Made by a program: the position numbers and the translations under genes. From Methanohalophilus euhalobius (lineage in GTDB: Archaea > Halobacteriota > Methanosarcinia > Methanosarcinales > Methanosarcinaceae), in NCBI RefSeq assembly GCF_900215215.1, contig NZ_OBDR01000005.1:1-64000 (forward strand): DNA of 64,000 nucleotides. The letters are read 5' to 3'. The notes beneath the pieces were generated by a model. That model saw only the letters and a list, made by a program, of their open reading frames with translations, was not told where the DNA came from and made no database searches. Shown here piece by piece: positions 1 to 64,000 of the stretch; the stretch's first letter is position 1, and every line of letters starts with the position of its first letter.

Positions 1-4
1 ATGT

Positions 5-78
5 GGGCCGGTAGATCAGCTCGGAAGATCGCTACCTTGGCATGGTAGAGGCCTCGGGTTCGAATCCCGACCGGTCCA
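5..78 (+). tRNA. tRNA-Ala (anticodon GGC)
   Basis: Cloverleaf folds by eye. The 7-bp acceptor stem (5-11 with 71-77) carries a G3-U70 wobble, the universal alanine identity element, and the discriminator is A78. The anticodon stem is CTACC/GGTAG around the loop TTGGCAT, giving anticodon GGC for GCC codons. The T arm has GGGTTCGAATCCC. CCA is not encoded after the discriminator (ACT follows). The gene begins only four bases into the window, so its promoter is outside. Confidence 0.95.
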
Positions 79-207
79 CTTAAATATTTTAGAAAATTTT
101 AAATGTTCAATGTTTTTTTACTATAATCTTTATTAGAAGTAGGCCCACATAGAAACCCATACAAAAAGTTCTTTCAGTTAACGAGTAAATTTTATCTGTA
201 AGGATTT

Positions 208-259
208 AAAGACCATAGTGGCCCTATGTATGCCCTTTCTGTAGACTGAAATGGTCTTT
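208..259 (+). other. Stem-loop with 9-bp perfect stem, possible small RNA or terminator
   Basis: AAAGACCAT at 208-216 is the exact reverse complement of ATGGTCTTT at 251-259, enclosing a 34-nt loop, and a T follows at 260. It lies about 130 bp downstream of tRNA-Ala. It could end the tRNA transcript or be a small structured RNA. No box C/D or H/ACA arrangement was recognised. Confidence 0.35.
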
Positions 260-814
260 TACGTCCCGCCCCACACATTGACACAGGCCGACAAAGACTA
301 AATATTTTGTTATTTATTTCCTTCTTCACCTGTTGCATATGTTTGTTGACGAAAGTGGAGATTTGGGTTCACAATCAAACTTATTTGATTTTTGCTGCCT
401 TATTGGTAAAAGATGAACTTCCACTTAAACGAATCATTAAAAAAATGAGAAGAAACAAATTCAAAAAGGAATTAAAAAACGGTTCTGTAGAAAACCTTTC
501 CTCTAACTTCCACTAATACATTATCATTTTTATTTTGGAATGAAATTAATGATGCTCTTTTCGTATCAAATATTCCCGGTAATTCCAGATATAAGTTATA
601 TGCATTATAGTGCCTTTGCCTTATTAAATCATTATCATGTCTCAGATAAGTTTTAAAGTGATTTAAAATCTTCTATTTTGTCTTTAATTGCTTAATAAAG
701 CTTCATTATTTCATAAATACCCTTTTCTGATCTTTTAAAATAAGTATGTTTATATTTATGACTGTTCATGTGAGATTGCCCTGTTTTAGAGAAGACAGGC
801 AAATACCACCACCC

Positions 815-880
815 AACAATCACTCCAGATGAAAGTTTGCACCTCTTTTGTTTCATCTGGAAGTGATTGTTGTATTTTTT
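815..880 (+). promoter_or_regulatory. Long hairpin plus T-run immediately upstream of the ABC operon (attenuator-like)
   Basis: Arms 815-834 and 851-871 are complementary over 20 bp with a single bulged A in the right arm, around a 16-nt loop. A T-rich run (875-880) follows directly, then a ribosome-binding site (GAGGTG, 883-888) and the ATG at 893. A hairpin plus T-run this close to the start codon looks like a terminator or attenuator for the operon rather than an upstream gene's terminator, since no gene lies just upstream. Confidence 0.5.
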
Positions 881-892
881 GTGAGGTGAATT

Positions 893-1633
893 ATGGAAGA
901 AAGCAAAGGAACTTATCCAGTAACACACCCGGTTCAATCCGCTTCTCTCATGCATCTAAGTGGAGTATGGAAAATCTACCAGATGGGAGATACCGAATTT
1001 GCAGCATTGAAAAATATTGATTTGGAGATTCAAACAGGAGAATTTGTTGTAATTCTGGGTCCAAGCGGCAGTGGTAAAAGTACAATAATGAATCTGTTGG
1101 GATGTCTGGATATGCCAAATAAAGGAATCGTACAGTTAAACGGTAAGGACATATCTAAAATGCAGGAATCGGAGCTTGCACAGATCAGGGGGCAATTGAT
1201 CGGTTTTATTTTTCAACAATTCAATCTCATTCCTATATTGAATGTTATTGAAAATGTTATGCTTCCTCTTGAGTTTCAGGAAGAGAATGCTGATTATTCA
1301 TGGAAAAAAGCAGAAGAACTGCTTGAAATTGTAAATCTCTCTGATAAAAAATACAATTTGCCTTCTCAGTTATCAGGTGGGCAAAGGCAGAGGGTTGCAA
1401 TAGCAAGGTCTCTGGCGGTGGATCCGATGGTAATTCTTGCAGATGAGCCCACCGGCAATCTGGACAGTACAACCGGTACTTATATCCTTGATTTTTTGAG
1501 TGAATTGCATAAAAAAGAGTCCAAGACAATAATTATGATCACACATGACCCGGAGCTTGCGGAATATGCAGATCGTGTTGTCCATATTCTGGATGGAACA
1601 ATTGAAAGAATAGAGATAAGAAATAATAAGTAA
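893..1633 (+). CDS. ABC transporter ATP-binding protein, MacB/LolD type
   Basis: A 246-residue cytoplasmic ATPase that should power an export or mechanotransmission complex with the permease two genes downstream. Walker [10 protein letters not shown] lies at about residues 56-64, followed by the signature [15 protein letters not shown] and Walker [14 protein letters not shown], the hallmark of the MacB/LolD/FtsE subfamily. The ATG at 893 is preceded by GAGGTG; a second Met at residue 20 would also leave a complete domain. It is first in an operon with an extracellular protein (6 bp gap) and a permease. The substrate cannot be read from sequence. Confidence 0.92.
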
Positions 1634-1639
1634 AAGACG

Positions 1640-2989
1640 ATGTGGTTTTTAATGAATAAGTTGGCATACTTTTCGTTTTTATTGATACTGTTAATCTTAC
1701 CGGTAACTGCTTCAGCAGATATTTCTGCAAGCATTAGTGGTATTGAGGTAGGTAAAGTAACCCAGAGCCCGGCTCCTGCAAGACCAGGTGAGACAGTAGA
1801 ACTCTCCCTGAGTATCCAGAATGTAGGAGATGAAGACCTTTCAGATATAGTAGTTTCATTGGACCCGGAGTATCCTTTTACAAGTATATCGGGACAATCC
1901 CTGACAAAAAGAATCTCTTTTCTGGAAGCCCGGCAGGATGAGGAAGACGGAACCATTCTCAAGTTCATCCTAAAAGTTGACCCTGATGTTGCAGAAGACA
2001 CCTATGATATTGATGTGGTAGTAAAGGATAGCGGAAGCGATGCAAGAAAAAGAACACCTATAAATATCGACATTCAAGGTAAGGAATATGCCCAGGTTGT
2101 GACGATAAGTGAGTCAAATATAGATCTTGCAACTGTGGAACCTCTTGAATTTGTTATTACAAATACAGGTGATGCACCGATTAAAAACATGGAATTTTCC
2201 TGGAAAGAACCGACAGGAGTTGTATTACCTGTATACTCATCAACAAGCAAGTATATTAAATATTTAGGCGTGGGTGAATCTGCCAATGTGTCATATTCTG
2301 TGATGGCTGATGTAAATGCCGATCCCGGATTATATCAGCTTGATATTACACTGCAATTCCAAGATTATGATGGTGATAATTCCACCATACAGACCAAAGC
2401 GGGTATCTTCGTAGGCGGAAAAACAGATTTTGATCTGAGTTATTCCGAGAGTGACGGAGGGGAGGTTTCCCTTTCTCTTGCAAATATCGGTAATAATGAA
2501 GCCTATTCTGTAAAACTCTCGATACCTAAACAGGATAACTTTGTAACTACAGGAAGCAGTTCATCGATTGTTGGTAACCTTGAAAAGGGTGACTATACTG
2601 TTACTTCCTTCTCCATATCCAGGACAGGTGCAATGGCTTCAGATGCCGAAGTGACAGCAGAAGACGGTGAAGCTATGCAGCAGCAAGGAGACTCTGCCAA
2701 TGAACTTCTGGTTCTCATAGAATATACTGATACCACCGGTCAGAGGCTTTCTGTTGAAAAGGCAGTTCAAATTGAAGACCTTACTTCAGGTACTATGGGC
2801 ACAGCAGGGTCTAAGGGACCGGGTCAAACAGGAAGTAATACTTATCTGTATGCTGTTGCCCTGATTCTTATTGCTGGTGGTCTTGTATTTTACAGAAAGA
2901 AAAAAATGGAGAAAGAAGGTAATTGTGAACCCATCGGGGTACAGCTGAGAATGCTAAAAGGCAAGATCTTGGGAAAGGATAAAGAATGA
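1640..2989 (+). CDS. Membrane-anchored extracellular protein with NEW3/CARDB-like repeats
   Basis: A 449-residue secreted protein. The N-terminus has a signal peptide (MNKLAYFSF followed by a leucine-rich core ending TASA). Beta-rich repeats in the middle carry the pattern PGETVELSLSIQNVGDEDLSDI typical of COG1361/NEW3 domains. A single C-terminal transmembrane helix near residues 407-424 is followed by a basic cytoplasmic tail (YRKKKMEKEG). It sits between the ATPase and the permease and overlaps the latter by ATGA, so it is probably an accessory subunit outside the membrane. An alternative start is the ATG at 1652; neither has a clear Shine-Dalgarno. Confidence 0.8.
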   Translation: MWFLMNKLAYFSFLLILLILPVTASADISASISGIEVGKVTQSPAPARPGETVELSLSIQNVGDEDLSDIVVSLDPEYPFTSISGQSLTKRISFLEARQDEEDGTILKFILKVDPDVAEDTYDIDVVVKDSGSDARKRTPINIDIQGKEYAQVVTISESNIDLATVEPLEFVITNTGDAPIKNMEFSWKEPTGVVLPVYSSTSKYIKYLGVGESANVSYSVMADVNADPGLYQLDITLQFQDYDGDNSTIQTKAGIFVGGKTDFDLSYSESDGGEVSLSLANIGNNEAYSVKLSIPKQDNFVTTGSSSSIVGNLEKGDYTVTSFSISRTGAMASDAEVTAEDGEAMQQQGDSANELLVLIEYTDTTGQRLSVEKAVQIEDLTSGTMGTAGSKGPGQTGSNTYLYAVALILIAGGLVFYRKKKMEKEGNCEPIGVQLRMLKGKILGKDKE

Positions 2990-4185
2990 GACTAAGTACC
3001 TGTTTCAAACTTGCTTTGAATATTTTAATACACAGCAAGCTCAGAAGCTGGCTTACTATAATAGGTATTGTTATCGGTGTGGGTTCTGTTGTTACGATTA
3101 TGGCACTAAGTGACAGCATGTCTGCAGAGATGGAAGGACAATTTGCAGATATGGATCTCACAACAATCCAGGTAACTCCGGGATATACGAAAGCTTCTTC
3201 GGGTTCTTCTGATGCAGAGCTTACTGATAGGGATATACGCGCGATGAAGTTAATTGAAAACATCGACTACATCTATGGTCAGGTCTATGGAAGAGATATG
3301 GATGTTTATTTTATGGGGGAGACGGCGGAACTTTCCGTAACAGGTGTTGATTCGCAGGTCTGGCAATATACTGTAACCTATGACATGGAATCCGGCAGGC
3401 TACTTGAAGCTGCGGATAATAATGTTGTAGTTATAGGCTACGGTGTAGCTCACCAAATATTTGATCAGGAGATAGGTCTTAACCGTGCACTTACAATTGA
3501 AGGCAAAAACTTCAGGGTCGTGGGTGTGCTGGATGAAGGTGAAAGTGACAATTCGATCATAATGCCAATAGATTCAGCCGTGGATATAATAGATGATGCT
3601 GAAGAAGATGTCTATGATACAATTATAGTCAAAGCCTCTGATACCAAACATGTAGAAACAATAGTCAATACTATCGAAGAAAAGCTTATGATATCCCGTC
3701 ATATCGCAAATGAGGATGATAGAGATTTCAGTGTTTCTTATTCCCTTTCAATGGCAGATACTGCAACTGAGATAATGGATTCAATTACTATGTTTCTGGG
3801 AGCCATAGCGGGAGTTTCCCTTTTGGTAGGTTCTGTGGGAATTGCAAACACCATGTTTACGTCTGTGATGGAGAGAACTAAGGATATAGGTACCATGAAA
3901 GCCATAGGCGCTAAGAACAGGGATATTATGATGATATTTTTGATTAATTCCGCACTGGTAGGCTTTGTTGGTGGGGTGCTTGGTATCCTGCTGAGCTTTG
4001 TACTTACAGCACTCATGCCGATGCTTGGAATATCTATGATGAGATCTTCCATGGGTATGGCAGTAGCTCCCGATCTTATAGGAATGGGAATCGGCATTGC
4101 AGTGTTTGTAGGTATCATATCGGGAGTGGTTCCTGCTTATAATGCATCGAGAATGAAACCAGTAGATGCCCTCAGGTATGAATGA
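2986..4185 (+). CDS. ABC transporter permease, MacB/FtsX family
   Basis: A 399-residue membrane protein with MacB topology: a first transmembrane helix at residues 20-42 (WLTIIGIVIGVGSVVTIMAL), a large extracytoplasmic MacB_PCD-like domain (about 45-265), then three C-terminal helices of the FtsX domain. The VMERTKDIGTMKAIGAKNRDI segment between the last helices is diagnostic for FtsX permeases. The start overlaps the previous stop (ATGA), and a hairpin follows the stop codon. The operon resembles MacAB-like exporters, but the partner is a NEW3 protein rather than a MacA adaptor. Confidence 0.9.
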   Translation: MRLSTCFKLALNILIHSKLRSWLTIIGIVIGVGSVVTIMALSDSMSAEMEGQFADMDLTTIQVTPGYTKASSGSSDAELTDRDIRAMKLIENIDYIYGQVYGRDMDVYFMGETAELSVTGVDSQVWQYTVTYDMESGRLLEAADNNVVVIGYGVAHQIFDQEIGLNRALTIEGKNFRVVGVLDEGESDNSIIMPIDSAVDIIDDAEEDVYDTIIVKASDTKHVETIVNTIEEKLMISRHIANEDDRDFSVSYSLSMADTATEIMDSITMFLGAIAGVSLLVGSVGIANTMFTSVMERTKDIGTMKAIGAKNRDIMMIFLINSALVGFVGGVLGILLSFVLTALMPMLGISMMRSSMGMAVAPDLIGMGIGIAVFVGIISGVVPAYNASRMKPVDALRYE

Positions 4186-4195
4186 AGTCTTTGGT

Positions 4196-4222
4196 ATATA
4201 TGAGGCGCAGAGCTTCATATAT
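4196..4222 (+). terminator. Hairpin terminator after the ABC permease
   Basis: ATATATGAGGC (4196-4206) pairs with GCTTCATATAT (4212-4222) over 11 bp, including one G-U, around a 5-nt loop. It starts 10 bp after the permease stop and is followed by TTATTA. Confidence 0.55.
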
Positions 4223-4263
4223 TTATTAGGCATTGTTAGGCACTGTTATTCCCATCACACACC

Positions 4264-4280
4264 CATAAATTTAAATACAA
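4264..4280 (+). promoter_or_regulatory. TATA-box promoter of tRNA-Pyl
   Basis: AT-rich element (ATAAATTTAAATACAA) centred about 37 bp before the first tRNA-Pyl base, suitable for an archaeal TATA box with a short 5' leader that is trimmed. Confidence 0.5.
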
Positions 4281-4309
4281 ATTCTAAGAAATAAAGCAGA
4301 TTATCATGT

Positions 4310-4381
4310 GGAAACCTGATCAGGTAGATCAAATGGACTCTAGATCCATTCAGCCGGGTTAGATTCCCGGGGTTTCCGCCA
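4310..4381 (+). tRNA. pylT: tRNA-Pyl (anticodon CUA, reads UAG)
   Basis: This 72-nt RNA has the odd features of pyrrolysine tRNA: a 6-bp anticodon stem (AATGGA/TCCATT) instead of five, a CTCTAGA loop with anticodon CTA at 4340-4342, a very small D loop, a short variable region and a T arm CCGGG(TTAGATT)CCCGG. The discriminator G4378 and CCA (4379-4381) are encoded. As far as I recall the Methanosarcina barkeri tRNA, the base 3' of the anticodon there is A; here it is G4343. It lies 97 bp upstream of pylS, the enzyme that charges it with pyrrolysine. Confidence 0.97.
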
Positions 4382-4462
4382 GTAAAATAGAAAGTGACGG
4401 TCTGGATATGTTGCAAAATTAGACGCCTCAGCAAATGTAGATATCAGAAGTCGCCCCTATAG

Positions 4463-6750
<2,288 letters not shown>

Positions 6751-6751
6751 A

Positions 6752-7834
6752 ATGAAAACGATATGTCTGATTGGGGGCAAGTTGCAGGGCTTCGAGGTGG
6801 CTTATCTTGCCAGGAAATCCGGGATACAGGTACATCTGATCGACAGGAAAAACAAGCCTCTGATACGTAATAGTGTGGACAAGCATTTTTGCTTTGATAT
6901 TACAGAAAAGCCGGAAAGGCTCATCGAATTATCCCGCCACTCAAATGCTATAATTCCGACAAATGAAAACCCTGGCACCCTTCTCTTTTTGAAAAAAATA
7001 GAACCAGAACTACATTGCCCTCTTCTTTTCGATTTTGCCGCTTATGATACCAGCATGCACAAAAAGCGTTCAAGGGAATATTTCAAATCGATCGACATAC
7101 CCATCCCTTCAGATAAACCCCAATCCCCTCCTTATTTTGTGAAACCCCCATGCATGAGCAGCAGTAGGGGCGCGCGCATAATTGACAACGAAAGTGAACT
7201 GGCAGACATTGATGATTCGATGGTCATTGAAGAATATGTACCCGGACCGGTAGTTTCACTGGAAGTGGTGGGTGACGGGAACAATTTCATGATCGGTCAG
7301 CAGACACAGGTCCATATTGACCAGGAACATGATTGCCACCGGGTCACCCCGATGGAGACGGATGTAAATTTCAGGGAAATAACACACCTGCTGGCCAGCA
7401 ATCTGTGCCTCAAAGGAATCATGGATGTGGAAGCAATACTCTCCCCAGAAGGAATCCGGGTTATTGAGATTGATGCACGGTTTCCCAGCCAGACACCTAC
7501 CGTAGTATATCACAGTAGTGGTGTAAACCTGCTTGAATGGCTAATGGAAACTATTGCAGGAAATATAAGGGAAAACAAACCTCTACCTGTTGGCAAACAA
7601 TGTAACTATGAGCACCTGATGGCATCTGATGGAAAACTTATCCCTGTTGGAGAACATGTGCTTTCAGGCGGTGATGACTACCGGCTATTCCATGAATCAA
7701 ACGGGTTGGAAATATTCAAATGTTGGGGGAAAAGACCAACCTATACCCTGATATGCAGCGGCACGACCCAGCATGAGATGTGTGATAAAAGAAAAAAAGC
7801 AATTCAACTCATCAAATCCGATATGAAGCAGTAA
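6752..7834 (+). CDS. pylC: Pyrrolysine biosynthesis ligase, ATP-grasp (3-methylornithine-lysine ligase)
   Basis: A 360-residue ATP-grasp ligase joining 3-methylornithine to the epsilon amine of lysine. It starts at ATG 6752, one base after the pylB stop. A dinucleotide-like N-terminus (ICLIGGKLQGFEVAYLARKSG) precedes the ATP-grasp core (VIEEYVPGPVVSLEVVGDG near 156-174; DVEAILSPEGIRVIEIDARFPSQTPT near 227-252). Length and order match PylC of Methanosarcina. The longer open frame from 6662 overlaps pylB and is not the likely start. Confidence 0.95.
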   Translation: MKTICLIGGKLQGFEVAYLARKSGIQVHLIDRKNKPLIRNSVDKHFCFDITEKPERLIELSRHSNAIIPTNENPGTLLFLKKIEPELHCPLLFDFAAYDTSMHKKRSREYFKSIDIPIPSDKPQSPPYFVKPPCMSSSRGARIIDNESELADIDDSMVIEEYVPGPVVSLEVVGDGNNFMIGQQTQVHIDQEHDCHRVTPMETDVNFREITHLLASNLCLKGIMDVEAILSPEGIRVIEIDARFPSQTPTVVYHSSGVNLLEWLMETIAGNIRENKPLPVGKQCNYEHLMASDGKLIPVGEHVLSGGDDYRLFHESNGLEIFKCWGKRPTYTLICSGTTQHEMCDKRKKAIQLIKSDMKQ

Positions 7835-7847
7835 AAGGAGGATTAAT

Positions 7848-8627
7848 ATGGCATTACTTACACCACAAGATCTGGAAGGACTTACAAAACAGCTTGAATG
7901 CAATAACAATACTATCAAAAAAGCAACCGGAATGGACATTGCTGACATATGCAAACAAATATACGGCACCACTCTTGACGGAGAAAAGGTAGGTATTGTG
8001 CCCATAACTTCCGGCAACGGTATCATTACCAATTTTTCGTCATCCCTGCTTACGATAACCGAATATTTCGGCCTTGATGGTGCCATAACCGAGCATCCTG
8101 ACGTTACCGGCTACTATGAAGCTGTTTCCAGTGATGCCGATATAATACTTATGGCAGATGACCATATTTTTATTGCACATAATATGAGAAACGGCAAAAT
8201 TGCAACCAATCATGTATGCACCGGAGTGGTTTACGCTGAAATCGCCTCCCGTTACAAATATGCTGACTCAAAAGATATACTTGTAATCGGCCTGGGAAGA
8301 GTGGGTTATGCCGGAGCACAACATCTTGTAAAAAGGAATTTCGATGTGTATGCCTATGACCCCGACCGGGAAACTATGGAAAAGGCTCGCAAGGAACTAG
8401 GCATCATACCCTATGATCCCGAAGAAGAACACAAGTTCTCCATGGTCCTGGAAGCTACACCAAACCCCAATACAATCTCTGAAGGCATGGTAGCAGAAAG
8501 ATGCCTCATATCCACACCGGGAATTCCCTGTGGATTACCTGAAGACATTGGGGAAAGGAACGAAATCGACTTGGTAATGGAACCTCTGACGATTGGCGTG
8601 GCTTCGATGCTTTACGCGGTAATGTAA
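7848..8627 (+). CDS. pylD: Pyrroline-carboxylate-forming pyrrolysine synthase
   Basis: A 259-residue NAD-dependent dehydrogenase that oxidises and cyclises L-lysine-Ne-3-methylornithine to pyrrolysine, the final step of the pathway. A Rossmann fingerprint VIGLGRVGYAGA occupies residues 146-157, followed by DVYAYDPDRE at the second strand. The ATG at 7848 is preceded by a strong AAGGAGG, the best ribosome-binding site in the cassette. It is last in pylTSBCD; a promoter for mtbA follows. Confidence 0.96.
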   Translation: MALLTPQDLEGLTKQLECNNNTIKKATGMDIADICKQIYGTTLDGEKVGIVPITSGNGIITNFSSSLLTITEYFGLDGAITEHPDVTGYYEAVSSDADIILMADDHIFIAHNMRNGKIATNHVCTGVVYAEIASRYKYADSKDILVIGLGRVGYAGAQHLVKRNFDVYAYDPDRETMEKARKELGIIPYDPEEEHKFSMVLEATPNPNTISEGMVAERCLISTPGIPCGLPEDIGERNEIDLVMEPLTIGVASMLYAVM

Positions 8628-8671
8628 AGTAGAGAGCCCTCAAGAGCAAAACAAGTATATTGATAGCGCTT

Positions 8672-8710
8672 TTTTCATGAACATTTGAACATGAAAAGAT
8701 ATATATATGC
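8672..8710 (+). promoter_or_regulatory. mtbA promoter with inverted repeat abutting the TATA box
   Basis: TTTTCATG (8672-8679) and CATGAAAA (8690-8697) form a perfect 8-bp inverted repeat around a 10-nt spacer that itself contains AACATTTGAA. It ends at the base before the TATA-like element GATATATATATGC (8698-8710). That position overlaps the BRE, suitable for an activator or repressor. The mtbA leader would be about 30-40 nt with AAGGAG before the ATG. Confidence 0.5.
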
Positions 8711-8767
8711 TAAATGCGTAGCCAGATTACCTTTTAGAATAAAAATAAGTTTTAAGGAGTAAAGGTT

Positions 8768-9796
8768 ATGGTTGAATATACACCCAAAGAGAGATTAGCA
8801 CGCGTATTTGCAGGTGAAGAAGTAGACAGAATGCCTGCTATCTGTGCCACCCAGACAGGAACAGTAGAACAGATGGATGCAGTAGATGCTTACTGGCCAG
8901 AAGCTCACGAAGATCCTGTAAAAATGGCAGCACTGGCAGAAGCAGGCCACACAGTCATAGGATTTGAAGCAGTACGTGTTCCTTTCGACATCACAGCAGA
9001 AGCAGAATTTTTCGGATGCGGAATCAAGCCAAGTACCAAGGAACAGCAGCCATCCGTTATCAGCCACGTTGTCAGCAAGGCCGAAGACCTCGAACAATTC
9101 GAAGGTTACAACATCGAAGACGGCAGGATCGGCAACGTATGTAAGGCAGTCAAGATCCTCGCAGACAAATACGGCGACGAACTTCCAATCATCGGCAGTA
9201 TGATCGGACCATTCTCCCTCGCACAGCACCTTAATGGTGACTCCTGGTTCATGAACATCATGACCGACCAGGAATTTGGCCTCAAACTCATGGAATTCAC
9301 CACTGAGTTCTGCACACAGTACGCCCTCAAGCAGGTCGAGAACGGTGCCAACACCTTTGCAATCATTGATCCAACAGCCAGTTACCAGCTTATTGGTGCT
9401 GACTTCTACAAGACTTTCGTAGTTCCATTCCACCAGAAGATTGTTGAAGCACTCCACGAGAAAGGTATACCATCCATCCTCCACATCTGCGGAGACACAA
9501 CAAACGGACTTGCGATCATGGAAACCTGCGGCGTAGATGCACTCAGTGTAGACCAGAATGTCGACCCTGCAGCAGCAGTTGAGAATGTGGACAAGGCCCT
9601 CATAGTAGGTAACCTAGACCCAGTAAGTGTTCTCTGGAACCAGGGCGAAGACAATGTCGAAGGTGTAAAGGAAGAATCCAAGAAAGTTCTCGATGCAGGA
9701 GTACAGCTTCTCGCACCGGGTTGCGGTATTGTGAGCAAGACTCCTACCCAGAACCTTCAGGCAATGATAGAAGCAGCAAAGAACTGGACATACTAA
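8768..9796 (+). CDS. mtbA: Methylcobalamin:coenzyme M methyltransferase, MtbA-like
   Basis: Zinc-dependent, UroD-fold enzyme of 342 residues moving the methyl group from a methylated corrinoid protein to coenzyme M in methylamine (or methanol) methanogenesis. Zinc ligands are visible as H239 and C241 ([10 protein letters not shown]) and C319 (LAPGCGIV). The N-terminus ([13 protein letters not shown]) and the [23 protein letters not shown] block are family signatures. Its position directly after the Pyl cassette favours the methylamine-specific MtbA over the methanol paralogue MtaA, but sequence alone does not settle it. It has its own promoter and a strong terminator, so it is expressed separately from pylD. 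Confidence 0.85.
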
Positions 9797-9820
9797 GTCC
9801 AGTTCTTTATCTCTTTTTTT
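9778..9820 (+). terminator. Intrinsic terminator spanning the mtbA stop codon
   Basis: AAAGAACTGGAC (9778-9789) pairs perfectly with GTCCAGTTCTTT (9797-9808) across a 7-nt loop that contains the mtbA TAA. A run of seven T (9814-9820) follows. Confidence 0.8.
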
Positions 9821-9849
9821 ATAATTTCTAAATTAATTTGATTTTTACA

Positions 9850-9965
9850 GGCCTGGAATGCTTACTGCAGTATTTATATTTGCAGTATTCCACAGGCTAT
9901 CATTGGCTTAATAAATATAGCATAAGAGATTTTCTATAATATGGTTTTGAGAAAGTTATATATAC
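9850..9965 (+). promoter_or_regulatory. Structured intergenic element and TATA promoter upstream of the ORP-like operon
   Basis: GGAAT and ACTGCA (split by a 4-nt bulge, about 9855-9869) pair with TGCAGTATTCC (9881-9891), and the flanks CCTG/CAGG could extend the fold. Further on, TTATATATA (9957-9965) is a good TATA box 43 bp before the first ATG at 10008. The hairpin lies upstream of the TATA, so it is an operator-like or separate element rather than a leader. Confidence 0.4.
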
Positions 9966-10007
9966 TTCCTCCATTATGTGCTAAATACCGTAAAAAGAGG
10001 AATAACA

Positions 10008-10400
10008 ATGAAAATCTGCATAACATCAAAAAGCAATGAACCTGATTCAGATATTGAGCCCCGTTTTGGCAGAGCTCCTTATTTCATAATTGCCGACACC
10101 GAGAACGGAAAATTAGAAGCAATAGAGAACCCTGCAGCAGGTGCTACCGGGGGTGCCGGAATACAGGCTGCCCAGGAAGTCGCAAAAATGCAGGCAGATG
10201 TTTTGATCACCGGTAATGTGGGACCTAATGCCTATGAAGTCCTTTCCACAGCAGGGATCGAAGTCGTAACCACTTCCGGTGTATCGGTAAAAGAAGGAAT
10301 TGAACAGTATAATAAAGGAACTCTGGAAAAAGTATCCGGTCCAACTGCCAGGGCACATGCTGGCATGGGTCGCGGACAGGGCAGAGGGGGAAGAAAATGA
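10008..10400 (+). CDS. NifX/NifB-type dinitrogenase Fe-Mo cofactor-binding family protein (ORP-like)
   Basis: A 130-residue protein of the dinitrogenase FeMo-cofactor family (PF02579), to which NifX, NafY and the orange protein ORP belong. The start KICITSKSNEPDSDIEPRFGRAPYFI and the central AAQEVAKMQADVLITGNVGPNAYEVLSTAGIEV are typical. The tail is Gly/Arg-rich (GMGRGQGRGGRK). The ATG at 10008 follows AAGAGG. No nitrogenase genes are in view; the neighbours (two MinD ATPases with ferredoxin inserts) match orp operons. Binding of a metal-sulfur cluster is inferred from the family. Confidence 0.85.
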   Translation: MKICITSKSNEPDSDIEPRFGRAPYFIIADTENGKLEAIENPAAGATGGAGIQAAQEVAKMQADVLITGNVGPNAYEVLSTAGIEVVTTSGVSVKEGIEQYNKGTLEKVSGPTARAHAGMGRGQGRGGRK

Positions 10401-10759
10401 AAGTATGCATACCGGCAACCGAGAACAGTGGAATAGATTCACCCGTAGGCCAGCACTTTGGTAAAGTCCCTTATTACACAATATACGACAGTGAGACCGG
10501 CAAAGTAGATGTTCTGGAGAATACCAGTGAGCATATGGGCGGTGTTGGATTGCCTCCCGAATTACTCACAAATGAAGGCGTTGAAACCATGCTCTGTGGA
10601 GGCCTGGGGTGGAAAGCCGTCCAGATGTTCGACCAGTTCGGCATCAAAGTTTTCGTGGGAGCACAGGGGAAAGTCAGGGATGCCATAGAAGACTGGAAAA
10701 ATGAGAGGCTCGAGCAAGCTGGTGCAAACAACTCCTGCAGTGGACATGATCACCACTGA
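10397..10759 (+). CDS. Second NifX/ORP-fold protein with Cys/His tail
   Basis: A 120-residue paralogue of the preceding gene: KVCIPATENSGIDSPVGQHFGKVPYYTIYD at the N-terminus and GVETMLCGGLGWKAVQMFDQFGIKVFVGA centrally. It ends in NNSCSGHDHH, a metal-binding-looking tail seen in some members of PF02579. The start overlaps the previous stop (ATGA), showing coupled translation. Such proteins bind Fe-S or Mo-Cu-S clusters; which metal applies here is unknown. Confidence 0.85.
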   Translation: MKVCIPATENSGIDSPVGQHFGKVPYYTIYDSETGKVDVLENTSEHMGGVGLPPELLTNEGVETMLCGGLGWKAVQMFDQFGIKVFVGAQGKVRDAIEDWKNERLEQAGANNSCSGHDHH

Positions 10760-10769
10760 AACACCAAAC

Positions 10770-11594
10770 ATGAAAATAACTGTGGCAAGCGGAAAGGGAG
10801 GAACCGGGAAAACAACAGTTGCTGTTAATTTCTTCCTTTCTGTTCCAAAAACCAGCCTCCTTGACTGTGATGTGGAGGAGCCAAATTCCAATCTGTTTTT
10901 ACACAATGACCTTAAAAAAGTAAAAGAGGTTACGATACCAGTTCCCGTAATCGATGAGCAAAAATGCGAACATTGTGGCAAATGTGCTGATTTTTGCAAT
11001 TACAATGCGCTTGCAGCACTACCACAAAAAGTGATGGTCTTTTCCGATCTCTGTCATGGTTGTGGAGGATGTAGCCTCGTCTGTCCCAATGATGCTATCA
11101 GTGAAACAGGACGCAGCATAGGGAACATAGAGCGGTCCCTTTCAGGACAGTTCCATACAGGACTTCTGAATATAGGAGAAGCAATGGCATCACCCCTGAT
11201 AAAAGAACTCAAGACCTATGCAGGCGAAAATACAGTAATAATGGACGCTCCGCCGGGAACCGCCTGTCCTATGATCACAACCGTTGAAGATACTGACTAT
11301 TGCATCCTTGTTACCGAACCCACACCTTTTGGACTCAATGACCTGAAACTGGCAGCGGAAGTTGTCCGGGAAATGAAAATTCCTGCGGGAGTGGTAATCA
11401 ACCGTGCAGGAGTAGGAGATGGTGGTGTTGAAGAATATTGCCATCAAACTGGTCTACCAATAATAATGGAAATTCCCTATGACCGCAGAATAGCTGAAGT
11501 TTATTCAGAAGGCATACCTTTTGTTGAAACAATGCCGCAGTGGAAAGAAAAATTCCTGCAGATGTTTGAAACCATAAAGGAGGCAGTTAGATGA
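10770..11594 (+). CDS. MinD/Mrp-type P-loop ATPase with ferredoxin insert (first copy)
   Basis: A 274-residue ATPase with a deviant Walker A (SGKGGTGKTTVA) at the N-terminus, followed by a two-[4Fe-4S] ferredoxin-like insert (CEHCGKCADFCNYNAL and CHGCGGCSLVCPNDAI), then the rest of the ParA/MinD fold (MDAPPGTACPM). This architecture is that of the paired ATPases in Desulfovibrio orp operons. The start is taken as the ATG at 10770 (MKITVASGKGG); 10746 is an upstream option. It probably acts as a cluster assembly or transfer ATPase for the neighbouring ORP-like proteins. Confidence 0.88.
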   Translation: MKITVASGKGGTGKTTVAVNFFLSVPKTSLLDCDVEEPNSNLFLHNDLKKVKEVTIPVPVIDEQKCEHCGKCADFCNYNALAALPQKVMVFSDLCHGCGGCSLVCPNDAISETGRSIGNIERSLSGQFHTGLLNIGEAMASPLIKELKTYAGENTVIMDAPPGTACPMITTVEDTDYCILVTEPTPFGLNDLKLAAEVVREMKIPAGVVINRAGVGDGGVEEYCHQTGLPIIMEIPYDRRIAEVYSEGIPFVETMPQWKEKFLQMFETIKEAVR

Positions 11595-12454
11595 AACAAC
11601 TCACAGTAATCAGTGGCAAAGGAGGCACCGGCAAAACCACCCTCACCTCTGCCTTTGCAGCTCTTGCGGAAAATGCCACCATTGCAGACTGTGATGTCGA
11701 TGCTGCCAACATGCACCTGCTGCTGCAACCTGAAATAATAAAAACCTATGATTTTACTGCATTACCTACCGCAAATATACATCTTGAACAGTGTACAGGG
11801 TGCGGGATATGTGTTGATAATTGCAGGTTCGGGGCAATAAAGGAAGGTTTCGAAATCGATCCGTACATATGTGAAGGTTGCGGAGTCTGTGAGTATGTCT
11901 GCCCTGCCGATGCAGTGACAATGGAATACAATAAGTGCGGGGAAGCCTACGAATCTAAAACCCGGTTTGGGCCTCTTGTGCATGCTAAACTTGGAATAGG
12001 GGAAGAAGCCGGAGGGAAACTTGTCACACTCGTTCGGGAAATTGCAGAAGAGGTAGGCCCAAAGAATAATTGTGACACAATAATTATAGATGGACCACCG
12101 GGTACCGGTTGTTCAGTAATTGCAGCCCTTACAGGTGTGGATATTGCCCTTGTAGTCACCGAACCCACCGTCGCCGGGATACATGATCTTAAAAGAGTGA
12201 TGGAAGTGACAGAACACTTCGAGATACCATCTCTGGTTTGTATAAACAAATCCGATATAAACGATAACAAAAGAAGAGAAATAGAAAAATTCTGCACTCA
12301 GAAAGGGATTAAAATTGCAGGCGAAATCCCCTATGATACAACCCCTACCGAGGCAATGGTGGAGGGAAAAACAATTGTGGAATATACCGACAATTCTTTT
12401 GCAAAATGCGTCATAGAAGTATGGGAAGAAGTAAAAGAAGAGATGCAATCATGA
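11591..12454 (+). CDS. MinD/Mrp-type P-loop ATPase with ferredoxin insert (second copy)
   Basis: A 287-residue homologue of the upstream gene, overlapping it by ATGA. Deviant Walker A ISGKGGTGKTTLTSAF begins at residue 7; two CXXCXXCXXXC motifs (CTGCGICVDNCRFGAI, CEGCGVCEYVCPADAV) form the ferredoxin insert; IIDGPPGTGCSVI is the switch/Walker B region. Pairs of such ATPases are usual in these clusters and likely form a heterodimer. A late-gene CTEKG-type motif appears as INKSDINDN. Confidence 0.88.
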   Translation: MKQLTVISGKGGTGKTTLTSAFAALAENATIADCDVDAANMHLLLQPEIIKTYDFTALPTANIHLEQCTGCGICVDNCRFGAIKEGFEIDPYICEGCGVCEYVCPADAVTMEYNKCGEAYESKTRFGPLVHAKLGIGEEAGGKLVTLVREIAEEVGPKNNCDTIIIDGPPGTGCSVIAALTGVDIALVVTEPTVAGIHDLKRVMEVTEHFEIPSLVCINKSDINDNKRREIEKFCTQKGIKIAGEIPYDTTPTEAMVEGKTIVEYTDNSFAKCVIEVWEEVKEEMQS

Positions 12455-13023
12455 AATGTGCAACCTGTCAGGAGAAGAAATGTCGCAACGGGAAAGATTG
12501 CAGCGGTGTTGCAGAGGATATCGAATATACCGGTGAAGACCTCGATTGTATGCAGGTTGCAGCTGCTATCGAAGGGCAACATTATATGCAAAAAACCCGG
12601 CTGGAAGAGCTTATCCTGTTTGCCAAACAAATGGGTTACCAGAAACTGGGAATTGCTTTTTGTATCGGACTGGCCAATGAAGCCGCAACCATCACCCGGA
12701 TCCTGAAAAAGGATTTCGAGGTTTATTCTGTCTGCTGCAAGGTCTGTGGTATCCCAAAGGAAAAGTATGAGCTTGAAAAGATCCATCCCGAAAAATTTGA
12801 GGTTACCTGTAACCCGAAGGGACAGGCCTTCTTACTTGCCAAAAAACAAACCGAGTTGAATATCATCGTTGGTCTCTGCATGGGCCATGACATTATATTT
12901 ACCCGCCACAGCGAAGCCCCGGTAACCACCCTGATTGTCAAGGACAGGGTGCTTGCACATAATCCTGCAGGTGCAATCTATTCCGGATATTACCTGCGCA
13001 AAAAGTTCAATCTGGAGGATTGA
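12451..13023 (+). CDS. DUF1847 putative metal-binding protein
   Basis: A 190-residue protein opening with a cysteine-rich segment (MKCATCQEKKCRNGKDC) and containing further conserved cysteines (YSVCCKVCGIPKEK, EVTCNPKGQA). It then has a GLCMGHDIIFTRHSEAPVTTLIVKDR block characteristic of DUF1847 in anaerobes. It overlaps the ATPase gene by ATGA. Co-location with Fe-S ATPases suggests a metal or redox role; the function is not known. Confidence 0.8.
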   Translation: MKCATCQEKKCRNGKDCSGVAEDIEYTGEDLDCMQVAAAIEGQHYMQKTRLEELILFAKQMGYQKLGIAFCIGLANEAATITRILKKDFEVYSVCCKVCGIPKEKYELEKIHPEKFEVTCNPKGQAFLLAKKQTELNIIVGLCMGHDIIFTRHSEAPVTTLIVKDRVLAHNPAGAIYSGYYLRKKFNLED

Positions 13024-13682
13024 ATCTGGAACTTACCGTTGTTTATGATAATAATGCAGCTGAAGATTTTCATGCAGGATGGGGGTTTGCCTGTCTGATT
13101 CAACAGGAGGACACTACACTTCTTTTTGATACGGGTTGGAACGGACCCGCCCTGCTGGAAAACCTAAAAAAAGTGGGAATTAAACCCTCAGACATAGACA
13201 TACTTATCCTCTCCCACCAGCACTGGGATCATATAGGAGGGCTGTCTGCAATATTACATAATTCAGATGCCCTGGAAGTGTATGTGCCCCGGGCATTCTC
13301 CCCAAATCTCAAAAAGGAAATAGCCAGGCATGCCCAACTTATAGAAATCACAAAATCCCGGCAGGTCTGCAAGGGAGTTTTTACCACCGGTCAACTGGGA
13401 AACCACATAAAAGAACAATCGCTTGTCCTCCAATCTGAAGATGGATTGTATATTATAACCGGATGTGCCCACCCAGGACTGGGGGAAATAATTGACAATG
13501 CTGCAAAAATGGGTCATGTCACAGGTGTACTTGGAGGACTACATGATTTCAATGACATGGGCACATTGGGACAACTTTCATACATAGCAGCCGGACACTG
13601 CACATCCCACAATGATGAAATTAAACGCAAATATCCGGAAAAATTTGCATACATTTATGCAGGATACTCCGTAGACATATGA
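13020..13682 (+). CDS. Metallo-beta-lactamase fold hydrolase
   Basis: A 220-residue metallo-hydrolase. The motif HQHWDHIGGL (near 61-70) supplies the HxHxDH metal ligands, with GCAHPGLGEI and GGLHDF as the later histidine sites; this subset resembles the methanopterin-synthase-like MBL group (COG1237). The open frame begins with TTG at 13020 overlapping the previous stop; GGAGG at 13014-13018 is very close to it, so the exact start is uncertain (a CTG at 13026 has better spacing). It is the last gene of the six-gene ORP-like operon. Confidence 0.82.
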   Translation: MNLELTVVYDNNAAEDFHAGWGFACLIQQEDTTLLFDTGWNGPALLENLKKVGIKPSDIDILILSHQHWDHIGGLSAILHNSDALEVYVPRAFSPNLKKEIARHAQLIEITKSRQVCKGVFTTGQLGNHIKEQSLVLQSEDGLYIITGCAHPGLGEIIDNAAKMGHVTGVLGGLHDFNDMGTLGQLSYIAAGHCTSHNDEIKRKYPEKFAYIYAGYSVDI

Positions 13683-13738
13683 CAATATGGTAAGAACTAT
13701 ATTCTAAGATTCCTATAATGATTGATAGGAGGATACGT

Positions 13739-14023
13739 ATGTTATCAAAGATACCAATTGACCTTGATGCTGTAGAGGATGAGAACATAGATAAAGAAAT
13801 CTTAAGGGCTGGCATTATAGCCGAACTTGATGCTATCAACCTCTATGAACAGATGGCCGAACTTACTTCCAGCGAGGAGATCCGGGCAGTGCTGCTAGAC
13901 ATTGCAAAGGAAGAAAAGACCCATGTGGGAGAATTCCAGACCATGCTGCTTGAATACGATAATGAACAAGAAGATGAACTGGAAGCAGGCAGAAAAGAAG
14001 TTGAAGAAGAAGTCCTTAAATAA
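13739..14023 (+). CDS. Free-standing ferritin-like domain, similar to encapsulated ferritin / N-domain of Pyrococcus encapsulin
   Basis: A 94-residue helical protein. IIAELDAINLYEQMAEL followed by LLDIAKEEKTHVGEF gives the E...ExxH iron site of half-ferritins such as EncFtn. From memory, the same wording occurs in the N-terminal ferritin-like domain fused to the Pyrococcus furiosus encapsulin shell. GGAGG sits 5-8 bp before ATG 13739; an upstream ATG at 13718 precedes the ribosome-binding site and is unlikely. No shell gene is in the window. It likely forms a dimeric ferroxidase; iron storage is inference. Confidence 0.8.
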   Translation: MLSKIPIDLDAVEDENIDKEILRAGIIAELDAINLYEQMAELTSSEEIRAVLLDIAKEEKTHVGEFQTMLLEYDNEQEDELEAGRKEVEEEVLK

Positions 14024-14060
14024 AGGAACTTAAAGACTTTACCAATCCGGAGGTGGAGTG

Positions 14061-15356
14061 ATGGAAATTATACCCACCATCGGGCTTGATCCTTTTTTAT
14101 TTGATTATCTGGAAAAACTCATCCTCTCCCTGATGATAGGTATTATCATCGGAATAGAAAGAGAACATCGAAGAGCAGAACATCCGGTTTTTGCAGGTGT
14201 GCGTACATATTCTCTGGCTGCTGTCACAGGCATGCTGGCAACAATTGCAGGGAAAGCAATCGGTAATGATATTATAATTGCTGCAGCCTTTTTGATAATA
14301 GCATGTAGTATTGCCCTGATATACCGTACCTACACAATGCGGGGCAAACTGGGCATGACAAGTGCCCTGTCTTTATTCTGCACCTTCCTACTGGGAATAC
14401 TGGTCGCGACCGATAACTATCTGTTTGCTATTGCCGGTGGAGTTGCAATAACTTTTCTGACTATTGAAAAACGCCCGCTCCATTCTTTTGCCCAAAATCT
14501 TTCCAATGAAGATATCCTGAACAGCCTGCAGTTCCTTGCTGTGGCCTTCATCCTGTATCCCCTGGTACCTGATGAAGAACTATGGGGCATTGTGGACCTT
14601 AAAGCCACAATTCTTATTGTTGTACTTGTGATGTTTATCGGATTTATCAGTTACATTTCTCTCAAACGCTTCGGAGCAGGTGGAGGCGTACCCTATTCTG
14701 GATTGTTGGGAGGATTTGTGAGCAGTGAAGCCACCACTGCTGCCCTGGCATCGATAGCAAAGGAAAAATCCGGGCTTGTAAATGCTTTTTACATCGGGAT
14801 CCTTTTGTCCAACCTTTCCATGTTCATTAGTAATCTGGTAATTGCCCTGATTGTAGATAATTCAGGTAAAACTACACTGTATATGCTACCTCCGCAATTA
14901 TTGATGATACTGGTAGTAATAGGGATTTTTTGGAAAAACAAGAATATATCAAAGAAAATGGAAGGAGCGCTTGACATTGGCTCACCCTTTGCCTTAAAGC
15001 CTGCACTGCGTTTTGGAGCGATCTTTCTGGTATTACAGCTTTTTGCAACCTTTGCCAACGAATACGCGGGAACGTATGGCACATATGTAACTGCGCTGGG
15101 AGGTGTGGCCAGCAGTTCGGCAGTAACAGCTTCCATGGCATCCCTTGCAGTGAAGGGTGAAATTTCATACATGCTGGCCGGCCAAACCGCAGTTATTGCC
15201 GGTATCGTGAGCACTCTCAACAAAATCACCTACATCCGGATTGCAGGTGCTTTGGAACTTGAAAAAAGAGCCCGTATAACATTGATACTTTTATCCATTG
15301 TGGGAATTGTCGGGCTTGTTGTATGGATTTATGCAGATATTAAACCTATCTTCTGA
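14061..15356 (+). CDS. MgtC/SapB and DUF4010 family membrane protein
   Basis: A 431-residue polytopic membrane protein. The N-terminal MgtC domain has the signature LSLMIGIIIGIEREHRRAEHPVFAGVRTYSLAAVTG; many helices follow, and the C-terminal half (GGFVSSEATTAALASIAKE, ALGGVASSSAVTASMASLAV) is the DUF4010 duplication. GGAGGTG precedes ATG 14061; GTG 14058 is the alternative. Function in this family is unresolved (ion homeostasis proposed for MgtC). It lies 37 bp after the ferritin-like gene, possibly co-transcribed. Confidence 0.85.
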   Translation: MEIIPTIGLDPFLFDYLEKLILSLMIGIIIGIEREHRRAEHPVFAGVRTYSLAAVTGMLATIAGKAIGNDIIIAAAFLIIACSIALIYRTYTMRGKLGMTSALSLFCTFLLGILVATDNYLFAIAGGVAITFLTIEKRPLHSFAQNLSNEDILNSLQFLAVAFILYPLVPDEELWGIVDLKATILIVVLVMFIGFISYISLKRFGAGGGVPYSGLLGGFVSSEATTAALASIAKEKSGLVNAFYIGILLSNLSMFISNLVIALIVDNSGKTTLYMLPPQLLMILVVIGIFWKNKNISKKMEGALDIGSPFALKPALRFGAIFLVLQLFATFANEYAGTYGTYVTALGGVASSSAVTASMASLAVKGEISYMLAGQTAVIAGIVSTLNKITYIRIAGALELEKRARITLILLSIVGIVGLVVWIYADIKPIF

Positions 15357-15402
15357 GCAAAACCTCATAAGACTTAAATATATTTTTAATTAAACTCCCA
15401 CC

Positions 15403-15822
15403 ATGGAAAAGATAACAGGGCTGGAGCTTTCCCCGCGTAAAATAGAATATCTCAAATATATTCATCAGAGAAAAGAAAACGTACGCACCAATGAACTTTC
15501 AGCCCACCTTAAGGTAGACCCCTCTACAACAACCAAAACAATCAACGAACTTGCAGAGGAGGGATATGTCAACCATGTACCTTATCGTGGCGTGAAACTT
15601 ACAGAAAAAGGGAAAGATTATGCTGCTTTTCTGATTCGCAGACACAGGATATTAAGCCTTATGCTCAAAAACTATGGCCTCTCACCCGAAGAAGCCTGCA
15701 GCGAGGTAAACCGTTTTGAAAGCTTTGTCTCCCTGCATGCTATCGATACTATATGCAGTACCATGGGCCATCCGACAATGGGAGTGTGTGGCAAAATAGA
15801 GCACCCCCACTGTGACGTATAA
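15403..15822 (+). CDS. DtxR/MntR-type metal-dependent transcriptional regulator
   Basis: A 139-residue regulator. The N-terminal winged helix (SPRKIEYLKYIHQRKENVRTNELSAHLKVDPSTTTKTINELAEEGYV) is followed by the DtxR dimerisation domain with metal-ligand-like residues (RRHRILSLML, EEACSEVNRFE, CGKIEHPHCDV). It lacks the SH3-like third domain. A TATA box (AAATATATTTTT, 15374-15386) lies close to the ATG, so the transcript is probably leaderless or nearly so. It may control iron or manganese genes, such as the adjacent ferritin-like gene (inference). Confidence 0.85.
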   Translation: MEKITGLELSPRKIEYLKYIHQRKENVRTNELSAHLKVDPSTTTKTINELAEEGYVNHVPYRGVKLTEKGKDYAAFLIRRHRILSLMLKNYGLSPEEACSEVNRFESFVSLHAIDTICSTMGHPTMGVCGKIEHPHCDV

Positions 15823-15825
15823 AAT

Positions 15826-16473
15826 TTAGAGATAAAACTCCTTTATTCTGTAAAGGACCGCCAGAGCATCTTTTCTTTTGATATCCACTTCAGTGTCACG
15901 ACAAAAACCAAGTAGACATGAGGCTGTCTGTTCATCCAGCACTTCTTTATCCCGGGCACTTTTTATTATGCCGTAGTAACTCCTTAGAGAATAATGGGTA
16001 GCTTTTGCAATATCCAGCAGGAAAGCTTCCTGAACAGAGGAAATAATGCCCTCATTCATAGCAGAGAGGAAGGTACATCGGATATTCACAAGCGGAGCAG
16101 AAATGGACTCATAGGTATCAGGGTTTGTTGCAACCGCCACTTCATCATCATCTTCAATAACACCATCACGATACCATTCATAGATTTTACCTACACCTAT
16201 CATGCCGTGGCGATCCATTTCGGATGCACGCAAAGCTCCCATGCTACACCCACCAACGATTGTTACATTCTTGCGCAGAGCCTCCAGTATTTCCCTGTGC
16301 CCAACCGCAGCCCTGTGAAAAAAAATACCATCAATGATGCCAATCAACTCATAACCCTGTTTTACAGCCTGTGTAACATCTCCGCGTTTAACAGGGCCGT
16401 GGACGGTGGCACTACTGAGTTTTCCTGCTTCTTCCAGGCCTATACTGGTGCCGGCAAAAACGATTGTTTTCAT
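15826..16473 (-). CDS. tfuA: TfuA, McrA-glycine thioamidation partner protein
   Basis: A 215-residue TfuA-domain protein (KTIVFAGTSIGLEEAGKL; GIIDGIFFHRAAVGHREILEAL; GGCSMGALRASEMDRHGMIGVGKIYEWYRDG). In methanogens TfuA works with YcaO to convert a glycine amide in the active-site region of methyl-CoM reductase (McrA) to a thioamide, probably by delivering or handling sulfur. It overlaps ycaO by 4 bp and is translated after it. The end lies 3 bp from the convergent DtxR gene. Confidence 0.92.
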   Translation of the reverse strand: MKTIVFAGTSIGLEEAGKLSSATVHGPVKRGDVTQAVKQGYELIGIIDGIFFHRAAVGHREILEALRKNVTIVGGCSMGALRASEMDRHGMIGVGKIYEWYRDGVIEDDDEVAVATNPDTYESISAPLVNIRCTFLSAMNEGIISSVQEAFLLDIAKATHYSLRSYYGIIKSARDKEVLDEQTASCLLGFCRDTEVDIKRKDALAVLYRIKEFYL

Positions 16474-17750
16474 ACTTTCGGCCTGCGTTTCCAGGGTTTT
16501 TCTTTTTCAGGACCTTTTCTTTTGCCTACCAGACGAATCCTTTTACCAACCCTTTCACGATCAAGAGTGTATTGTTCAAATCCGGGAATTATTACCCTGA
16601 CTACAGGTATATTGATCGAACTGCGGCTCAAATCCACAACAATAGCATTGCGGGCAATCTTTTCCAGATGGGACAGAACAGTATTGATATTTCCTGCAGG
16701 TGTAGGGGAGGAGATGTCCTGCATATCTGCCAGGGATATCTTATCCACACCTTCCTCATACCAGTAATCGTTCATCCTTCTCATACGTTCATAACCAATC
16801 TTGCGCACCAGGTCCTCCCGGATTGTATCCTCACGTGCCCCGTGTATCTGGACAACACGAGACTGTGCAGCCTCGGTAATAGCACGCATAACAGCAATCT
16901 CTGGTCTTAAATGAGATCCTGCCCCCATAACCAGCAGGGCCGGATCTTTCAGCTGTACGTCATCCGTAGCAGCGACCACTGTTGTGACAGGAGTGTCATG
17001 TAGCAAAACCCAGAGGCGAATATCCACACCACTGTCCCTGAAGGCTTTGAGCATCTCGTAGGCCTGCCCGTCTTCTTCCGTTAGCACAAGTTCCATTCCC
17101 GGATTGCGGTTGAACTCGGCCATACTCAAAGCATCCCTTTCAATTACTTCCAGCAAACCATGCAGTATGGCTTCTTCCATCACATTACCCGATGCAAGTC
17201 CATTGGTATTGCTGCGGAAAAGATGGGCAGACATGCCCGGAGCATCATAGGGATGATAAACAGAATTGGAGGGCACATAGACCTCTTTTCCTGAAAGCAG
17301 ATCAAACCCTTCTGTCCATTCTATCAATGAAGAAGAATCAAGGGGTTGCGGCAGCAGGAATTCTTCAGGACGGATCAGGTCATGCTGGCCGGCAGCTTCT
17401 TCCATTGTGGCCATGAATTCATCAGCAGCTACGTTTTCGTCAATGTCTGCATTCACCCCGTTGCGCTCTGCAAGACAGCGTTCGTAGCATTCCATAATCG
17501 TGGAGATGCGGGCCTGCTGCGGGTTCACTCCTTTACCTGAATAAACGGAGATGGCACCATCAGCAGCTGTGGGGCGGATGCCTGAAAACACCGGGATACC
17601 CAGCCGATCAAGATCAGTAATATTGGCAATACGGGTCACACCAATTGTATCCAGGCCGGCACTGGCTTTTTTCAGGGTGGCTTCACCATCCAGCACCCTC
17701 TGGCTATCTCCCTCATACTTTACAGAAGGATCAATGTTTATGGTAGGCAT
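16470..17750 (-). CDS. ycaO: YcaO-type cyclodehydratase/thioamidase acting on McrA glycine
   Basis: A 426-residue YcaO enzyme that activates a peptide amide with ATP; with TfuA it installs the McrA thioglycine. Family hallmarks: AISVYSGKGVNPQQARISTIMECYERCLAERNG (ATP/Mg site), EEAILHGLLEVIERDAL and AITEAAQSRVVQIHGARED. A basic C-terminal tail (GKRKGPEKEKPWKRRPKV) is present. The leader carries a perfect 11-bp hairpin ending 30 bp before the start. Start ATG 17750 has GGAGA upstream. A cysteine desulfurase and a small Cys protein are encoded divergently. Confidence 0.93.
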   Translation of the reverse strand: MPTINIDPSVKYEGDSQRVLDGEATLKKASAGLDTIGVTRIANITDLDRLGIPVFSGIRPTAADGAISVYSGKGVNPQQARISTIMECYERCLAERNGVNADIDENVAADEFMATMEEAAGQHDLIRPEEFLLPQPLDSSSLIEWTEGFDLLSGKEVYVPSNSVYHPYDAPGMSAHLFRSNTNGLASGNVMEEAILHGLLEVIERDALSMAEFNRNPGMELVLTEEDGQAYEMLKAFRDSGVDIRLWVLLHDTPVTTVVAATDDVQLKDPALLVMGAGSHLRPEIAVMRAITEAAQSRVVQIHGAREDTIREDLVRKIGYERMRRMNDYWYEEGVDKISLADMQDISSPTPAGNINTVLSHLEKIARNAIVVDLSRSSINIPVVRVIIPGFEQYTLDRERVGKRIRLVGKRKGPEKEKPWKRRPKV

Positions 17751-17779
17751 GGAAGGGAAGTCTCCTGCATCGCTAATAA

Positions 17780-17806
17780 TCCTTACGATAACAGGTATCG
17801 TAAGGA
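17780..17806 (-). promoter_or_regulatory. Perfect 11-bp inverted repeat upstream of ycaO
   Basis: TCCTTACGATA (17780-17790) and TATCGTAAGGA (17796-17806) are exact reverse complements around ACAGG. The element ends 30 bp upstream of the ycaO ATG on the minus strand. It could be an RNA hairpin in the leader or a DNA operator. It is far from the divergent gene's start (18035). Confidence 0.55.
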
Positions 17807-18034
17807 CCGATTACGTTGCAATTAAGCTAAGTTATTGGTAAATGTAAGGAAAAGTGAGAATTGTATCACCAATGTAATGCATTTCCATAACCCGACAAAA
17901 AATAATCAACAAACAAATATATATAGAAAGAACACTTATGTAACTGTTTAATATTCTAATTATGCTGTTGATGCCTGAGGGGTCATGTATGGCAGCAGAG
18001 TATTGAAATTGAAGAAGACAGGAGGTTATACCAT

Positions 18035-18187
18035 ATGACAACTATAATGAAAAAACATGATATTCTGAGATGTGAAGACAAGAAGGGAAAATGCCATTCA
18101 GTAGTCAGAGGACATACAGAAGGCAAACTCAATGAAGATGATGAAGAACTCTACCACTTTATGGTAGGCGGGATGCAGGCCAAATAA
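18035..18187 (+). CDS. Small 50-residue protein with paired cysteines
   Basis: Too short for a standard gene caller but well supported: GGAGGT at 18021-18026 is correctly spaced before ATG 18035, and a TATA-like stretch (AATATATATAG, about 17916-17926) lies upstream. The product begins MTTIMKKHDILRCEDKKGKC and ends HFMVGGMQAK, with cysteines at 13 and 20 and an acidic segment (NEDDEEL). No family is recognised. It sits 41 bp before a cysteine desulfurase and divergent from ycaO/tfuA, so a role in sulfur handling is possible but unproven. A 14-codon frame (17962-18006) precedes it in the leader. Confidence 0.65.
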   Translation: MTTIMKKHDILRCEDKKGKCHSVVRGHTEGKLNEDDEELYHFMVGGMQAK

Positions 18188-18228
18188 GCTGCAAAACCTA
18201 TTTTACTCTTTATCCATAACTTGCCTGC

Positions 18229-19407
18229 ATGTATGACGTCGAGAATATACGTGCAGATTTTCCCGTATTAAAGGATAACATATATCTGGACAATGCTGCC
18301 ACCACCCAGACCCCGGTGCAGGCGGTAAGGGCCATGGAAGATTATTTCTTCAAGTATGCGGCAAACCACGGCAGGGGAGCCCATCACCTGGCCCGCCAGA
18401 CAACTGATCATTTTGAAGATGCCAGAGAAACAATAGCTGATTTGCTGAACTGCCCGGCAGAAAATACCATTTTTACCAAGAATGCAACCGAAGGCCTTAA
18501 TCTGATAGCCCGGGGCATAGACTGGCAGGAAGGTGACCACATAGTAACCACCCTGGTGGAACACCACTCAGACCTGCTTCCCTGGATGGAACTCAGGGAA
18601 AGGGGAGTTGAACTTACCATTGTGGAACCGGACAATGAAGGCCATGTGGCCGTGGAAGCCCTGGAGCAGCACATTCGCCCTTCCACACGTCTTTTGGCAG
18701 TTACCCACATATCCAATTCCTTCGGCTCCATACAGGATGCGGATAACATGTGCAAACTTGCCCGGGACCACGATAATCTCTGTTTGATAGATGGTTCTCA
18801 ATCCGCAGGGCACATGCCGGTGAACCTCAAACAGATGGATTGCGATTTTTTCGTTGCCCCCGGACATAAAGGCTTGCTGGGCCCCCAGGGAACCGGTGTG
18901 GCATACATTAAAGAACCGGATTCAATCAAGCCCCTCAATGTAGGAGGAGGAGCAGTAAGATCAGTTACCACCACAGGCTACGAACTGGAAGAAACACCTG
19001 CCAGGTTTGAAGCCGGGACACCCAACATCCCGGGAGGAATCGGACTGGGAAGGGCTGTGAAATATGTCCAGGAAATAGGTGTCAGCGACATCGAGAAACA
19101 TGAAAGACAACTTGCAAAAAATGCCGCATACAGACTTGCACAAATAGAAGGAGTGGAAGTATACGGCCCGGATAACAGGGGTGCTGTGGTGCCTTTCAAT
19201 GTCCGGGGACTTAATCCCCATGATGTGGCAATGATACTGGATGAAACCCGGCAGATATGTCTGCGCAGCGGTTACCACTGTGCCATGCCGGGGATTGATT
19301 TCATGAAACTGAAAGGAACGGTGCGGGCATCTTTTGCCCTGTATAACACCGAAGAAGAAGTCGATGCCCTGGTGGAAACCGTTGAACAGATAACCACCCT
19401 GGCCTGA
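18229..19407 (+). CDS. Cysteine desulfurase, SufS/CsdA-like (class V aminotransferase)
   Basis: A 392-residue PLP enzyme releasing sulfur from cysteine. It shows YLDNAATTQTPVQAV at the N-terminus, the PLP lysine in APGHKGLLGPQG, and the persulfide cysteine in LRSGYHCAMPG near residue 350, a SufS-type SGHHCA-like motif. It begins 41 bp after the small Cys protein, probably in one operon. Methanogens usually obtain sulfur from sulfide, so a desulfurase beside the thioamidation genes is notable. It could also serve tRNA thiolation or Fe-S assembly. Confidence 0.88.
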   Translation: MYDVENIRADFPVLKDNIYLDNAATTQTPVQAVRAMEDYFFKYAANHGRGAHHLARQTTDHFEDARETIADLLNCPAENTIFTKNATEGLNLIARGIDWQEGDHIVTTLVEHHSDLLPWMELRERGVELTIVEPDNEGHVAVEALEQHIRPSTRLLAVTHISNSFGSIQDADNMCKLARDHDNLCLIDGSQSAGHMPVNLKQMDCDFFVAPGHKGLLGPQGTGVAYIKEPDSIKPLNVGGGAVRSVTTTGYELEETPARFEAGTPNIPGGIGLGRAVKYVQEIGVSDIEKHERQLAKNAAYRLAQIEGVEVYGPDNRGAVVPFNVRGLNPHDVAMILDETRQICLRSGYHCAMPGIDFMKLKGTVRASFALYNTEEEVDALVETVEQITTLA

Positions 19408-19409
19408 TT

Positions 19410-21554
19410 TTATTTCATCATCAATCGGGTTAGCGAAGCACGGGAATCCCTTATCTCATCCAGATCTACTTCAATGTAATCATTGTTTACTGTAATCCTT
19501 ACACTGTTACCACCGGTAGTACCGATTACAACGTGCGGGATATTGCCAAGCTGTGCAGAGACTGCATCCGGGTCATCTGTTGCAAGCAGAGCCCTGCCGT
19601 GGGATTCGGAAAAGAGGAGTTCTTCTGCTGACATGTCCCCTGCAATCTCAGAAAGGTTCACTTCAACACCCACATTCCCACACATCTCACAGAGAGCAGC
19701 TGCAAGCCCACCCTGTGACACATCGTGAGAAGCAGCGACTTTACCGGCCCGGATTGTTGTGATCAGGGATTCAACTATTGCCGTCATATCAGCCGGCACT
19801 TGCGGGACATTGCCTGCATTTGGACTACCCCTTAGATTATAGTATTGCGAACCACCCAGTTCTGCTTTTGTGGTTCCCACAAGGATGACAGACTGGCCTA
19901 TCCCTGTAAATTCCGAGGATGGGACCGCAGAAATATTCTCCACTTCCCCCACCAAACCAATTGCAGGAGTTGGCAGAATTGATGTATGGTGCTCCTCGCT
20001 CTCGTTGTACAGGGAAACATTACCCCCTACCACCGGAATGGAAAGATTGTGTGCCGCATCAGCCAGTCCATTTATTGCGTACTTGAATTGCCAGTAGATG
20101 TCAGGTTTTTCAGGATTGCCGAAATTCAGACAATCCAACAGGGCCAGGCCACGCCCCCCCTTTACAGCAAGGTTCATTGCATTTTCAGCAAGGGTTCCCT
20201 TTCCTCCTTCATAAGGGTCAAGATAGGTATGCCTGGGATTACAACCACATGAAAGAGCTATCCCCCTGTCACCAACAATTCGCTGGATAGCAGAATCACT
20301 TCCTGGTTTGGCTACGGTCCGTATCTGGACCTCATGGTCATACTGACGGTATATCCAGTCTTTTGAAGCCATATTGTGAGATGCAAGTACATCCAGAATT
20401 GCCTGTTTCAAATCCCCTGTTGCATCCGGCACAGGATCTTTTTTGACTGTGAATGGCGTGGAAGGACGCTCAAAGGTGGGTGCACCTTCTGTTAATAGAT
20501 GAATGGGGATATCCGTTTCAGTATTACCCTCAAACTCAACTGTAAAATAAGGCCTCTCGGTCAATTCACCGATGACAGCCCCATTTAAATCATATTTTTC
20601 TGCAAGCTGGAGCATATAGCCCACATTTTCAGGTTCCACCTCGAAAAGGATACGCTCCTGGGATTCTGCTATCATAATCTCAAAGGCATTCATCCCTGTC
20701 TCTCTCTGGGGTACACTGTCTGCAATTATATGAATACCCAGATCACCCTTGGAAGCCATTTCAGAGGATGCGCCTGCAAGTCCGGCAGCTCCTAAGTCAC
20801 GGCAAGATTTCACGACACCTTCTGCAACCGCTTCAAGAGAGAGTTCAATAAGAAGTTTTTCAGTAAAAGGGTCGCCTATCTGGATACTGGGCCGATCCTC
20901 TGCCTCGGCACTTTCGGACAGATCCCTGGAAGCAAAAGAGGCACCCCCCAGACCATCGCGTCCGGTAGTCGAGCCAATAAGTACGATCTTATTACCTGCC
21001 TTTTGTGCCGTGGCAGTTACAAGCTGATCTTGACGGGCAAGCCCCACACATACAACATTCACCAGAGGATTGCCACTGTAGCGTTCATCAAAAAATGCCT
21101 CACCCCTGACAACCGGCACACCTATACAGTTACCATACCCTCCGATACCTTCGATAATATGCTCGAACAGATACAGATTCTTAGGAGTGTTCAGGGGGCC
21201 GAAATAGAGCGGGTCCATAAGGGCAATTGGACGGGCACCCATGGAGATAATATCACGGACAATGCCTCCCACGCCTGTAGCCGAACCATTGTAGGGATCG
21301 ACATAGGACGGATGATTATGGCTTTCCATACCCAGGGCAAGTACCCAGCCGTCACCAAACCGCACAATTGCAGCATCATCACCAGGACCTATGATTACAC
21401 GGTCACCGGTAGTTGTAAAACTCTTAAGCAGTGGGGCACTGGAGCGATAGGAGCAATGTTCACTCCAGAGATTGAGAAAACAACCCTGCTCCACATTATT
21501 CGGCTGCCGTCCCATTTTTTCTACAATGATCTTCAGGTCATCTTCAGGTAGCAT
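19410..21554 (-). CDS. purL: Phosphoribosylformylglycinamidine synthase, PurL subunit
   Basis: A 714-residue small-type PurL, the FGAM synthetase subunit of the PurLQS complex in de novo purine synthesis. Visible family blocks are [66 protein letters not shown] and [10 protein letters not shown]. Length matches the archaeal and Bacillus form lacking the glutaminase domain; purQ and purS are not in the window. It ends 2 bp from the convergent cysteine desulfurase stop. purC and purM are also present but unlinked. Confidence 0.96.
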
Positions 21555-21641
21555 GTGAGAACCTCATTAAATTGGAATGATGTACCCATAAATAGGCATG
21601 TAAATAAACATTTCTTATGTATGGGTATTTTCCAGGGACAT

Positions 21642-21974
21642 CTACTGCCCTACCTCAAGTCCATACTTCTCCACGGAACCTGCAGCCATTTCTACCATAT
21701 AGCGGGTTGCATTTTCTGCGCGGGCAAAACCCAGCCACGGATGCAGGGATTCAATTTGTGTTATACGATAATTCGAATCGAGGAAAAAAACATCCAGGGA
21801 GAAAGGAACAAAAAGCATATGTATGGAAAACTTGCAGGGTTTGTTTATAGAAAAAAACATAGCATAATCCTGTGGGATATTCAGCCTGAACATCAGACCC
21901 ATCGTTCTTTTCAGTAACGTATCAGCCATTTCAACGTCTCTTGCAACCATTTTACCATTAGCTTTTAATAGCAT
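21642..21974 (-). CDS. DUF192 family protein ending in an amber codon
   Basis: A 110-residue DUF192 protein ([60 protein letters not shown]). Without a signal peptide it is probably cytoplasmic. The function of the family is unknown. The stop is TAG (21642-21644), rare in this window; suppression by tRNA-Pyl would add Pyl plus eight residues before TAA at 21615-21617. It is divergent from the SUI1 gene across a fully symmetric promoter. Confidence 0.85.
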
Positions 21975-21990
21975 CGCATTTAACTTCTAT

Positions 21991-22017
21991 TTGTCTGTAT
22001 ATAAATTATACAGACAA
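21991..22017. promoter_or_regulatory. Symmetric bidirectional promoter/operator between DUF192 and SUI1 genes
   Basis: TTGTCTGTATA (21991-22001) and TATACAGACAA (22007-22017) are exact inverted repeats around TAAAT. The core (TATATAAATTATA) supplies TATA boxes in both directions: 34 bp upstream of the SUI1 ATG (22052) and 17-30 bp upstream of the DUF192 ATG (21974). A palindrome that includes both TATA boxes would allow a dimeric regulator to block both genes. Confidence 0.6.
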
Positions 22018-22051
22018 CATAATACTAAATTTTCGGAGGAAAAACCAGAAG

Positions 22052-22360
22052 ATGAGTTCAGAAATGTGCTCTGTTTGCGGATTGCCAAAAGAATTGTGTA
22101 TCTGCGAAGAAGTGGCCAAAGAGCAACAGAGAATAACCGTAAAGGTAAACAGGCGAAGGTATGGAAAAGAAGTTACAGTGGTAGAAGGTTTTGATGCCAA
22201 TGAAATTGATCTCCATGAACTTTCAACATACCTCAAATCAAAATTCGCCTGCGGTGGTACAGTACGTGGCAATGCCGTAGAGTTGCAGGGCAATCATCTT
22301 GGAAGGATGAAAGACGTTCTGGTCCAGAAAGGGTTTTCTCCCGATCAGATCAAGAATTAA
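22052..22360 (+). CDS. SUI1/eIF1-like translation initiation factor
   Basis: A 102-residue SUI1 protein that helps select the start codon on the small ribosomal subunit. An N-terminal zinc-binding-type segment ([16 protein letters not shown]) precedes the SUI1 fold ([60 protein letters not shown]). GGAGG precedes the ATG. Monocistronic, with a divergent promoter shared with DUF192. Confidence 0.95.
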
Positions 22361-22539
22361 AACTTTTTTCAATGACTAATTAAATGGCAGAAATCCGAAA
22401 AACATCTGTCCCGGCAAAAGGAAGAAACACAAAATCTTTTTTGAGCCGGTCTTTTCAGTTACATATAGCGCATCTTATCCTGCAGTAAAGAGAGGGATTA
22501 GTGTCATCTGAATAAAACTAACATAGAGGATACCATTAA

Positions 22540-22899
22540 ATGAAACCTACCTGTGAAATAATGGTGCAAAGGGTATTGCCAGCCATCAGAGCCGTACTTG
22601 CACGTGAGCTTATGAATGAACATAAGTGCACACAGCAACAGGTGGCCAACCTATTGGGCCTGTCAAGAGCCGCCGTATCTCAGTACGTCAGTGAGAAAAG
22701 AGGTGCAGAAGTAGGATTTTCTGAAAATACAAATGAGGAAATCCGTAAATTTGCCTTCTGTCTTGCAACGGATGGCCTAACCCCCAAGCAAAAAGTAAAA
22801 CGTATGTGTGAAGTATGCAAACATGTCCAGAAGTCCGGCTGGCTTTACAAGAATGCACCAGAAGTAGGATACTGTATCCTGTGCGGTGAAGATGATTGA
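22540..22899 (+). CDS. Helix-turn-helix transcriptional regulator with C-terminal cysteines
   Basis: A 119-residue archaeal regulator. The HTH reads CTQQQVANLLGLSRAAVSQYVSEKRG (about residues 28-53). The C-terminal half has four cysteines in RMCEVCKHVQKSG and GYCILCGEDD, suggesting a zinc or redox-sensing site. A TATA-like element (TTACATATAGCG, about 22459) lies about 80 bp upstream. It overlaps the NreA gene start (TTGA), so the two are translationally coupled; the regulator may act on DNA-repair genes, but that is inference. Confidence 0.82.
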   Translation: MKPTCEIMVQRVLPAIRAVLARELMNEHKCTQQQVANLLGLSRAAVSQYVSEKRGAEVGFSENTNEEIRKFAFCLATDGLTPKQKVKRMCEVCKHVQKSGWLYKNAPEVGYCILCGEDD

Positions 22900-24113
22900 A
22901 AAACCGGTGTATTGAATGTAAAGGGAAAGGACTTTGTGGAAGAGCGCGGTGTCCCATACTTGAAAAGTTCAGGGCCACCACTAAACATTCCCCTCAAAAG
23001 CAAGGGGAAAAAACTATTTTTGGAGCATCTCCTCCTGCTGTATTTGTTGGTAGGTATGGCTATCCCGAAGTAAGTGCCGGACCCATGATACCTCCTTTAA
23101 TGGAAAGTGAGGACGCTGCACAGCTGGAGGACCCACATGCACTACTTGGCATGGGAATAGATGATATCATACAAAAAAGGTGCCAGCTGGTACGGGCTAA
23201 CACCACTGTCAAAGTAAAACAATTTGAAAAAAGCCGCCTGATAGAAAAAGCCCAGGAAATGGCACTTTCCCGCAAACCCGTGGACACAGAAGTGTTGCTC
23301 AGCAAACCTTTAAAGCCTGCCCAAAAATTCGATGGTGTACTCACACCGATGGGACCGGCCGGGAAAATGGAACGTTTTGATATCGCAGAAAACCCGAAGG
23401 TCCCTGATAAAGTTGACTACCTGACCTATGATACCGATGTAAAAGCCACAGATGCTGCCCTGGAGCTTTATGACCATGATATTGGCTGTGAACATATAAC
23501 CCGGCTTCTTTCCATCGGTTTGCTCGGGCAGGAAAGAAAGCTTGTTCCCACACGCTGGGCAATTACCGCCACAGATGATATGGTGGGCAAAGAGCTGGCA
23601 AAGGGTTTACTGGATTACCCAGAAATAGAAGATATACAACTATACAGTGGAGGTAGCCTTGGAAACCATTTTGAAATACTGTTGATACCCAGGAGCTATT
23701 CTTTTGAATTGCTGGAGTTGTGGATGGCACGTACGGTGTGGTCTGCAGACAAAGCCTGGATAGGACAGGACATGGAAGGAACTTCAGGAAAGAAAGGATA
23801 CTCAACCCTGGCAGGTGGCTATTATGCAGCCCGTCTGCCGGTTCTGGAAAAACTTGAGAGCATAAGAAAGCAGGCTGCAGTATTTGCAATCAGGGAGATT
23901 ACTCCTGATTACTGGGCGCCCCTGGGAGTATGGGTTGTCAGAGAAGCAGCACGCAATGCTCTTTCAACAGAGCCGGCTTTCTTTGAAACCCTGGAAGAAG
24001 CACTGATGGATATGAAGACACGCATCAATACGCCTTTCTACCAATGGAGAGAAAAATCAGAGCTTCTGCCTTATGTAAAAGAGCAAACAACGCTTTCAAG
24101 ATTTTTGTCATAA
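22896..24113 (+). CDS. NreA-like archaeal DNA repair protein with C-terminal PIP-box-like motif
   Basis: A 405-residue Nre family protein (formerly DUF650/DUF651). It opens with a zinc motif (RCIECKGKGLCGRARCPILEKF) and contains GASPPAVFVGRYGYPEVSAGPMIPP and the C-terminal NPFYQWR-like segment. The last residues QTTLSRFLS resemble a PCNA-interacting PIP box (QxxhxxFF), as described for Haloferax NreA. The start is the TTG at 22896, overlapping the previous stop; no ATG fits the conserved N-terminus. The role is repair of DNA damage together with PCNA. Confidence 0.88.
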   Translation: MKNRCIECKGKGLCGRARCPILEKFRATTKHSPQKQGEKTIFGASPPAVFVGRYGYPEVSAGPMIPPLMESEDAAQLEDPHALLGMGIDDIIQKRCQLVRANTTVKVKQFEKSRLIEKAQEMALSRKPVDTEVLLSKPLKPAQKFDGVLTPMGPAGKMERFDIAENPKVPDKVDYLTYDTDVKATDAALELYDHDIGCEHITRLLSIGLLGQERKLVPTRWAITATDDMVGKELAKGLLDYPEIEDIQLYSGGSLGNHFEILLIPRSYSFELLELWMARTVWSADKAWIGQDMEGTSGKKGYSTLAGGYYAARLPVLEKLESIRKQAAVFAIREITPDYWAPLGVWVVREAARNALSTEPAFFETLEEALMDMKTRINTPFYQWREKSELLPYVKEQTTLSRFLS

Positions 24114-24270
24114 GCATCCACAACCGGTTTGCAGCAATAAAAAGGGGTTAGAAAAAGAAAGAGGATGCAGCGCTGCCTGACACCCGACTGAATTGATGAA
24201 GCCAACCGCTTACATACCAGACAGGACTGAAAAATGCATCCAACAGCCTGCAAGCAATGATATTTACAGT
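24114..24270. other. Convergent intergenic region
   Basis: Between the convergent stops of nreA and purC. It holds a GCAGCGCTGC palindrome (near 24166-24175) and a run that is T-rich on the minus strand (24140-24158), which may help terminate purC. No gene seen. Confidence 0.4.
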
Positions 24271-25002
24271 TTAATTTTGAAATATTTCGGGAACGAGGCG
24301 ACGTGCCAATTTTTCATAGGTTCCGGAAACATCACCCTTGTTAAACCTGAATACATCCTTATCCAGGGATTCACGGGTACCTGCATCCCAAAAGCGACAG
24401 GTGTCACAGGATATTTCATCGGCAAGCACAATTTCACCGTTTGCCCAACCGAACTCAAGTTTGAAATCAACGAGTAAAAGGCCCTGTTTTTCCATGTAAG
24501 TTGTGAGAATAGAATTGATATTCAGGGCAAGTTCACGGATTTTTGCAATATCCTCACTTGTGGCTATCCCAAGGGCAAGGGCTATGTCCTCATTCAGCAT
24601 GGGATCCCCATATTCATCGCTCTTATAATCCATTACAAGCACGGGTACTTTGAATTCGTCCCCTTCATTGAAAGGATATTTCCGGGTGATAGAACCTGCA
24701 GCTATGTTGCGTGGAATCACCTCAATAGGAATAATTTCCACTTTTTCGACAAGCATCCGTTCATCGTCAAACATTCCAAGATAATGGGTATTTATACCCT
24801 CATCCTCAAGCATCTCGAACAACTTGCGAGATATCTGGGCATTGTAATAGCCCTTCTTCTCAGCCTCACTTTTCTTCTTGCCATCAAAAGCGGTAAGACT
24901 GTCCCTGAAATGGGATACAAGTACTTCCGGATCATTCGTTGTATAGATGGTCTTGGCCTTTCCTGAGTATAGCTCTTCCTTGATCTGGATATCAGACATC
25001 AT
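24271..25002 (-). CDS. purC: Phosphoribosylaminoimidazole-succinocarboxamide synthase
   Basis: A 243-residue SAICAR synthetase, joining CAIR with aspartate in purine synthesis. Signature blocks: [62 protein letters not shown] and [17 protein letters not shown] 25002 (MMSDIQ) is chosen because AAGGAGA lies 5 bp upstream; a longer frame to 25017 would include that site. It is divergent from nikR. Confidence 0.96.
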
Positions 25003-25138
25003 GCAATCTCCTTCCATAGTAGATACACAAAATCCAATATAAATCTATCACACCGTTTACACATGGTATAATATATAGTAATCTAAAGTAACACAAAATA
25101 TTATTAATACGCAAGACAATTGAAAAGAAGGTGATAAC

Positions 25139-25561
25139 ATGGAACAAGAACTTATGCGAATCGGAGTTTCTCTGCCCAATAACCTGCTGGAAAAGTTTGA
25201 TTCCATTATAGAGCAGCGTGGTTACTCATCCCGGTCTGAAGGAATAAGGGATGCTATTCGAAGTTATATAAATTATCATGAATGGATGGGCGATATCAGT
25301 GGCAGGAGAGTTGGTACTATAACCCTGATCTATGATCATACAAAAAGAGGGTTATCCAATGCCATTGCAGACGCACAACATGGCTACACAGACCTTATTA
25401 AAACTTCAATCCATATACATCTTGACCCTGAGAACTGTATGGAAATCATAATCTTTGACGGGGACGGGGAGAAAATAAAGAAACTTGATGAAAATCTCAT
25501 TTCCCTGAAAGGTGTCAAGTATGCCAAACTCAACACAACCCCACCTGCGGAAAAATTGTGA
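25139..25561 (+). CDS. nikR: Nickel-responsive regulator NikR
   Basis: A 140-residue ribbon-helix-helix repressor with a C-terminal ACT-like nickel domain. The RHH is [18 protein letters not shown]...[15 protein letters not shown]; the Ni ligands are recognisable as the His of AQHGYTDL, the HIH pair and the Cys of DPENCMEII. Methanogens need nickel for F430, hydrogenase and CODH. No nickel transporter is nearby, so targets are distant. GAAGGTGAT precedes the ATG. Confidence 0.95.
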
Positions 25562-25611
25562 AGAATGACATTAATTGAGCATATATCAGTAAAAAAGATT
25601 AATCCATAAAT

Positions 25612-26748
25612 ATGTCACTCAAGATACTTATATTCGTTTGTGGAGAGGGGCTTGGTCATACAGGCAGGTGCCTTGCGGCCGGCAGGGAATTATCCAGAGC
25701 AGGACATGAGGTGACCTGTGGTGCTTATGGCTATTCCGCACAGTTTCTGGCCGAGCATGGAATGAATGTAAAAGAGATCCCTCCCGAAATTCGACTTGTG
25801 GGAGAGAAAGGTTCTCTTAACCTGGGAAAATCCATAAAGGAAAGTATCAAGTTGGGACAGGTACCCGGCCTATTCAATGTTCAAAGGCTTGTTGATGAAG
25901 AAAAACCGGATGTAATTCTCTCAGACAGTTATTACCTTGGAACTATAGCAGCCCTGAGGAGAAAGATACCTGTTGCATTGATGGTTAATCAATCCAATAT
26001 GGAAATATTCTTTCAGGAGAATTATTTGTTCCAGGGCCTGGGGGTAATTGCGAAAGAATTCTACAACGGAATTTTCAAACGCGTGGATAGGACGATCATA
26101 CCCGATTATCCACAACCAAATACAATCTGTGACCTGAATCTCAACTTTGAAGATGAATCTACCTCTAAAGTGGAATACACGGGCCCTCTGCCCGCCAGAA
26201 GTTATGAAGATGTAATAGCACAGGACCTGCCCAGACCTCATGTCCTTTCCCTTATAGGTGGTTTTGGTTACAGGGCACCTATTTTCCGCAGAATAATCGA
26301 AGCTGCAAGTATGGACAGCACTATCAACTATACACTACTCTCAGGCCCGGGTCTTGATAAAGAAGAGCTACCCCCCCTTCCTGATAATGCAGAACTTCTA
26401 CCATTTATTCCCGACCAGTTCCCATATCTTAAAAGCTGCGACCTGGCAATTGCCCCAGGCGGCCATACAACAATGATGGAGGCTCTTTCCTATGGTGTGC
26501 CAATATTGTCATTCCCTGACAGGGGGCATAGTGAACAGCAAAATAATGCAGAGGGACTTGAAGCTAAAGGGTGTGGAAAGCAGATGGATTATAAGGCTTC
26601 AGCTTCTGAAATACTCGAATCTGTCAGAGAAGCCGTAAACGGCAAGTACAGGGATAAAACCGAACAAATGAAAAAACTTGCCAGAGAAATAAATGGACCT
26701 GAAAATTTAAGAAAAATACTTGAAGATCTGGCATACCAAAGATTATAA
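25612..26748 (+). CDS. Glycosyltransferase, MJ1255/MurG-like (GT-B fold)
   Basis: A 378-residue GT-B glycosyltransferase. The N-terminal loop IFVCGEGLGHTGRCLAAGRELSRAGHEV is typical of archaeal MJ1255-type proteins. The C-terminal donor-binding segment reads CDLAIAPGGHTTMMEALSYGVPILSFPDRGHSEQQNNA. Substrates are unknown; it precedes a flippase-like membrane protein by 61 bp, which suggests work on lipid or surface glycan. The start ATG 25612 lacks a clear Shine-Dalgarno. Confidence 0.85.
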   Translation: MSLKILIFVCGEGLGHTGRCLAAGRELSRAGHEVTCGAYGYSAQFLAEHGMNVKEIPPEIRLVGEKGSLNLGKSIKESIKLGQVPGLFNVQRLVDEEKPDVILSDSYYLGTIAALRRKIPVALMVNQSNMEIFFQENYLFQGLGVIAKEFYNGIFKRVDRTIIPDYPQPNTICDLNLNFEDESTSKVEYTGPLPARSYEDVIAQDLPRPHVLSLIGGFGYRAPIFRRIIEAASMDSTINYTLLSGPGLDKEELPPLPDNAELLPFIPDQFPYLKSCDLAIAPGGHTTMMEALSYGVPILSFPDRGHSEQQNNAEGLEAKGCGKQMDYKASASEILESVREAVNGKYRDKTEQMKKLAREINGPENLRKILEDLAYQRL

Positions 26749-26809
26749 ATGTCTTATATACATCTAGAGAATAGCCTCTGCATGCTGATTCCACAAAATC
26801 GTTACCAGC

Positions 26810-27871
26810 ATGGCATCCAGCAAAAAAGATCAGGTGCACAGGATGAATAAGTTCACAAAATGGCTTGCTGTTTCTTCAATAATCAGTATTGTAACAATAA
26901 TTGGGGTATTCGTTTATACAATCGACCCTAAAACAATGGAGAGTCTGCACAATATCCGCCCCCTTTACCTTGTTGCAGCTGCTGGCATTCATTTACTGGG
27001 ATTTGCTATGTGGGGAATCCGGACTAAAGTAATGGCTGGAGCCCTGGGATACCACCTTGAAATCAAAAAGGCATTTGAAATTGTTATATCCAGCTCGTTC
27101 CTTGCAGCAATGACCCCTTCATCTGTAGGAGGAGAGCCTTTAAGGATACATCTGCTTCAGAGTGACCGAATGCCTGTAGGAAGTGCTACTGCAGTCGTGC
27201 TTGGTGAAAGAGTACTGGATGCTATAATAATATTGACAGCTGCACCCTTTGCATTATCCCTCTTTGGAGAAGTACTTGGAGACGGCAAACTTGACAGTTT
27301 ACTTATGTTTGGTCAATTATTCTTATTTTTCATACTTGCAATACTTCTATATGCAATCTGGAAGCCCCACTACACACGCAGATTTCTCCAGTGGATAATA
27401 AATAAGTGTAGCAGACTCTTTGGAGACGATAAAAAACACATATTCTGCAATATATCTGAAAAAGTTGATACCGAACTTGAAGAGTTTCATTACAGTATTT
27501 TCTTTTTCCTGAAAGAGGGCAGGCTGGGGTTAATCACAGGAATATTCTGCACATTTGCATTCTGGTTCATTGAATTTTCCATGTTGCCCGTACTTCTCAT
27601 GGGCCTAAACCAGTACCCTTCAGCAATCATTGTTTATGCAGCCCAGGTTCTACTGATGATTGTGATAATCATACCCACTACACCAGGTTCCAGCGGTGTG
27701 GCAGAGATAGGAGCAACCACACTGTTTTCAGTTTTCGTGCCCACTTATATGCTGGGAATCATTGTGGTGGCATGGAGGGCACTGACATTCTATCTGAATC
27801 TACTTGTCGGCGGCTTTGTGAGCTTCAAGATACTCAAGGATACCGTTGAAGTCGATGAACTTTTAAAATAA
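26810..27871 (+). CDS. Flippase-like/AglD-type membrane protein (lysylphosphatidylglycerol synthase TM domain)
   Basis: A 353-residue polytopic membrane protein of the UPF0104 group: KAFEIVISSSFLAAMTPSSVGGEPLRIHLL near the N-terminus and VIIIPTTPGSSGVAEIGATTLFSVFVP late, with about eight helices. Such domains occur in AglD and in flippase-like proteins. Start is 26810 or ATG 26843, the latter with AGGTG upstream. It follows the glycosyltransferase and is convergent with a PAP2 phosphatase, so a lipid or glycan function is likely. Confidence 0.85.
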   Translation: MASSKKDQVHRMNKFTKWLAVSSIISIVTIIGVFVYTIDPKTMESLHNIRPLYLVAAAGIHLLGFAMWGIRTKVMAGALGYHLEIKKAFEIVISSSFLAAMTPSSVGGEPLRIHLLQSDRMPVGSATAVVLGERVLDAIIILTAAPFALSLFGEVLGDGKLDSLLMFGQLFLFFILAILLYAIWKPHYTRRFLQWIINKCSRLFGDDKKHIFCNISEKVDTELEEFHYSIFFFLKEGRLGLITGIFCTFAFWFIEFSMLPVLLMGLNQYPSAIIVYAAQVLLMIVIIIPTTPGSSGVAEIGATTLFSVFVPTYMLGIIVVAWRALTFYLNLLVGGFVSFKILKDTVEVDELLK

Positions 27872-27876
27872 TTCTA

Positions 27877-28923
27877 TTATGGAGAAAAACGCTTTCTGAA
27901 ACGTTTTAACAATGATCCCACACGACCTTTTAGGTTATATTCAGTACCGCAATAATCACATTGCATAACCGAATCAAAATTGATACGCCTGTTACACCCC
28001 ACGCAGGGCAGTGCCGGACCTTTGAATTTCCAGGCTATCATGGCCACAATCCAGCGATAAATGGCAAAAAATCGCTCACTGTAGTGAAAAGCAATCATAC
28101 AGCATACAATCGCAAGCAATGTACCTGCTATAAGATCGCTCAGCCAGTGAATCCCCAGATAGAGAATTGTAAAAAGAATTGTTGCTGTGGTAATAACGGC
28201 AAAGGCCTGATATCTGCGGGATTTTACATTATGCAGTACCATTATCATAGCCATTACCGAAAGAGCCGCGTGGAGGCTCGGGAAACAATTATTGAGTTCA
28301 GGATCCACAATACGCACACCTTCGGCTATGAGAGGGCTCAAATTATAAAGAAGCGGACTGACACCTGAAAGAGTATAACCGGTCACATGAACAGGGAACA
28401 GTACGTAGAACGGAAATGCCAGCATATAAATCAGGATGAACGCCACCACAAATTCCTGGATGGCTTTGTGCCTTTGCAGGTAAACCAAAAGCAGGAATGT
28501 GAATACCATTAAGAAAGGAAACATTAAAAGATAAAAAAAACCGCTTACATAAGTTAACAGAGGAGTCGCTATTTCCTGGAGCAGGCTTACTACATTACCT
28601 TCCAGGATCATGATATAGCGAGCATAATTCTGGTTTGCCGGGATTCCAAGTAATGTGGCAGCAGTTGTTTGCATATGCACAAGTGCAAAAACAATTAGCA
28701 TGGGGATGGCATAAATAGCAACATCCACCACAAAATGGAAAAATCCTTTCATACTGCTGAATTCAGGACGCCTGTTCTCGACAGGCACAAAAAAAACATA
28801 CCCAACAGTAACCATAAGAAATAATAATGGAATCATTACGATTGTCATTATATATTGGGATAACCATTGCCCGCTGAAGCTGGATATAATCTCAGAGAGC
28901 AAAAGCTGGATGAAAGAATACAT
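27877..28923 (-). CDS. PAP2-family phosphatase with C-terminal zinc ribbon
   Basis: A 348-residue membrane protein with about six helices. Active-site motifs of PAP2_3/IPC synthase-type phosphatases appear as NNCFPSLHAAL and LGIHWLSDLIAG. The C-terminal tail holds CVGCNRR...QCDYCGTEYN, a CXXC...CXXC zinc ribbon. ATG 28923 is preferred (GGTAGGT upstream); the frame opens earlier with TTG 28944. A TATA box (AAATATATATATAAG) sits at 28953-28968 on the minus strand. Lipid-phosphate hydrolysis or head-group transfer is inferred. Confidence 0.82.
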   Translation of the reverse strand: MYSFIQLLLSEIISSFSGQWLSQYIMTIVMIPLLFLMVTVGYVFFVPVENRRPEFSSMKGFFHFVVDVAIYAIPMLIVFALVHMQTTAATLLGIPANQNYARYIMILEGNVVSLLQEIATPLLTYVSGFFYLLMFPFLMVFTFLLLVYLQRHKAIQEFVVAFILIYMLAFPFYVLFPVHVTGYTLSGVSPLLYNLSPLIAEGVRIVDPELNNCFPSLHAALSVMAMIMVLHNVKSRRYQAFAVITTATILFTILYLGIHWLSDLIAGTLLAIVCCMIAFHYSERFFAIYRWIVAMIAWKFKGPALPCVGCNRRINFDSVMQCDYCGTEYNLKGRVGSLLKRFRKRFSP

Positions 28924-29102
28924 ATCCGACCTACCGGTTTTCAATATGCTGAGACTTATATATATATTTTAGGTAGCTGATCATAAAGTCCTTATTACAA
29001 GTGGTGATGAACAAACAATAATATAGGGAAGAACTAGCCTTTAACCCGCAAAAAATATTAACTTTCAAAACATAGATAAATTGTCAAAGAGGAGGTCAAT
29101 TC

Positions 29103-29282
29103 ATGCAATCTTTCATAGTGGAACATTACCTTGGAACCGAACTTGATATCTATTGTGGCGAACCGGATACCTTTAAAGGAACCGTTGAGGCATGTGCAGA
29201 CGGTGTGCTTACAATACGTAAAGACAACAAATACACCCATATAGCCATCGACAAAATCATAGCTATTTGGGAAGAAAAGTGA
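29103..29282 (+). CDS. Small Sm-like/SH3-barrel protein
   Basis: A 59-residue protein, too short for most gene callers. GGAGGT at 29091-29096 is well placed before ATG 29103, and a terminator hairpin follows the stop. The product starts MQSFIVEHYLGTELDIYC; GTVEACADGVLTI and HIAIDKIIAIWEEK look like strands of an Sm/SH3-like small barrel, a type common in methanogens (MM1357-like, from memory). RNA binding or oligomerisation is only a guess. Confidence 0.75.
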   Translation: MQSFIVEHYLGTELDIYCGEPDTFKGTVEACADGVLTIRKDNKYTHIAIDKIIAIWEEK

Positions 29283-29289
29283 ACTACAA

Positions 29290-29313
29290 GCAGGCTCATG
29301 CCTGTACTTTTTT
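29290..29313 (+). terminator. Terminator after the Sm-like gene
   Basis: GCAGGC (29290-29295) pairs with GCCTGT (29300-29305) around TCAT, followed by a run of six T (29308-29313). Confidence 0.7.
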
Positions 29314-29390
29314 ATGGAATAAAATATGCAACTCTATTGGTTTGCTAAAAAAGGCAAAACACTGAAACATTACTTTGATAAAGACAGGGT

Positions 29391-29419
29391 AAAAAATAGA
29401 TGACAGGGATTTACCTGTC
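29391..29419 (-). terminator. Terminator after the TRAM gene (minus strand)
   Basis: On the minus strand GACAGG/CCTGTC (29402-29407 with 29414-29419) forms a 6-bp stem with a 6-nt loop, followed by six T (complement of 29391-29396). Confidence 0.6.
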
Positions 29420-29438
29420 GGTTTGAGAAATAGAAATT

Positions 29439-29654
29439 TCAGACTACTTCTCCAAAAGCGAATTTCGAAAGGACTTTGGTTACTTTTATTGAAAGTTCAT
29501 CTCCCACTTCTGTTTCGGGTACAAAAATGACAAAACCGTCAACACGGGCAATTCCATCGCCTTTCTTGGCAATATCTTCAATCACAACATCGTAGGTTTC
29601 TCCAGCTTCTACCGGAGCACTTGATTCAACACGTTCGAACAAACTAATACACAT
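29439..29654 (-). CDS. TRAM-domain small protein
   Basis: A 71-residue single TRAM domain (GETYDVVIEDIAKKGDGIARVDGFVIFVPETEVGDELSIKVTKV), a beta-barrel that binds RNA. Stand-alone TRAM proteins are abundant in methanogens and have been described as RNA chaperones in cold response. Start ATG 29654 has AAGGAT upstream; a TATA box for it lies further in the divergent region shared with cdc48. Confidence 0.93.
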   Translation of the reverse strand: MCISLFERVESSAPVEAGETYDVVIEDIAKKGDGIARVDGFVIFVPETEVGDELSIKVTKVLSKFAFGEVV

Positions 29655-29818
29655 CCTTATTTAAATTGGCCTTTCTAGAAGGCACAAATTAATAAACACA
29701 CTTCCCCTATATCAAACCTTTGCAAGAAGGAAAAACAGGGGCAGTACCATAAATATATATCATTTGGGAATTTAATAAGATAGATATATCAGTACAACAT
29801 ATTTTCGGGATGAACTAA

Positions 29819-32050
29819 ATGGAAGAGTTACAAATAAAAGTGGAAAAAGCGCATCCTATCGATTTTGGCAGGGGAATAATACGACTTGATCCGAGTACCC
29901 TCCTGAGCCTGCAGCTTTCCCCCGGAGACATTGTCCTCATCGAAGGAAAGCGCCAAACTACAGCAAAAGTATGGCGTGCTGACAGGCAGGATTGGGGACA
30001 GGGAATTGCCCGTATAGATGGTTATACACGACAGAATGCAGAAGTGGGGATTGGTGAAAGGATAACACTCAGTAAGGCAGAGCCAATACCTGCGGAGAAA
30101 GTACTCCTTGCACCTCCGGAGGGAATCGTCATGGAGTTTGGTGACAATACAAGTGCCGTTATCAAACATAATATCCTGAAACGTCCCCTTGTAAAAGGTG
30201 ACATTATTCCCATAATCAGTTCCATGGGGCAAACTACCCCGGGTAGTCAGGCCATTCCCCTAATAGCTGTTGAAACCGAGCCATCCGATGGCATACTTAT
30301 CATCAGTGAAAATACTGAGATCCAGCTCCAGCAGAAACCTGTAGTGGGTTATGAGGGAGCTGCCAGAGGTATCAACTACGAGGATATCGGCGGGCTTAGA
30401 ACTGAAATTCAACGGGTACGTGAAATGATAGAACTTCCGTTGAAACATCACGAGCTCTTCCTGCGTCTTAATATAGACCCACCAAAAGGTGTTATTCTCT
30501 ATGGACCACCCGGCACAGGGAAAACCCTGATAGCAAGGGCAGTTGCCAGCGAATCTAATGCCTATTTCATCAACATTGCCGGCCCGGAAATAATGGGAAA
30601 ATATTACGGGGAAAGTGAGGAAAGACTGCGAAAAATATTTGATGAGGCTGCGGAGAATGCCCCTTCAATAATATTTGTTGACGAAGTAGATTCCATTGCC
30701 CCTAAAAGGGAAGACGTTACCGGAGAAGTAGAAAGAAGGGTTGTAGCCCAGCTTCTCACCCTGATGGACGGAATGGATGAACGTAAACAGGTAGTTGTAA
30801 TTGCAGCCACAAACAGGCTTGATTCTATTGACCCGGCCCTGCGCCGCCCTGGCAGATTTGACAGGGAAATCGAAATAGGTGTTCCGGATAGTGAAGACAG
30901 GCTCGAAATACTTCAAATCCACACTCGTGGAATGCCACTTAACGAAAATATCGATGAAGAATATTTTGAACACCTGGCAGAATATACCCAGGGTTTTGTG
31001 GGAGCCGATCTATTAGCTCTTGTACAGGAAGCCTCCATGAGGGCACTGAGGAGATTGCTTCCCGACATCAATCTCGATGAAGAGGAAATTCCACAGGAAA
31101 TACTCGATAAACTGGAAGTCACGCCCGATGACTTCGAGGAAGCCCTGAAGGAAATTGAGCCCTCAGCATTGAGGGAAGTTATGGTCGAAGTACCGTCTGT
31201 GGGATGGGATGATGTTGGCGGGCTGGACATGGCCAGAAAAGATATCAGCGAAGCAGTCGAATGGCCGCTTAAATGGCCTGATAAAATAAGCCAGATGGGC
31301 ATTAAACCTCCCACAGGAATACTATTATATGGCCCTCCCGGAACAGGCAAAACCCTGCTTGCCAAAGCTGTGGCAAACGAATCTAATGCCAATTTCATCA
31401 GTGTCAAGGGACCCCAGATATTGTCCAAATATGTCGGGGAATCTGAAAAAGCAATTCGTGATACTTTCAAAAAAGCACGACAGGTTGCACCCTGTATAAT
31501 CTTCTTTGACGAGATCGATGCTATATCTTCGACAAGACAGGGTGGCAGTGATGTGGGCAGCAGGGTTTCCGAACAGGTTGTCAATCAGATGCTTACAGAG
31601 ATTGATGGACTTGAACCGCTGAATGAAGTAGTTGTCATTGCAGCCACCAACAGACCGGACCTTATTGATCCGGCATTACTGCGATCAGGAAGATTTGACA
31701 GGCTTGTAATGGTAGGAGCCACACTCGCAGATGGCAGGGAAAAAATATTCCAGATACATACAAAGGGCATACCCCTGGATAGCGATGTTGACATAAAGGA
31801 ACTTGCCACAATAACTGAAGGCTATGTTGGATCAGATATAGAGTCCATATGCAGGGAAGCAGCAATGTTATCCCTGAGAGAAAATTTCGATAATGAAAAG
31901 GTAAGCAAAAGACATTTCCTTTCAGCTATGGAAAAAGTAAAGCCAACGGTCAATGAAGACATGATAGACTTCTACAACCGGGTTCAAGAAAAATTAAAGG
32001 GCGGATCAATCCGCAAGACAGACGCAGGGTCATTTACGGGATATATTTGA
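29819..32050 (+). CDS. Cdc48/VCP-type AAA+ ATPase
   Basis: A 743-residue unfoldase with an N-terminal substrate-binding domain (about 1-180) and two AAA modules. D1 Walker [10 protein letters not shown] lies at 229-237 with IIFVDEVD; D2 Walker A is near 503 with IIFFDEID. The linker YEDIGGL and the second-domain opening WDDVGGLD are standard. In archaea it feeds the proteasome; the C-terminus ends GYI, close to but not a clean HbYX motif. A PRC-barrel gene follows in the same operon. TATA-like elements lie at 29749-29764 and 29778-29790. Confidence 0.96.
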
Positions 32051-32066
32051 AAAGGAGGTTATGAAA

Positions 32067-32324
32067 ATGCCAAAGGTATTTGCAAAAAACCTATCCAACA
32101 AGCAGGTCATGACAACAGACGGAGCAGAAATTGGTATACTCGACAATATAGTAATGGAAGTCAAAACTGGCAAACTTGAAGACCTGATGGTCAAACCTGA
32201 CATCGGGCTTGACACATCTAAATATGTTACCGACGGCCAGTTTTTGAAGATACCCTTCAAAGCAGTCCGCTCAATCAAGGATTATATTGTTGTGGATAAA
32301 CAGATAGCCACCAGTCTGGAGTGA
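32067..32324 (+). CDS. PRC-barrel domain protein
   Basis: An 85-residue PRC-barrel (VFAKNLSNKQVMTTDGAEIGILDNIVMEVKTGKLEDLMV...IPFKAVRSIKDYIVVD). ATG 32067 is preferred since GGAGGT (32054-32059) is 7 bp upstream; ATG 32061 is only 1 bp after it. It follows cdc48 by 16 bp and is probably co-transcribed. Archaeal single PRC-barrel proteins have been tied to RNA processing and to cell division (CdpB family), so its exact role here is open. Confidence 0.9.
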   Translation: MPKVFAKNLSNKQVMTTDGAEIGILDNIVMEVKTGKLEDLMVKPDIGLDTSKYVTDGQFLKIPFKAVRSIKDYIVVDKQIATSLE

Positions 32325-32337
32325 ACTACCCCTTCCT

Positions 32338-32364
32338 AATTAATGTGACTTTGTCACATTAATT
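32338..32364. terminator. Bidirectional terminator
   Basis: AATTAATGTGAC (32338-32349) and GTCACATTAATT (32353-32364) pair perfectly over 12 bp around TTT, between convergent genes. Flanking CCTTCCT and AGGAGGG could extend the stem. Confidence 0.65.
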
Positions 32365-32392
32365 TGAGGAGGGAGACTTCTCGCTCAATAAG

Positions 32393-33073
32393 TTAAAAGA
32401 AACTTTTTCGACGTAATATCTCAAGAGCCTCCACTGTACCTCCCCCGAAGGATGTGGAGGTCACAGTGTCTGCAATCAATTTAAGGCCGGAGTCTGCATT
32501 GGCTACCGCTATTCCGTAACCTGCTAGCTCAAGCATTTCCCGGTCATTTACAGAGTCACCTATTGCAATAAAATCAGAAACATCCAGTCCCATAAGGGAT
32601 GCCATTTTTGCCAGTCCCGTACCCTTATTGACCTTTTTGCTTTTTATATGCAGGGCAAACTGGGTATCAATAACTTCTATAGAAAAACCTGCCCCTTCAA
32701 GACTTGCTTGTAAATCACCTGCATTGACATTGCGCCTCAGGGCAATTTCTGTTTTTCTCAGGTCACCATCAAGTCGAATCAGATCAAAACGACTGGAAAG
32801 ATAGGAAAACGCTTTTTCACATTCCTCCATGCTCTCGGAAATGTGAGGTTTAGTATCGAATCCTGTGGAAATTACCCCACCGTTTTCAGAAATAACTTTA
32901 CCTCCAAGTCCTATAAGCTTGGAAGTTGCTGCAGCATAGCAGAGTACATTTCCCGTGGCAAGAACTACTGGAATACCCAGATCCCTCAGATGTTCTGCTG
33001 CCAAAAAATGAAGACGGCGATCACTATAGGTGATCGTACCGTCAATATCTATTGCAAGTGCTTTAAATTTCAT
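32393..33073 (-). CDS. Phosphoglycolate phosphatase, archaeal HAD type
   Basis: A 226-residue HAD phosphatase (Cof/SPP-like). Motif I is AIDIDGTITYSDRRL; motif II VVLATGN; motif III Lys in KGTGLAKMASLMGLD; motif IV FIAIGDSVNDREMLELAGYGIAVANAD. This matches the archaeal phosphoglycolate phosphatase (TA0175 type). ATG 33073 is preferred over the TTG at 33082. It is downstream of radA on the same strand. Confidence 0.92.
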   Translation of the reverse strand: MKFKALAIDIDGTITYSDRRLHFLAAEHLRDLGIPVVLATGNVLCYAAATSKLIGLGGKVISENGGVISTGFDTKPHISESMEECEKAFSYLSSRFDLIRLDGDLRKTEIALRRNVNAGDLQASLEGAGFSIEVIDTQFALHIKSKKVNKGTGLAKMASLMGLDVSDFIAIGDSVNDREMLELAGYGIAVANADSGLKLIADTVTSTSFGGGTVEALEILRRKSFF

Positions 33074-33109
33074 TATGGACAATAGGCACGTTTGATAAAA
33101 TAACTATTC

Positions 33110-34087
33110 TCAGGCATCACAAAGGCCATCGGTGGTAATACATGCAACCGCTTCTCCATCAGGCAGGCAAGGCGAATCCACGAGTTTCACGATCCTTTTA
33201 TCACCTTTGGATTTGCGTATATAGAGCCTGAATGTGGCAGTATGGCCCAGAATGTGGCCGCCAATCGGACGTGTAGGATCCCCAAAGAATGCATCCGGTT
33301 TTGACATTACCTGATTGGTAACTATCACTGATGCGTTGTTCAGGTCCCCGAAACGTTGCAGATCATGCAGATGTTTGTTCAGTTTTTGCTGCCTGTCAGC
33401 CAGTGTACCCCTGCCCACATACTCGGCCCTGAAGTGAGCTGTTAAGGAATCCACAATAACCAACCTGACCGGTTTATCCGTATTTTTGAGATTATTGGCC
33501 ATTTCCATTGCTGCATCGACCAGAAGGATCTGATGATTGGAATTGTAAGCCCTTGCAACATGTATATTCTTCAAGAACTCGGCAGGATCAAAATCCTGTT
33601 CTAATTTTTGTGAAAGACCCGCAACCATCTGCTCAATACGTTCAGGACGGAAAGTATTCTCTGTGTCTATAATTATGACTGAACCGTCAAGTCCGCCCAT
33701 ATCCCTTGGCAACTGCGTATTAACCGCCAGTTGATGGGCTATCTGGGTCTTACCCGAACCAAATTCCCCATACATCTCGGTGATTGATTGGGTCTCTATC
33801 CCACCACCCATCAATTCATCGAATTCTTCACAACCCGTGCGGAGTTTGCCCACTTCCATACGCCTCTGCATCACGAAATCCCCTGTTTCAAAACCACCTA
33901 TATCGGCTGCACTGCGGGCAGCACTTATGATCTTGGCAGCTGTGGATTCACCAATCTCGGCAGTTGCCACAAGTTCTGAGGGGGAAGCGACTGCAACTGC
34001 TTCCACACTGTTATACCCCGCATCATTCAATTTCTGGGCTGTTGCCGGCCCTACATGATCAAGTTCTTCAAGCAAAATTTCACTCAT
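33110..34087 (-). CDS. radA: RadA recombinase
   Basis: A 325-residue archaeal Rad51/DMC1 homologue for strand exchange in recombination. An N-terminal helix-hairpin-helix domain ([31 protein letters not shown]) precedes the RecA core with Walker [10 protein letters not shown] and Walker [16 protein letters not shown]. Length is standard with no intein. AAAGGAG is well spaced before ATG 34087. Confidence 0.98.
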
Positions 34088-34191
34088 ATCTGATACTCCT
34101 TTAGGTGCACTGGTTTTCCCTCTTGTACACTGTACTCATGATGCTATCCTGCTGAACGTATTTATATGTAGTCAAAGCGAATTGAAAGTAT

Positions 34192-35550
34192 TCAGAAACC
34201 CGATGATCTCCTTTCAAGTAACCTGTATTCTTTCATGAACATATACACTGCAAGCAGAACTGCCAGAAGATCCGAAATCGGGAATGCCATCCACACACCG
34301 GTAGTATCAAAAAACCAGGGCAAAACGAGTACAAGGGGAAGTAAGAACACCTGCCTGGCTGTTGAAAGAATGAAAGATGGCCGTGCCTTACCCAGTGCCT
34401 GATACATACCACCACTCACAAACTGGATACCAAGCAGGGGGACAGCAAGGACCATGATCTTCGTAGCACCAGTGCCTTCCTCTATAAGAGTTGCATCTGT
34501 TGTGAATATCGAAAAAAGGTTAGCTCCGAGAAAGAACAGCAGTAAAAAAGCTGCTACTGCAATCACAGATGAACTCATTATAGAGATGCGCAACGTTTCT
34601 CTTACCCTCTTGAAGTTATGTGCCCCATAATTAAATCCAACTATCGGTTGCATGCCCTGCAGCAGCCCTATCATCGGCATAAGGGAAAACATAAGCATGC
34701 GGTTAAAGATACCATAAATTGCAATAGAGACATCCCCACCATACAATGCCAGGATATTATTCACAACAAGCACTATAGCACTAGTGGAAGAATTACGTGC
34801 AAAAGGGGATGCTCCGATTGCAACCATTTCGCGGATTATGCCCTTATCCAGTCTCATAAAACCCGCATGGAATTGCAGGCTACTTTTACCCGACAGGAAA
34901 TAATGTATCAGAAATATTGTTGTGACAGACTGGGAGATGACAGTTGCAGCCGCAGCCCCCTTGATACCCATGTCAAGACCAAATATCAGGATGGGATCAA
35001 GTAATATGTTAAAGCCGGCTCCTATAAGCATTGTATACATAGCGACTTTAGCATTGCCTTCAGACCTCACCACATTATTGATAGCCTGGGCAAACGTGAT
35101 TAAAGGAGTACCATAAAGTATAATTTGTAAATAATCCCTGGCAAAAGGCAATATCGTCGGTGTTGCTCCGAAGGCTTTGAGAATGGGAACAATAAAAATT
35201 GAACCGAAGATAAGGACCAGAAACCCCAGCGAAAGAGACAGACCGACAATATTACCAAAGGTATGTTCCGCACCTTCCAGATCATCGCTACCCAGCCGAC
35301 GGGAAATTATGGAAGAGCCACCCAGACCGATTGCCAGGGAAATAGCCATTGCTATCATCATAACAGGGAAACTGACAGCAATACCACCAATACCCTGGAC
35401 ACTTTCAGAACCAAGAGCACGACCGACGAAAATCGTATCCACTATATTGTACAGCCCCATAACAACCATACCAACTGCGGCCGGTGCAGAGAGCCTGAAA
35501 AGGAGTTTGCCAATATTTTCCGAACCAAGAGCAATACTTTGTGCCTTCAT
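34192..35550 (-). CDS. MATE-family efflux transporter
   Basis: A 452-residue protein with about twelve helices and MATE motifs (LFRLSAPAAVGMVVMGLYNIVDTIFVGRALG; later IGLLQGMQPIVGFNYGA). It exports cationic compounds using an ion gradient. ATG 35550 is chosen because AGAGAGG is about 8 bp upstream and it overlaps the marR stop as ATGA; further in-frame ATGs lie a little upstream. Co-transcribed with marR, which likely represses the pair. Confidence 0.92.
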   Translation of the reverse strand: MKAQSIALGSENIGKLLFRLSAPAAVGMVVMGLYNIVDTIFVGRALGSESVQGIGGIAVSFPVMMIAMAISLAIGLGGSSIISRRLGSDDLEGAEHTFGNIVGLSLSLGFLVLIFGSIFIVPILKAFGATPTILPFARDYLQIILYGTPLITFAQAINNVVRSEGNAKVAMYTMLIGAGFNILLDPILIFGLDMGIKGAAAATVISQSVTTIFLIHYFLSGKSSLQFHAGFMRLDKGIIREMVAIGASPFARNSSTSAIVLVVNNILALYGGDVSIAIYGIFNRMLMFSLMPMIGLLQGMQPIVGFNYGAHNFKRVRETLRISIMSSSVIAVAAFLLLFFLGANLFSIFTTDATLIEEGTGATKIMVLAVPLLGIQFVSGGMYQALGKARPSFILSTARQVFLLPLVLVLPWFFDTTGVWMAFPISDLLAVLLAVYMFMKEYRLLERRSSGF

Positions 35551-35987
35551 TTGCATTCCTCTCTGCAATTGGAAATAGCTTTTTCCATTAATTTCCTGAG
35601 TTGTGCCTTTTCCTCAGGGGAAAAGCCTGCAAGCATGCTCTCACTTCTCTGCTTTGAAAGTTGTTGTATAAATTGATGCATACGATGCCCTTTTTCGGTG
35701 AGGTTCACTTTCAGTGCACGCCTATCCAGAGGATCAGGGGTTCGGAGGACATAACCTGCATCCTCCAATCTTTGCAAAGCCCTTGTGGTAGTGGCCCTGT
35801 TGACCATCAGCAGCCGGGACAAATCGTCAGGACGAATACCTTCAAGATGATACAGAGCAAGCAAAAACCTAAACTGTCCTCCACCAATTCCGTATTTTTC
35901 CAGTTCCCTTGATAGATAACGCAGGTTGTGCTGATGGAGACAAGCAACCATTGCACCCAGACTATGTAGATGATCATCTTGATTCAT
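35547..35987 (-). CDS. MarR-family transcriptional regulator
   Basis: A 146-residue winged-helix repressor: LLALYHLEGIRPDDLSRLLMVNRATTTRALQRLEDAGYVLRTPDPLDRRALKVNLTEKG is the MarR core with the basic wing. It overlaps the MATE gene by 4 bp. Its promoter contains a GTTGC-GTAT-GCAAC palindrome, a likely autoregulatory operator. Confidence 0.92.
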   Translation of the reverse strand: MNQDDHLHSLGAMVACLHQHNLRYLSRELEKYGIGGGQFRFLLALYHLEGIRPDDLSRLLMVNRATTTRALQRLEDAGYVLRTPDPLDRRALKVNLTEKGHRMHQFIQQLSKQRSESMLAGFSPEEKAQLRKLMEKAISNCREECK

Positions 35988-36009
35988 TGGCTGCTATGAG
36001 GGAAAAGGG

Positions 36010-36051
36010 ATTATATATTTGTTGCGTATGCAACTAATATTTACAAATATT
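36010..36051. promoter_or_regulatory. marR/coaD divergent promoter with GTTGCGTATGCAAC palindrome
   Basis: The palindrome GTTGC-GTAT-GCAAC (36021-36034) lies directly upstream of the marR TATA (AAATATATAA on the minus strand, 36011-36020). Next to it AATATTT-AC-AAATATT (36036-36051) is a second inverted repeat that forms the coaD TATA. MarR dimers bind such sites. Confidence 0.5.
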
Positions 36052-36079
36052 TATCAACCGGGAAAACCTCACACAAACT

Positions 36080-36547
36080 ATGCCAAAAACTGCTGTGGGA
36101 GGCACTTTCGAATACCTCCATGACGGCCATCGTAAACTTCTTCGCAGGGCCTTTGAGATCGCTGCGGGAGATTTACTTGACATCGGTCTCACATCCGACT
36201 CGATGGCAGGTGAAAAGGACAGGGACATTCCCCCATATGCCACCCGTCGCAACCAGCTTGAAGATTATATTGCCAGCCTTGATATTCCTGATAAAAATTA
36301 CCAGATCGAAAAACTGGAAGATCCTTTTGGCACTACCGTCAATGGTGACTACCGGTATATTGTGGTATCCCCGGAAACGTACGCTGTTGCTGAAAAAATA
36401 AACAAACTCCGCAGGCAGGATGGAAGAGAGGAACTTGAAATTGTCAAAATTGATTATGTTATGGCAGAGGATGAAGAACCCATATCATCAACCAGGATAT
36501 CAAAGGGCGAGATTGATATACATGGCCACCTGAGAGGAAAGTTTTAA
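36080..36547 (+). CDS. coaD: Pantetheine-phosphate adenylyltransferase, archaeal type
   Basis: A 155-residue nucleotidyltransferase making dephospho-CoA from phosphopantetheine and ATP (COG1019). The N-terminal GGTFEYLHDGHRKLLRRAFE holds the HxGH-like (H-D-G-H) nucleotide motif; the C-terminal ISSTRISKGEID holds the second. The TATA box ends about 27 bp before the ATG, so the message is nearly leaderless. Confidence 0.93.
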   Translation: MPKTAVGGTFEYLHDGHRKLLRRAFEIAAGDLLDIGLTSDSMAGEKDRDIPPYATRRNQLEDYIASLDIPDKNYQIEKLEDPFGTTVNGDYRYIVVSPETYAVAEKINKLRRQDGREELEIVKIDYVMAEDEEPISSTRISKGEIDIHGHLRGKF

Positions 36548-36571
36548 AGGAAAAATCTCTTATTTTCCTGC

Positions 36572-36901
36572 ATGGGACGAGAATTTACAGACAGAGACAT
36601 GAACATTTTTAACAAACTTGCCCCCGAAGCCGGCGGAAACAATATTTCACAGATGGGACATCCCTATCCATTTATTCTCAGGCCGATTTCCCATCGTTTT
36701 GCCGAATCAGGAGAAGATTTCCGCAATCGTCTGGAAAAACTGGACCGCACAGATGTGGAATACCTGGCAGACCTTGCAATTGAAGGAAAAGAGGATGTCA
36801 GGGGACTGGAAGATGAGGACATGGATTCTTTTTTCAGCGTCCTTGAAGGAATTTCACCCGAAAAGCTGGAAGAACTCAAGGATAAGTTGGGGATGATCTG
36901 A
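36572..36901 (+). CDS. Hypothetical acidic protein conserved in context
   Basis: A 109-residue protein, strongly acidic in its second half (DVRGLEDEDMDSFFSVLEGISPEKLEELKDKLGMI), predicted mainly helical, without signal or membrane segments. It is 24 bp after coaD and 1 bp before the Endo IV-like gene, so it is in that operon. No family is recognised; the KLEELKDKLG tail looks like a helical-hairpin end. Confidence 0.75.
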   Translation: MGREFTDRDMNIFNKLAPEAGGNNISQMGHPYPFILRPISHRFAESGEDFRNRLEKLDRTDVEYLADLAIEGKEDVRGLEDEDMDSFFSVLEGISPEKLEELKDKLGMI

Positions 36902-36902
36902 A

Positions 36903-37730
36903 TTGGCCCTTCTTATTGGAACCGCCGGCACACCCCTTAGTGCAAAAGGCAAGGGAAGTCAAGGAGGCATCCGACGGGTAAAGAAACTTGGCCTGGGTTG
37001 CATGGAACTGGAATTTGTGCGAGGAGTGCGGATGAAAGAGCCTACTGCAGAAAAAATCGCAGATACAGCCCACAAAGCAGAGATTTCCCTGAGTGTACAT
37101 GCGCCCTACTACATAAACCTGAATTCAAAAGAAGAGGAAAAAATCCAGGCCAGCATCAAACGCATCTATGATTCTGCCTATATAGGCAATATCTGTGGAG
37201 CCAACTCAATAGTTTTCCATCCGGCCTACTACCATAAACAAAATGAGAACACCGTTTTTTCAAAAGTGGAGACTCTGCTGGAAAAACTTGCAGGCCAACT
37301 TGAAGATGAGGGAATCAATGCGACCCTGCGCCCGGAAACCACGGGTAAACCCAGCCAGTTTGGCAATCTGGAAGAAACCCTCGCTCTTTCAGCAGATATT
37401 GAAGGCGTCATGCCATGCATCGATTTTGCCCATTTACACGCCCGTTCAAAAGGTGAGGAAAACAGTTATGCAGAATTCAGTGCAGTGCTGGAAAAGGTCG
37501 AGGAATACCTGGGCAAGGAAGGCCTGAAAAATATGCACATGCATATTTCAGGAATCGAGTATACCGACAAAGGAGAAAAAAACCATCTTGTGCTCGAGGA
37601 ATCAGACCTGAATTATTCAGAACTCATGCAAACATTGAAGGACTTCGGGGTACAGGGGCTTGTTATATGTGAGAGTCCAAATCTGGAAGAGGATGCCCTG
37701 CTGCTACAGAAGACTTATGAAAATAAGTAA
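36903..37730 (+). CDS. Endonuclease IV-type TIM-barrel protein (xylose isomerase-like)
   Basis: A 275-residue TIM barrel of the AP endonuclease 2 superfamily. The metal-ligand positions of endonuclease IV are visible in order: SVHAPY, FHPAYY, LRPETTGK, CIDFAHLHAR, HMHISG, and VICESP. It probably cleaves DNA at abasic sites; a sugar isomerase role is less likely. The frame starts at TTG 36903, 1 bp after the previous stop, with no nearby ATG. It is followed by a bidirectional terminator. Confidence 0.85.
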   Translation: MALLIGTAGTPLSAKGKGSQGGIRRVKKLGLGCMELEFVRGVRMKEPTAEKIADTAHKAEISLSVHAPYYINLNSKEEEKIQASIKRIYDSAYIGNICGANSIVFHPAYYHKQNENTVFSKVETLLEKLAGQLEDEGINATLRPETTGKPSQFGNLEETLALSADIEGVMPCIDFAHLHARSKGEENSYAEFSAVLEKVEEYLGKEGLKNMHMHISGIEYTDKGEKNHLVLEESDLNYSELMQTLKDFGVQGLVICESPNLEEDALLLQKTYENK

Positions 37731-37755
37731 AGACCTGGCGGGACCTTTACTTATT
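37722..37755. terminator. Bidirectional terminator overlapping both stop codons
   Basis: AATAAGTAAAG (37722-37732) and CTTTACTTATT (37745-37755) pair perfectly over 11 bp. The arms contain the stop codons of the two convergent genes. Confidence 0.6.
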
Positions 37756-38322
37756 ATAATTTGCACAGACCTCGAAGAAATTCCTGAATAATTCCTCGCC
37801 TTTGTCCGTATGTGCAACCTCAGGGTGCCACTGGACACCGTATAGCGGTTTGTCTGGATGTTTCATAGCTTCGATTGCGCATATCTCAGAGCGGGCAAGT
37901 TTCACAAAACCCGGCGGTAGTTCTGTAACCTCATCCCCATGTGAAGCCCAGGTAGAAATACGGGGACCGAGCCTTTTTAGAATATCATCCTCCTCCACAA
38001 CCTCTACATCCACGGCAGCATATCCTCCATGGCTGCCGGCTCCTGTGGACCCGCCGTAGGCATGTGCGATAAGCTGGTGACCCAGGCATATACCAAGAAT
38101 AGGAATATCCAGTTCTTTTGCGTATTCTTCACATAGACCTCCTCTTTCCAGAGAAGGACCGCCACTAAAGATCAATCCATCCGGTTTTTCAGCAATGACC
38201 TCCTCAACCGGAGTTGTGTTGGGAACAATACTTGTATCCATATCAAGATCCCTTACGGTCCTGTGAATAAGGTGACAGAATTGTCCGTGATTATTGATCA
38301 CAAGGATTCTCAACTCTTCCAT
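37747..38322 (-). CDS. guaA: GMP synthase glutaminase subunit A
   Basis: A 191-residue class I glutamine amidotransferase, the separate GuaA-A subunit used by archaea to supply ammonia for XMP to GMP. Catalytic Cys is in [16 protein letters not shown], His/Glu in [20 protein letters not shown] 38322 ([14 protein letters not shown]) gives the standard length; the frame is open to 38391 but the extra N-terminus is not family-like. The PPi-ATPase subunit B is not in the window. Confidence 0.93.
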
Positions 38323-38479
38323 ATCTGCCAGAAGGAGAACTGCATATATAAGCTTATTCCGGCAAAATGTTAACTTTTTTTGTATACGCAAACCCTTATA
38401 GAAAAGAAAAAGGGAAAATTATAAATAGAGTTGGGTGATACCATGTCACATGCTAACACGATACTTGCGGAGAGGTAAT

Positions 38480-39277
38480 ATGCCAGAAATAGGAAAACAA
38501 ATTCGAATAGAAAGGATCATGGACAGAGACAGCAGAAATATGGTTATCATACCTATGGACCACGGAATTACAGATGGACCAATAGAGGGATTGATCAACA
38601 TAGCAGATTCCATAAATAGCGTTGCTGAAGGAGGAGCCAATGCAGTACTTATGCAAAAAGGCATGATCCTGCACGGTCATAGAGGATATGGCCATGATGT
38701 AGGACTGATACTCCATATGAGTGCATCAACTTCACTGGGACCCGATCCCAATGACAAAGTGCTGGTCTGTACTGTAGAGGAAGCATCCCGCATGGGAGCA
38801 GATGCCGTATCCGTACACATCAACGTGGGATCGGAAACCGAATCCGAACAACTTAAGATACTGGGTCACATAGGTAGACAGTGTGACTATTGGGGCATAC
38901 CCCTGATTGCGATGATGTACCCCCGGGGCAGAAAAGTCACAAACCCGAGGGATCCACAGATGGTAGCCCACGCTGCTCGCGTAGGAGCTGAACTTGGAGC
39001 TGACGTGATTAAGACCGTCTACACCGGAGATATTGAAAGCTTCTCCAGGGTCGTAGAAGGCTGCCCTGTACCCGTAGTAATTGCAGGGGGACCAAAGACC
39101 AATACTGACAGGGAATTCCTGGAAATGATTCGTGAAGCAATGGATGCAGGTGCTCGCGGTGTTGCTATTGGCAGAAATGTGTTCCAGCACCCAAGCCCCA
39201 CCCGGATGACCCGGGCGATCACAGAGATCGCACACAAGAATAAAACCGTGGATGAAGCCCTCAAGCAACTTCAGTGA
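38480..39277 (+). CDS. 2-amino-3,7-dideoxy-D-threo-hept-6-ulosonate synthase (class I aldolase family)
   Basis: A 265-residue DhnA-type aldolase. In methanogens it makes ADH from aspartate semialdehyde and a sugar-derived precursor, the archaeal entry to aromatic amino acids. Family blocks: [24 protein letters not shown]-like [20 protein letters not shown] and [10 protein letters not shown] with the Schiff-base lysine. ATG 38480 is preceded by AGAGGT. Next is dehydroquinate synthase II, which confirms the role. TATA-like AATTATAAATAG lies near 38417-38428. Confidence 0.93.
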
Positions 39278-39286
39278 GGATACAAA

Positions 39287-40429
39287 ATGAAAAAGCAGGT
39301 ATGGATACGTGCCGACGAAGGCGACTGGGAAGAGAAGAAGGAGCGTATAACAGGCGGCCTGGAATCAGGTGCCGACTGTGTTCTGGTAGAGGCAGAGGAT
39401 GTAGATAAAGCAAAAGAACTCGGAGACATCAAAATTGCTGCATTTACCGATAATGCGGATACTGCCGCAGACATAATAGTTATCGGTCGCGGTGGAGAAG
39501 GCGACGGGACACTTCCATTACCTGTGGACATGAACGACTCCCGGGATTTTGAACAGCTGGCAACATTGAGACGCCAGAAAAAGAGTATCGCTGCCCTGGT
39601 GGTAATCCAGAACAAGAAATATGAGAAATTTGCCGCTGCAATAGGAACTGAATGTGATTACCTGATCGCTATCGGTACAGACTGGAAAGTCATCCCTCTG
39701 GAAAACCTCATAGCACAACTCCAGGAAAAAGAAGTGAGTATAATATCCGGTGTCAGAGACGCCGATGAGGTTAAACTTGCCCTGGAGACCATGGAGCATG
39801 GGTCAGATGGCGTCCTGCTGGATACCGCAAATCCCGATACCCTGAAGGAAACCGTAAAACTTGCAGAAGAAGCAGGAGTAGAGGGAATTGATCTTGTACC
39901 TGCCACCATCACCAAAATAGAGCCTGTCGGAATGGGTGACAGGGTTTGCGTGGATACCTGTAACCTGATGGAAAGAGGGGAAGGTATGCTTGTGGGCTCC
40001 CAATCCTCCGGAATGTTCCTTGTACATTCTGAATCCGAAGAAAGCCCCTATGTAGCATCCAGGCCATTCAGGGTAAATGCCGGAGCAGTTCATGCTTATG
40101 TTAAGATCGGGGATAAAACAAGATACCTGTCCGAGCTGGAAGCAGGAGATGAAGTAACGATTGTCAATTCAGAAGGCCAGCAACGTAAGGGAATTGTGGG
40201 CAGGGTTAAGATCGAACGCCGCCCCCTGATGCTTGTGGAAGCCCAATCCAAAGACGGCAATACAGTGAAAAATATCCTCCAGAATGCAGAAACAATAAAA
40301 CTGGTTTCAAGCAATGGAAAACCGGTATCCATAGCCTCTCTGAAGGAAGGGGACGAGGTCCTGGTGCATATGGAAGATACTGGCAGGCATTTCGGGATGA
40401 AAGTCCAGGAAACAATCATAGAGAAATGA
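39287..40429 (+). CDS. 3-dehydroquinate synthase II
   Basis: A 380-residue archaeal DHQ synthase (COG1465), unrelated to AroB, converting ADH to 3-dehydroquinate by oxidative deamination. Signature sequences include [46 protein letters not shown] and [15 protein letters not shown]. It begins 9 bp after the ADH synthase gene. Together they replace the DAHP route used by bacteria. Confidence 0.95.
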
Positions 40430-41127
40430 ACATGACAGATTTTGTCCCCGACAAAGATGTAAAAATTGTCGCATCCATTGACAGCGACCCTCTTTTACAG
40501 GCACGCATCGCCAAAGTGCTTGGTGCGGATATTCTGGAAATCAGGCTGGATTTGCTTGAACAAAAAGAGGCTGTGCAGGCAAAGAAATTGTTCGACTTGC
40601 TGGATTCACAGGGTGAATTACCTCGTATTGCAACCAATCGTGCACATTCAGAAGGCGGCAACTGGCAGGGACCAGAAGAGCAAAGAATGACCCTGCTGGA
40701 AGATTTGACTCCTTACGTGGATATGATCGATATCGAACGCAAAAGTACCGATTGCCTTCGAAACCGTATGGTAGAGGAGGCAAAATCACAGGGAACAAAG
40801 GTAATTATGTCCTCCCATTTCTTTGAGACCACACCTCCTCTAAAAGAGATGGTTGCTATTCTCAACGAATGCACGGATAAGGGAGCCGATATAGCCAAAC
40901 TCGCCGTCATGCCTCAAAAACCCGAAGATATACTGGAACTTTTCCATGCTGCATTGCAGGCAAGGGGAGAAGTTTGTGTTATTGCTATGGGGGATTTGGG
41001 ACGTCACAGCAGGGTTATTGCCTGCAGATACGGTTCATTACTGACCTACGGCTGCGTGGAAAAACCGGTCGCTCCGGGACAGATCAGAATAGACCAGCTT
41101 AAAAGGGCCCTGGAGACTATCGTATGA
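40426..41127 (+). CDS. aroD: 3-dehydroquinate dehydratase, type I
   Basis: A 233-residue type I dehydroquinase ([11 protein letters not shown] at the first strand; [17 protein letters not shown] with the catalytic His near 127; [15 protein letters not shown] with the Schiff-base Lys). It overlaps the preceding stop with ATGA; an ATG at 40432 is an alternative. Third step of the aromatic operon. Confidence 0.94.
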
Positions 41128-41930
41128 AAAAGGTATTCGGTGTACAGGGAGACCCTATCGAACATTCCCTCTCCCCGGCAATGCACAATGCAGCGTTCAG
41201 GAAACTGAAAATGGATTGTGAATACCATGCATTCAGGGTAATGAAAAAAAATCTCAAAGACGCCATTCAGGGAGCACAGGCAATGGGTTTTGGCGGCCTC
41301 AATATCACTGTGCCCCATAAAGAAAAAGCATTAGAATTTACAAACCCTGATACACTGGCCCGCAGGATAGGGGCTGTCAATACTGTATCCTTCAATGATG
41401 GGATACGTGGCCACAACACAGATGGGCTGGGAGCTGAATTGGCTCTGCGGGAAGCAGGAGTGGGAATAAAATCCTCTAACGTCGTTCTTGTCGGTGCCGG
41501 GGGTGCCGCCCGTGCAATTGCCTTTCATTTCGCAGAAAAGGGAGCTTGTGTAACAATTGCAAACCGTACCCCTGAAAAGGCAGAAGTCCTTGCAGAGGAT
41601 GTCGGTTGTAGTCATGCAGGAATAGAGGACCTAAAAGGACTGTTGCAAGACAGTGACATACTGATCAATGCCACGTCCGTGGGAATGCATCCACATATTG
41701 ATGCAACCATTGCCAATCGGGATATCCTGCATCCGGATCTGGCTGTTTTTGACATAGTTTATAATCCCCTGCAAACAAAACTGCTGCATCAAGCAGAACT
41801 TGCAGGCGCCAAACCTATCAACGGGGTTGCAATGCTTGTCCACCAGGGTGCCGAAGCTTTTAGGATATGGACCGGCCAAAAACCACCGGTGGAAGTCATG
41901 CGCAAGGCCGTACTGGAGGGCCTGGATTGA
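41124..41930 (+). CDS. aroE: Shikimate dehydrogenase
   Basis: A 268-residue NADP-dependent enzyme reducing 3-dehydroshikimate. Substrate motif HSLSPAMHNAAF with the catalytic Lys and Asp in TVPHKEKAL and GHNTDGLG; the cofactor loop is VLVGAGGAARAIA, followed by NRTPEKAE. It overlaps aroD by ATGA and tyrA by a TTGA junction. Confidence 0.96.
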   Translation: MKKVFGVQGDPIEHSLSPAMHNAAFRKLKMDCEYHAFRVMKKNLKDAIQGAQAMGFGGLNITVPHKEKALEFTNPDTLARRIGAVNTVSFNDGIRGHNTDGLGAELALREAGVGIKSSNVVLVGAGGAARAIAFHFAEKGACVTIANRTPEKAEVLAEDVGCSHAGIEDLKGLLQDSDILINATSVGMHPHIDATIANRDILHPDLAVFDIVYNPLQTKLLHQAELAGAKPINGVAMLVHQGAEAFRIWTGQKPPVEVMRKAVLEGLD

Positions 41931-43234
41931 AAATACTCATTATCGGTGGTACGGGGGAAATGGGTCAGTGGTTTGCAACCTTTTTCAAAAAACGTGGTTA
42001 TGAAGTATGGATAAGTGGCCGCAGTGGAAAAGCGGAAGTTGCCGAAAGACTGGATGTGCATTTTACAGCTGAGCCTGAGATTGTGATCCCGATATGTGAC
42101 ATTGTGATAATTTCAGTACCAATCAACATAACACCTACCATTATAGCACAGACTGCCTCTAAAATGAAAAAGGGGAGTTTGCTCATGGACCTGACATCAT
42201 TGAAGAAAAAACCTGTTGAGGCCATGAAAAAATACGTTCCTGAAAATGTAGAATTTCTGGGGACCCATCCAATGTTTGGTCCTTCTATTCCCTCCCTGCA
42301 GGGCCAGACCTTTATACTCACCCCCGTAGAAGGCAGGTGTGATCAGTGGTTTGACCATATATTCAACCTCTTAAGTGAAGAAGAGGCGAATATAGAAATC
42401 ATAACTCCCGATGAACATGACCATTTTGTATCCATTGTGCAGGGACTCACCCATTTTGCCTATATTACCATTGGCGCAACCATGCAGACGCTGGATTTTG
42501 ATGTGAAAGGTTCCCGGCGTTTTATGAGTCCGGTATATGATATAATGCTGGATTTTGTGGGACGCATTCTGGGGCAAAACCCCGAACTTTATGCCCTCAT
42601 CCAGATGGAGAATCCTGAAGTTATCCACGTACATGACGTGTTTATAGATCAATGCAGACATTTTTCTTCAATGGTACGTTCCCATGACACAGGACAATTC
42701 TGTGAAGAAATGAAAGCTGCAGCCCTACATTTTGGCGACACGGCCTCTGCTTTACGTCGCTCGGACAAACTCATCAACAGCAAGGTAGCCGAATTCGAGG
42801 AACTCGTACACTCCACAGGTCAAGAGAGGGGACTTTTGCACATATATTCCAGAAATATACATGTTGGAATTATTAAAAAGGTTACTTCGCATAATGTAAC
42901 CCTTGAAGAAGGGAAAAGGGAACTGCAACTTAAAATAGGTAACATAAGGATCCTGTCAGCAGATGAATTGAATCACTGGAAAGAGAATAAACTCAAACCA
43001 ACTCTGCGCGACATCTCTGTTTTCATTCCCAGTTCTGCCAGACCTTTTACGATACAACAAATCCTGGATTGTCACATAGATGGGGTAAAAGTCGAAACAA
43101 TCGATACGTATCTCCACAAAATGGGTCCTAGTGCAACCTTCCGTTTGAACATACGCGGCGATCTGGATGCCTGCGAAATACAAAGGGATATGGAAGAATT
43201 ATTGGAAGGTATGGGATGTAGCCTGCGCAATTAA
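41927..43234 (+). CDS. tyrA: Prephenate dehydrogenase with C-terminal regulatory domain
   Basis: A 435-residue enzyme for tyrosine synthesis. The Rossmann N-terminus (KILIIGGTGEMGQWFATFF) is followed by THPMFGPS and the helical domain with HDHFVSIVQGLTHFAY. The C-terminal third (about 290-435) is an extra domain whose last part (DISVFIPSSARPFTIQQIL) looks ACT-like and may sense an amino acid. TTG 41927 is the likely start: GGAGGG at 41914-41920 is 6-7 bp upstream and it overlaps the aroE stop. A longer frame from 41867 would overlap aroE. Confidence 0.92.
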   Translation: MKILIIGGTGEMGQWFATFFKKRGYEVWISGRSGKAEVAERLDVHFTAEPEIVIPICDIVIISVPINITPTIIAQTASKMKKGSLLMDLTSLKKKPVEAMKKYVPENVEFLGTHPMFGPSIPSLQGQTFILTPVEGRCDQWFDHIFNLLSEEEANIEIITPDEHDHFVSIVQGLTHFAYITIGATMQTLDFDVKGSRRFMSPVYDIMLDFVGRILGQNPELYALIQMENPEVIHVHDVFIDQCRHFSSMVRSHDTGQFCEEMKAAALHFGDTASALRRSDKLINSKVAEFEELVHSTGQERGLLHIYSRNIHVGIIKKVTSHNVTLEEGKRELQLKIGNIRILSADELNHWKENKLKPTLRDISVFIPSSARPFTIQQILDCHIDGVKVETIDTYLHKMGPSATFRLNIRGDLDACEIQRDMEELLEGMGCSLRN

Positions 43235-43291
43235 AGCAATTATTTATGCCAGCAGCCACATATCCAATCGAAGATATAGCAGGGTGATAGG

Positions 43292-43615
43292 TTGAAAAAA
43301 CAAACACAAAAAAGCGGAGTGAAAGCTGCTTTCGGCAAAGATATTACCGAATATCTCAGGTTTTACAAAATGGGACTGATCCTGATATCAGGACTTGGCA
43401 TATATCTGGGACTCCTGGGATTATACCTGATAATTGTTGATAATAACTATATTCCAGGCATTGCCCTCTTTATTGCAGCCCTGCTCATATCCCCGCCACC
43501 TATCGGGATATCAAATATGATTATCAGGCATTTCAACATAGAACTTTCAATGGGATTAAAATTAGGAATCGCCACCTTGCTTATGTTTATTGCATGGTGG
43601 CAACTGGGTTTTTAA
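43292..43615 (+). CDS. Hypothetical membrane protein
   Basis: A 107-residue protein with three predicted helices (GLILISGLGIYLGLLGLYLII; YIPGIALFIAALLI; GLKLGIATLLMFIAWWQL) and a basic N-terminus. The frame starts at TTG 43292 with GGGTGAT upstream. It follows tyrA by 57 bp, in the same direction, and its last 4 bp overlap the tpiA stop. No family is recognised. Confidence 0.7.
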   Translation: MKKQTQKSGVKAAFGKDITEYLRFYKMGLILISGLGIYLGLLGLYLIIVDNNYIPGIALFIAALLISPPPIGISNMIIRHFNIELSMGLKLGIATLLMFIAWWQLGF

Positions 43616-44280
43616 AGCTGGCTGACAAGATCTTCAAGGGCTGATCTGGGATCTTCTGCCTTTACTATACCTGATGCAAGCAAAACGCCTACAGAACCAA
43701 GATCCATTGCGGCGGTGAGGTCTTCTCCCCGGGAAATACCCGCCCCACACAAAATCTGAACATCAGGATTTATTCTTTTTACAGCCTCAACCGACCCCCT
43801 CACTACCTCCGGATCAGCCTGGGAGACCGGTACACCCGTGCCAATGAGCTCGGGAGGTTCCACTGCAACATATTCCGGATTCAAAGCTGCGGCTGCTGCT
43901 GTTGTGGGAATGTTATTGGTGCACACAATCGTGGTAATGCCTTCTGCCCGGGCTGCACGTACCGATGCTTCAATATCCGCCAGTTTGAGCCTGCGTTCGG
44001 AATGATTGATAAGACAACCCACCGCCCCTGCCTGTTGTACACAGGAGGCCATTACATGGCCGGTATTGCTACCCGGGGAAACACCATCCACATGCTGGGC
44101 ATAGACAGGTATATCCACCTGAGAAGAAACCCTGTAGATGTCACAAAGCTGGGGAGCAACCCCAATGGTCACTCCCGCATCTGCGGCTACATCCCTGCAG
44201 GCAGCAGCAATTTTTACTGCTGCCTCACCTGTACTCTGTGAATAGGTTTTGAAGTTCACAACTATAAGGGGCGAGTCCAT
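43612..44280 (-). CDS. tpiA: Triosephosphate isomerase, archaeal type
   Basis: A 222-residue short archaeal TIM interconverting DHAP and GAP in gluconeogenesis. VNFKTYSQSTGE at the start, the catalytic His and Glu in GCLINHSERR and VAVEPPELIGTG, and the phosphate loop ILCGAGISRGED. It lies 10 bp downstream of fae-hps, as one operon for sugar phosphate synthesis. Confidence 0.96.
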   Translation of the reverse strand: MDSPLIVVNFKTYSQSTGEAAVKIAAACRDVAADAGVTIGVAPQLCDIYRVSSQVDIPVYAQHVDGVSPGSNTGHVMASCVQQAGAVGCLINHSERRLKLADIEASVRAARAEGITTIVCTNNIPTTAAAAALNPEYVAVEPPELIGTGVPVSQADPEVVRGSVEAVKRINPDVQILCGAGISRGEDLTAAMDLGSVGVLLASGIVKAEDPRSALEDLVSQL

Positions 44281-44290
44281 GGGAATCTCC

Positions 44291-45469
44291 TCAGAAATCA
44301 GTCATTACTCTGAACTGGTCTATCTCGGGTTTGTTCAGGCCTTCGACGAACTGTTCTGCAGACTGGCGTATTTCCCTGGAATTTGTAATTGCACGTCCGA
44401 CAACAAGGATATCGGCTCCTGCCTTGAGAGCATCAGGTATCGTATGCACACGTACACCACCGGCAACTGCCACAAGGATCTTCGGGGACAGTTCCTTGAT
44501 AGCCTCAATACTACCCCAGGCATAAGCGGTATCCTCTACATCTATGGCGCGGTGAAGTTCCACAACATCAGGAAGCTCATCGAGTTTTTCCAGTACATCC
44601 ATAGGATCAGGATGATTGAGTGTGTCCATTACAGCATAAATACCTGTCTTGTGGGCCTCTGAGATTGCCTTTTCAAGAGTTGGCACCGGTGCAAGGGCGG
44701 AAACCACAATTGCATCAGCTGTGGCATCTGCCACCATACGTGCCTCAAGGTTACCGGTATCCAGTGTTTTCAGGTCAGCCACGATGAAAGCATCAGGTTT
44801 GACTTCACGCAGTTTGGTGATTACATCCACACCGTAACGTTTTATCAGAGGAGTGCCTGCTTCAAGGATGAGGTGGTCACTCTTGGGCAGCTGTCTTACA
44901 ACATTGAGCACTGCTTCCAGGTTTGGATTATCCAGTGCTACCTGCAGGTATGGAGGGTCCCATAGTCTGGAAACTTTGAATCCCATAACTGCATGGGAAC
45001 CTTTGTCTTTTTCATCCAGTACAGTGTCTATGGCAGGGAAATTCTCCATTGCTCTTTTCAGTGCAAGTTTGGTCGCACCGTAATTATACCTGTAGATGCG
45101 GTTGTAATCCAGAGCCTGAGGGTGTATGAATACGCTGGCCACGATCACAAGATCGTCAGCTTTTTCTTTGGGTACAATTCCTTCTTCCACGGCATCTGCA
45201 ACCGCTTTTGAAACAGCTGCCTGTGCAGGACCAAATATCTGGGATGCCTGGTCCATATTCTTTACCGTTACCTTGGGAACGATGAGTGCGGAAGGTTTTG
45301 TGGGTAGGTTCGGCCTGATCACAGAAAGCAGGGGAGTATGTCCTGCGGATAACTGAGTCATACCGGTAGCAAAGGCCTGCCCAACAGGTCCTTCCTTATC
45401 ACCGATCATAAGATCAATATGTGCGAGTTCGGGTTCCTCGCCAATAAGTGCTTCTCCAATTAACATCAT
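44291..45469 (-). CDS. Bifunctional formaldehyde-activating enzyme / 3-hexulose-6-phosphate synthase (Fae-Hps)
   Basis: A 392-residue fusion. Residues 1-160 are Fae ([30 protein letters not shown]), which condenses formaldehyde with tetrahydromethanopterin; residues 165-392 are Hps ([50 protein letters not shown]), acting in ribulose-monophosphate chemistry. In methanogens it makes ribose-5-phosphate precursors and recycles released formaldehyde. Two consecutive ATGs are at the start. TATA elements face both ways in the divergent region to 45577. Confidence 0.95.
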
Positions 45470-45576
45470 GCTCGATCAGCTGCTAGATTGGAATGAACGT
45501 ATATATGATTTCTGATGAAATGAACTCGAACCGTATATACATAATTATTTATTTTTTGTGCAACTGATAGTGATAT

Positions 45577-46383
45577 GTGCTGCAGAAAACCTATTCCATG
45601 ATATCGGGCGACAAAAAAATAAGAAAATTGCATCTGTTAGTCGCTTTTGTTGCAACATATTTTGCCATCTGGTTTCCTGACATACAGGGAGTTTTAGGAA
45701 TGGAGAATGTGAAAATTAGTTCCACACTGATTTTCGGCACACTGAACGGACTGCTTCTTGGCCCGGTATATGGAGCCATTGTATCCCTTGCAGCTATTTC
45801 AGTCCACCGTATAGTGCATGTTGATATGTTGCTCAATAACCCATTTTATCTCATAAGCCCGCTATTTATTGCAAGTGCCTCCCTTGTAGCTGGATTGGCA
45901 ATAACAGGGAAGAAAAAGAGAGCAATCATTCTCCCATGCCTATTAATCGCCATCTGGTTCGCAACAGGAGTGGGAAGAGAGGTTTTTTATTATCCCTGGT
46001 TACATGTATTATCTATTGTATTTTTCCTTACTTTTACCAGAATAGAAAACAAAATATCCTTTTTTTCCAAAAACAAAGGATATCTATACCTTTTTGCATG
46101 TTCACTACTTGCCGTCTCCACAGACCATCTTGCAGGAAGCCTGTCAGCACTCTTTATTTCCGACTTTGGAAGCAGTATGTATAAAGATGTAATATTTATT
46201 TACCCTCTTGAAAGGATATTAATTGCGATTATATCAGCACTCATATTCTACGCTTTTATCGTATGGATAAACCTGCTGAAAGCAAATGCCAGTATGCTGA
46301 ACGAAAAAGAAGAACACAATGTCAAAGATGTAATGGATTATATCAATCGCGAAGTAAAAGACATAATTGAAAAAGAAAAATGA
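45577..46383 (+). CDS. Polytopic membrane protein, resembling ECF transporter S components
   Basis: A 268-residue integral membrane protein with about six helices and a charged C-terminal tail (LNEKEEHNVKDVMDYINREVKDIIEKEK). The stretch LNGLLLGPVYGAIVSLAAISVHRIVH resembles the GPxxGAxxG region of ECF S-components, but the match is weak and no ECF ATPase is nearby. Start uncertain: GTG 45577 or ATG 45598. It could also be a sensor or unknown permease. Confidence 0.6.
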   Translation: MLQKTYSMISGDKKIRKLHLLVAFVATYFAIWFPDIQGVLGMENVKISSTLIFGTLNGLLLGPVYGAIVSLAAISVHRIVHVDMLLNNPFYLISPLFIASASLVAGLAITGKKKRAIILPCLLIAIWFATGVGREVFYYPWLHVLSIVFFLTFTRIENKISFFSKNKGYLYLFACSLLAVSTDHLAGSLSALFISDFGSSMYKDVIFIYPLERILIAIISALIFYAFIVWINLLKANASMLNEKEEHNVKDVMDYINREVKDIIEKEK

Positions 46384-46384
46384 A

Positions 46385-47128
46385 TTAATAATCGATACTA
46401 TTCTTCAACCTATCCATAGCACTGGAAAAGGGATGGGAAGATTGTTCGACAGTAAATATTTTGGATAGGCCATGCGCGGACACCTCACACATGCATGGAA
46501 TCGAAGTAAGTACAGGCACTCCATATTTTTCACCCATTTGCAATGATTGTTCATCAAGACACATGTTTTCCACAATCCCACATTTTTTGCCCAGAGGGGT
46601 ATAGATTCCATCAATTGCCTGCTTTATATTTGTGAGACAGTACTCATTGGGTTTTACTACCATCAGGACATAATCACTGCTTGCCACAACATTGGCCGAT
46701 GTGAAATCCACACCGGGACTTGTATCCATAATCACAACGTCAAAACCTTCCTTTTGAAGATTTTTTTTAGATTGAATCAATGCTTTGAGGGCATCTGATT
46801 GCCATTTCCTGTCCTTTGAAGAAAATTCCCTGATAGCAGAAATTTCAGGATTGGAGTAACCTACATAGAAACGAGCCTCTGAAGCAATGCTTTTTGAACC
46901 ATCCACTATTACTTGACGTATGTTTTTTTTGTAATCAAAAATATCATTTATCCACTCACTCGAGGGAGGGAACATGCCATTAAATGTGCTGGGAGATTTC
47001 AGGTCCATGTCAAGCAAACATACATCCTTACCTTCTTTTGCATAAGCACATGCAAGATTGATGGCAACACTTGTTTTTCCCGTACCCCCACGTGGAGAGT
47101 GGACTGCAATTGTAAACGTATCTTTCAT
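46385..47128 (-). CDS. Orphan ParA/MinD-like ATPase
   Basis: A 247-residue P-loop ATPase with a deviant Walker A (SPRGGTGKTSVAINLACAYAKEG), Walker A' DMDLKSPST and switch II MDTSPGVDF. Mid-region cysteines (EYCLTN, IPCMCEVSAHG) are unusual. No ParB, replication or flagellar partner is nearby, so the cargo is unknown. A wHTH gene lies upstream on the same strand. The promoter region contains a CTATATTTAAAAAC TATA box (minus strand) and an ATTAATCAC palindrome. Confidence 0.85.
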   Translation of the reverse strand: MKDTFTIAVHSPRGGTGKTSVAINLACAYAKEGKDVCLLDMDLKSPSTFNGMFPPSSEWINDIFDYKKNIRQVIVDGSKSIASEARFYVGYSNPEISAIREFSSKDRKWQSDALKALIQSKKNLQKEGFDVVIMDTSPGVDFTSANVVASSDYVLMVVKPNEYCLTNIKQAIDGIYTPLGKKCGIVENMCLDEQSLQMGEKYGVPVLTSIPCMCEVSAHGLSKIFTVEQSSHPFSSAMDRLKNSIDY

Positions 47129-47288
47129 TTGATTTGCCCACAGATTAATTGCTTAATTAAATAAACCACCATCAATAATAAATTCGTAACAATGACACCA
47201 ATTCTTGATGGAAATATCTTTTGTTTTTAAATATAGAGACCCATTCTTCAGAATGAAGATGTATTATACATTAATTATTCTGCTGAAG

Positions 47289-47307
47289 ATTAATCACAGT
47301 GATTAAT
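47289..47307. promoter_or_regulatory. Palindrome ATTAATCAC-A-GTGATTAAT upstream of the ParA-like gene
   Basis: A perfect 9-bp inverted repeat with one central base (47298). It is about 55 bp upstream of the minus-strand TATA (47226-47236), between the wHTH stop and the ParA-like gene. A likely binding site for a dimeric regulator. Confidence 0.5.
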
Positions 47308-47340
47308 ATGAATTTTTCTTCACTCAGAAATATGTTATCT

Positions 47341-47676
47341 TTATTGAACTGTAAAAAAGACTTTTCTGCCATTTCTGTACTTGTGTACATGACCCATACG
47401 TACAAGCTGATTGAGATAATTGCTTTCAACTGCTCTTTCCTTAGATGTTTTTTCCGAAATCTGTGCAGCGGTTGCAGTTCCCATTTCAAATAAGACGGTC
47501 GCTGTCGTGCGCAAATGATCCGGCAGGGAAAGAAGGGTCATTACATCGAGCTCATTTAAACCATCTTCCTGTGAAACATGAGACGAAGAATCCTGCTGGA
47601 ATAACAGCCTGTCGAGCTTATCATTGATTTCATTCAAAGCTACAAGAATATTGTTCATTTCAACTTCTGAAACCAT
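47341..47676 (-). CDS. Winged-helix transcriptional regulator
   Basis: A 111-residue protein. An N-terminal helix (MNNILVALNEINDKLDRLL) may dimerise; the C-terminal winged helix reads LPDHLRTTATVLFEMGTATAAQISEKTSKERAVESNYLNQLVRMGHVHKYRNGRKVFFTV. Its promoter carries a 15-bp palindrome and a second half-site around the TATA box, indicating autoregulation. It may also act on the downstream MinD-like gene. Confidence 0.82.
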   Translation of the reverse strand: MVSEVEMNNILVALNEINDKLDRLLFQQDSSSHVSQEDGLNELDVMTLLSLPDHLRTTATVLFEMGTATAAQISEKTSKERAVESNYLNQLVRMGHVHKYRNGRKVFFTVQ

Positions 47677-47704
47677 GTGACCACCATAATTTGTATCCTG
47701 GTAT

Positions 47705-47748
47705 TACAGTAATACTGTATTCCAATAAAACTATAAAAAAGTACAGTA
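47705..47748 (-). promoter_or_regulatory. Promoter of the wHTH gene with TACAGTA operator sites
   Basis: TACAGTA-A-TACTGTA (47705-47719) is a perfect 15-bp palindrome; TACAGTA recurs at 47742-47748. The minus-strand TATA-like element (TTTTATAG) lies between the two. The arrangement fits repression by looping or blocking. Confidence 0.55.
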
Positions 47749-47784
47749 TACACAGAAAAGAATTGAACTACTCCACGCTTACGC

Positions 47785-49416
47785 TTAAAGATATTTTACC
47801 ATATAAGGGCCTTCCAGAACATAACCCAGTTTCCGGTAATATTCACGTACACCAATACCGCTGATAATACTGAGTTTTTCAAAACCGGCATCTTTTGCCA
47901 TTTTCTCAGCCTCAGAAATCAACCTGAGACCATAACCCCTGTGTTGCCAGTCGTGATCCTTTGCAGATCCACCCACGACAACCATTGAACCATAAACATG
48001 TAATTCCCGTACAAGAGCCGAATTATCAAGTTCAGGCCGATGTGGATTGTTCGGAAACCTCAACCTCAAAAATCCAATCAAGATGTCCTGACTGACATCC
48101 TCGAACGATAGGAAATGTTCCTCCCCTCCACAGGAAGAGTAGGATTGCACCATAAATTCAATATCTTCTATTGAAGGTGGCCTTTCTTTCAGGATATTAT
48201 GACCAACTTCCCTGCAACGTATACAACTGCATTTGCCACCTTTTTGCAGAAGTCGCTGGCCTGCAAGCTGGCGAATATTACTCTTTTTCACACCGGCCAA
48301 TATCTGCTGTGCAGGAATATCCCGCTGGATACGTTGCAGCCGCACCCACCTGGGGAGCATTGCTTTTATGTCAGCAAGCAGTTCCACAGCTTCTTCATCA
48401 TAGAGGGGATCGTACTTGCCTGCCCTCCACATTTTTTCAAGCTCTGTACCTTCGGTTACAAGAGTGGGATAGATCTTCAGGAAATCCGGCATGAAACGTG
48501 AATCACTGAACAGTTTTTTAAATCCCCGCAGGTCCCGCTCATTATCCGAACCCGGAAGACGGGGCATTATATGGAAACCTACTTTCAGGCCACTATCGCG
48601 TAATACGCGATTTGCCTCAGCGGTGTCGGCAACTGTATGGCCCCGACGCATCCTTGAAAGTACAAAATCGTATACACTTTGCACCCCGATTTCTACTTTT
48701 GTAGCACCAAAATCCAGAAGCCGGTCTACCTCCACAGGAGATGTCCAGTCGGGACGTGTCTCATAGGTTATACCTATGTTGCGAACCGCAGAACTTTCAT
48801 TGGTCTCCTGTACATCTTCGATAGGAATATAGCCGTAAACATTATGGACACTATCCCGCCATTGATGCCCCTTAAAATCATTCATCGCCTCAAGACAACG
48901 TTTGGTGAACCATTCCTGGTAATCCATATTACGGGATGTAAATGTACCTCCCATGACTATAAGTTCTGCCTTATCGACTTCGTGCCCGATTTCCTGCAAC
49001 TGTTTCAGGCGTGCGTGCACTATCCTGTAGGGGTCATACTCATACTGTATACCCCGCATGGCGGCGGGCTCCCTTCCCATATAACTCTGAGGAGACTCAA
49101 AAGCAGATGCAGGCCCGCCGGGGCAGGGCACACATACACCGTGAGGACAGGGTGCAGGAGATGTCATAACCGCAATAACCGCCACACCGGATATTGTCCT
49201 TACAGGTTTACGCCGCAGCCGGCTGCGCACATATTCCTTTTCACTATCAGAAGCAGCGGCTATGACATCGGAATTACGAGGAAGAGTTGACAGCCCATAT
49301 TGCCTGCTTATGTTCAATTTTTCCCTGTTGAATTGCACTTTATCCAATGTTAAATCTTCAAGAACCAGCTCAACAAGTTTCCTGCAGGCTTTAGCAAAAT
49401 CACTCTCATCAGACAT
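47785..49416 (-). CDS. elp3: Elp3-type tRNA uridine-34 acetyltransferase (radical SAM / GNAT)
   Basis: A 543-residue enzyme that adds the carboxymethyl precursor at U34 of tRNA. The radical SAM cluster Cys are in CPHGVCVPCPGGP; the GNAT domain occupies the C-terminus (VVGGSAKDHDWQHRGYGLRLISEAEKMAKDAGFEKLSIISGIGVREYYRKLGY). ATG 49416 is chosen (GGAGAT upstream, overlapping the RFC stop); the frame is open upstream but extends into the RFC gene. Last in a secF-secD-rfc-elp3 operon. Confidence 0.95.
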   Translation of the reverse strand: MSDESDFAKACRKLVELVLEDLTLDKVQFNREKLNISRQYGLSTLPRNSDVIAAASDSEKEYVRSRLRRKPVRTISGVAVIAVMTSPAPCPHGVCVPCPGGPASAFESPQSYMGREPAAMRGIQYEYDPYRIVHARLKQLQEIGHEVDKAELIVMGGTFTSRNMDYQEWFTKRCLEAMNDFKGHQWRDSVHNVYGYIPIEDVQETNESSAVRNIGITYETRPDWTSPVEVDRLLDFGATKVEIGVQSVYDFVLSRMRRGHTVADTAEANRVLRDSGLKVGFHIMPRLPGSDNERDLRGFKKLFSDSRFMPDFLKIYPTLVTEGTELEKMWRAGKYDPLYDEEAVELLADIKAMLPRWVRLQRIQRDIPAQQILAGVKKSNIRQLAGQRLLQKGGKCSCIRCREVGHNILKERPPSIEDIEFMVQSYSSCGGEEHFLSFEDVSQDILIGFLRLRFPNNPHRPELDNSALVRELHVYGSMVVVGGSAKDHDWQHRGYGLRLISEAEKMAKDAGFEKLSIISGIGVREYYRKLGYVLEGPYMVKYL

Positions 49417-50440
49417 TGGCCATCTCCGTGACCAGTCGTTCAAGATGTATCCTGTCGTTAGCGGCACTCCTGACATTCAGGTCAGCATCGGCAATCTTCA
49501 ACAGGACCCGGGCAAGGATTGCGGGAGATTCACCGGTATCATTCACAATCCGATATAAATGCCTGACAATTTCCACCCCTGACATACCGTCTTCAATAAG
49601 CATTTTATCAATCGCTTTACGTGCCAGGGGAAAATCCGCAGCTGAGATGGCTTCCTGAAGGGAAGAAACACCCGCAGGTACATCTTCCATTACTACCTCA
49701 AAGATTATGTCTGCAGATAGTTTTTCGCCGGCATGTTGAAGAGCTGCAGACTGGAGAAGCCGCAGAGCACAGTCCACGTTGCCCTTACAATGACGCGCAA
49801 GACTTACGAGAGCTTCTGGTTCATAAGCAAGACCCTCCCTATCAGCAACATCACCAAGGAAACCTACAAGTTCTTCATCCGACACGTAGGTGAAAAATAA
49901 TTGCAGACCACGGGAGCGCAGAGGGGAGATCAGTCTTGAGGGTTGGGTTGTGGAAAAGATGAACCTGCAGGTGCGACTGTAGCGTTCCATAATCCGGCGC
50001 AAAGCATGCTGGGCGCTTTCATTGAGGGATTCCGCACTATCGACAAAGATTATCTTATAATCTGCATCAATTGAGCCCATACTTGCATATTCATTTACCA
50101 GGTCCTTAAATATTGAAATTACACTTGACCTGATCTTTTTGGGATCATCCGTACCCAGAAAACGCACAAAACGTTTGTCCCTTACAAGATAACGTTTCCC
50201 CTGATCGAAAAAATCTGAGGCATTGAAATAGGTGAAGTTGTGCTCAAAGTTATCACCATAAATGCCTCTTGCAAGAGCAAATACAGCAGATGCTTTTCCA
50301 CTTCCTGCAGGACCGTGGACTACAAGGTGTGGCAATTTCCCGGAAGATACCAGATGTTGCATTATCGATATTGCCTTCTCATTGCCTACAAAATCACCCA
50401 GGTACTGTGGCCTGTATTTCAATATCCAGAGACCTTTCAT
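49409..50440 (-). CDS. Replication factor C small subunit-like protein, degenerate ATPase
   Basis: A 343-residue clamp-loader subunit. RFC-like order: KYRPQYLGDFVGNEKAI, Walker A GPAGSGKAS (43-51, where GKT/GKS is usual), Walker B IIFVDSAE (VD at 133-134 but Ser135 replaces the catalytic Glu), and SRG (176-178) where active subunits have the SRC motif. These changes suggest a structural, weakly or non-hydrolysing subunit, comparable to the second small subunit of Methanosarcina RFC. It is coupled to secD and elp3. Confidence 0.85.
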   Translation of the reverse strand: MKGLWILKYRPQYLGDFVGNEKAISIMQHLVSSGKLPHLVVHGPAGSGKASAVFALARGIYGDNFEHNFTYFNASDFFDQGKRYLVRDKRFVRFLGTDDPKKIRSSVISIFKDLVNEYASMGSIDADYKIIFVDSAESLNESAQHALRRIMERYSRTCRFIFSTTQPSRLISPLRSRGLQLFFTYVSDEELVGFLGDVADREGLAYEPEALVSLARHCKGNVDCALRLLQSAALQHAGEKLSADIIFEVVMEDVPAGVSSLQEAISAADFPLARKAIDKMLIEDGMSGVEIVRHLYRIVNDTGESPAILARVLLKIADADLNVRSAANDRIHLERLVTEMANV

Positions 50441-52128
50441 TGCTTCTCTCCTTTTTCCTGAAGCACTTCCTTTATCACCTTACCGTATACCGGACGGGCA
50501 ATAAGTACACCAATCAATACACCGACAATGGTAGTTATGGCGAAACCTTTCAGGGCCCCAAAGCCCATGACAACCAGGGGCGACATTGCAATGATCGTGG
50601 TTGCAGCGGCTGCAAAGATTATGCTGAAAGCCCGGGCAATTCTCGAAAGGTAAACCTTTGTCGGTGGTAATTTGCCCTCATAGAGTACCTCGTCGGTAAT
50701 TATCACAAGGTGATCGATACCCGTACCTATCACTGCTATTATACCGGCAATGCTTGGAAGGTCAAGTTGCCACCCTACAGCTGCAGCAAACCCGAGGATC
50801 ATGAGTACTTCACTAACAGAAGTTGCCACCATCGGCACAAGAATCTGTTTTTTACCATAACGTCTGTAGACCACACCGGCAACTGCAAGCATTGAAAGCA
50901 ATCCTGCAAGCACTGCCTGTTTCTTGAACTGGTCTCCCAGTGAAGCATCGACCTGTCCGGAACCTACGAGCTCCACATTGACCGGCAGGGCTCCTGCACG
51001 CAGGTGTATCTGGAGTTGCTCGGCCTGTGCCTTACTTTCATTATCTGCACCTGTGGAAGCTTCCCAGGAATAAATTGGGTTCGTCCTTATACGGGATGCA
51101 GCTGAAGGGCTTAGCGGAGCACCATATACTTCCTTATCATCAAGATACATGTAAAGCCAGTGAGAATTGGGATCGTTTACTGCACCTGTCTCTATTGCAG
51201 CTTCTTGGAGAGCGTTTGCCCCATCAAGGGTCAGCTTAAATGGAGTGTACCACTGTCCATCATGACGTGAGGGGACACCGACACTGGAAATATCGTCACC
51301 GTAGAGCACATGTTTGGTATTGTTGCCTTCGGTTTGTATCCGTATTTCAAATTTACCAGGTTTTTGGGCAATCTCCTTGGCAGTTGTAAGATCGATACCT
51401 GCAAAGTCCATCAGTATGTATTCATCACCCACCGTACGTACCGGTATATCCTTCAGACCAAGGGCATTGAGTTTTTCACTGAGGATCTCTTTAGTAAGGT
51501 CCCGTGTCTCTGTGCGCACACCCTTCCGATAGAGTTTGTCACCGTTTTCATCGGTCAGCAGAGAACCGCCAACATCAGCCAATAAATTTTCAACAGTTTC
51601 CTGTTCTGCTTTGGTCCTGATTTCATATTCCACACCGCCGGGAACTGCATAGGGAATTACCTCGGCATTGAGTTCCTCGGAGAGATATGTGGCTATCAGT
51701 TGTTGTTCTGTTGTGTAAAGAGTGATCTCTGAAAGATTGCCTTCTCTACTTACTGAAGAATCACTCAGACCCAGTTGATTTAGCTGGGATTGGGTCACTG
51801 AAGCTTGTGTTTTTAGGGAGATGGTGATTGTGGATTGCCCTTCAGAGGGTGGTATGACATTCACGACTTCAACCGGAGAGCCAACAATATTTTCGACAAG
51901 AGCACTTGCAGTCATTCCAGAGTCTACATTGGCCTGTATTACAGCACCCTGCAGGCTTACCTGTAACCAGGAACCCCCTTCAAGATCAAGTCCATAATCG
52001 AGGTTGGTATCAAAACCTTCATCTGCCGAATACCAGGGCTGGATTGCAACAAGAGAAAGCAGAATGGCTATTATGAATATACGTACACGCCAGTCACTCA
52101 ACAGCCCCTTTGGTTTTTCTTCGCTCAT
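50437..52128 (-). CDS. secD: Preprotein translocase subunit SecD
   Basis: A 563-residue membrane protein with an N-terminal helix, a large extracytoplasmic domain starting LDYGLDLEGGSW (SecD motif), and a C-terminal five-helix bundle (LAGLLSMLAVAGVVYRR, GTGIDHLVIITDEVLYE, IARAFSIIFAAAATTIIAMSPLVVMGFGALKGFAITTIVGVLIG). With SecF it uses ion gradients to pull proteins through SecYE. Overlaps secF by 4 bp. Confidence 0.96.
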   Translation of the reverse strand: MSEEKPKGLLSDWRVRIFIIAILLSLVAIQPWYSADEGFDTNLDYGLDLEGGSWLQVSLQGAVIQANVDSGMTASALVENIVGSPVEVVNVIPPSEGQSTITISLKTQASVTQSQLNQLGLSDSSVSREGNLSEITLYTTEQQLIATYLSEELNAEVIPYAVPGGVEYEIRTKAEQETVENLLADVGGSLLTDENGDKLYRKGVRTETRDLTKEILSEKLNALGLKDIPVRTVGDEYILMDFAGIDLTTAKEIAQKPGKFEIRIQTEGNNTKHVLYGDDISSVGVPSRHDGQWYTPFKLTLDGANALQEAAIETGAVNDPNSHWLYMYLDDKEVYGAPLSPSAASRIRTNPIYSWEASTGADNESKAQAEQLQIHLRAGALPVNVELVGSGQVDASLGDQFKKQAVLAGLLSMLAVAGVVYRRYGKKQILVPMVATSVSEVLMILGFAAAVGWQLDLPSIAGIIAVIGTGIDHLVIITDEVLYEGKLPPTKVYLSRIARAFSIIFAAAATTIIAMSPLVVMGFGALKGFAITTIVGVLIGVLIARPVYGKVIKEVLQEKGEKQ

Positions 52129-53021
52129 GTCTTCACCCCCTTGGGATTCTTATTCACATACCACCTGAGGATGCCCGTATTCAACAGCCAGGTATTCATC
52201 AGGTCAGCAAGTAGACCGAATATCAGTACAATGGAAATGTCAGATAAGAGGTTTATCTGTGAGACAGTTGAAGTCAGGACATAAGAATATGTGGAAACAA
52301 TATACATAACCACTAGCGCTGCAAGGGTCGTGGTGGTCATCGTAATACCTGTATGCATTGCTAGGGATATTTTTTCATTTGCAGATCCGCGCCGTTTGAG
52401 TACACGGGTTGTGAGTAAGATATCACTGTCAACAGAGTAACCAATAAGCATCAATAAAGCTGCAACTGTACCAAGGGATAGTTCAATTCCTGTGATATTC
52501 ATGAATGCAGCGGCTATGCTGATATCGGAAAGTGCAGAAAGGACCACTGCTACGGAGGGTATGGTGCTGCGGAAGATAAGGAAAACTACTATTGCCATGC
52601 CTATAAAGGACAGAACTACAGCCTGGAGAGCCTGTACCTGCAAATCCTTGCCGTAGACAGCTCCTACCTGCCGGATCTCTACGGATGAATACGCAGATGT
52701 TATTTTCTTTTCAAGTTCCAGCTGTTCGTCATTGTCCATAGGCCCAAACTGGAGTACTGCCCTTTGTCCGGTTTTACGTACATCGGCCAGAGAATATCCT
52801 GAATAATCGACCTCCAGTTTTTCTATCGGGTCGTCTGTCTGGAAGGAAATCATTGTTCCGCCCTTAAATTCCATACCCAGGTTCACAGGGGACCCGGATG
52901 TGGAATACACAAATACCATAATCAGTAAGGCTATTGCAAACACCGCAAGAGGTATAGTTACAAGTTGCCTCTCATTATGGTTTTTAATGAAGTTTTCAAG
53001 TTTATCAATAAACAGCGCCAT
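52125..53021 (-). CDS. secF: Preprotein translocase subunit SecF
   Basis: A 298-residue six-helix protein. GMEFKGGTMISF is the SecF signature after helix 1; LIGYSVDSDILLTTRVLKRRGSA and the following helices complete the RND-like bundle. First gene of the operon; the divergent promoter region lies between 53021 and 53197. Confidence 0.96.
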   Translation of the reverse strand: MALFIDKLENFIKNHNERQLVTIPLAVFAIALLIMVFVYSTSGSPVNLGMEFKGGTMISFQTDDPIEKLEVDYSGYSLADVRKTGQRAVLQFGPMDNDEQLELEKKITSAYSSVEIRQVGAVYGKDLQVQALQAVVLSFIGMAIVVFLIFRSTIPSVAVVLSALSDISIAAAFMNITGIELSLGTVAALLMLIGYSVDSDILLTTRVLKRRGSANEKISLAMHTGITMTTTTLAALVVMYIVSTYSYVLTSTVSQINLLSDISIVLIFGLLADLMNTWLLNTGILRWYVNKNPKGVKT

Positions 53022-53196
53022 AAATTGTATGCTCCGATAACATAGACTCAGAAGTCAAATTACACTTTTCCATACTATGAAGTAATATATACTATTTTCT
53101 TGTGTTATTGCTTTTTGGTGAATTTTCTCAAGGCCAGATTTCTGGAAAAGAGCTATACATAACTAATATATACTGCCGACAACCCATTTTACAGGC

Positions 53197-53667
53197 ATGC
53201 CATACAGACCATCTGTTGACGAATACTTTCTTGAGATCGCTACCGTAATAGCCAAAAGATCCACATGCCTTCGCAACCGGGTGGGAGCGGTTATCGTGCG
53301 GGATAAACAAATCCTTTCCACAGGTTACAACGGAGCCCCAAGTAATATGGAACACTGCCTGGATATCGGATGTATCCGGCAAAAAAACAATATCGAATCA
53401 GGAACACGTCATGAGAAATGCCGGGCAGTGCATGCCGAACAGAATGCCATAATCCAGGCAGCACTGCACGGAGCTGGAATCGAAGGGGCAACCCTCTACT
53501 GTACACACCAACCCTGCATCCTGTGTACCAAAATGATAATCAATGCCCGGATAAAACGGGTGGTTTACCTGACATCATATCCGGATACTGATGCCCTGGA
53601 TTTCTTTAATGATGCAGGAGTGGAGATAATAAACCTGCCAGTATCAAGACTCCTGGAAGATGCGTAA
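53197..53667 (+). CDS. dCMP deaminase-like cytidine deaminase (ComEB family)
   Basis: A 156-residue zinc deaminase. The zinc motif is HAEQNAIIQAAL with PCILCTKMIINA; the N-terminus RPSVDEYFLEIATVIAKRSTCLRNRVGAVIV is of the ComEB/dCMP deaminase type. TATA-like TAATATATACT (53163-53173) is about 25 bp before the ATG, so the mRNA is close to leaderless. The last 24 bp overlap the convergent cofE coding end. Confidence 0.93.
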   Translation: MPYRPSVDEYFLEIATVIAKRSTCLRNRVGAVIVRDKQILSTGYNGAPSNMEHCLDIGCIRQKNNIESGTRHEKCRAVHAEQNAIIQAALHGAGIEGATLYCTHQPCILCTKMIINARIKRVVYLTSYPDTDALDFFNDAGVEIINLPVSRLLEDA

Positions 53668-54399
53668 GGCCTTCTTTATAATATCCATGTTGTCCGGCCG
53701 GTAAAGCTGGCGGGCAGATGTTTTTTCCTCGGTAAACAGGGGTATGCCCCGTACAACAACTACCGGATTACCTCCACTCCCTTCTCCCATCAGCAGGTTT
53801 GCAGCAGCTGCCACTTCATCGGCAACCGCCTCCTCACTGATCTGCATTTCATAACCGAAAAGGTCCTTTGTACCTCTCCAGTAATAAATGGGTGTAGCAT
53901 GATACAGCCCTATTGCAACACCTGTCTGACCCAGTCTGAAAGCCCTGCCATTGGTGTCAGTTACCACAACAGCAACCCTGCAACCTGTAATCTCTTCAAC
54001 TCTCTCTCCTATACTTCTGGCACTGGCATCCGCATCCCGGGGGAGATCGGCAAGTAAATCGTTCTCGACATTGGAATCATCCACTCCCGCATTGATACAT
54101 ACATGTGCCCTGTCGGATTGCACAAGCATTACAGGAGATTCGACAAAACACTCACTGCACCTGTCCAGTACCGCCTCTACAAGCCGTGGGTCTTTATCGT
54201 CCTTTTTGCCAATCCCGATTGCCCGATCAGAGGGCGTAATGTCGTCAAGGGAAAACAGTTCATTTTCGGCTTTTGCAATGATGGTAGAAGCAATAACCAG
54301 CACATCGCCATCTTCCAGAGCGGCACGCTCACATATCATAGCCGCAATGTCGTCACCGGGTTTTACAAGGGGTATATCATCAACAGTAAAGGCTTCCAT
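53644..54399 (-). CDS. cofE: Coenzyme F420-0:L-glutamate ligase
   Basis: A 251-residue ligase adding glutamates to F420-0 with GTP. Motifs: VKPGDDIAAMICE, VLVIASTIIAKAENELFSLDDI and VVVTDTNGRAFRLGQTGVAIG, all typical CofE. Start ATG 54399 or GTG 54405; GAGG/GGTGA lies very close. It shares 24 coding bases with the convergent deaminase. IS-derived sequence begins about 40 bp upstream. Confidence 0.93.
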   Translation of the reverse strand: MEAFTVDDIPLVKPGDDIAAMICERAALEDGDVLVIASTIIAKAENELFSLDDITPSDRAIGIGKKDDKDPRLVEAVLDRCSECFVESPVMLVQSDRAHVCINAGVDDSNVENDLLADLPRDADASARSIGERVEEITGCRVAVVVTDTNGRAFRLGQTGVAIGLYHATPIYYWRGTKDLFGYEMQISEEAVADEVAAAANLLMGEGSGGNPVVVVRGIPLFTEEKTSARQLYRPDNMDIIKKALRIFQES

Positions 54400-54437
54400 C
54401 CTCACCTTTTTTCAACTCCACAGAAAAATACAGCAGC

Positions 54438-54874
54438 TCATGAACGTCGGGAGTGCAGAGGGTCGTGGAAACCCATGACTTTAGTCGTGGGAGGAAACGT
54501 ACCCTCGCCGCCCTTTTCACCTCTTATACTTTTTATTGTTTTTAAATATGAAATGAAATAAATACTATCAGCCCCTATATTATGTTGAGGAACAAACTGT
54601 CCTGATACCCCTTGTGGGAAAGGCACAATCCGACAGGAAGTAAACGGTTGAAGTTCAGGGTAACAGTTTGAACACATTGCTCTTTCGGGCAAGGTGGTTG
54701 GTAACAACCCCGTGGAAACGACATTTGAAGCGTCTCGATTGAGTAGGCTGCCACTTTCGTAAGAAAGTCTAACCCGTTGTCCGGGCAGTGTCAACCAGTC
54801 ATATGCGAAATGAATGTTACTTGTTAACATGATGATTTACCTGCAAGCCCTCTACTTTAGTCGTGGGTAGTTGA
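54438..54874 (+). mobile_element. Scars of IS200/IS605-family (IS1341-type) elements
   Basis: Two copies of ACTTTAGTCGTGGG lie in the same orientation (54478-54491 and 54854-54867). The first completes a hairpin CCCATGAC-TTTA-GTCGTGGG (54472-54491) followed by AGGAAACG; the second continues TAGTTGAC. Both resemble right ends of IS605-type elements with omega-RNA 3' hairpins. No tnpA or tnpB is present; one short frame before the second end (GNNPVETTFEASRLSRLPLS) may be a TnpB C-terminus, which is weak evidence. A minus-strand open frame across it looks antisense. Confidence 0.55.
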
Positions 54875-54903
54875 CAAATAATACTAGCCCTATATATTGA
54901 CCT

Positions 54904-54966
54904 GCGGCGATGATGAGAGTTACCCCCACTGAGCAAAGTATGAGGACAGAACTTAGCTGATGCCGC
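54904..54966 (+). ncRNA. Probable box C/D guide sRNA
   Basis: All four boxes are in order within 63 nt: C box ATGATGA (54910-54916), D' CTGA (54929-54932), C' ATGAGGA (54940-54946, one change), D CTGA (54957-54960). A terminal stem of GCGGC (54904-54908) with GCCGC (54962-54966), plus one G-U, closes it. The first guide is 12 nt, the usual spacing, the second 10 nt. Such RNAs direct 2'-O-methylation of rRNA or tRNA. I could not assign a target. An AT-rich element (AAATAATA, 54875-54882) could be its promoter. Confidence 0.6.
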
Positions 54967-54967
54967 A

Positions 54968-55000
54968 AAAAATGAAACCTCCCTGCAACCTGCAGAGAGG
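54968..55000 (-). terminator. Terminator after hsp20
   Basis: On the minus strand, CCTCTCTGCA (54991-55000) pairs with TGCAGGGAGG (54978-54987) with one mismatch, followed by a T-rich tract (complement of 54968-54977). It is just downstream of the hsp20 stop. Confidence 0.65.
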
Positions 55001-55020
55001 TAATATCACATTTAGCTAAT

Positions 55021-55485
55021 TTATTCGATTGGGATCTTCGGCTTTTCAGCTTCTTTGGTTTTTGGTAATGTGACTGTCAGCACCCCTTCCTCAAGTTTGG
55101 CCGTGGCGCCTTCCTCAGTCACAGAAGCCGGCAAAGAGACAGCCCTGGAGAAACTTGAATAACTGCGCTCTTTCTGGAAATAACCTTCTTCCTCCTTCTC
55201 TTCTTCCTTCTTGCACGTTGCACTGATCTCAATCATGCCCTCGGATACACTGATGTCCACATCCTTCTTATCGACTCCAGGAAGATCTGTGGTGACAACT
55301 ACTGAATCATCCTTTTCCTGGACATCCACAAGGGGAGCCAGAGTTTCGCCCCCTTTCCACTGTACCGAAGGTAAGAATTCCCTGAAAAGGTCGTTTAGGT
55401 AATCCTGCGTCTGTTTTATCTCATCGAATGGATCCCATCTGCTTACTGAAGGTGAATTTTCCCTGCGTATTAATCCTCTTTTCAT
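55021..55485 (-). CDS. Small heat-shock protein, Hsp20/alpha-crystallin family
   Basis: A 154-residue holdase. The alpha-crystallin domain runs from about 50 to 140 (LVDVQEKDDSVVVTTDLPGVDKKDVDISVSEGMIEISAT; LPASVTEEGATAKLEEGVLTVTLPK) and the C-terminal anchor motif is PKIPIE (IPI form of IxI/V). A charged insert EEEKEEEGYF lies in the loop. Terminator downstream; an 8-bp inverted repeat lies in the leader. Confidence 0.95.
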   Translation of the reverse strand: MKRGLIRRENSPSVSRWDPFDEIKQTQDYLNDLFREFLPSVQWKGGETLAPLVDVQEKDDSVVVTTDLPGVDKKDVDISVSEGMIEISATCKKEEEKEEEGYFQKERSYSSFSRAVSLPASVTEEGATAKLEEGVLTVTLPKTKEAEKPKIPIE

Positions 55486-55497
55486 ATTATACCACTC

Positions 55498-55523
55498 CTG
55501 TTATTCCTGTTTTGAAATAACAG
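55498..55523 (-). promoter_or_regulatory. Inverted repeat upstream of hsp20
   Basis: CTGTTATT (55498-55505) and AATAACAG (55516-55523) are exact reverse complements around 10 nt, 13-38 bp before the hsp20 ATG. The location suits a heat-shock repressor or leader hairpin. Confidence 0.45.
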
Positions 55524-55565
55524 ACATAATATGTGCATGTACTTCTATAAGAAGATTGCGGTTGC

Positions 55566-56750
55566 TCAAAGGGATAGCATGGTATGTATCAAGTCACAAC
55601 CCCTGACAGTTGAAAGAATACCATCTGCTGCTGCATCTTCTGAGTAGGTTTTGACAATATCAGCATCCTTATTGAAAGATGGATAAATCACAAAGGGTAC
55701 AGGATCGGGCGTATGAGTCCTAACTACAATTGGTGTAGGGTGGTCAGGAAGGACAAGTACGTTACACTCTTCAGACATTTTATCTATTCCTTCAAGGATG
55801 GTACCCACAACTTTGGAATCAAAATCCTCGACTGCCTGTATCTTGGCCTCCAGACTACCCATATGTCCCGCTTCATCCGGAGCTTCCACATGGACAAAAA
55901 CAATGTCATGATCTTTCAGGGATTCAAGAGCATATTCTGCCTTACCTACATAATTTGTATCAAGATATCCGGTAGCTCCGGGAACTTCAATCACGTCCAT
56001 TCCTCCACAGATACCCAGACCCTTGATAAGATCCACTGCAGATATTACAGCTGCTTTTAGTCCGTACATTTCTTCAAAAGAAGGCATCGAAGGAGCATAG
56101 CCCTGACCCCAGAACCATATGGAATTGGCAGGTCTCTTTCCCTCTTCAATGCGTTTTTTATTAACAGGATGCTCGGAAAGAATATCCCAGGATGCCCTTA
56201 TCAATTCTTCCAGTTTTTCTGCTGAATCCCTCATTGGCATGTGATTTGAGGCCGGGTTCTCAATCACATCATGAGGAGGAGTACAGATAGCCTCCACACC
56301 AAATTGGGCAACCATAAGATGGCGATAGCTGATCCCCGGATAAAAATGGACATCTCCACCCAGTTCATCCTCAATTGCCTGCATGAGTTGACTTGCTTCT
56401 TCGGTGGAAATATGACCGCCACTGTGATCCAGTATATTACCATTTTCAATTGTTATCAGGTTACAACGAAAAGCAACATCATTTTTATCCAGCTCAATTC
56501 CCATACTTGCTGCTTCCAAGGGAGCACGTCCCGAATAATGTTTGGCAGGATCATAACCCAGAATGGACATATTAGCCACATCACTACCTGCGGGCATCCC
56601 ATCCGGAACATTGGTAGCCAGCCCGTTTATTCCCTCCAGTGCCATACGGTCCATGTTGGGAATATCCGCAGCTTCTAATACAGTTTTGTCTCCCAGTTCC
56701 CTAATAGGATAATCTGCCATTCCGTCACCGATTAATACAATATGTTTCAT
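55566..56750 (-). CDS. apgM: 2,3-bisphosphoglycerate-independent phosphoglycerate mutase, archaeal
   Basis: A 394-residue alkaline-phosphatase superfamily mutase interconverting 3- and 2-phosphoglycerate. The metal/serine site is [32 protein letters not shown] and [14 protein letters not shown]; the second set is [13 protein letters not shown] and [11 protein letters not shown] 56750 has AGGTGT 5 bp upstream; the frame is open to 56765. Confidence 0.94.
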
Positions 56751-56835
56751 ACAAACACCTGCCATCTTTTTAAATACAAAACTGCCAATTATTCATAAGA
56801 CAATTAAAAATATAATCATACAAGGGTGAGGACTA

Positions 56836-58026
56836 ATGAAATATATACGTTTTGCAACTGCCGTCATTTGTGTATTCATAATCTTCTGTGGTTTTGCCAG
56901 TGCTGCAGAAGAAATAGAGGAACAAATCCAGCATGCTGAAATCACGGTGGGAGCAGGAGACAGCATCGTACTGGATCAGGGTTATTCCATCAATGTAATT
57001 GATATAAACAGTGAAAATGGAGATTTGCTCATAGAAGTTTACGTTGATGAGAAAAAGGTAGAACAGGGAATTGTCAAAGAAAATAAGCCTTTCAGATATC
57101 TGAAGACAATAGAAGATGAGGATGATGAAGAAACTGACTACCTGATATTCAATGTCAGCCTGCAGGATACTGAAGAAAAGGACGGCGAAACATATTCCGA
57201 GATCATAATCAAACAGTATATCGATCCAGAAATTGCTCCTGATGACTATTTGATATCGGAAAAATCAGATAAGTCGAACAAGTCGTTGTCCATGATTATC
57301 GGAAAAGAAACAGAACTTAAAGAAGATTACACCATCAAGGCAACAGATCTTGACGATAAAACCGTAACTATCACACTTCGTAAAAACGGCAACATTGTAA
57401 AAATGACAGAAGACCTTGGTGAGGGGGATGTTTTTGCCTATACACGCAAAAATGGAGATCGTCTGAGGACTATTTTTATGGGAGAAATTGATACAATATT
57501 TGAAACTACGGATTCGGATCATGTAATCCTAAAAAAAGTTATTCAAAAAACCGATAAGGTAATGGGGGAAGGACTGGAAATCAAAATAGAAGTCCCTGAA
57601 AAAAGTCCGGCAAATGAAAAAGCCATCATAAGTTACACCCTTGATGGTTATGCAGACAAAGTCGAGATCTATGTAGATGGAAATCTCATTGACCAGAGAA
57701 AAGAAGTATATGAAGATACCTACGACGCAGTTACCGACAGATTAAGCACCGGGGAGTACAATATCAAGGCAAAAGCAATAACATCCGAAGGAATGGTGGT
57801 ATCCGAGTCTGCGCTGTTGATTGTGGGGGACATAGCAAAAGAAGAAAGCCCGGGAAATGGCGCCGCAGCTATCATTGAGAAGGCAAAAAATGTGACTTCA
57901 AGTGCATCAGAGGCTGTGGACAAGATCTATGAAACTGCCAATACCCTGGAAAAAACTCCTGCACCTGGCGCATTTTTTGCTATATTCATACTTCTGGGAG
58001 CATGGGTGTGTTGCAGGAGGAGGTGA
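56836..58026 (+). CDS. S-layer-related surface protein with C-terminal sorting-like tail
   Basis: A 396-residue exported protein. Signal peptide: MKYIRFATAVICVFIIFCGFASA. Two tandem beta-rich units (about 30-135 and 150-245), each with a GDSIVLDQGYSINVIDINSE / KETELKEDYTIKATDLDDK opening, resemble the duplicated S-layer domains (PF07752-like) of Methanosarcinales. A third unit and Ala-rich stalk precede the C-terminal helix and CCRRR. The end, PAPGAFFAIFILLGAWVCCRRR minus its last residues, resembles PGF-CTERM tails with PGA instead of PGF. Ribosome-binding site GGTGAGG precedes the ATG. Confidence 0.8.
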   Translation: MKYIRFATAVICVFIIFCGFASAAEEIEEQIQHAEITVGAGDSIVLDQGYSINVIDINSENGDLLIEVYVDEKKVEQGIVKENKPFRYLKTIEDEDDEETDYLIFNVSLQDTEEKDGETYSEIIIKQYIDPEIAPDDYLISEKSDKSNKSLSMIIGKETELKEDYTIKATDLDDKTVTITLRKNGNIVKMTEDLGEGDVFAYTRKNGDRLRTIFMGEIDTIFETTDSDHVILKKVIQKTDKVMGEGLEIKIEVPEKSPANEKAIISYTLDGYADKVEIYVDGNLIDQRKEVYEDTYDAVTDRLSTGEYNIKAKAITSEGMVVSESALLIVGDIAKEESPGNGAAAIIEKAKNVTSSASEAVDKIYETANTLEKTPAPGAFFAIFILLGAWVCCRRR

Positions 58027-58095
58027 CAATATTTATATGCGCTTCTTCCCTATAACAGCCAGAATTTTACAAATCATCAATAACGTGATACTAAT

Positions 58096-59490
58096 ATGAG
58101 ATATGTAATGAAATTCGGTGGGACATCCATTGAAAATGGGAAAAAGATTCGCCATGTCGCAGAATTACTGAAAGACTACAGGGAACAGGGCCACGAAATC
58201 GTGGCAGTGACCTCGGCCCTTGGTGGAGTCACCGACGGGCTGATGGAAATAGGTATTGATGCGTCCCATAAAGGCAAAGTATCCCGGGTAAAGGAATTTA
58301 TGGCAGAGCTTGCCAAGAAACACTACGATGCAATTGAGATAGCCATCGATGATGCCAGGATTGCCGATGAAACAATCCGCACGATCGATGCTCTTATTGA
58401 TGAACTCGAAAAAGCACTCATTGGTATCTGTTATCTGGGGGAACTCTCCCCGCGTTCCATAGATTACATATCCTCCTATGGGGAACGTCTTGCAGCTCCT
58501 GTTGTTAGCGGAGCTGTGCAAAGTCAGGGAATTAATTCCAGATCATTTACCGGTGGAGAGGCAGGCATTGTAACCAATAGTGAATATGGTTGTGCCAGAC
58601 CTTTCGAGAAAACATATGAAAATGTTGGAAACATCCTGAAAAGGGTTGTTGCAACACATGTTCCTATAGTTACCGGTTTTATCGCAGAGAATGAAGAAAG
58701 AATTATTACTACCCTGGGACGCAGTGGATCTGATTTCACTGCTTCGATAATAGGGGCTGCTATAGAGGCTGATGAGATATGGTTATGGAAAGAAGTTCAC
58801 GGCATAATGACCAGTGATCCCCGGATTGTCCCTGATGCACGTCCGATACCCCAGATATCCTATATTGAAGCAATGGAACTCTCCTATTTCGGCGCAAAGG
58901 TACTCCATCCCCGTACAATTGAACCTGCGATCAAGCATGGAATACCCGTACGGGTGAAAAATACATTTGATCCTGAATTTGAAGGAACATTGATTGTTTC
59001 AGACCAGCGACTGCGCAAGGATGTAGTAAAAGCCGTGACCCTAATACGATCGGTAGCCGCAATAAACATCTCTGGGGCCGGCATGGTGGGTGCAATCGGT
59101 ACAGCTGCCAGAGTATTTTCCACACTCGCCAATGCTGGGGTGAACATCATAATGATAAGCCAGAGTTCCTCGGAAGCAAACATGTCATTCGTTGTGGATG
59201 AGGCTCATCTGGAAAATGCTGTAGCTGCCCTGAAATCCGAGATAAACCGGGATGTAATAGGAGATGTGGCCTGCGACAGGAATATCTGTGTGGTAGCGGT
59301 TGTAGGTGCCGGAATGGATGGCATCCCGGGTGTGGCAGGCAGGGTATTCAGCACACTGGGCAGGGAAAAAATAAATGTTATCATGATCAGCCAGGGATCT
59401 TCCCAGCACAACATTTCATTCGTGGTCAGTTCCGATGAAGCTGAAGAGGCAGTACGCCTGTTAAACCATGAGTTTGAACTTGGAAATTAA
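58096..59490 (+). CDS. Aspartate kinase
   Basis: A 464-residue aspartokinase, first step for Lys/Thr/Met synthesis and, here, for the aspartate semialdehyde used by the archaeal aromatic pathway. MKFGGTSIENGKKI is the kinase signature; TTLGRSGSDFTASIIGAAI and the metal loop follow. Two C-terminal ACT domains (about 310-464), each with FSTLANAGVNIIMISQSSSE / FSTLGREKINVIMISQGSSQ, bind the feedback amino acid. A TATA-like stretch lies at 58028-58040. Confidence 0.95.
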   Translation: MRYVMKFGGTSIENGKKIRHVAELLKDYREQGHEIVAVTSALGGVTDGLMEIGIDASHKGKVSRVKEFMAELAKKHYDAIEIAIDDARIADETIRTIDALIDELEKALIGICYLGELSPRSIDYISSYGERLAAPVVSGAVQSQGINSRSFTGGEAGIVTNSEYGCARPFEKTYENVGNILKRVVATHVPIVTGFIAENEERIITTLGRSGSDFTASIIGAAIEADEIWLWKEVHGIMTSDPRIVPDARPIPQISYIEAMELSYFGAKVLHPRTIEPAIKHGIPVRVKNTFDPEFEGTLIVSDQRLRKDVVKAVTLIRSVAAINISGAGMVGAIGTAARVFSTLANAGVNIIMISQSSSEANMSFVVDEAHLENAVAALKSEINRDVIGDVACDRNICVVAVVGAGMDGIPGVAGRVFSTLGREKINVIMISQGSSQHNISFVVSSDEAEEAVRLLNHEFELGN

Positions 59491-59504
59491 AACAGAGGGA
59501 TAAA

Positions 59505-60503
59505 TTGGACAAAAAACTTACCTACGCTGATTCAGGAGTTGACATCCATCAGGAAGAATCCACCATAAGCAATCTCACAGGAGGTATGACATACAGCAGA
59601 GAAGGATTGGGAGCCCCGATTACAAGCATCGGGCATTACGCCGGCCTGATGGATTTCGGGGATTTCGCTCTGGCAATGGCCACCGATGGCGTGGGCTCCA
59701 AGGTGCTGATTGCAAATGAGATGAAAAAATGGGACACCGTGGGGATTGACTGTATTGCCATGAATGTCAATGACCTGATTGCCATTGGCGCCGAACCTGT
59801 CAGTTTTGTGGATTACCTGGCAATCGAGAAACATTCCGACGAATTCGCACGGCAGATCGGCGAAGGGCTTGCAAAAGGTGCCGAGATTTCCAGAATGTCC
59901 ATTGTAGGCGGGGAGACCGCAACTCTTCCCGAGATAATCAAAGGATTTGACCTGGCAGGTACATGTCTGGGAATGGTGGACAAGGATGCCATCATTACCG
60001 GGGAGAAAGTAACAGAGGGTGACGTGCTTGTGGGTGTTCCCAGTAGCGGGGTCCACAGCAACGGCTATACCCTTGTCAGGAAGATCATTGGGAATTCCGA
60101 TTATTCCTATCATGACCCCCTGCCCTATGATAGCTCCCGCACCATCGGCGAGGAACTGCTAACCCCCACACGGATATACATGGAAGTGCTCGATGCAATC
60201 CATAAGTGCGAGGTACACGGCCTGGCACACATTACCGGCAGCGGCCTGCTGAAGTTGCGCAGGGTAAGCGAACTGGGATTTGATTTCACAGACCCTATCG
60301 AGCCACCCGAGATCTTCCGTTTCCTCCAGAAAAAGGGCAATGTCGAGGAACTGGAGATGTACCGCACCTTCAATATGGGGATGGGCTTTCTGCTTATTGT
60401 CCCGCCACATGAGGCTAAAAACGTTGCAGAAATAGTCAACGGGAAAATTGTGGGCAGGATTACGGAAAAAGATATCCGTGTAAAAGACCTTATTATTGAA
60501 TGA
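59505..60503 (+). CDS. purM: Phosphoribosylformylglycinamidine cyclo-ligase (AIR synthetase)
   Basis: A 332-residue PurM. Family motifs are LTYADSGVDIHQEE, ATDGVGSKVLIANEM, VGGETATLPEII and GVPSSGVHSNGYTLVRKI. Start TTG 59505 has GAGGGA 5 bp upstream and lies 14 bp after the aspartokinase stop; the N-terminal DKKLTYADSGVD is conserved, so no shorter start fits. Followed by a small conserved gene overlapping by ATGA. Confidence 0.95.
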   Translation: MDKKLTYADSGVDIHQEESTISNLTGGMTYSREGLGAPITSIGHYAGLMDFGDFALAMATDGVGSKVLIANEMKKWDTVGIDCIAMNVNDLIAIGAEPVSFVDYLAIEKHSDEFARQIGEGLAKGAEISRMSIVGGETATLPEIIKGFDLAGTCLGMVDKDAIITGEKVTEGDVLVGVPSSGVHSNGYTLVRKIIGNSDYSYHDPLPYDSSRTIGEELLTPTRIYMEVLDAIHKCEVHGLAHITGSGLLKLRRVSELGFDFTDPIEPPEIFRFLQKKGNVEELEMYRTFNMGMGFLLIVPPHEAKNVAEIVNGKIVGRITEKDIRVKDLIIE

Positions 60504-60790
60504 TCAACATGGCATGTATCAGTGACCTTCCCTATGAGATCCTGCTAAAGGGCGCATCCGTCAAGAAAAGTGAGGAATTCATTCGTGAGAACTGTGACGA
60601 GGTCTACCACGTGCCGGGTGGCTATAGCCTGGCCGGAGTTATGCTTAAAGGCGGCAAGACCATACCCATAGGCGTCAAGGGCAATTCTATTTATTTCCAG
60701 TACGTCAAACCCTGCAAGGGACTGTTCGTCCTCAAACTGGATGATGCACAGGAAGAAATTGAAAAATTGAGGCAGGGAAATTACCAGTAA
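60500..60790 (+). CDS. Conserved methanogen hypothetical protein
   Basis: A 96-residue protein, soluble, with a predicted alpha/beta fold: LKGASVKKSEEFIRENCDEVYHVPGGYSLAGVMLKGGKTIPIGVKGNSIYFQYVKPCKGLFVLKL. Three Cys. It overlaps purM by ATGA. No function is known to me. Confidence 0.78.
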   Translation: MINMACISDLPYEILLKGASVKKSEEFIRENCDEVYHVPGGYSLAGVMLKGGKTIPIGVKGNSIYFQYVKPCKGLFVLKLDDAQEEIEKLRQGNYQ

Positions 60791-61354
60791 TTACAATCTG
60801 GTATTCTTGCCCTGATCCACCGCACATCCCAGGAAATCCGCAGAAGGGAATTCATGGACAGTCGTGGCAATGATCAAACCCTCACCGAACTCTTTTTTCA
60901 CCATCACAGCCCGGCCCTGCTCATCTTTAAGAATCACTTCCCCATCGGTCCGTGAAAAGTAACCATCGCATTCCACCGGCTCCTGCGGTTCTCCAATAAT
61001 ACAGGGCATAGAATCATCCACAACCTCCAGCGGGGATTGCATGTGCTCTTCCACATAGGACAGTTCAAAGGGCAGCCATTCATATTCATATTCCGGCATA
61101 CAGGCCCCGAATACCACAAGCACACCGCCCCTTTTCACAAAATTGGCTATCTTGTCGCCTTTGTTCTCGATACCTTTCGCCACCTTCGTATAGGCCGGAT
61201 TGGCAAAACCAGTGGGCACCATCAGACACTTTGACGCAGGCAAAAAAGGAGTGCCCAGCGAATTGCCGTCCACCCGCAGGCATTCATAACCGTGTTCCTT
61301 GAACAACTTTTCAAAAAGAATGGGAGTATCCCAGAGCAGCATTACATCGGTCAT
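60791..61354 (-). CDS. Hypothetical protein with a class I glutamine-amidotransferase-like fold
   Basis: A 187-residue protein. LLWDTPILFEKLFKEHGYECLRVDGNSLG and VKRGGVLVVFGACMPEYEYEWLPF have the GATase1/ThuA-like alternation, with a Cys in VFGACM where a nucleophile elbow may lie; C-terminal FGEGLIIATTVHEFPSADFL. Its stop is adjacent to the convergent 96-residue gene; a small TACCAG/CTGGTA hairpin (60782-60803) spans the junction. Function unknown. Confidence 0.75.
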   Translation of the reverse strand: MTDVMLLWDTPILFEKLFKEHGYECLRVDGNSLGTPFLPASKCLMVPTGFANPAYTKVAKGIENKGDKIANFVKRGGVLVVFGACMPEYEYEWLPFELSYVEEHMQSPLEVVDDSMPCIIGEPQEPVECDGYFSRTDGEVILKDEQGRAVMVKKEFGEGLIIATTVHEFPSADFLGCAVDQGKNTRL

Positions 61355-61442
61355 GGAAGTTTGATTTGTGGCGGGAGATTATAATTGTGGCGGGTGCAAA
61401 AATGTAACACAACTGATCTTAAATTTTTTACTTATCCTAGGA

Positions 61443-62282
61443 TCAGAATGGATAATCCTCCGGGTCAGTAATATATTGGTCGATATTCTTGAAAGTAACC
61501 TCAGACCCCCCACTAGTTACTTCAAACCCATCACGTGCAATAACAATCCCTTTAAAGTGACTTCCTTTAAATATCACCTTGCCTTTGGGAGCAAAGAGCA
61601 CTCCGCTGACTGGCCCACTGTTAAAGTTAGTAAGTGATATGTCTCCCTCAGAGGCAACGATAATAATATTTTCAGCACTCCAAACACCTTGAGGAGAATT
61701 TGAATAGCTATCTGCAAATATCTTGATGTTGTCTGCTAAATCTCCTCCAGAAACATATCCACTGTTGTTATACCATTCATCAGATTTTACATTAGGCATA
61801 GCATACTCTGGCATCACTGGTTCTGGAACTGAGTTTTGTTTTATACATTTGTCAAGAATTTGCTGATTATAATTGTCTGGATGATCAATTTCCCCGGTAT
61901 AATAAATATATGAATCTTCAGAAAGAGAAGGTGTCCAATCTAATGTAAGATTACCATTCACATAGACATTTCCATGGATTTTAGCATCTTTCAATTCGAA
62001 ATCCCCACTGACGTAAACATCACCATATATATCACGAGTGCCACTCCATAACTTTAAATCCCCTGTTATATTGATTGAACCAGGAATACTCTGGGAACCA
62101 AGCCCTGCACTACCACCATTAAAATCAACATCACCATCAACATATATATTCGAAACCCCAATTGAAGCCCCATCATTAATGTCACTCGATAACAAATCAC
62201 CACCATTCAATACAATGGTTGCACCAGGACCATTGATTCTATTTCCTTTAAATTTCAGAAGGGTACCGTAAACAAAGACATT
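61443..62282 (-). CDS. C-terminal half of an amber-interrupted surface protein (DUF7305-like/polymer-forming beta repeats)
   Basis: A 279-codon open frame directly following, in the same frame, the TAG at 62283-62285. It begins NVFVYGTLLKFKGN and continues with beta-solenoid-like repeats (DIYGDVYVSGDF, IHGNVYVNGNLTL, GVLFAPKGKVIFKGSHFKGIVIA), the type found at the C-termini of pilin-like proteins. There is no ATG near the start (first alternative is TTG 62210) and no signal peptide, so independent translation is unlikely. It is best read as the continuation of the upstream pilin-PKD gene by readthrough; a pseudogene is the alternative. Confidence 0.75.
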   Translation of the reverse strand, partial: NVFVYGTLLKFKGNRINGPGATIVLNGGDLLSSDINDGASIGVSNIYVDGDVDFNGGSAGLGSQSIPGSINITGDLKLWSGTRDIYGDVYVSGDFELKDAKIHGNVYVNGNLTLDWTPSLSEDSYIYYTGEIDHPDNYNQQILDKCIKQNSVPEPVMPEYAMPNVKSDEWYNNSGYVSGGDLADNIKIFADSYSNSPQGVWSAENIIIVASEGDISLTNFNSGPVSGVLFAPKGKVIFKGSHFKGIVIARDGFEVTSGGSEVTFKNIDQYITDPEDYPF

Positions 62283-62285
62283 CTA
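62283..62285 (-). other. In-frame amber codon, candidate pyrrolysine site
   Basis: TAG on the minus strand (CTA on the plus) between two frames that are otherwise continuous from 63059 to 61443. Preceded by EFGEFITD and followed by NVFVYGT. The window encodes tRNA-Pyl and PylSBCD, so decoding as pyrrolysine (residue 259 of 538) is possible. Confidence 0.65.
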
Positions 62286-63059
62286 ATCCGTAATAAATTC
62301 TCCAAATTCAGGAGTTTGTTCTTCGGTTACATCTATATAATTCGTTTTTGTTATTGAGTCGTCAATTCCATCTTCATTAGTTACTGTTAATGTTACATCA
62401 TATGTTCCTTGACTCACATAAGTATGTAAAGGATTCTGATTTGTTGAAGTGTTGCCATCACCAAAATTCCATAACCAGAATGCTGAATTCCCTGTTGAAT
62501 TATCAATGAAGTTAACGGTAAGTGGTGCATTGCCACTAACAGGATTTGCAGTGAAATCAGCACTTAAGTCACCACCATCGCCGTCTCCATTACCACCAAC
62601 TCCACTGTCCCCTATGGACCCATAGGCATCATAGATTACCAGACTGGAAGCGGTATGGACCAGTTTGGTAGGCACCCTGTCATCGGTGATGTCGTAATTG
62701 AACTGTGTAGAAGTATTAATCTCTATTACATCCCCCAGAGCCCATTCGTCCGAATCGTAATTGGCCCGGATCTGCTCTGAAGTCAGGGTTTCATAGGAAC
62801 CATTGACATTGACCACAAGTTCAAGGTTTTCCACATCAACAGTTTCGCCTCCACTGTGGCGAAAATAGAGGGTGTCGGTATCCTTATCGACCCAGTGGTC
62901 GATGTCCACCCTGACGTTATCGGGTCCATCAAGAGAAGATAAAACAAAAGCAGCGACTGCCGCGATTGCAAGAACGATGATGCCGGTCAGCAGTATTTCA
63001 CTGAACACCTCAATGACCGCATCATCTTTTCTGGAAAAATCCCGCAGCCGTTTTATCAT
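62283..63059 (-). CDS. Archaeal type IV pilin N-terminal domain plus PKD domain, ends in TAG
   Basis: A 258-residue protein. The N-terminus RKDDAVIEVFSEILLTGIIVLAIAAVAAFVLSSL minus its edges is an archaeal pilin/class III signal segment with the hydrophobic helix at about 19-43. Next is a beta domain (about 45-155), a Gly/Asp spacer (GDSGVGGNGDGDGGD) and a PKD domain (about 168-248) with the FWLWNFGDGNTSTNQNP hallmark. It belongs outside the cell, assembled or anchored by its N-helix. The TAG end continues in frame into the next feature. Confidence 0.85.
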   Translation of the reverse strand: MIKRLRDFSRKDDAVIEVFSEILLTGIIVLAIAAVAAFVLSSLDGPDNVRVDIDHWVDKDTDTLYFRHSGGETVDVENLELVVNVNGSYETLTSEQIRANYDSDEWALGDVIEINTSTQFNYDITDDRVPTKLVHTASSLVIYDAYGSIGDSGVGGNGDGDGGDLSADFTANPVSGNAPLTVNFIDNSTGNSAFWLWNFGDGNTSTNQNPLHTYVSQGTYDVTLTVTNEDGIDDSITKTNYIDVTEEQTPEFGEFITD

Positions 63060-63103
63060 GGTGTGGGTTATGATACCATGAATATATTAATCTATCTTAT
63101 ATA

Positions 63104-64000
63104 TTATACCGCATTGAGATACCGATTGGTTTCCCAGTCATGAACCTGTAATTTGTAGGCATCCCACTCTGCATAGGCAATACGCAACAGGTTCTCATGC
63201 ACATGTTCTCCCAATGCATCCCTGAGGAACTCGTCCTTTGCCAGATGGTTGGCCGCATCCAGGAGGGTTGGAGGCAGGGTATCGATGTTCCTGTCAGCAA
63301 GACCCTTGGGAGTGAGATCATAAATATTCACATCAGTGGTTTCTCCGGGATCGATCTCCTCTTTGATACCTTTCAAACCTGCAGCCAGGATAGCCGCAAA
63401 AGTCAGATAGGGATTACAGGACGGATCGGGACTCCTCAATTCCACACGGGTACTCTGGCCCCTGGCAGCAGGAATCCTGACAAGGGAACTGCGGTTTGGA
63501 CCGGACCAGGTTATATACACCGGTGCTTCATAACCCGGCACTAGGCGTTTGTAGGAATTCACCAACGGATTGGAAATTGCAGTGATACCTTTAATGTGTT
63601 CCAGGACCCCACCGATGAAATGATAGGCGATTTTGTCCAATTCTTCCTCATCCTGCGGATCAAAGAAAGCATTCTTACCATCCTTGGAAAGGGACAGATT
63701 GACATGCATCCCAGAGCCGTTTTCAGAAGTGAGAGGTTTAGGCATAAAAGTTGCATGTAGTCCATTGAGTTTTGCTATAGTACGTGTAACGTATCGGAAG
63801 GTCACCACATTGTCAGCAGTCGAGAGAGCATCATCATATTTGAAATCGATCTCATGTTGTCCGAAGGCAACTTCGTGATGTGCCGCCTCTATATTGAAAC
63901 CAAGATCAATCAAGCCGAGAACAATCTCCCTGCGTATATCCTCTGCAAGGTCTGCAGGAGCAAATTCAAAATAGCGTCCGAAATCGTGGGGTTTGGTGGT
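63104..64000 (-). CDS. glnA: Glutamine synthetase type I, C-terminal part (5' end beyond window)
   Basis: At least 298 codons are present, open to the window edge; the in-frame TTG at 63913 is not the real start because FEFAPADLAEDIRREIVLGL continues upstream. Active-site blocks are AAHHEVAFGQHEID, NGSGMHVNLSL, NPLVNSYKRLVPG and RIPAARGQSTRVELRSPDPSCNPYL. The enzyme makes glutamine from glutamate and ammonia. The adenylylation Tyr region is not clearly of the bacterial type. Confidence 0.95.
   Translation of the reverse strand, partial: TTKPHDFGRYFEFAPADLAEDIRREIVLGLIDLGFNIEAAHHEVAFGQHEIDFKYDDALSTADNVVTFRYVTRTIAKLNGLHATFMPKPLTSENGSGMHVNLSLSKDGKNAFFDPQDEEELDKIAYHFIGGVLEHIKGITAISNPLVNSYKRLVPGYEAPVYITWSGPNRSSLVRIPAARGQSTRVELRSPDPSCNPYLTFAAILAAGLKGIKEEIDPGETTDVNIYDLTPKGLADRNIDTLPPTLLDAANHLAKDEFLRDALGEHVHENLLRIAYAEWDAYKLQVHDWETNRYLNAV

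Follow-up and report, generated by a model that had tools for sequence, protein, structure and literature searches.

The sRNA gene and its surroundings

The window (the whole 64,000-nt stretch analysed here) opens contig C7 in the 1.94-Mb genome of Methanohalophilus euhalobius and includes tRNA-Pyl. It contains a box C/D sRNA gene flanked on one side by a divergent cofE-type gene and on the other by a convergent hsp20 gene, which is followed by an apgM-type gene; we take these three names from the translations. When 30 loci carrying the sRNA (our own included) were searched by tblastn, CofE was found at 30 (partial in L011 and L026), Hsp20 at 25 and ApgM at 19, several of these loci being too short to show all three together.

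The gene is 63 nt long and reads GCGGC-G-ATGATGA-GAGTTACCCCCA-CTGA-GCAAAGT-ATGAGGA-CAGAACTTAG-CTGA-T-GCCGC, that is, stem, C box, guide 1, D′ box, spacer, C′ box, guide 2, D box and stem (Table 1). As in archaeal C/D sRNAs generally, the C (RUGAUGA) and D (CUGA) boxes are enclosed by a terminal stem, and internal D′ and C′ boxes are set apart by a short spacer (7 nt). A guide of about 10–12 nt matching rRNA or tRNA, the other feature of the class, is present as guide 1; for guide 2 there is no convincing match. The initial annotation had proposed a box C/D sRNA with four boxes and a closing stem in a gene-free region. Every element lies where it was placed, the identity and the boundaries of the unit are correct, the unit being kept as a whole across relatives, and both guide complements had been derived correctly.

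Table 1. Coordinates of the predicted guide RNA gene, its parts and the TATA-like box (positions in the window)
Feature	Position	Strand	Basis or remark
Box C/D sRNA gene, predicted Gm guide for 23S 1909 (E. coli equivalent)	54904..54966	+	Anatomy, conservation, single copy
Probable TATA box AAATAATA	54876..54883	+	28 nt before stem; putative function
Closing stem, 5′ arm GCGGC	54904..54908	+	Invariant in 29/29 alignment rows
C box ATGATGA	54910..54916	+	Sequence, family alignment
Guide 1 (D′ guide) GAGTTACCCCCA, 12 nt	54917..54928	+	54918-54927 complementary to GGGGGTAACT of own 23S
D′ box CTGA	54929..54932	+	Sequence, alignment
C′ box ATGAGGA	54940..54946	+	ATGANGA in 29/29 family rows
Guide 2 (D guide) CAGAACTTAG, 10 nt	54947..54956	+	Variable among relatives, no target found
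D box CTGA	54957..54960	+	Sequence, family alignment
Closing stem, 3′ arm GCCGC	54962..54966	+	Sequence, family alignment

Such an arrangement is rare by chance. A descriptor asking for a C box, 9–14 nt, D′, 2–10 nt, C′, 8–14 nt, D and a closing stem with 4 or more pairs had a single match on the two strands of the 64-kb window and none in 300 windows of equal composition generated by a first-order Markov model. The single-strand folding score is mediocre (z = −1.86) and taken alone is weak evidence, as expected, because the closing stem is the only helix of the RNA. No open reading frame of at least 40 aa overlaps the gene on either strand, and a protein gene at this place was rejected for that reason.

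At the gathering threshold, Rfam models found only a tRNA in the whole window and no family for the sRNA, whose best sub-threshold matches are all C/D RNAs. The best library matches, sR1 (RF01152, 34.0 bits) and snoPyro_CD (RF00095, 27.5 bits), have the same C/D architecture; we rejected membership in either, since the guides differ and both scores fall below the gathering score of 45. The eukaryotic SNORD36 and SNORD100 share the C/D architecture in weak matches far below cut-off, but their guides are different and their models longer.

The sequence ATAAATAA starts 29–31 bases before the stem in 22 of 29 loci and so in most relatives, a position that fits a probable TATA box. According to the excerpt of PMC7994747, a TATA-like motif precedes only about 20% of the archaeal C/D sRNA genes studied; the present guide family, which has such a box, would belong to that minority. 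Directly upstream of the box in M. euhalobius is an insert of about 434 bp (54442-54875) holding no plausible protein gene. The other Methanohalophilus genomes have the site uninterrupted (CTCAT, then AAATAATA) and lack the insert; there is no target duplication. In M. euhalobius the insert runs up to the TATA-like box (54870-54883), the first two bases of which are altered, the relatives having ATAAATAA where ACAAATAA stands here. Everything upstream of the box is mobile-element sequence, and the divergent cofE gene has been displaced by the insert, an arrangement that amounts to a natural promoter swap. The left 45 bp or so of the insert resembles the left end of an IS200/IS605-type element elsewhere in the genome (G000:C17:206214, locus L226), whose two proteins we take, from their translations, to be TnpA and TnpB. 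A HEARO match in the insert is weak (22 bits against a cut-off of 83; minus strand, 54743-54875). The insert is probably a non-autonomous IS605-type remnant and perhaps includes an omega-RNA-like part.

Conservation and spread of the guide family

A blastn search with 91 bases (E < 1e-6) found the sRNA in 34 of 37 genomes of its own family, f1, and in none of 23 genomes of the neighbouring families f2–f5, where the best E was 0.0104. A covariance model recovered two of the three genomes missed by blastn (G016 and G029), the third (G021) being 83% complete. The family alignment A1 comprises 29 of the 30 loci, L013 having been omitted as a near-duplicate of L012. It shows little or no variation in the stem and in the C, C′ and D boxes; the initial annotation had listed a lack of box conservation among the findings that would count against its call, and the stem and boxes are indeed kept in all 29 aligned sequences.

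Trained only on f1 sequences and run with strict filters at E 0.01 or better, the covariance model R1 matched 200 of the phylum's 392 genomes, with few exceptions at a single place per genome, and one place only in our genome, where the gene is single copy. We examined 40 of the approximately 139 matched genomes outside f1 (200 minus 61 of f1), chosen for family spread. All 40 carry GTTACCCCC at a constant distance from D′, a conservation that is partly built in since the guide is included in the model. The D′-like box that follows GTTACC and four bases is CTGA in 23 of them, CCGA in 13, CTTA in three and CTCA in one.

An exact pattern, in which conservation of the guide is wholly built in, occurred in at least 118 stretches of named genomes. 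Among the matches listed there are 80 loci, mostly from Methanomicrobiales and Halobacteria, but also from Methanohalophilus, Methanolobus, Methanocaldococcus and Methanothermococcus. A script check found a D box and closing stem in 71 of these 80 listed loci; among the nine without them, L253, L257 and L284 are truncated by a locus end. One bacterial record among the matches listed, L269, has neither a D box nor a closing stem and appears to be a chance match. A contig of an Ignavibacteriae MAG (L303:3914-3936) carries a complete Methanoregula-like sRNA and is probably a misbinned archaeal contig.

The halobacterial homologues agree with the Methanohalophilus sRNA in guide 1 and in box order: the f1-only model reaches distant genomes of the phylum that share both, and named Halobacteria are among the pattern matches listed. 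Guide 2, the spacer lengths and the closing stem vary between lineages. The neighbouring families f2–f6, of the same order and class, present a gap, while more distant lineages carry the sRNA. A lax search of 24 f2–f6 genomes returned no homologue and nothing better than E 0.016, and GTTACC is absent near the eight best loci (L198-L205). Either loss or divergence beyond the reach of the model may explain this absence.

Guide 1 and its predicted target in helix 69 of 23S rRNA

The initial annotation had proposed searching both guide complements against the 16S, 23S and tRNAs of the organism. For guide 1 this led to a target: bases 1947-1956 of the organism's own 23S (GGGGGTAACT; contig C9, minus strand) are the exact complement of guide 1 minus its end bases, giving 10 uninterrupted Watson–Crick pairs in helix 69. 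Guide 2 yielded nothing comparable, the 44 tRNA genes included. The base opposite the fifth from D′ is the fourth G of five, base 1950 from the start of our 23S match. We take the U of the helix 69 loop UAACUAU to be E. coli 1915, which would place the predicted methylation site, six bases before it, at 1909.

This position is known from other archaea. According to the excerpt of PMC2584109, H. marismortui has Gm at 1950 (E. coli 1909) and pseudouridines at 1956 and 1958 (1915 and 1917), and the 1909-equivalent position contacts the P-site tRNA. In 2008 a C/D sRNA candidate for this base was predicted in H. volcanii; 25 archaeal genomes were reported to have homologues of it, and Pyrococcus sR41 was suggested as a further guide for the base (same excerpt). 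Helices 68, 69 and 71 are described as methylation hotspots in the excerpt of PMC4644070. The H. volcanii sRNA, predicted to guide Gm1934 (Gm1950 in H. marismortui, 1909 in E. coli), would have an identical target base to ours, a likeness drawn from its description in PMC2584109 as excerpted. The 1909-equivalent G faces the fifth base from D′ in our sRNA as well, and the most likely target of guide 1 is this G. Sequence comparison reliably marks the sRNA as a new Methanohalophilus member of the guide family predicted in 2008, an assignment of low surprise.

Complementarity by itself is not striking. With the 23S and 16S locus and its flanks as target text, runs of at least 10 were reached by 54 of 5000 12-mers from the window and by 30 of 2000 shuffled guides. 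The putative 23S assignment leans instead on three points: the pairing bases are the conserved ones, they keep a fixed distance from D′, and the site coincides with a mapped Gm. Within the family, the guide 1 columns that pair with 23S reach 97–100% conservation, with the exception of the second base from D′ (62%); most other Methanosarcinaceae have G there instead of C, which does not match the target. A spacing of exactly 4 nt separates GTTACC from a D′-like box in 68 of 69 aligned homologues (28 of 29 in A1, 40 of 40 in alignment A2). The target reads CGGGGGTAACTA without variation in every 23S found, in 16 genomes of f1 and 24 outside it. We sought covariation between guide and target in the homologue-bearing genomes and found none, because the target never varies.

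A second site for guide 1, positions 140-151 of the 16S (TGGGGATAATTC), has to be weighed here. Guide 1 could act on it instead of or besides helix 69, with 10 Watson–Crick pairs and one G–U over 12 nt and one internal mismatch, and a 12-nt score that charges mismatches even ranks it above the 23S site (9.0 vs. 7.0, a level reached by 15 of 150 random 12-mers). However, the mismatch adjoins the base to be methylated, the GTTACC of all 69 aligned homologues matches what the 23S requires and not the 16S, and the known Gm, in the excerpt of PMC2584109, lies at the 23S site. We consider action on the 16S very improbable. Slimmer still are the odds that the locus is a chance arrangement or a dead, unexpressed relic. 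The mobile-element remnant, which directly upstream has taken the place of the sequence preceding the TATA-like box, would suit a relic; nevertheless, AAATAATA is retained, neither the boxes nor the stem nor guide 1 is damaged, all of them are conserved between Methanohalophilus and Halobacteria, and the random windows held no match to the descriptor.

Guide 2 and the proposed particle

For guide 2, no match above random was found in the organism's own 16S, 23S and 44 tRNA genes, its best score being equalled by 116 of 150 random 10-mers. It is therefore probably an orphan guide in this lineage. The family alignment has 24 different guide 2 sequences among 29 members, with columns 38–83% conserved. 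Six close Methanohalophilus genomes keep it nearly constant (CARAACWTAR), and in G002 and G005, which lie deeper within the genus, it is unrelated. Elsewhere the slot looks different: many Methanomicrobiales (L127-L135, L139-L142 and many of L243-L322) have a conserved GCAGGGG-like D guide with a short spacer, and five Methanococcales loci (L266, L267, L275, L307 and L310) have another, similar among themselves. When 10 rRNA loci were searched with short exact motifs for a target of the Methanomicrobiales D guide, no consistent site emerged.

A true double guide, in which guide 2 would act on a lineage-specific target (an mRNA, another RNA or an imperfect rRNA site), might be read from its normal length, its near-constancy among the six close genomes and the conserved Methanomicrobiales guide, which indicates that the slot can be under selection elsewhere. 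Set against this are the diversity of guide 2 across the family, the unrelated guide 2 of G002 and G005, and the lack of an above-random match in the organism's own 16S, 23S and tRNA genes. We regard a double guide as improbable in M. euhalobius.

Our preferred interpretation, to which we give a probability of about 0.93, is an archaeal box C/D sRNA whose guide 1 directs methylation of the 1909-equivalent G, guide 2 most likely being without a substrate here. The gene would be transcribed and, following the pattern of the C/D class, L7Ae would bind the C/D kink-turn and the C′/D′ kink-loop, after which Nop5 and fibrillarin would assemble on the RNA. A fibrillarin gene is present in the genome (G000:C8:35632-36303, E 5.2e-84). 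Guide 1, through 54918-54927, would then pair with 5′-GGGGGUAACU-3′ in helix 69 of 23S rRNA, and fibrillarin would methylate the 2′-OH of the G that faces the fifth guide base, counted upstream from D′ (E. coli 1909, H. marismortui Gm1950). The C/D half, with its guide 2 most likely lacking a substrate in this lineage, would serve the assembly of the particle.

More speculatively, the sRNA may be half frozen across the euryarchaea (Methanococcales, Halobacteria, Methanomicrobiales and Methanosarcinaceae), with its other half a free slot, open to the loss, drift or new uptake of guides. The D slot would hold the GCAGGGG-like guide in Methanomicrobiales, another in Methanococcales and none in Methanosarcinaceae. 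The particle would be kept for one methyl group in helix 69 and act as a cradle for new guides, and guide 2 of Methanohalophilus would perhaps be a young guide with a non-ribosomal target. We hold this scenario to be doubtful.

The assignment to guide 1 turns what was a motif guess into a testable proposal, one guide for one base of helix 69, and it fills an annotation gap, as no Rfam family reaches its cut-off at this gene. Archaeal C/D guides are described as fast-evolving in the excerpt of PMC7994747, and a guide kept this widely would therefore mark a methylation under strong selection.
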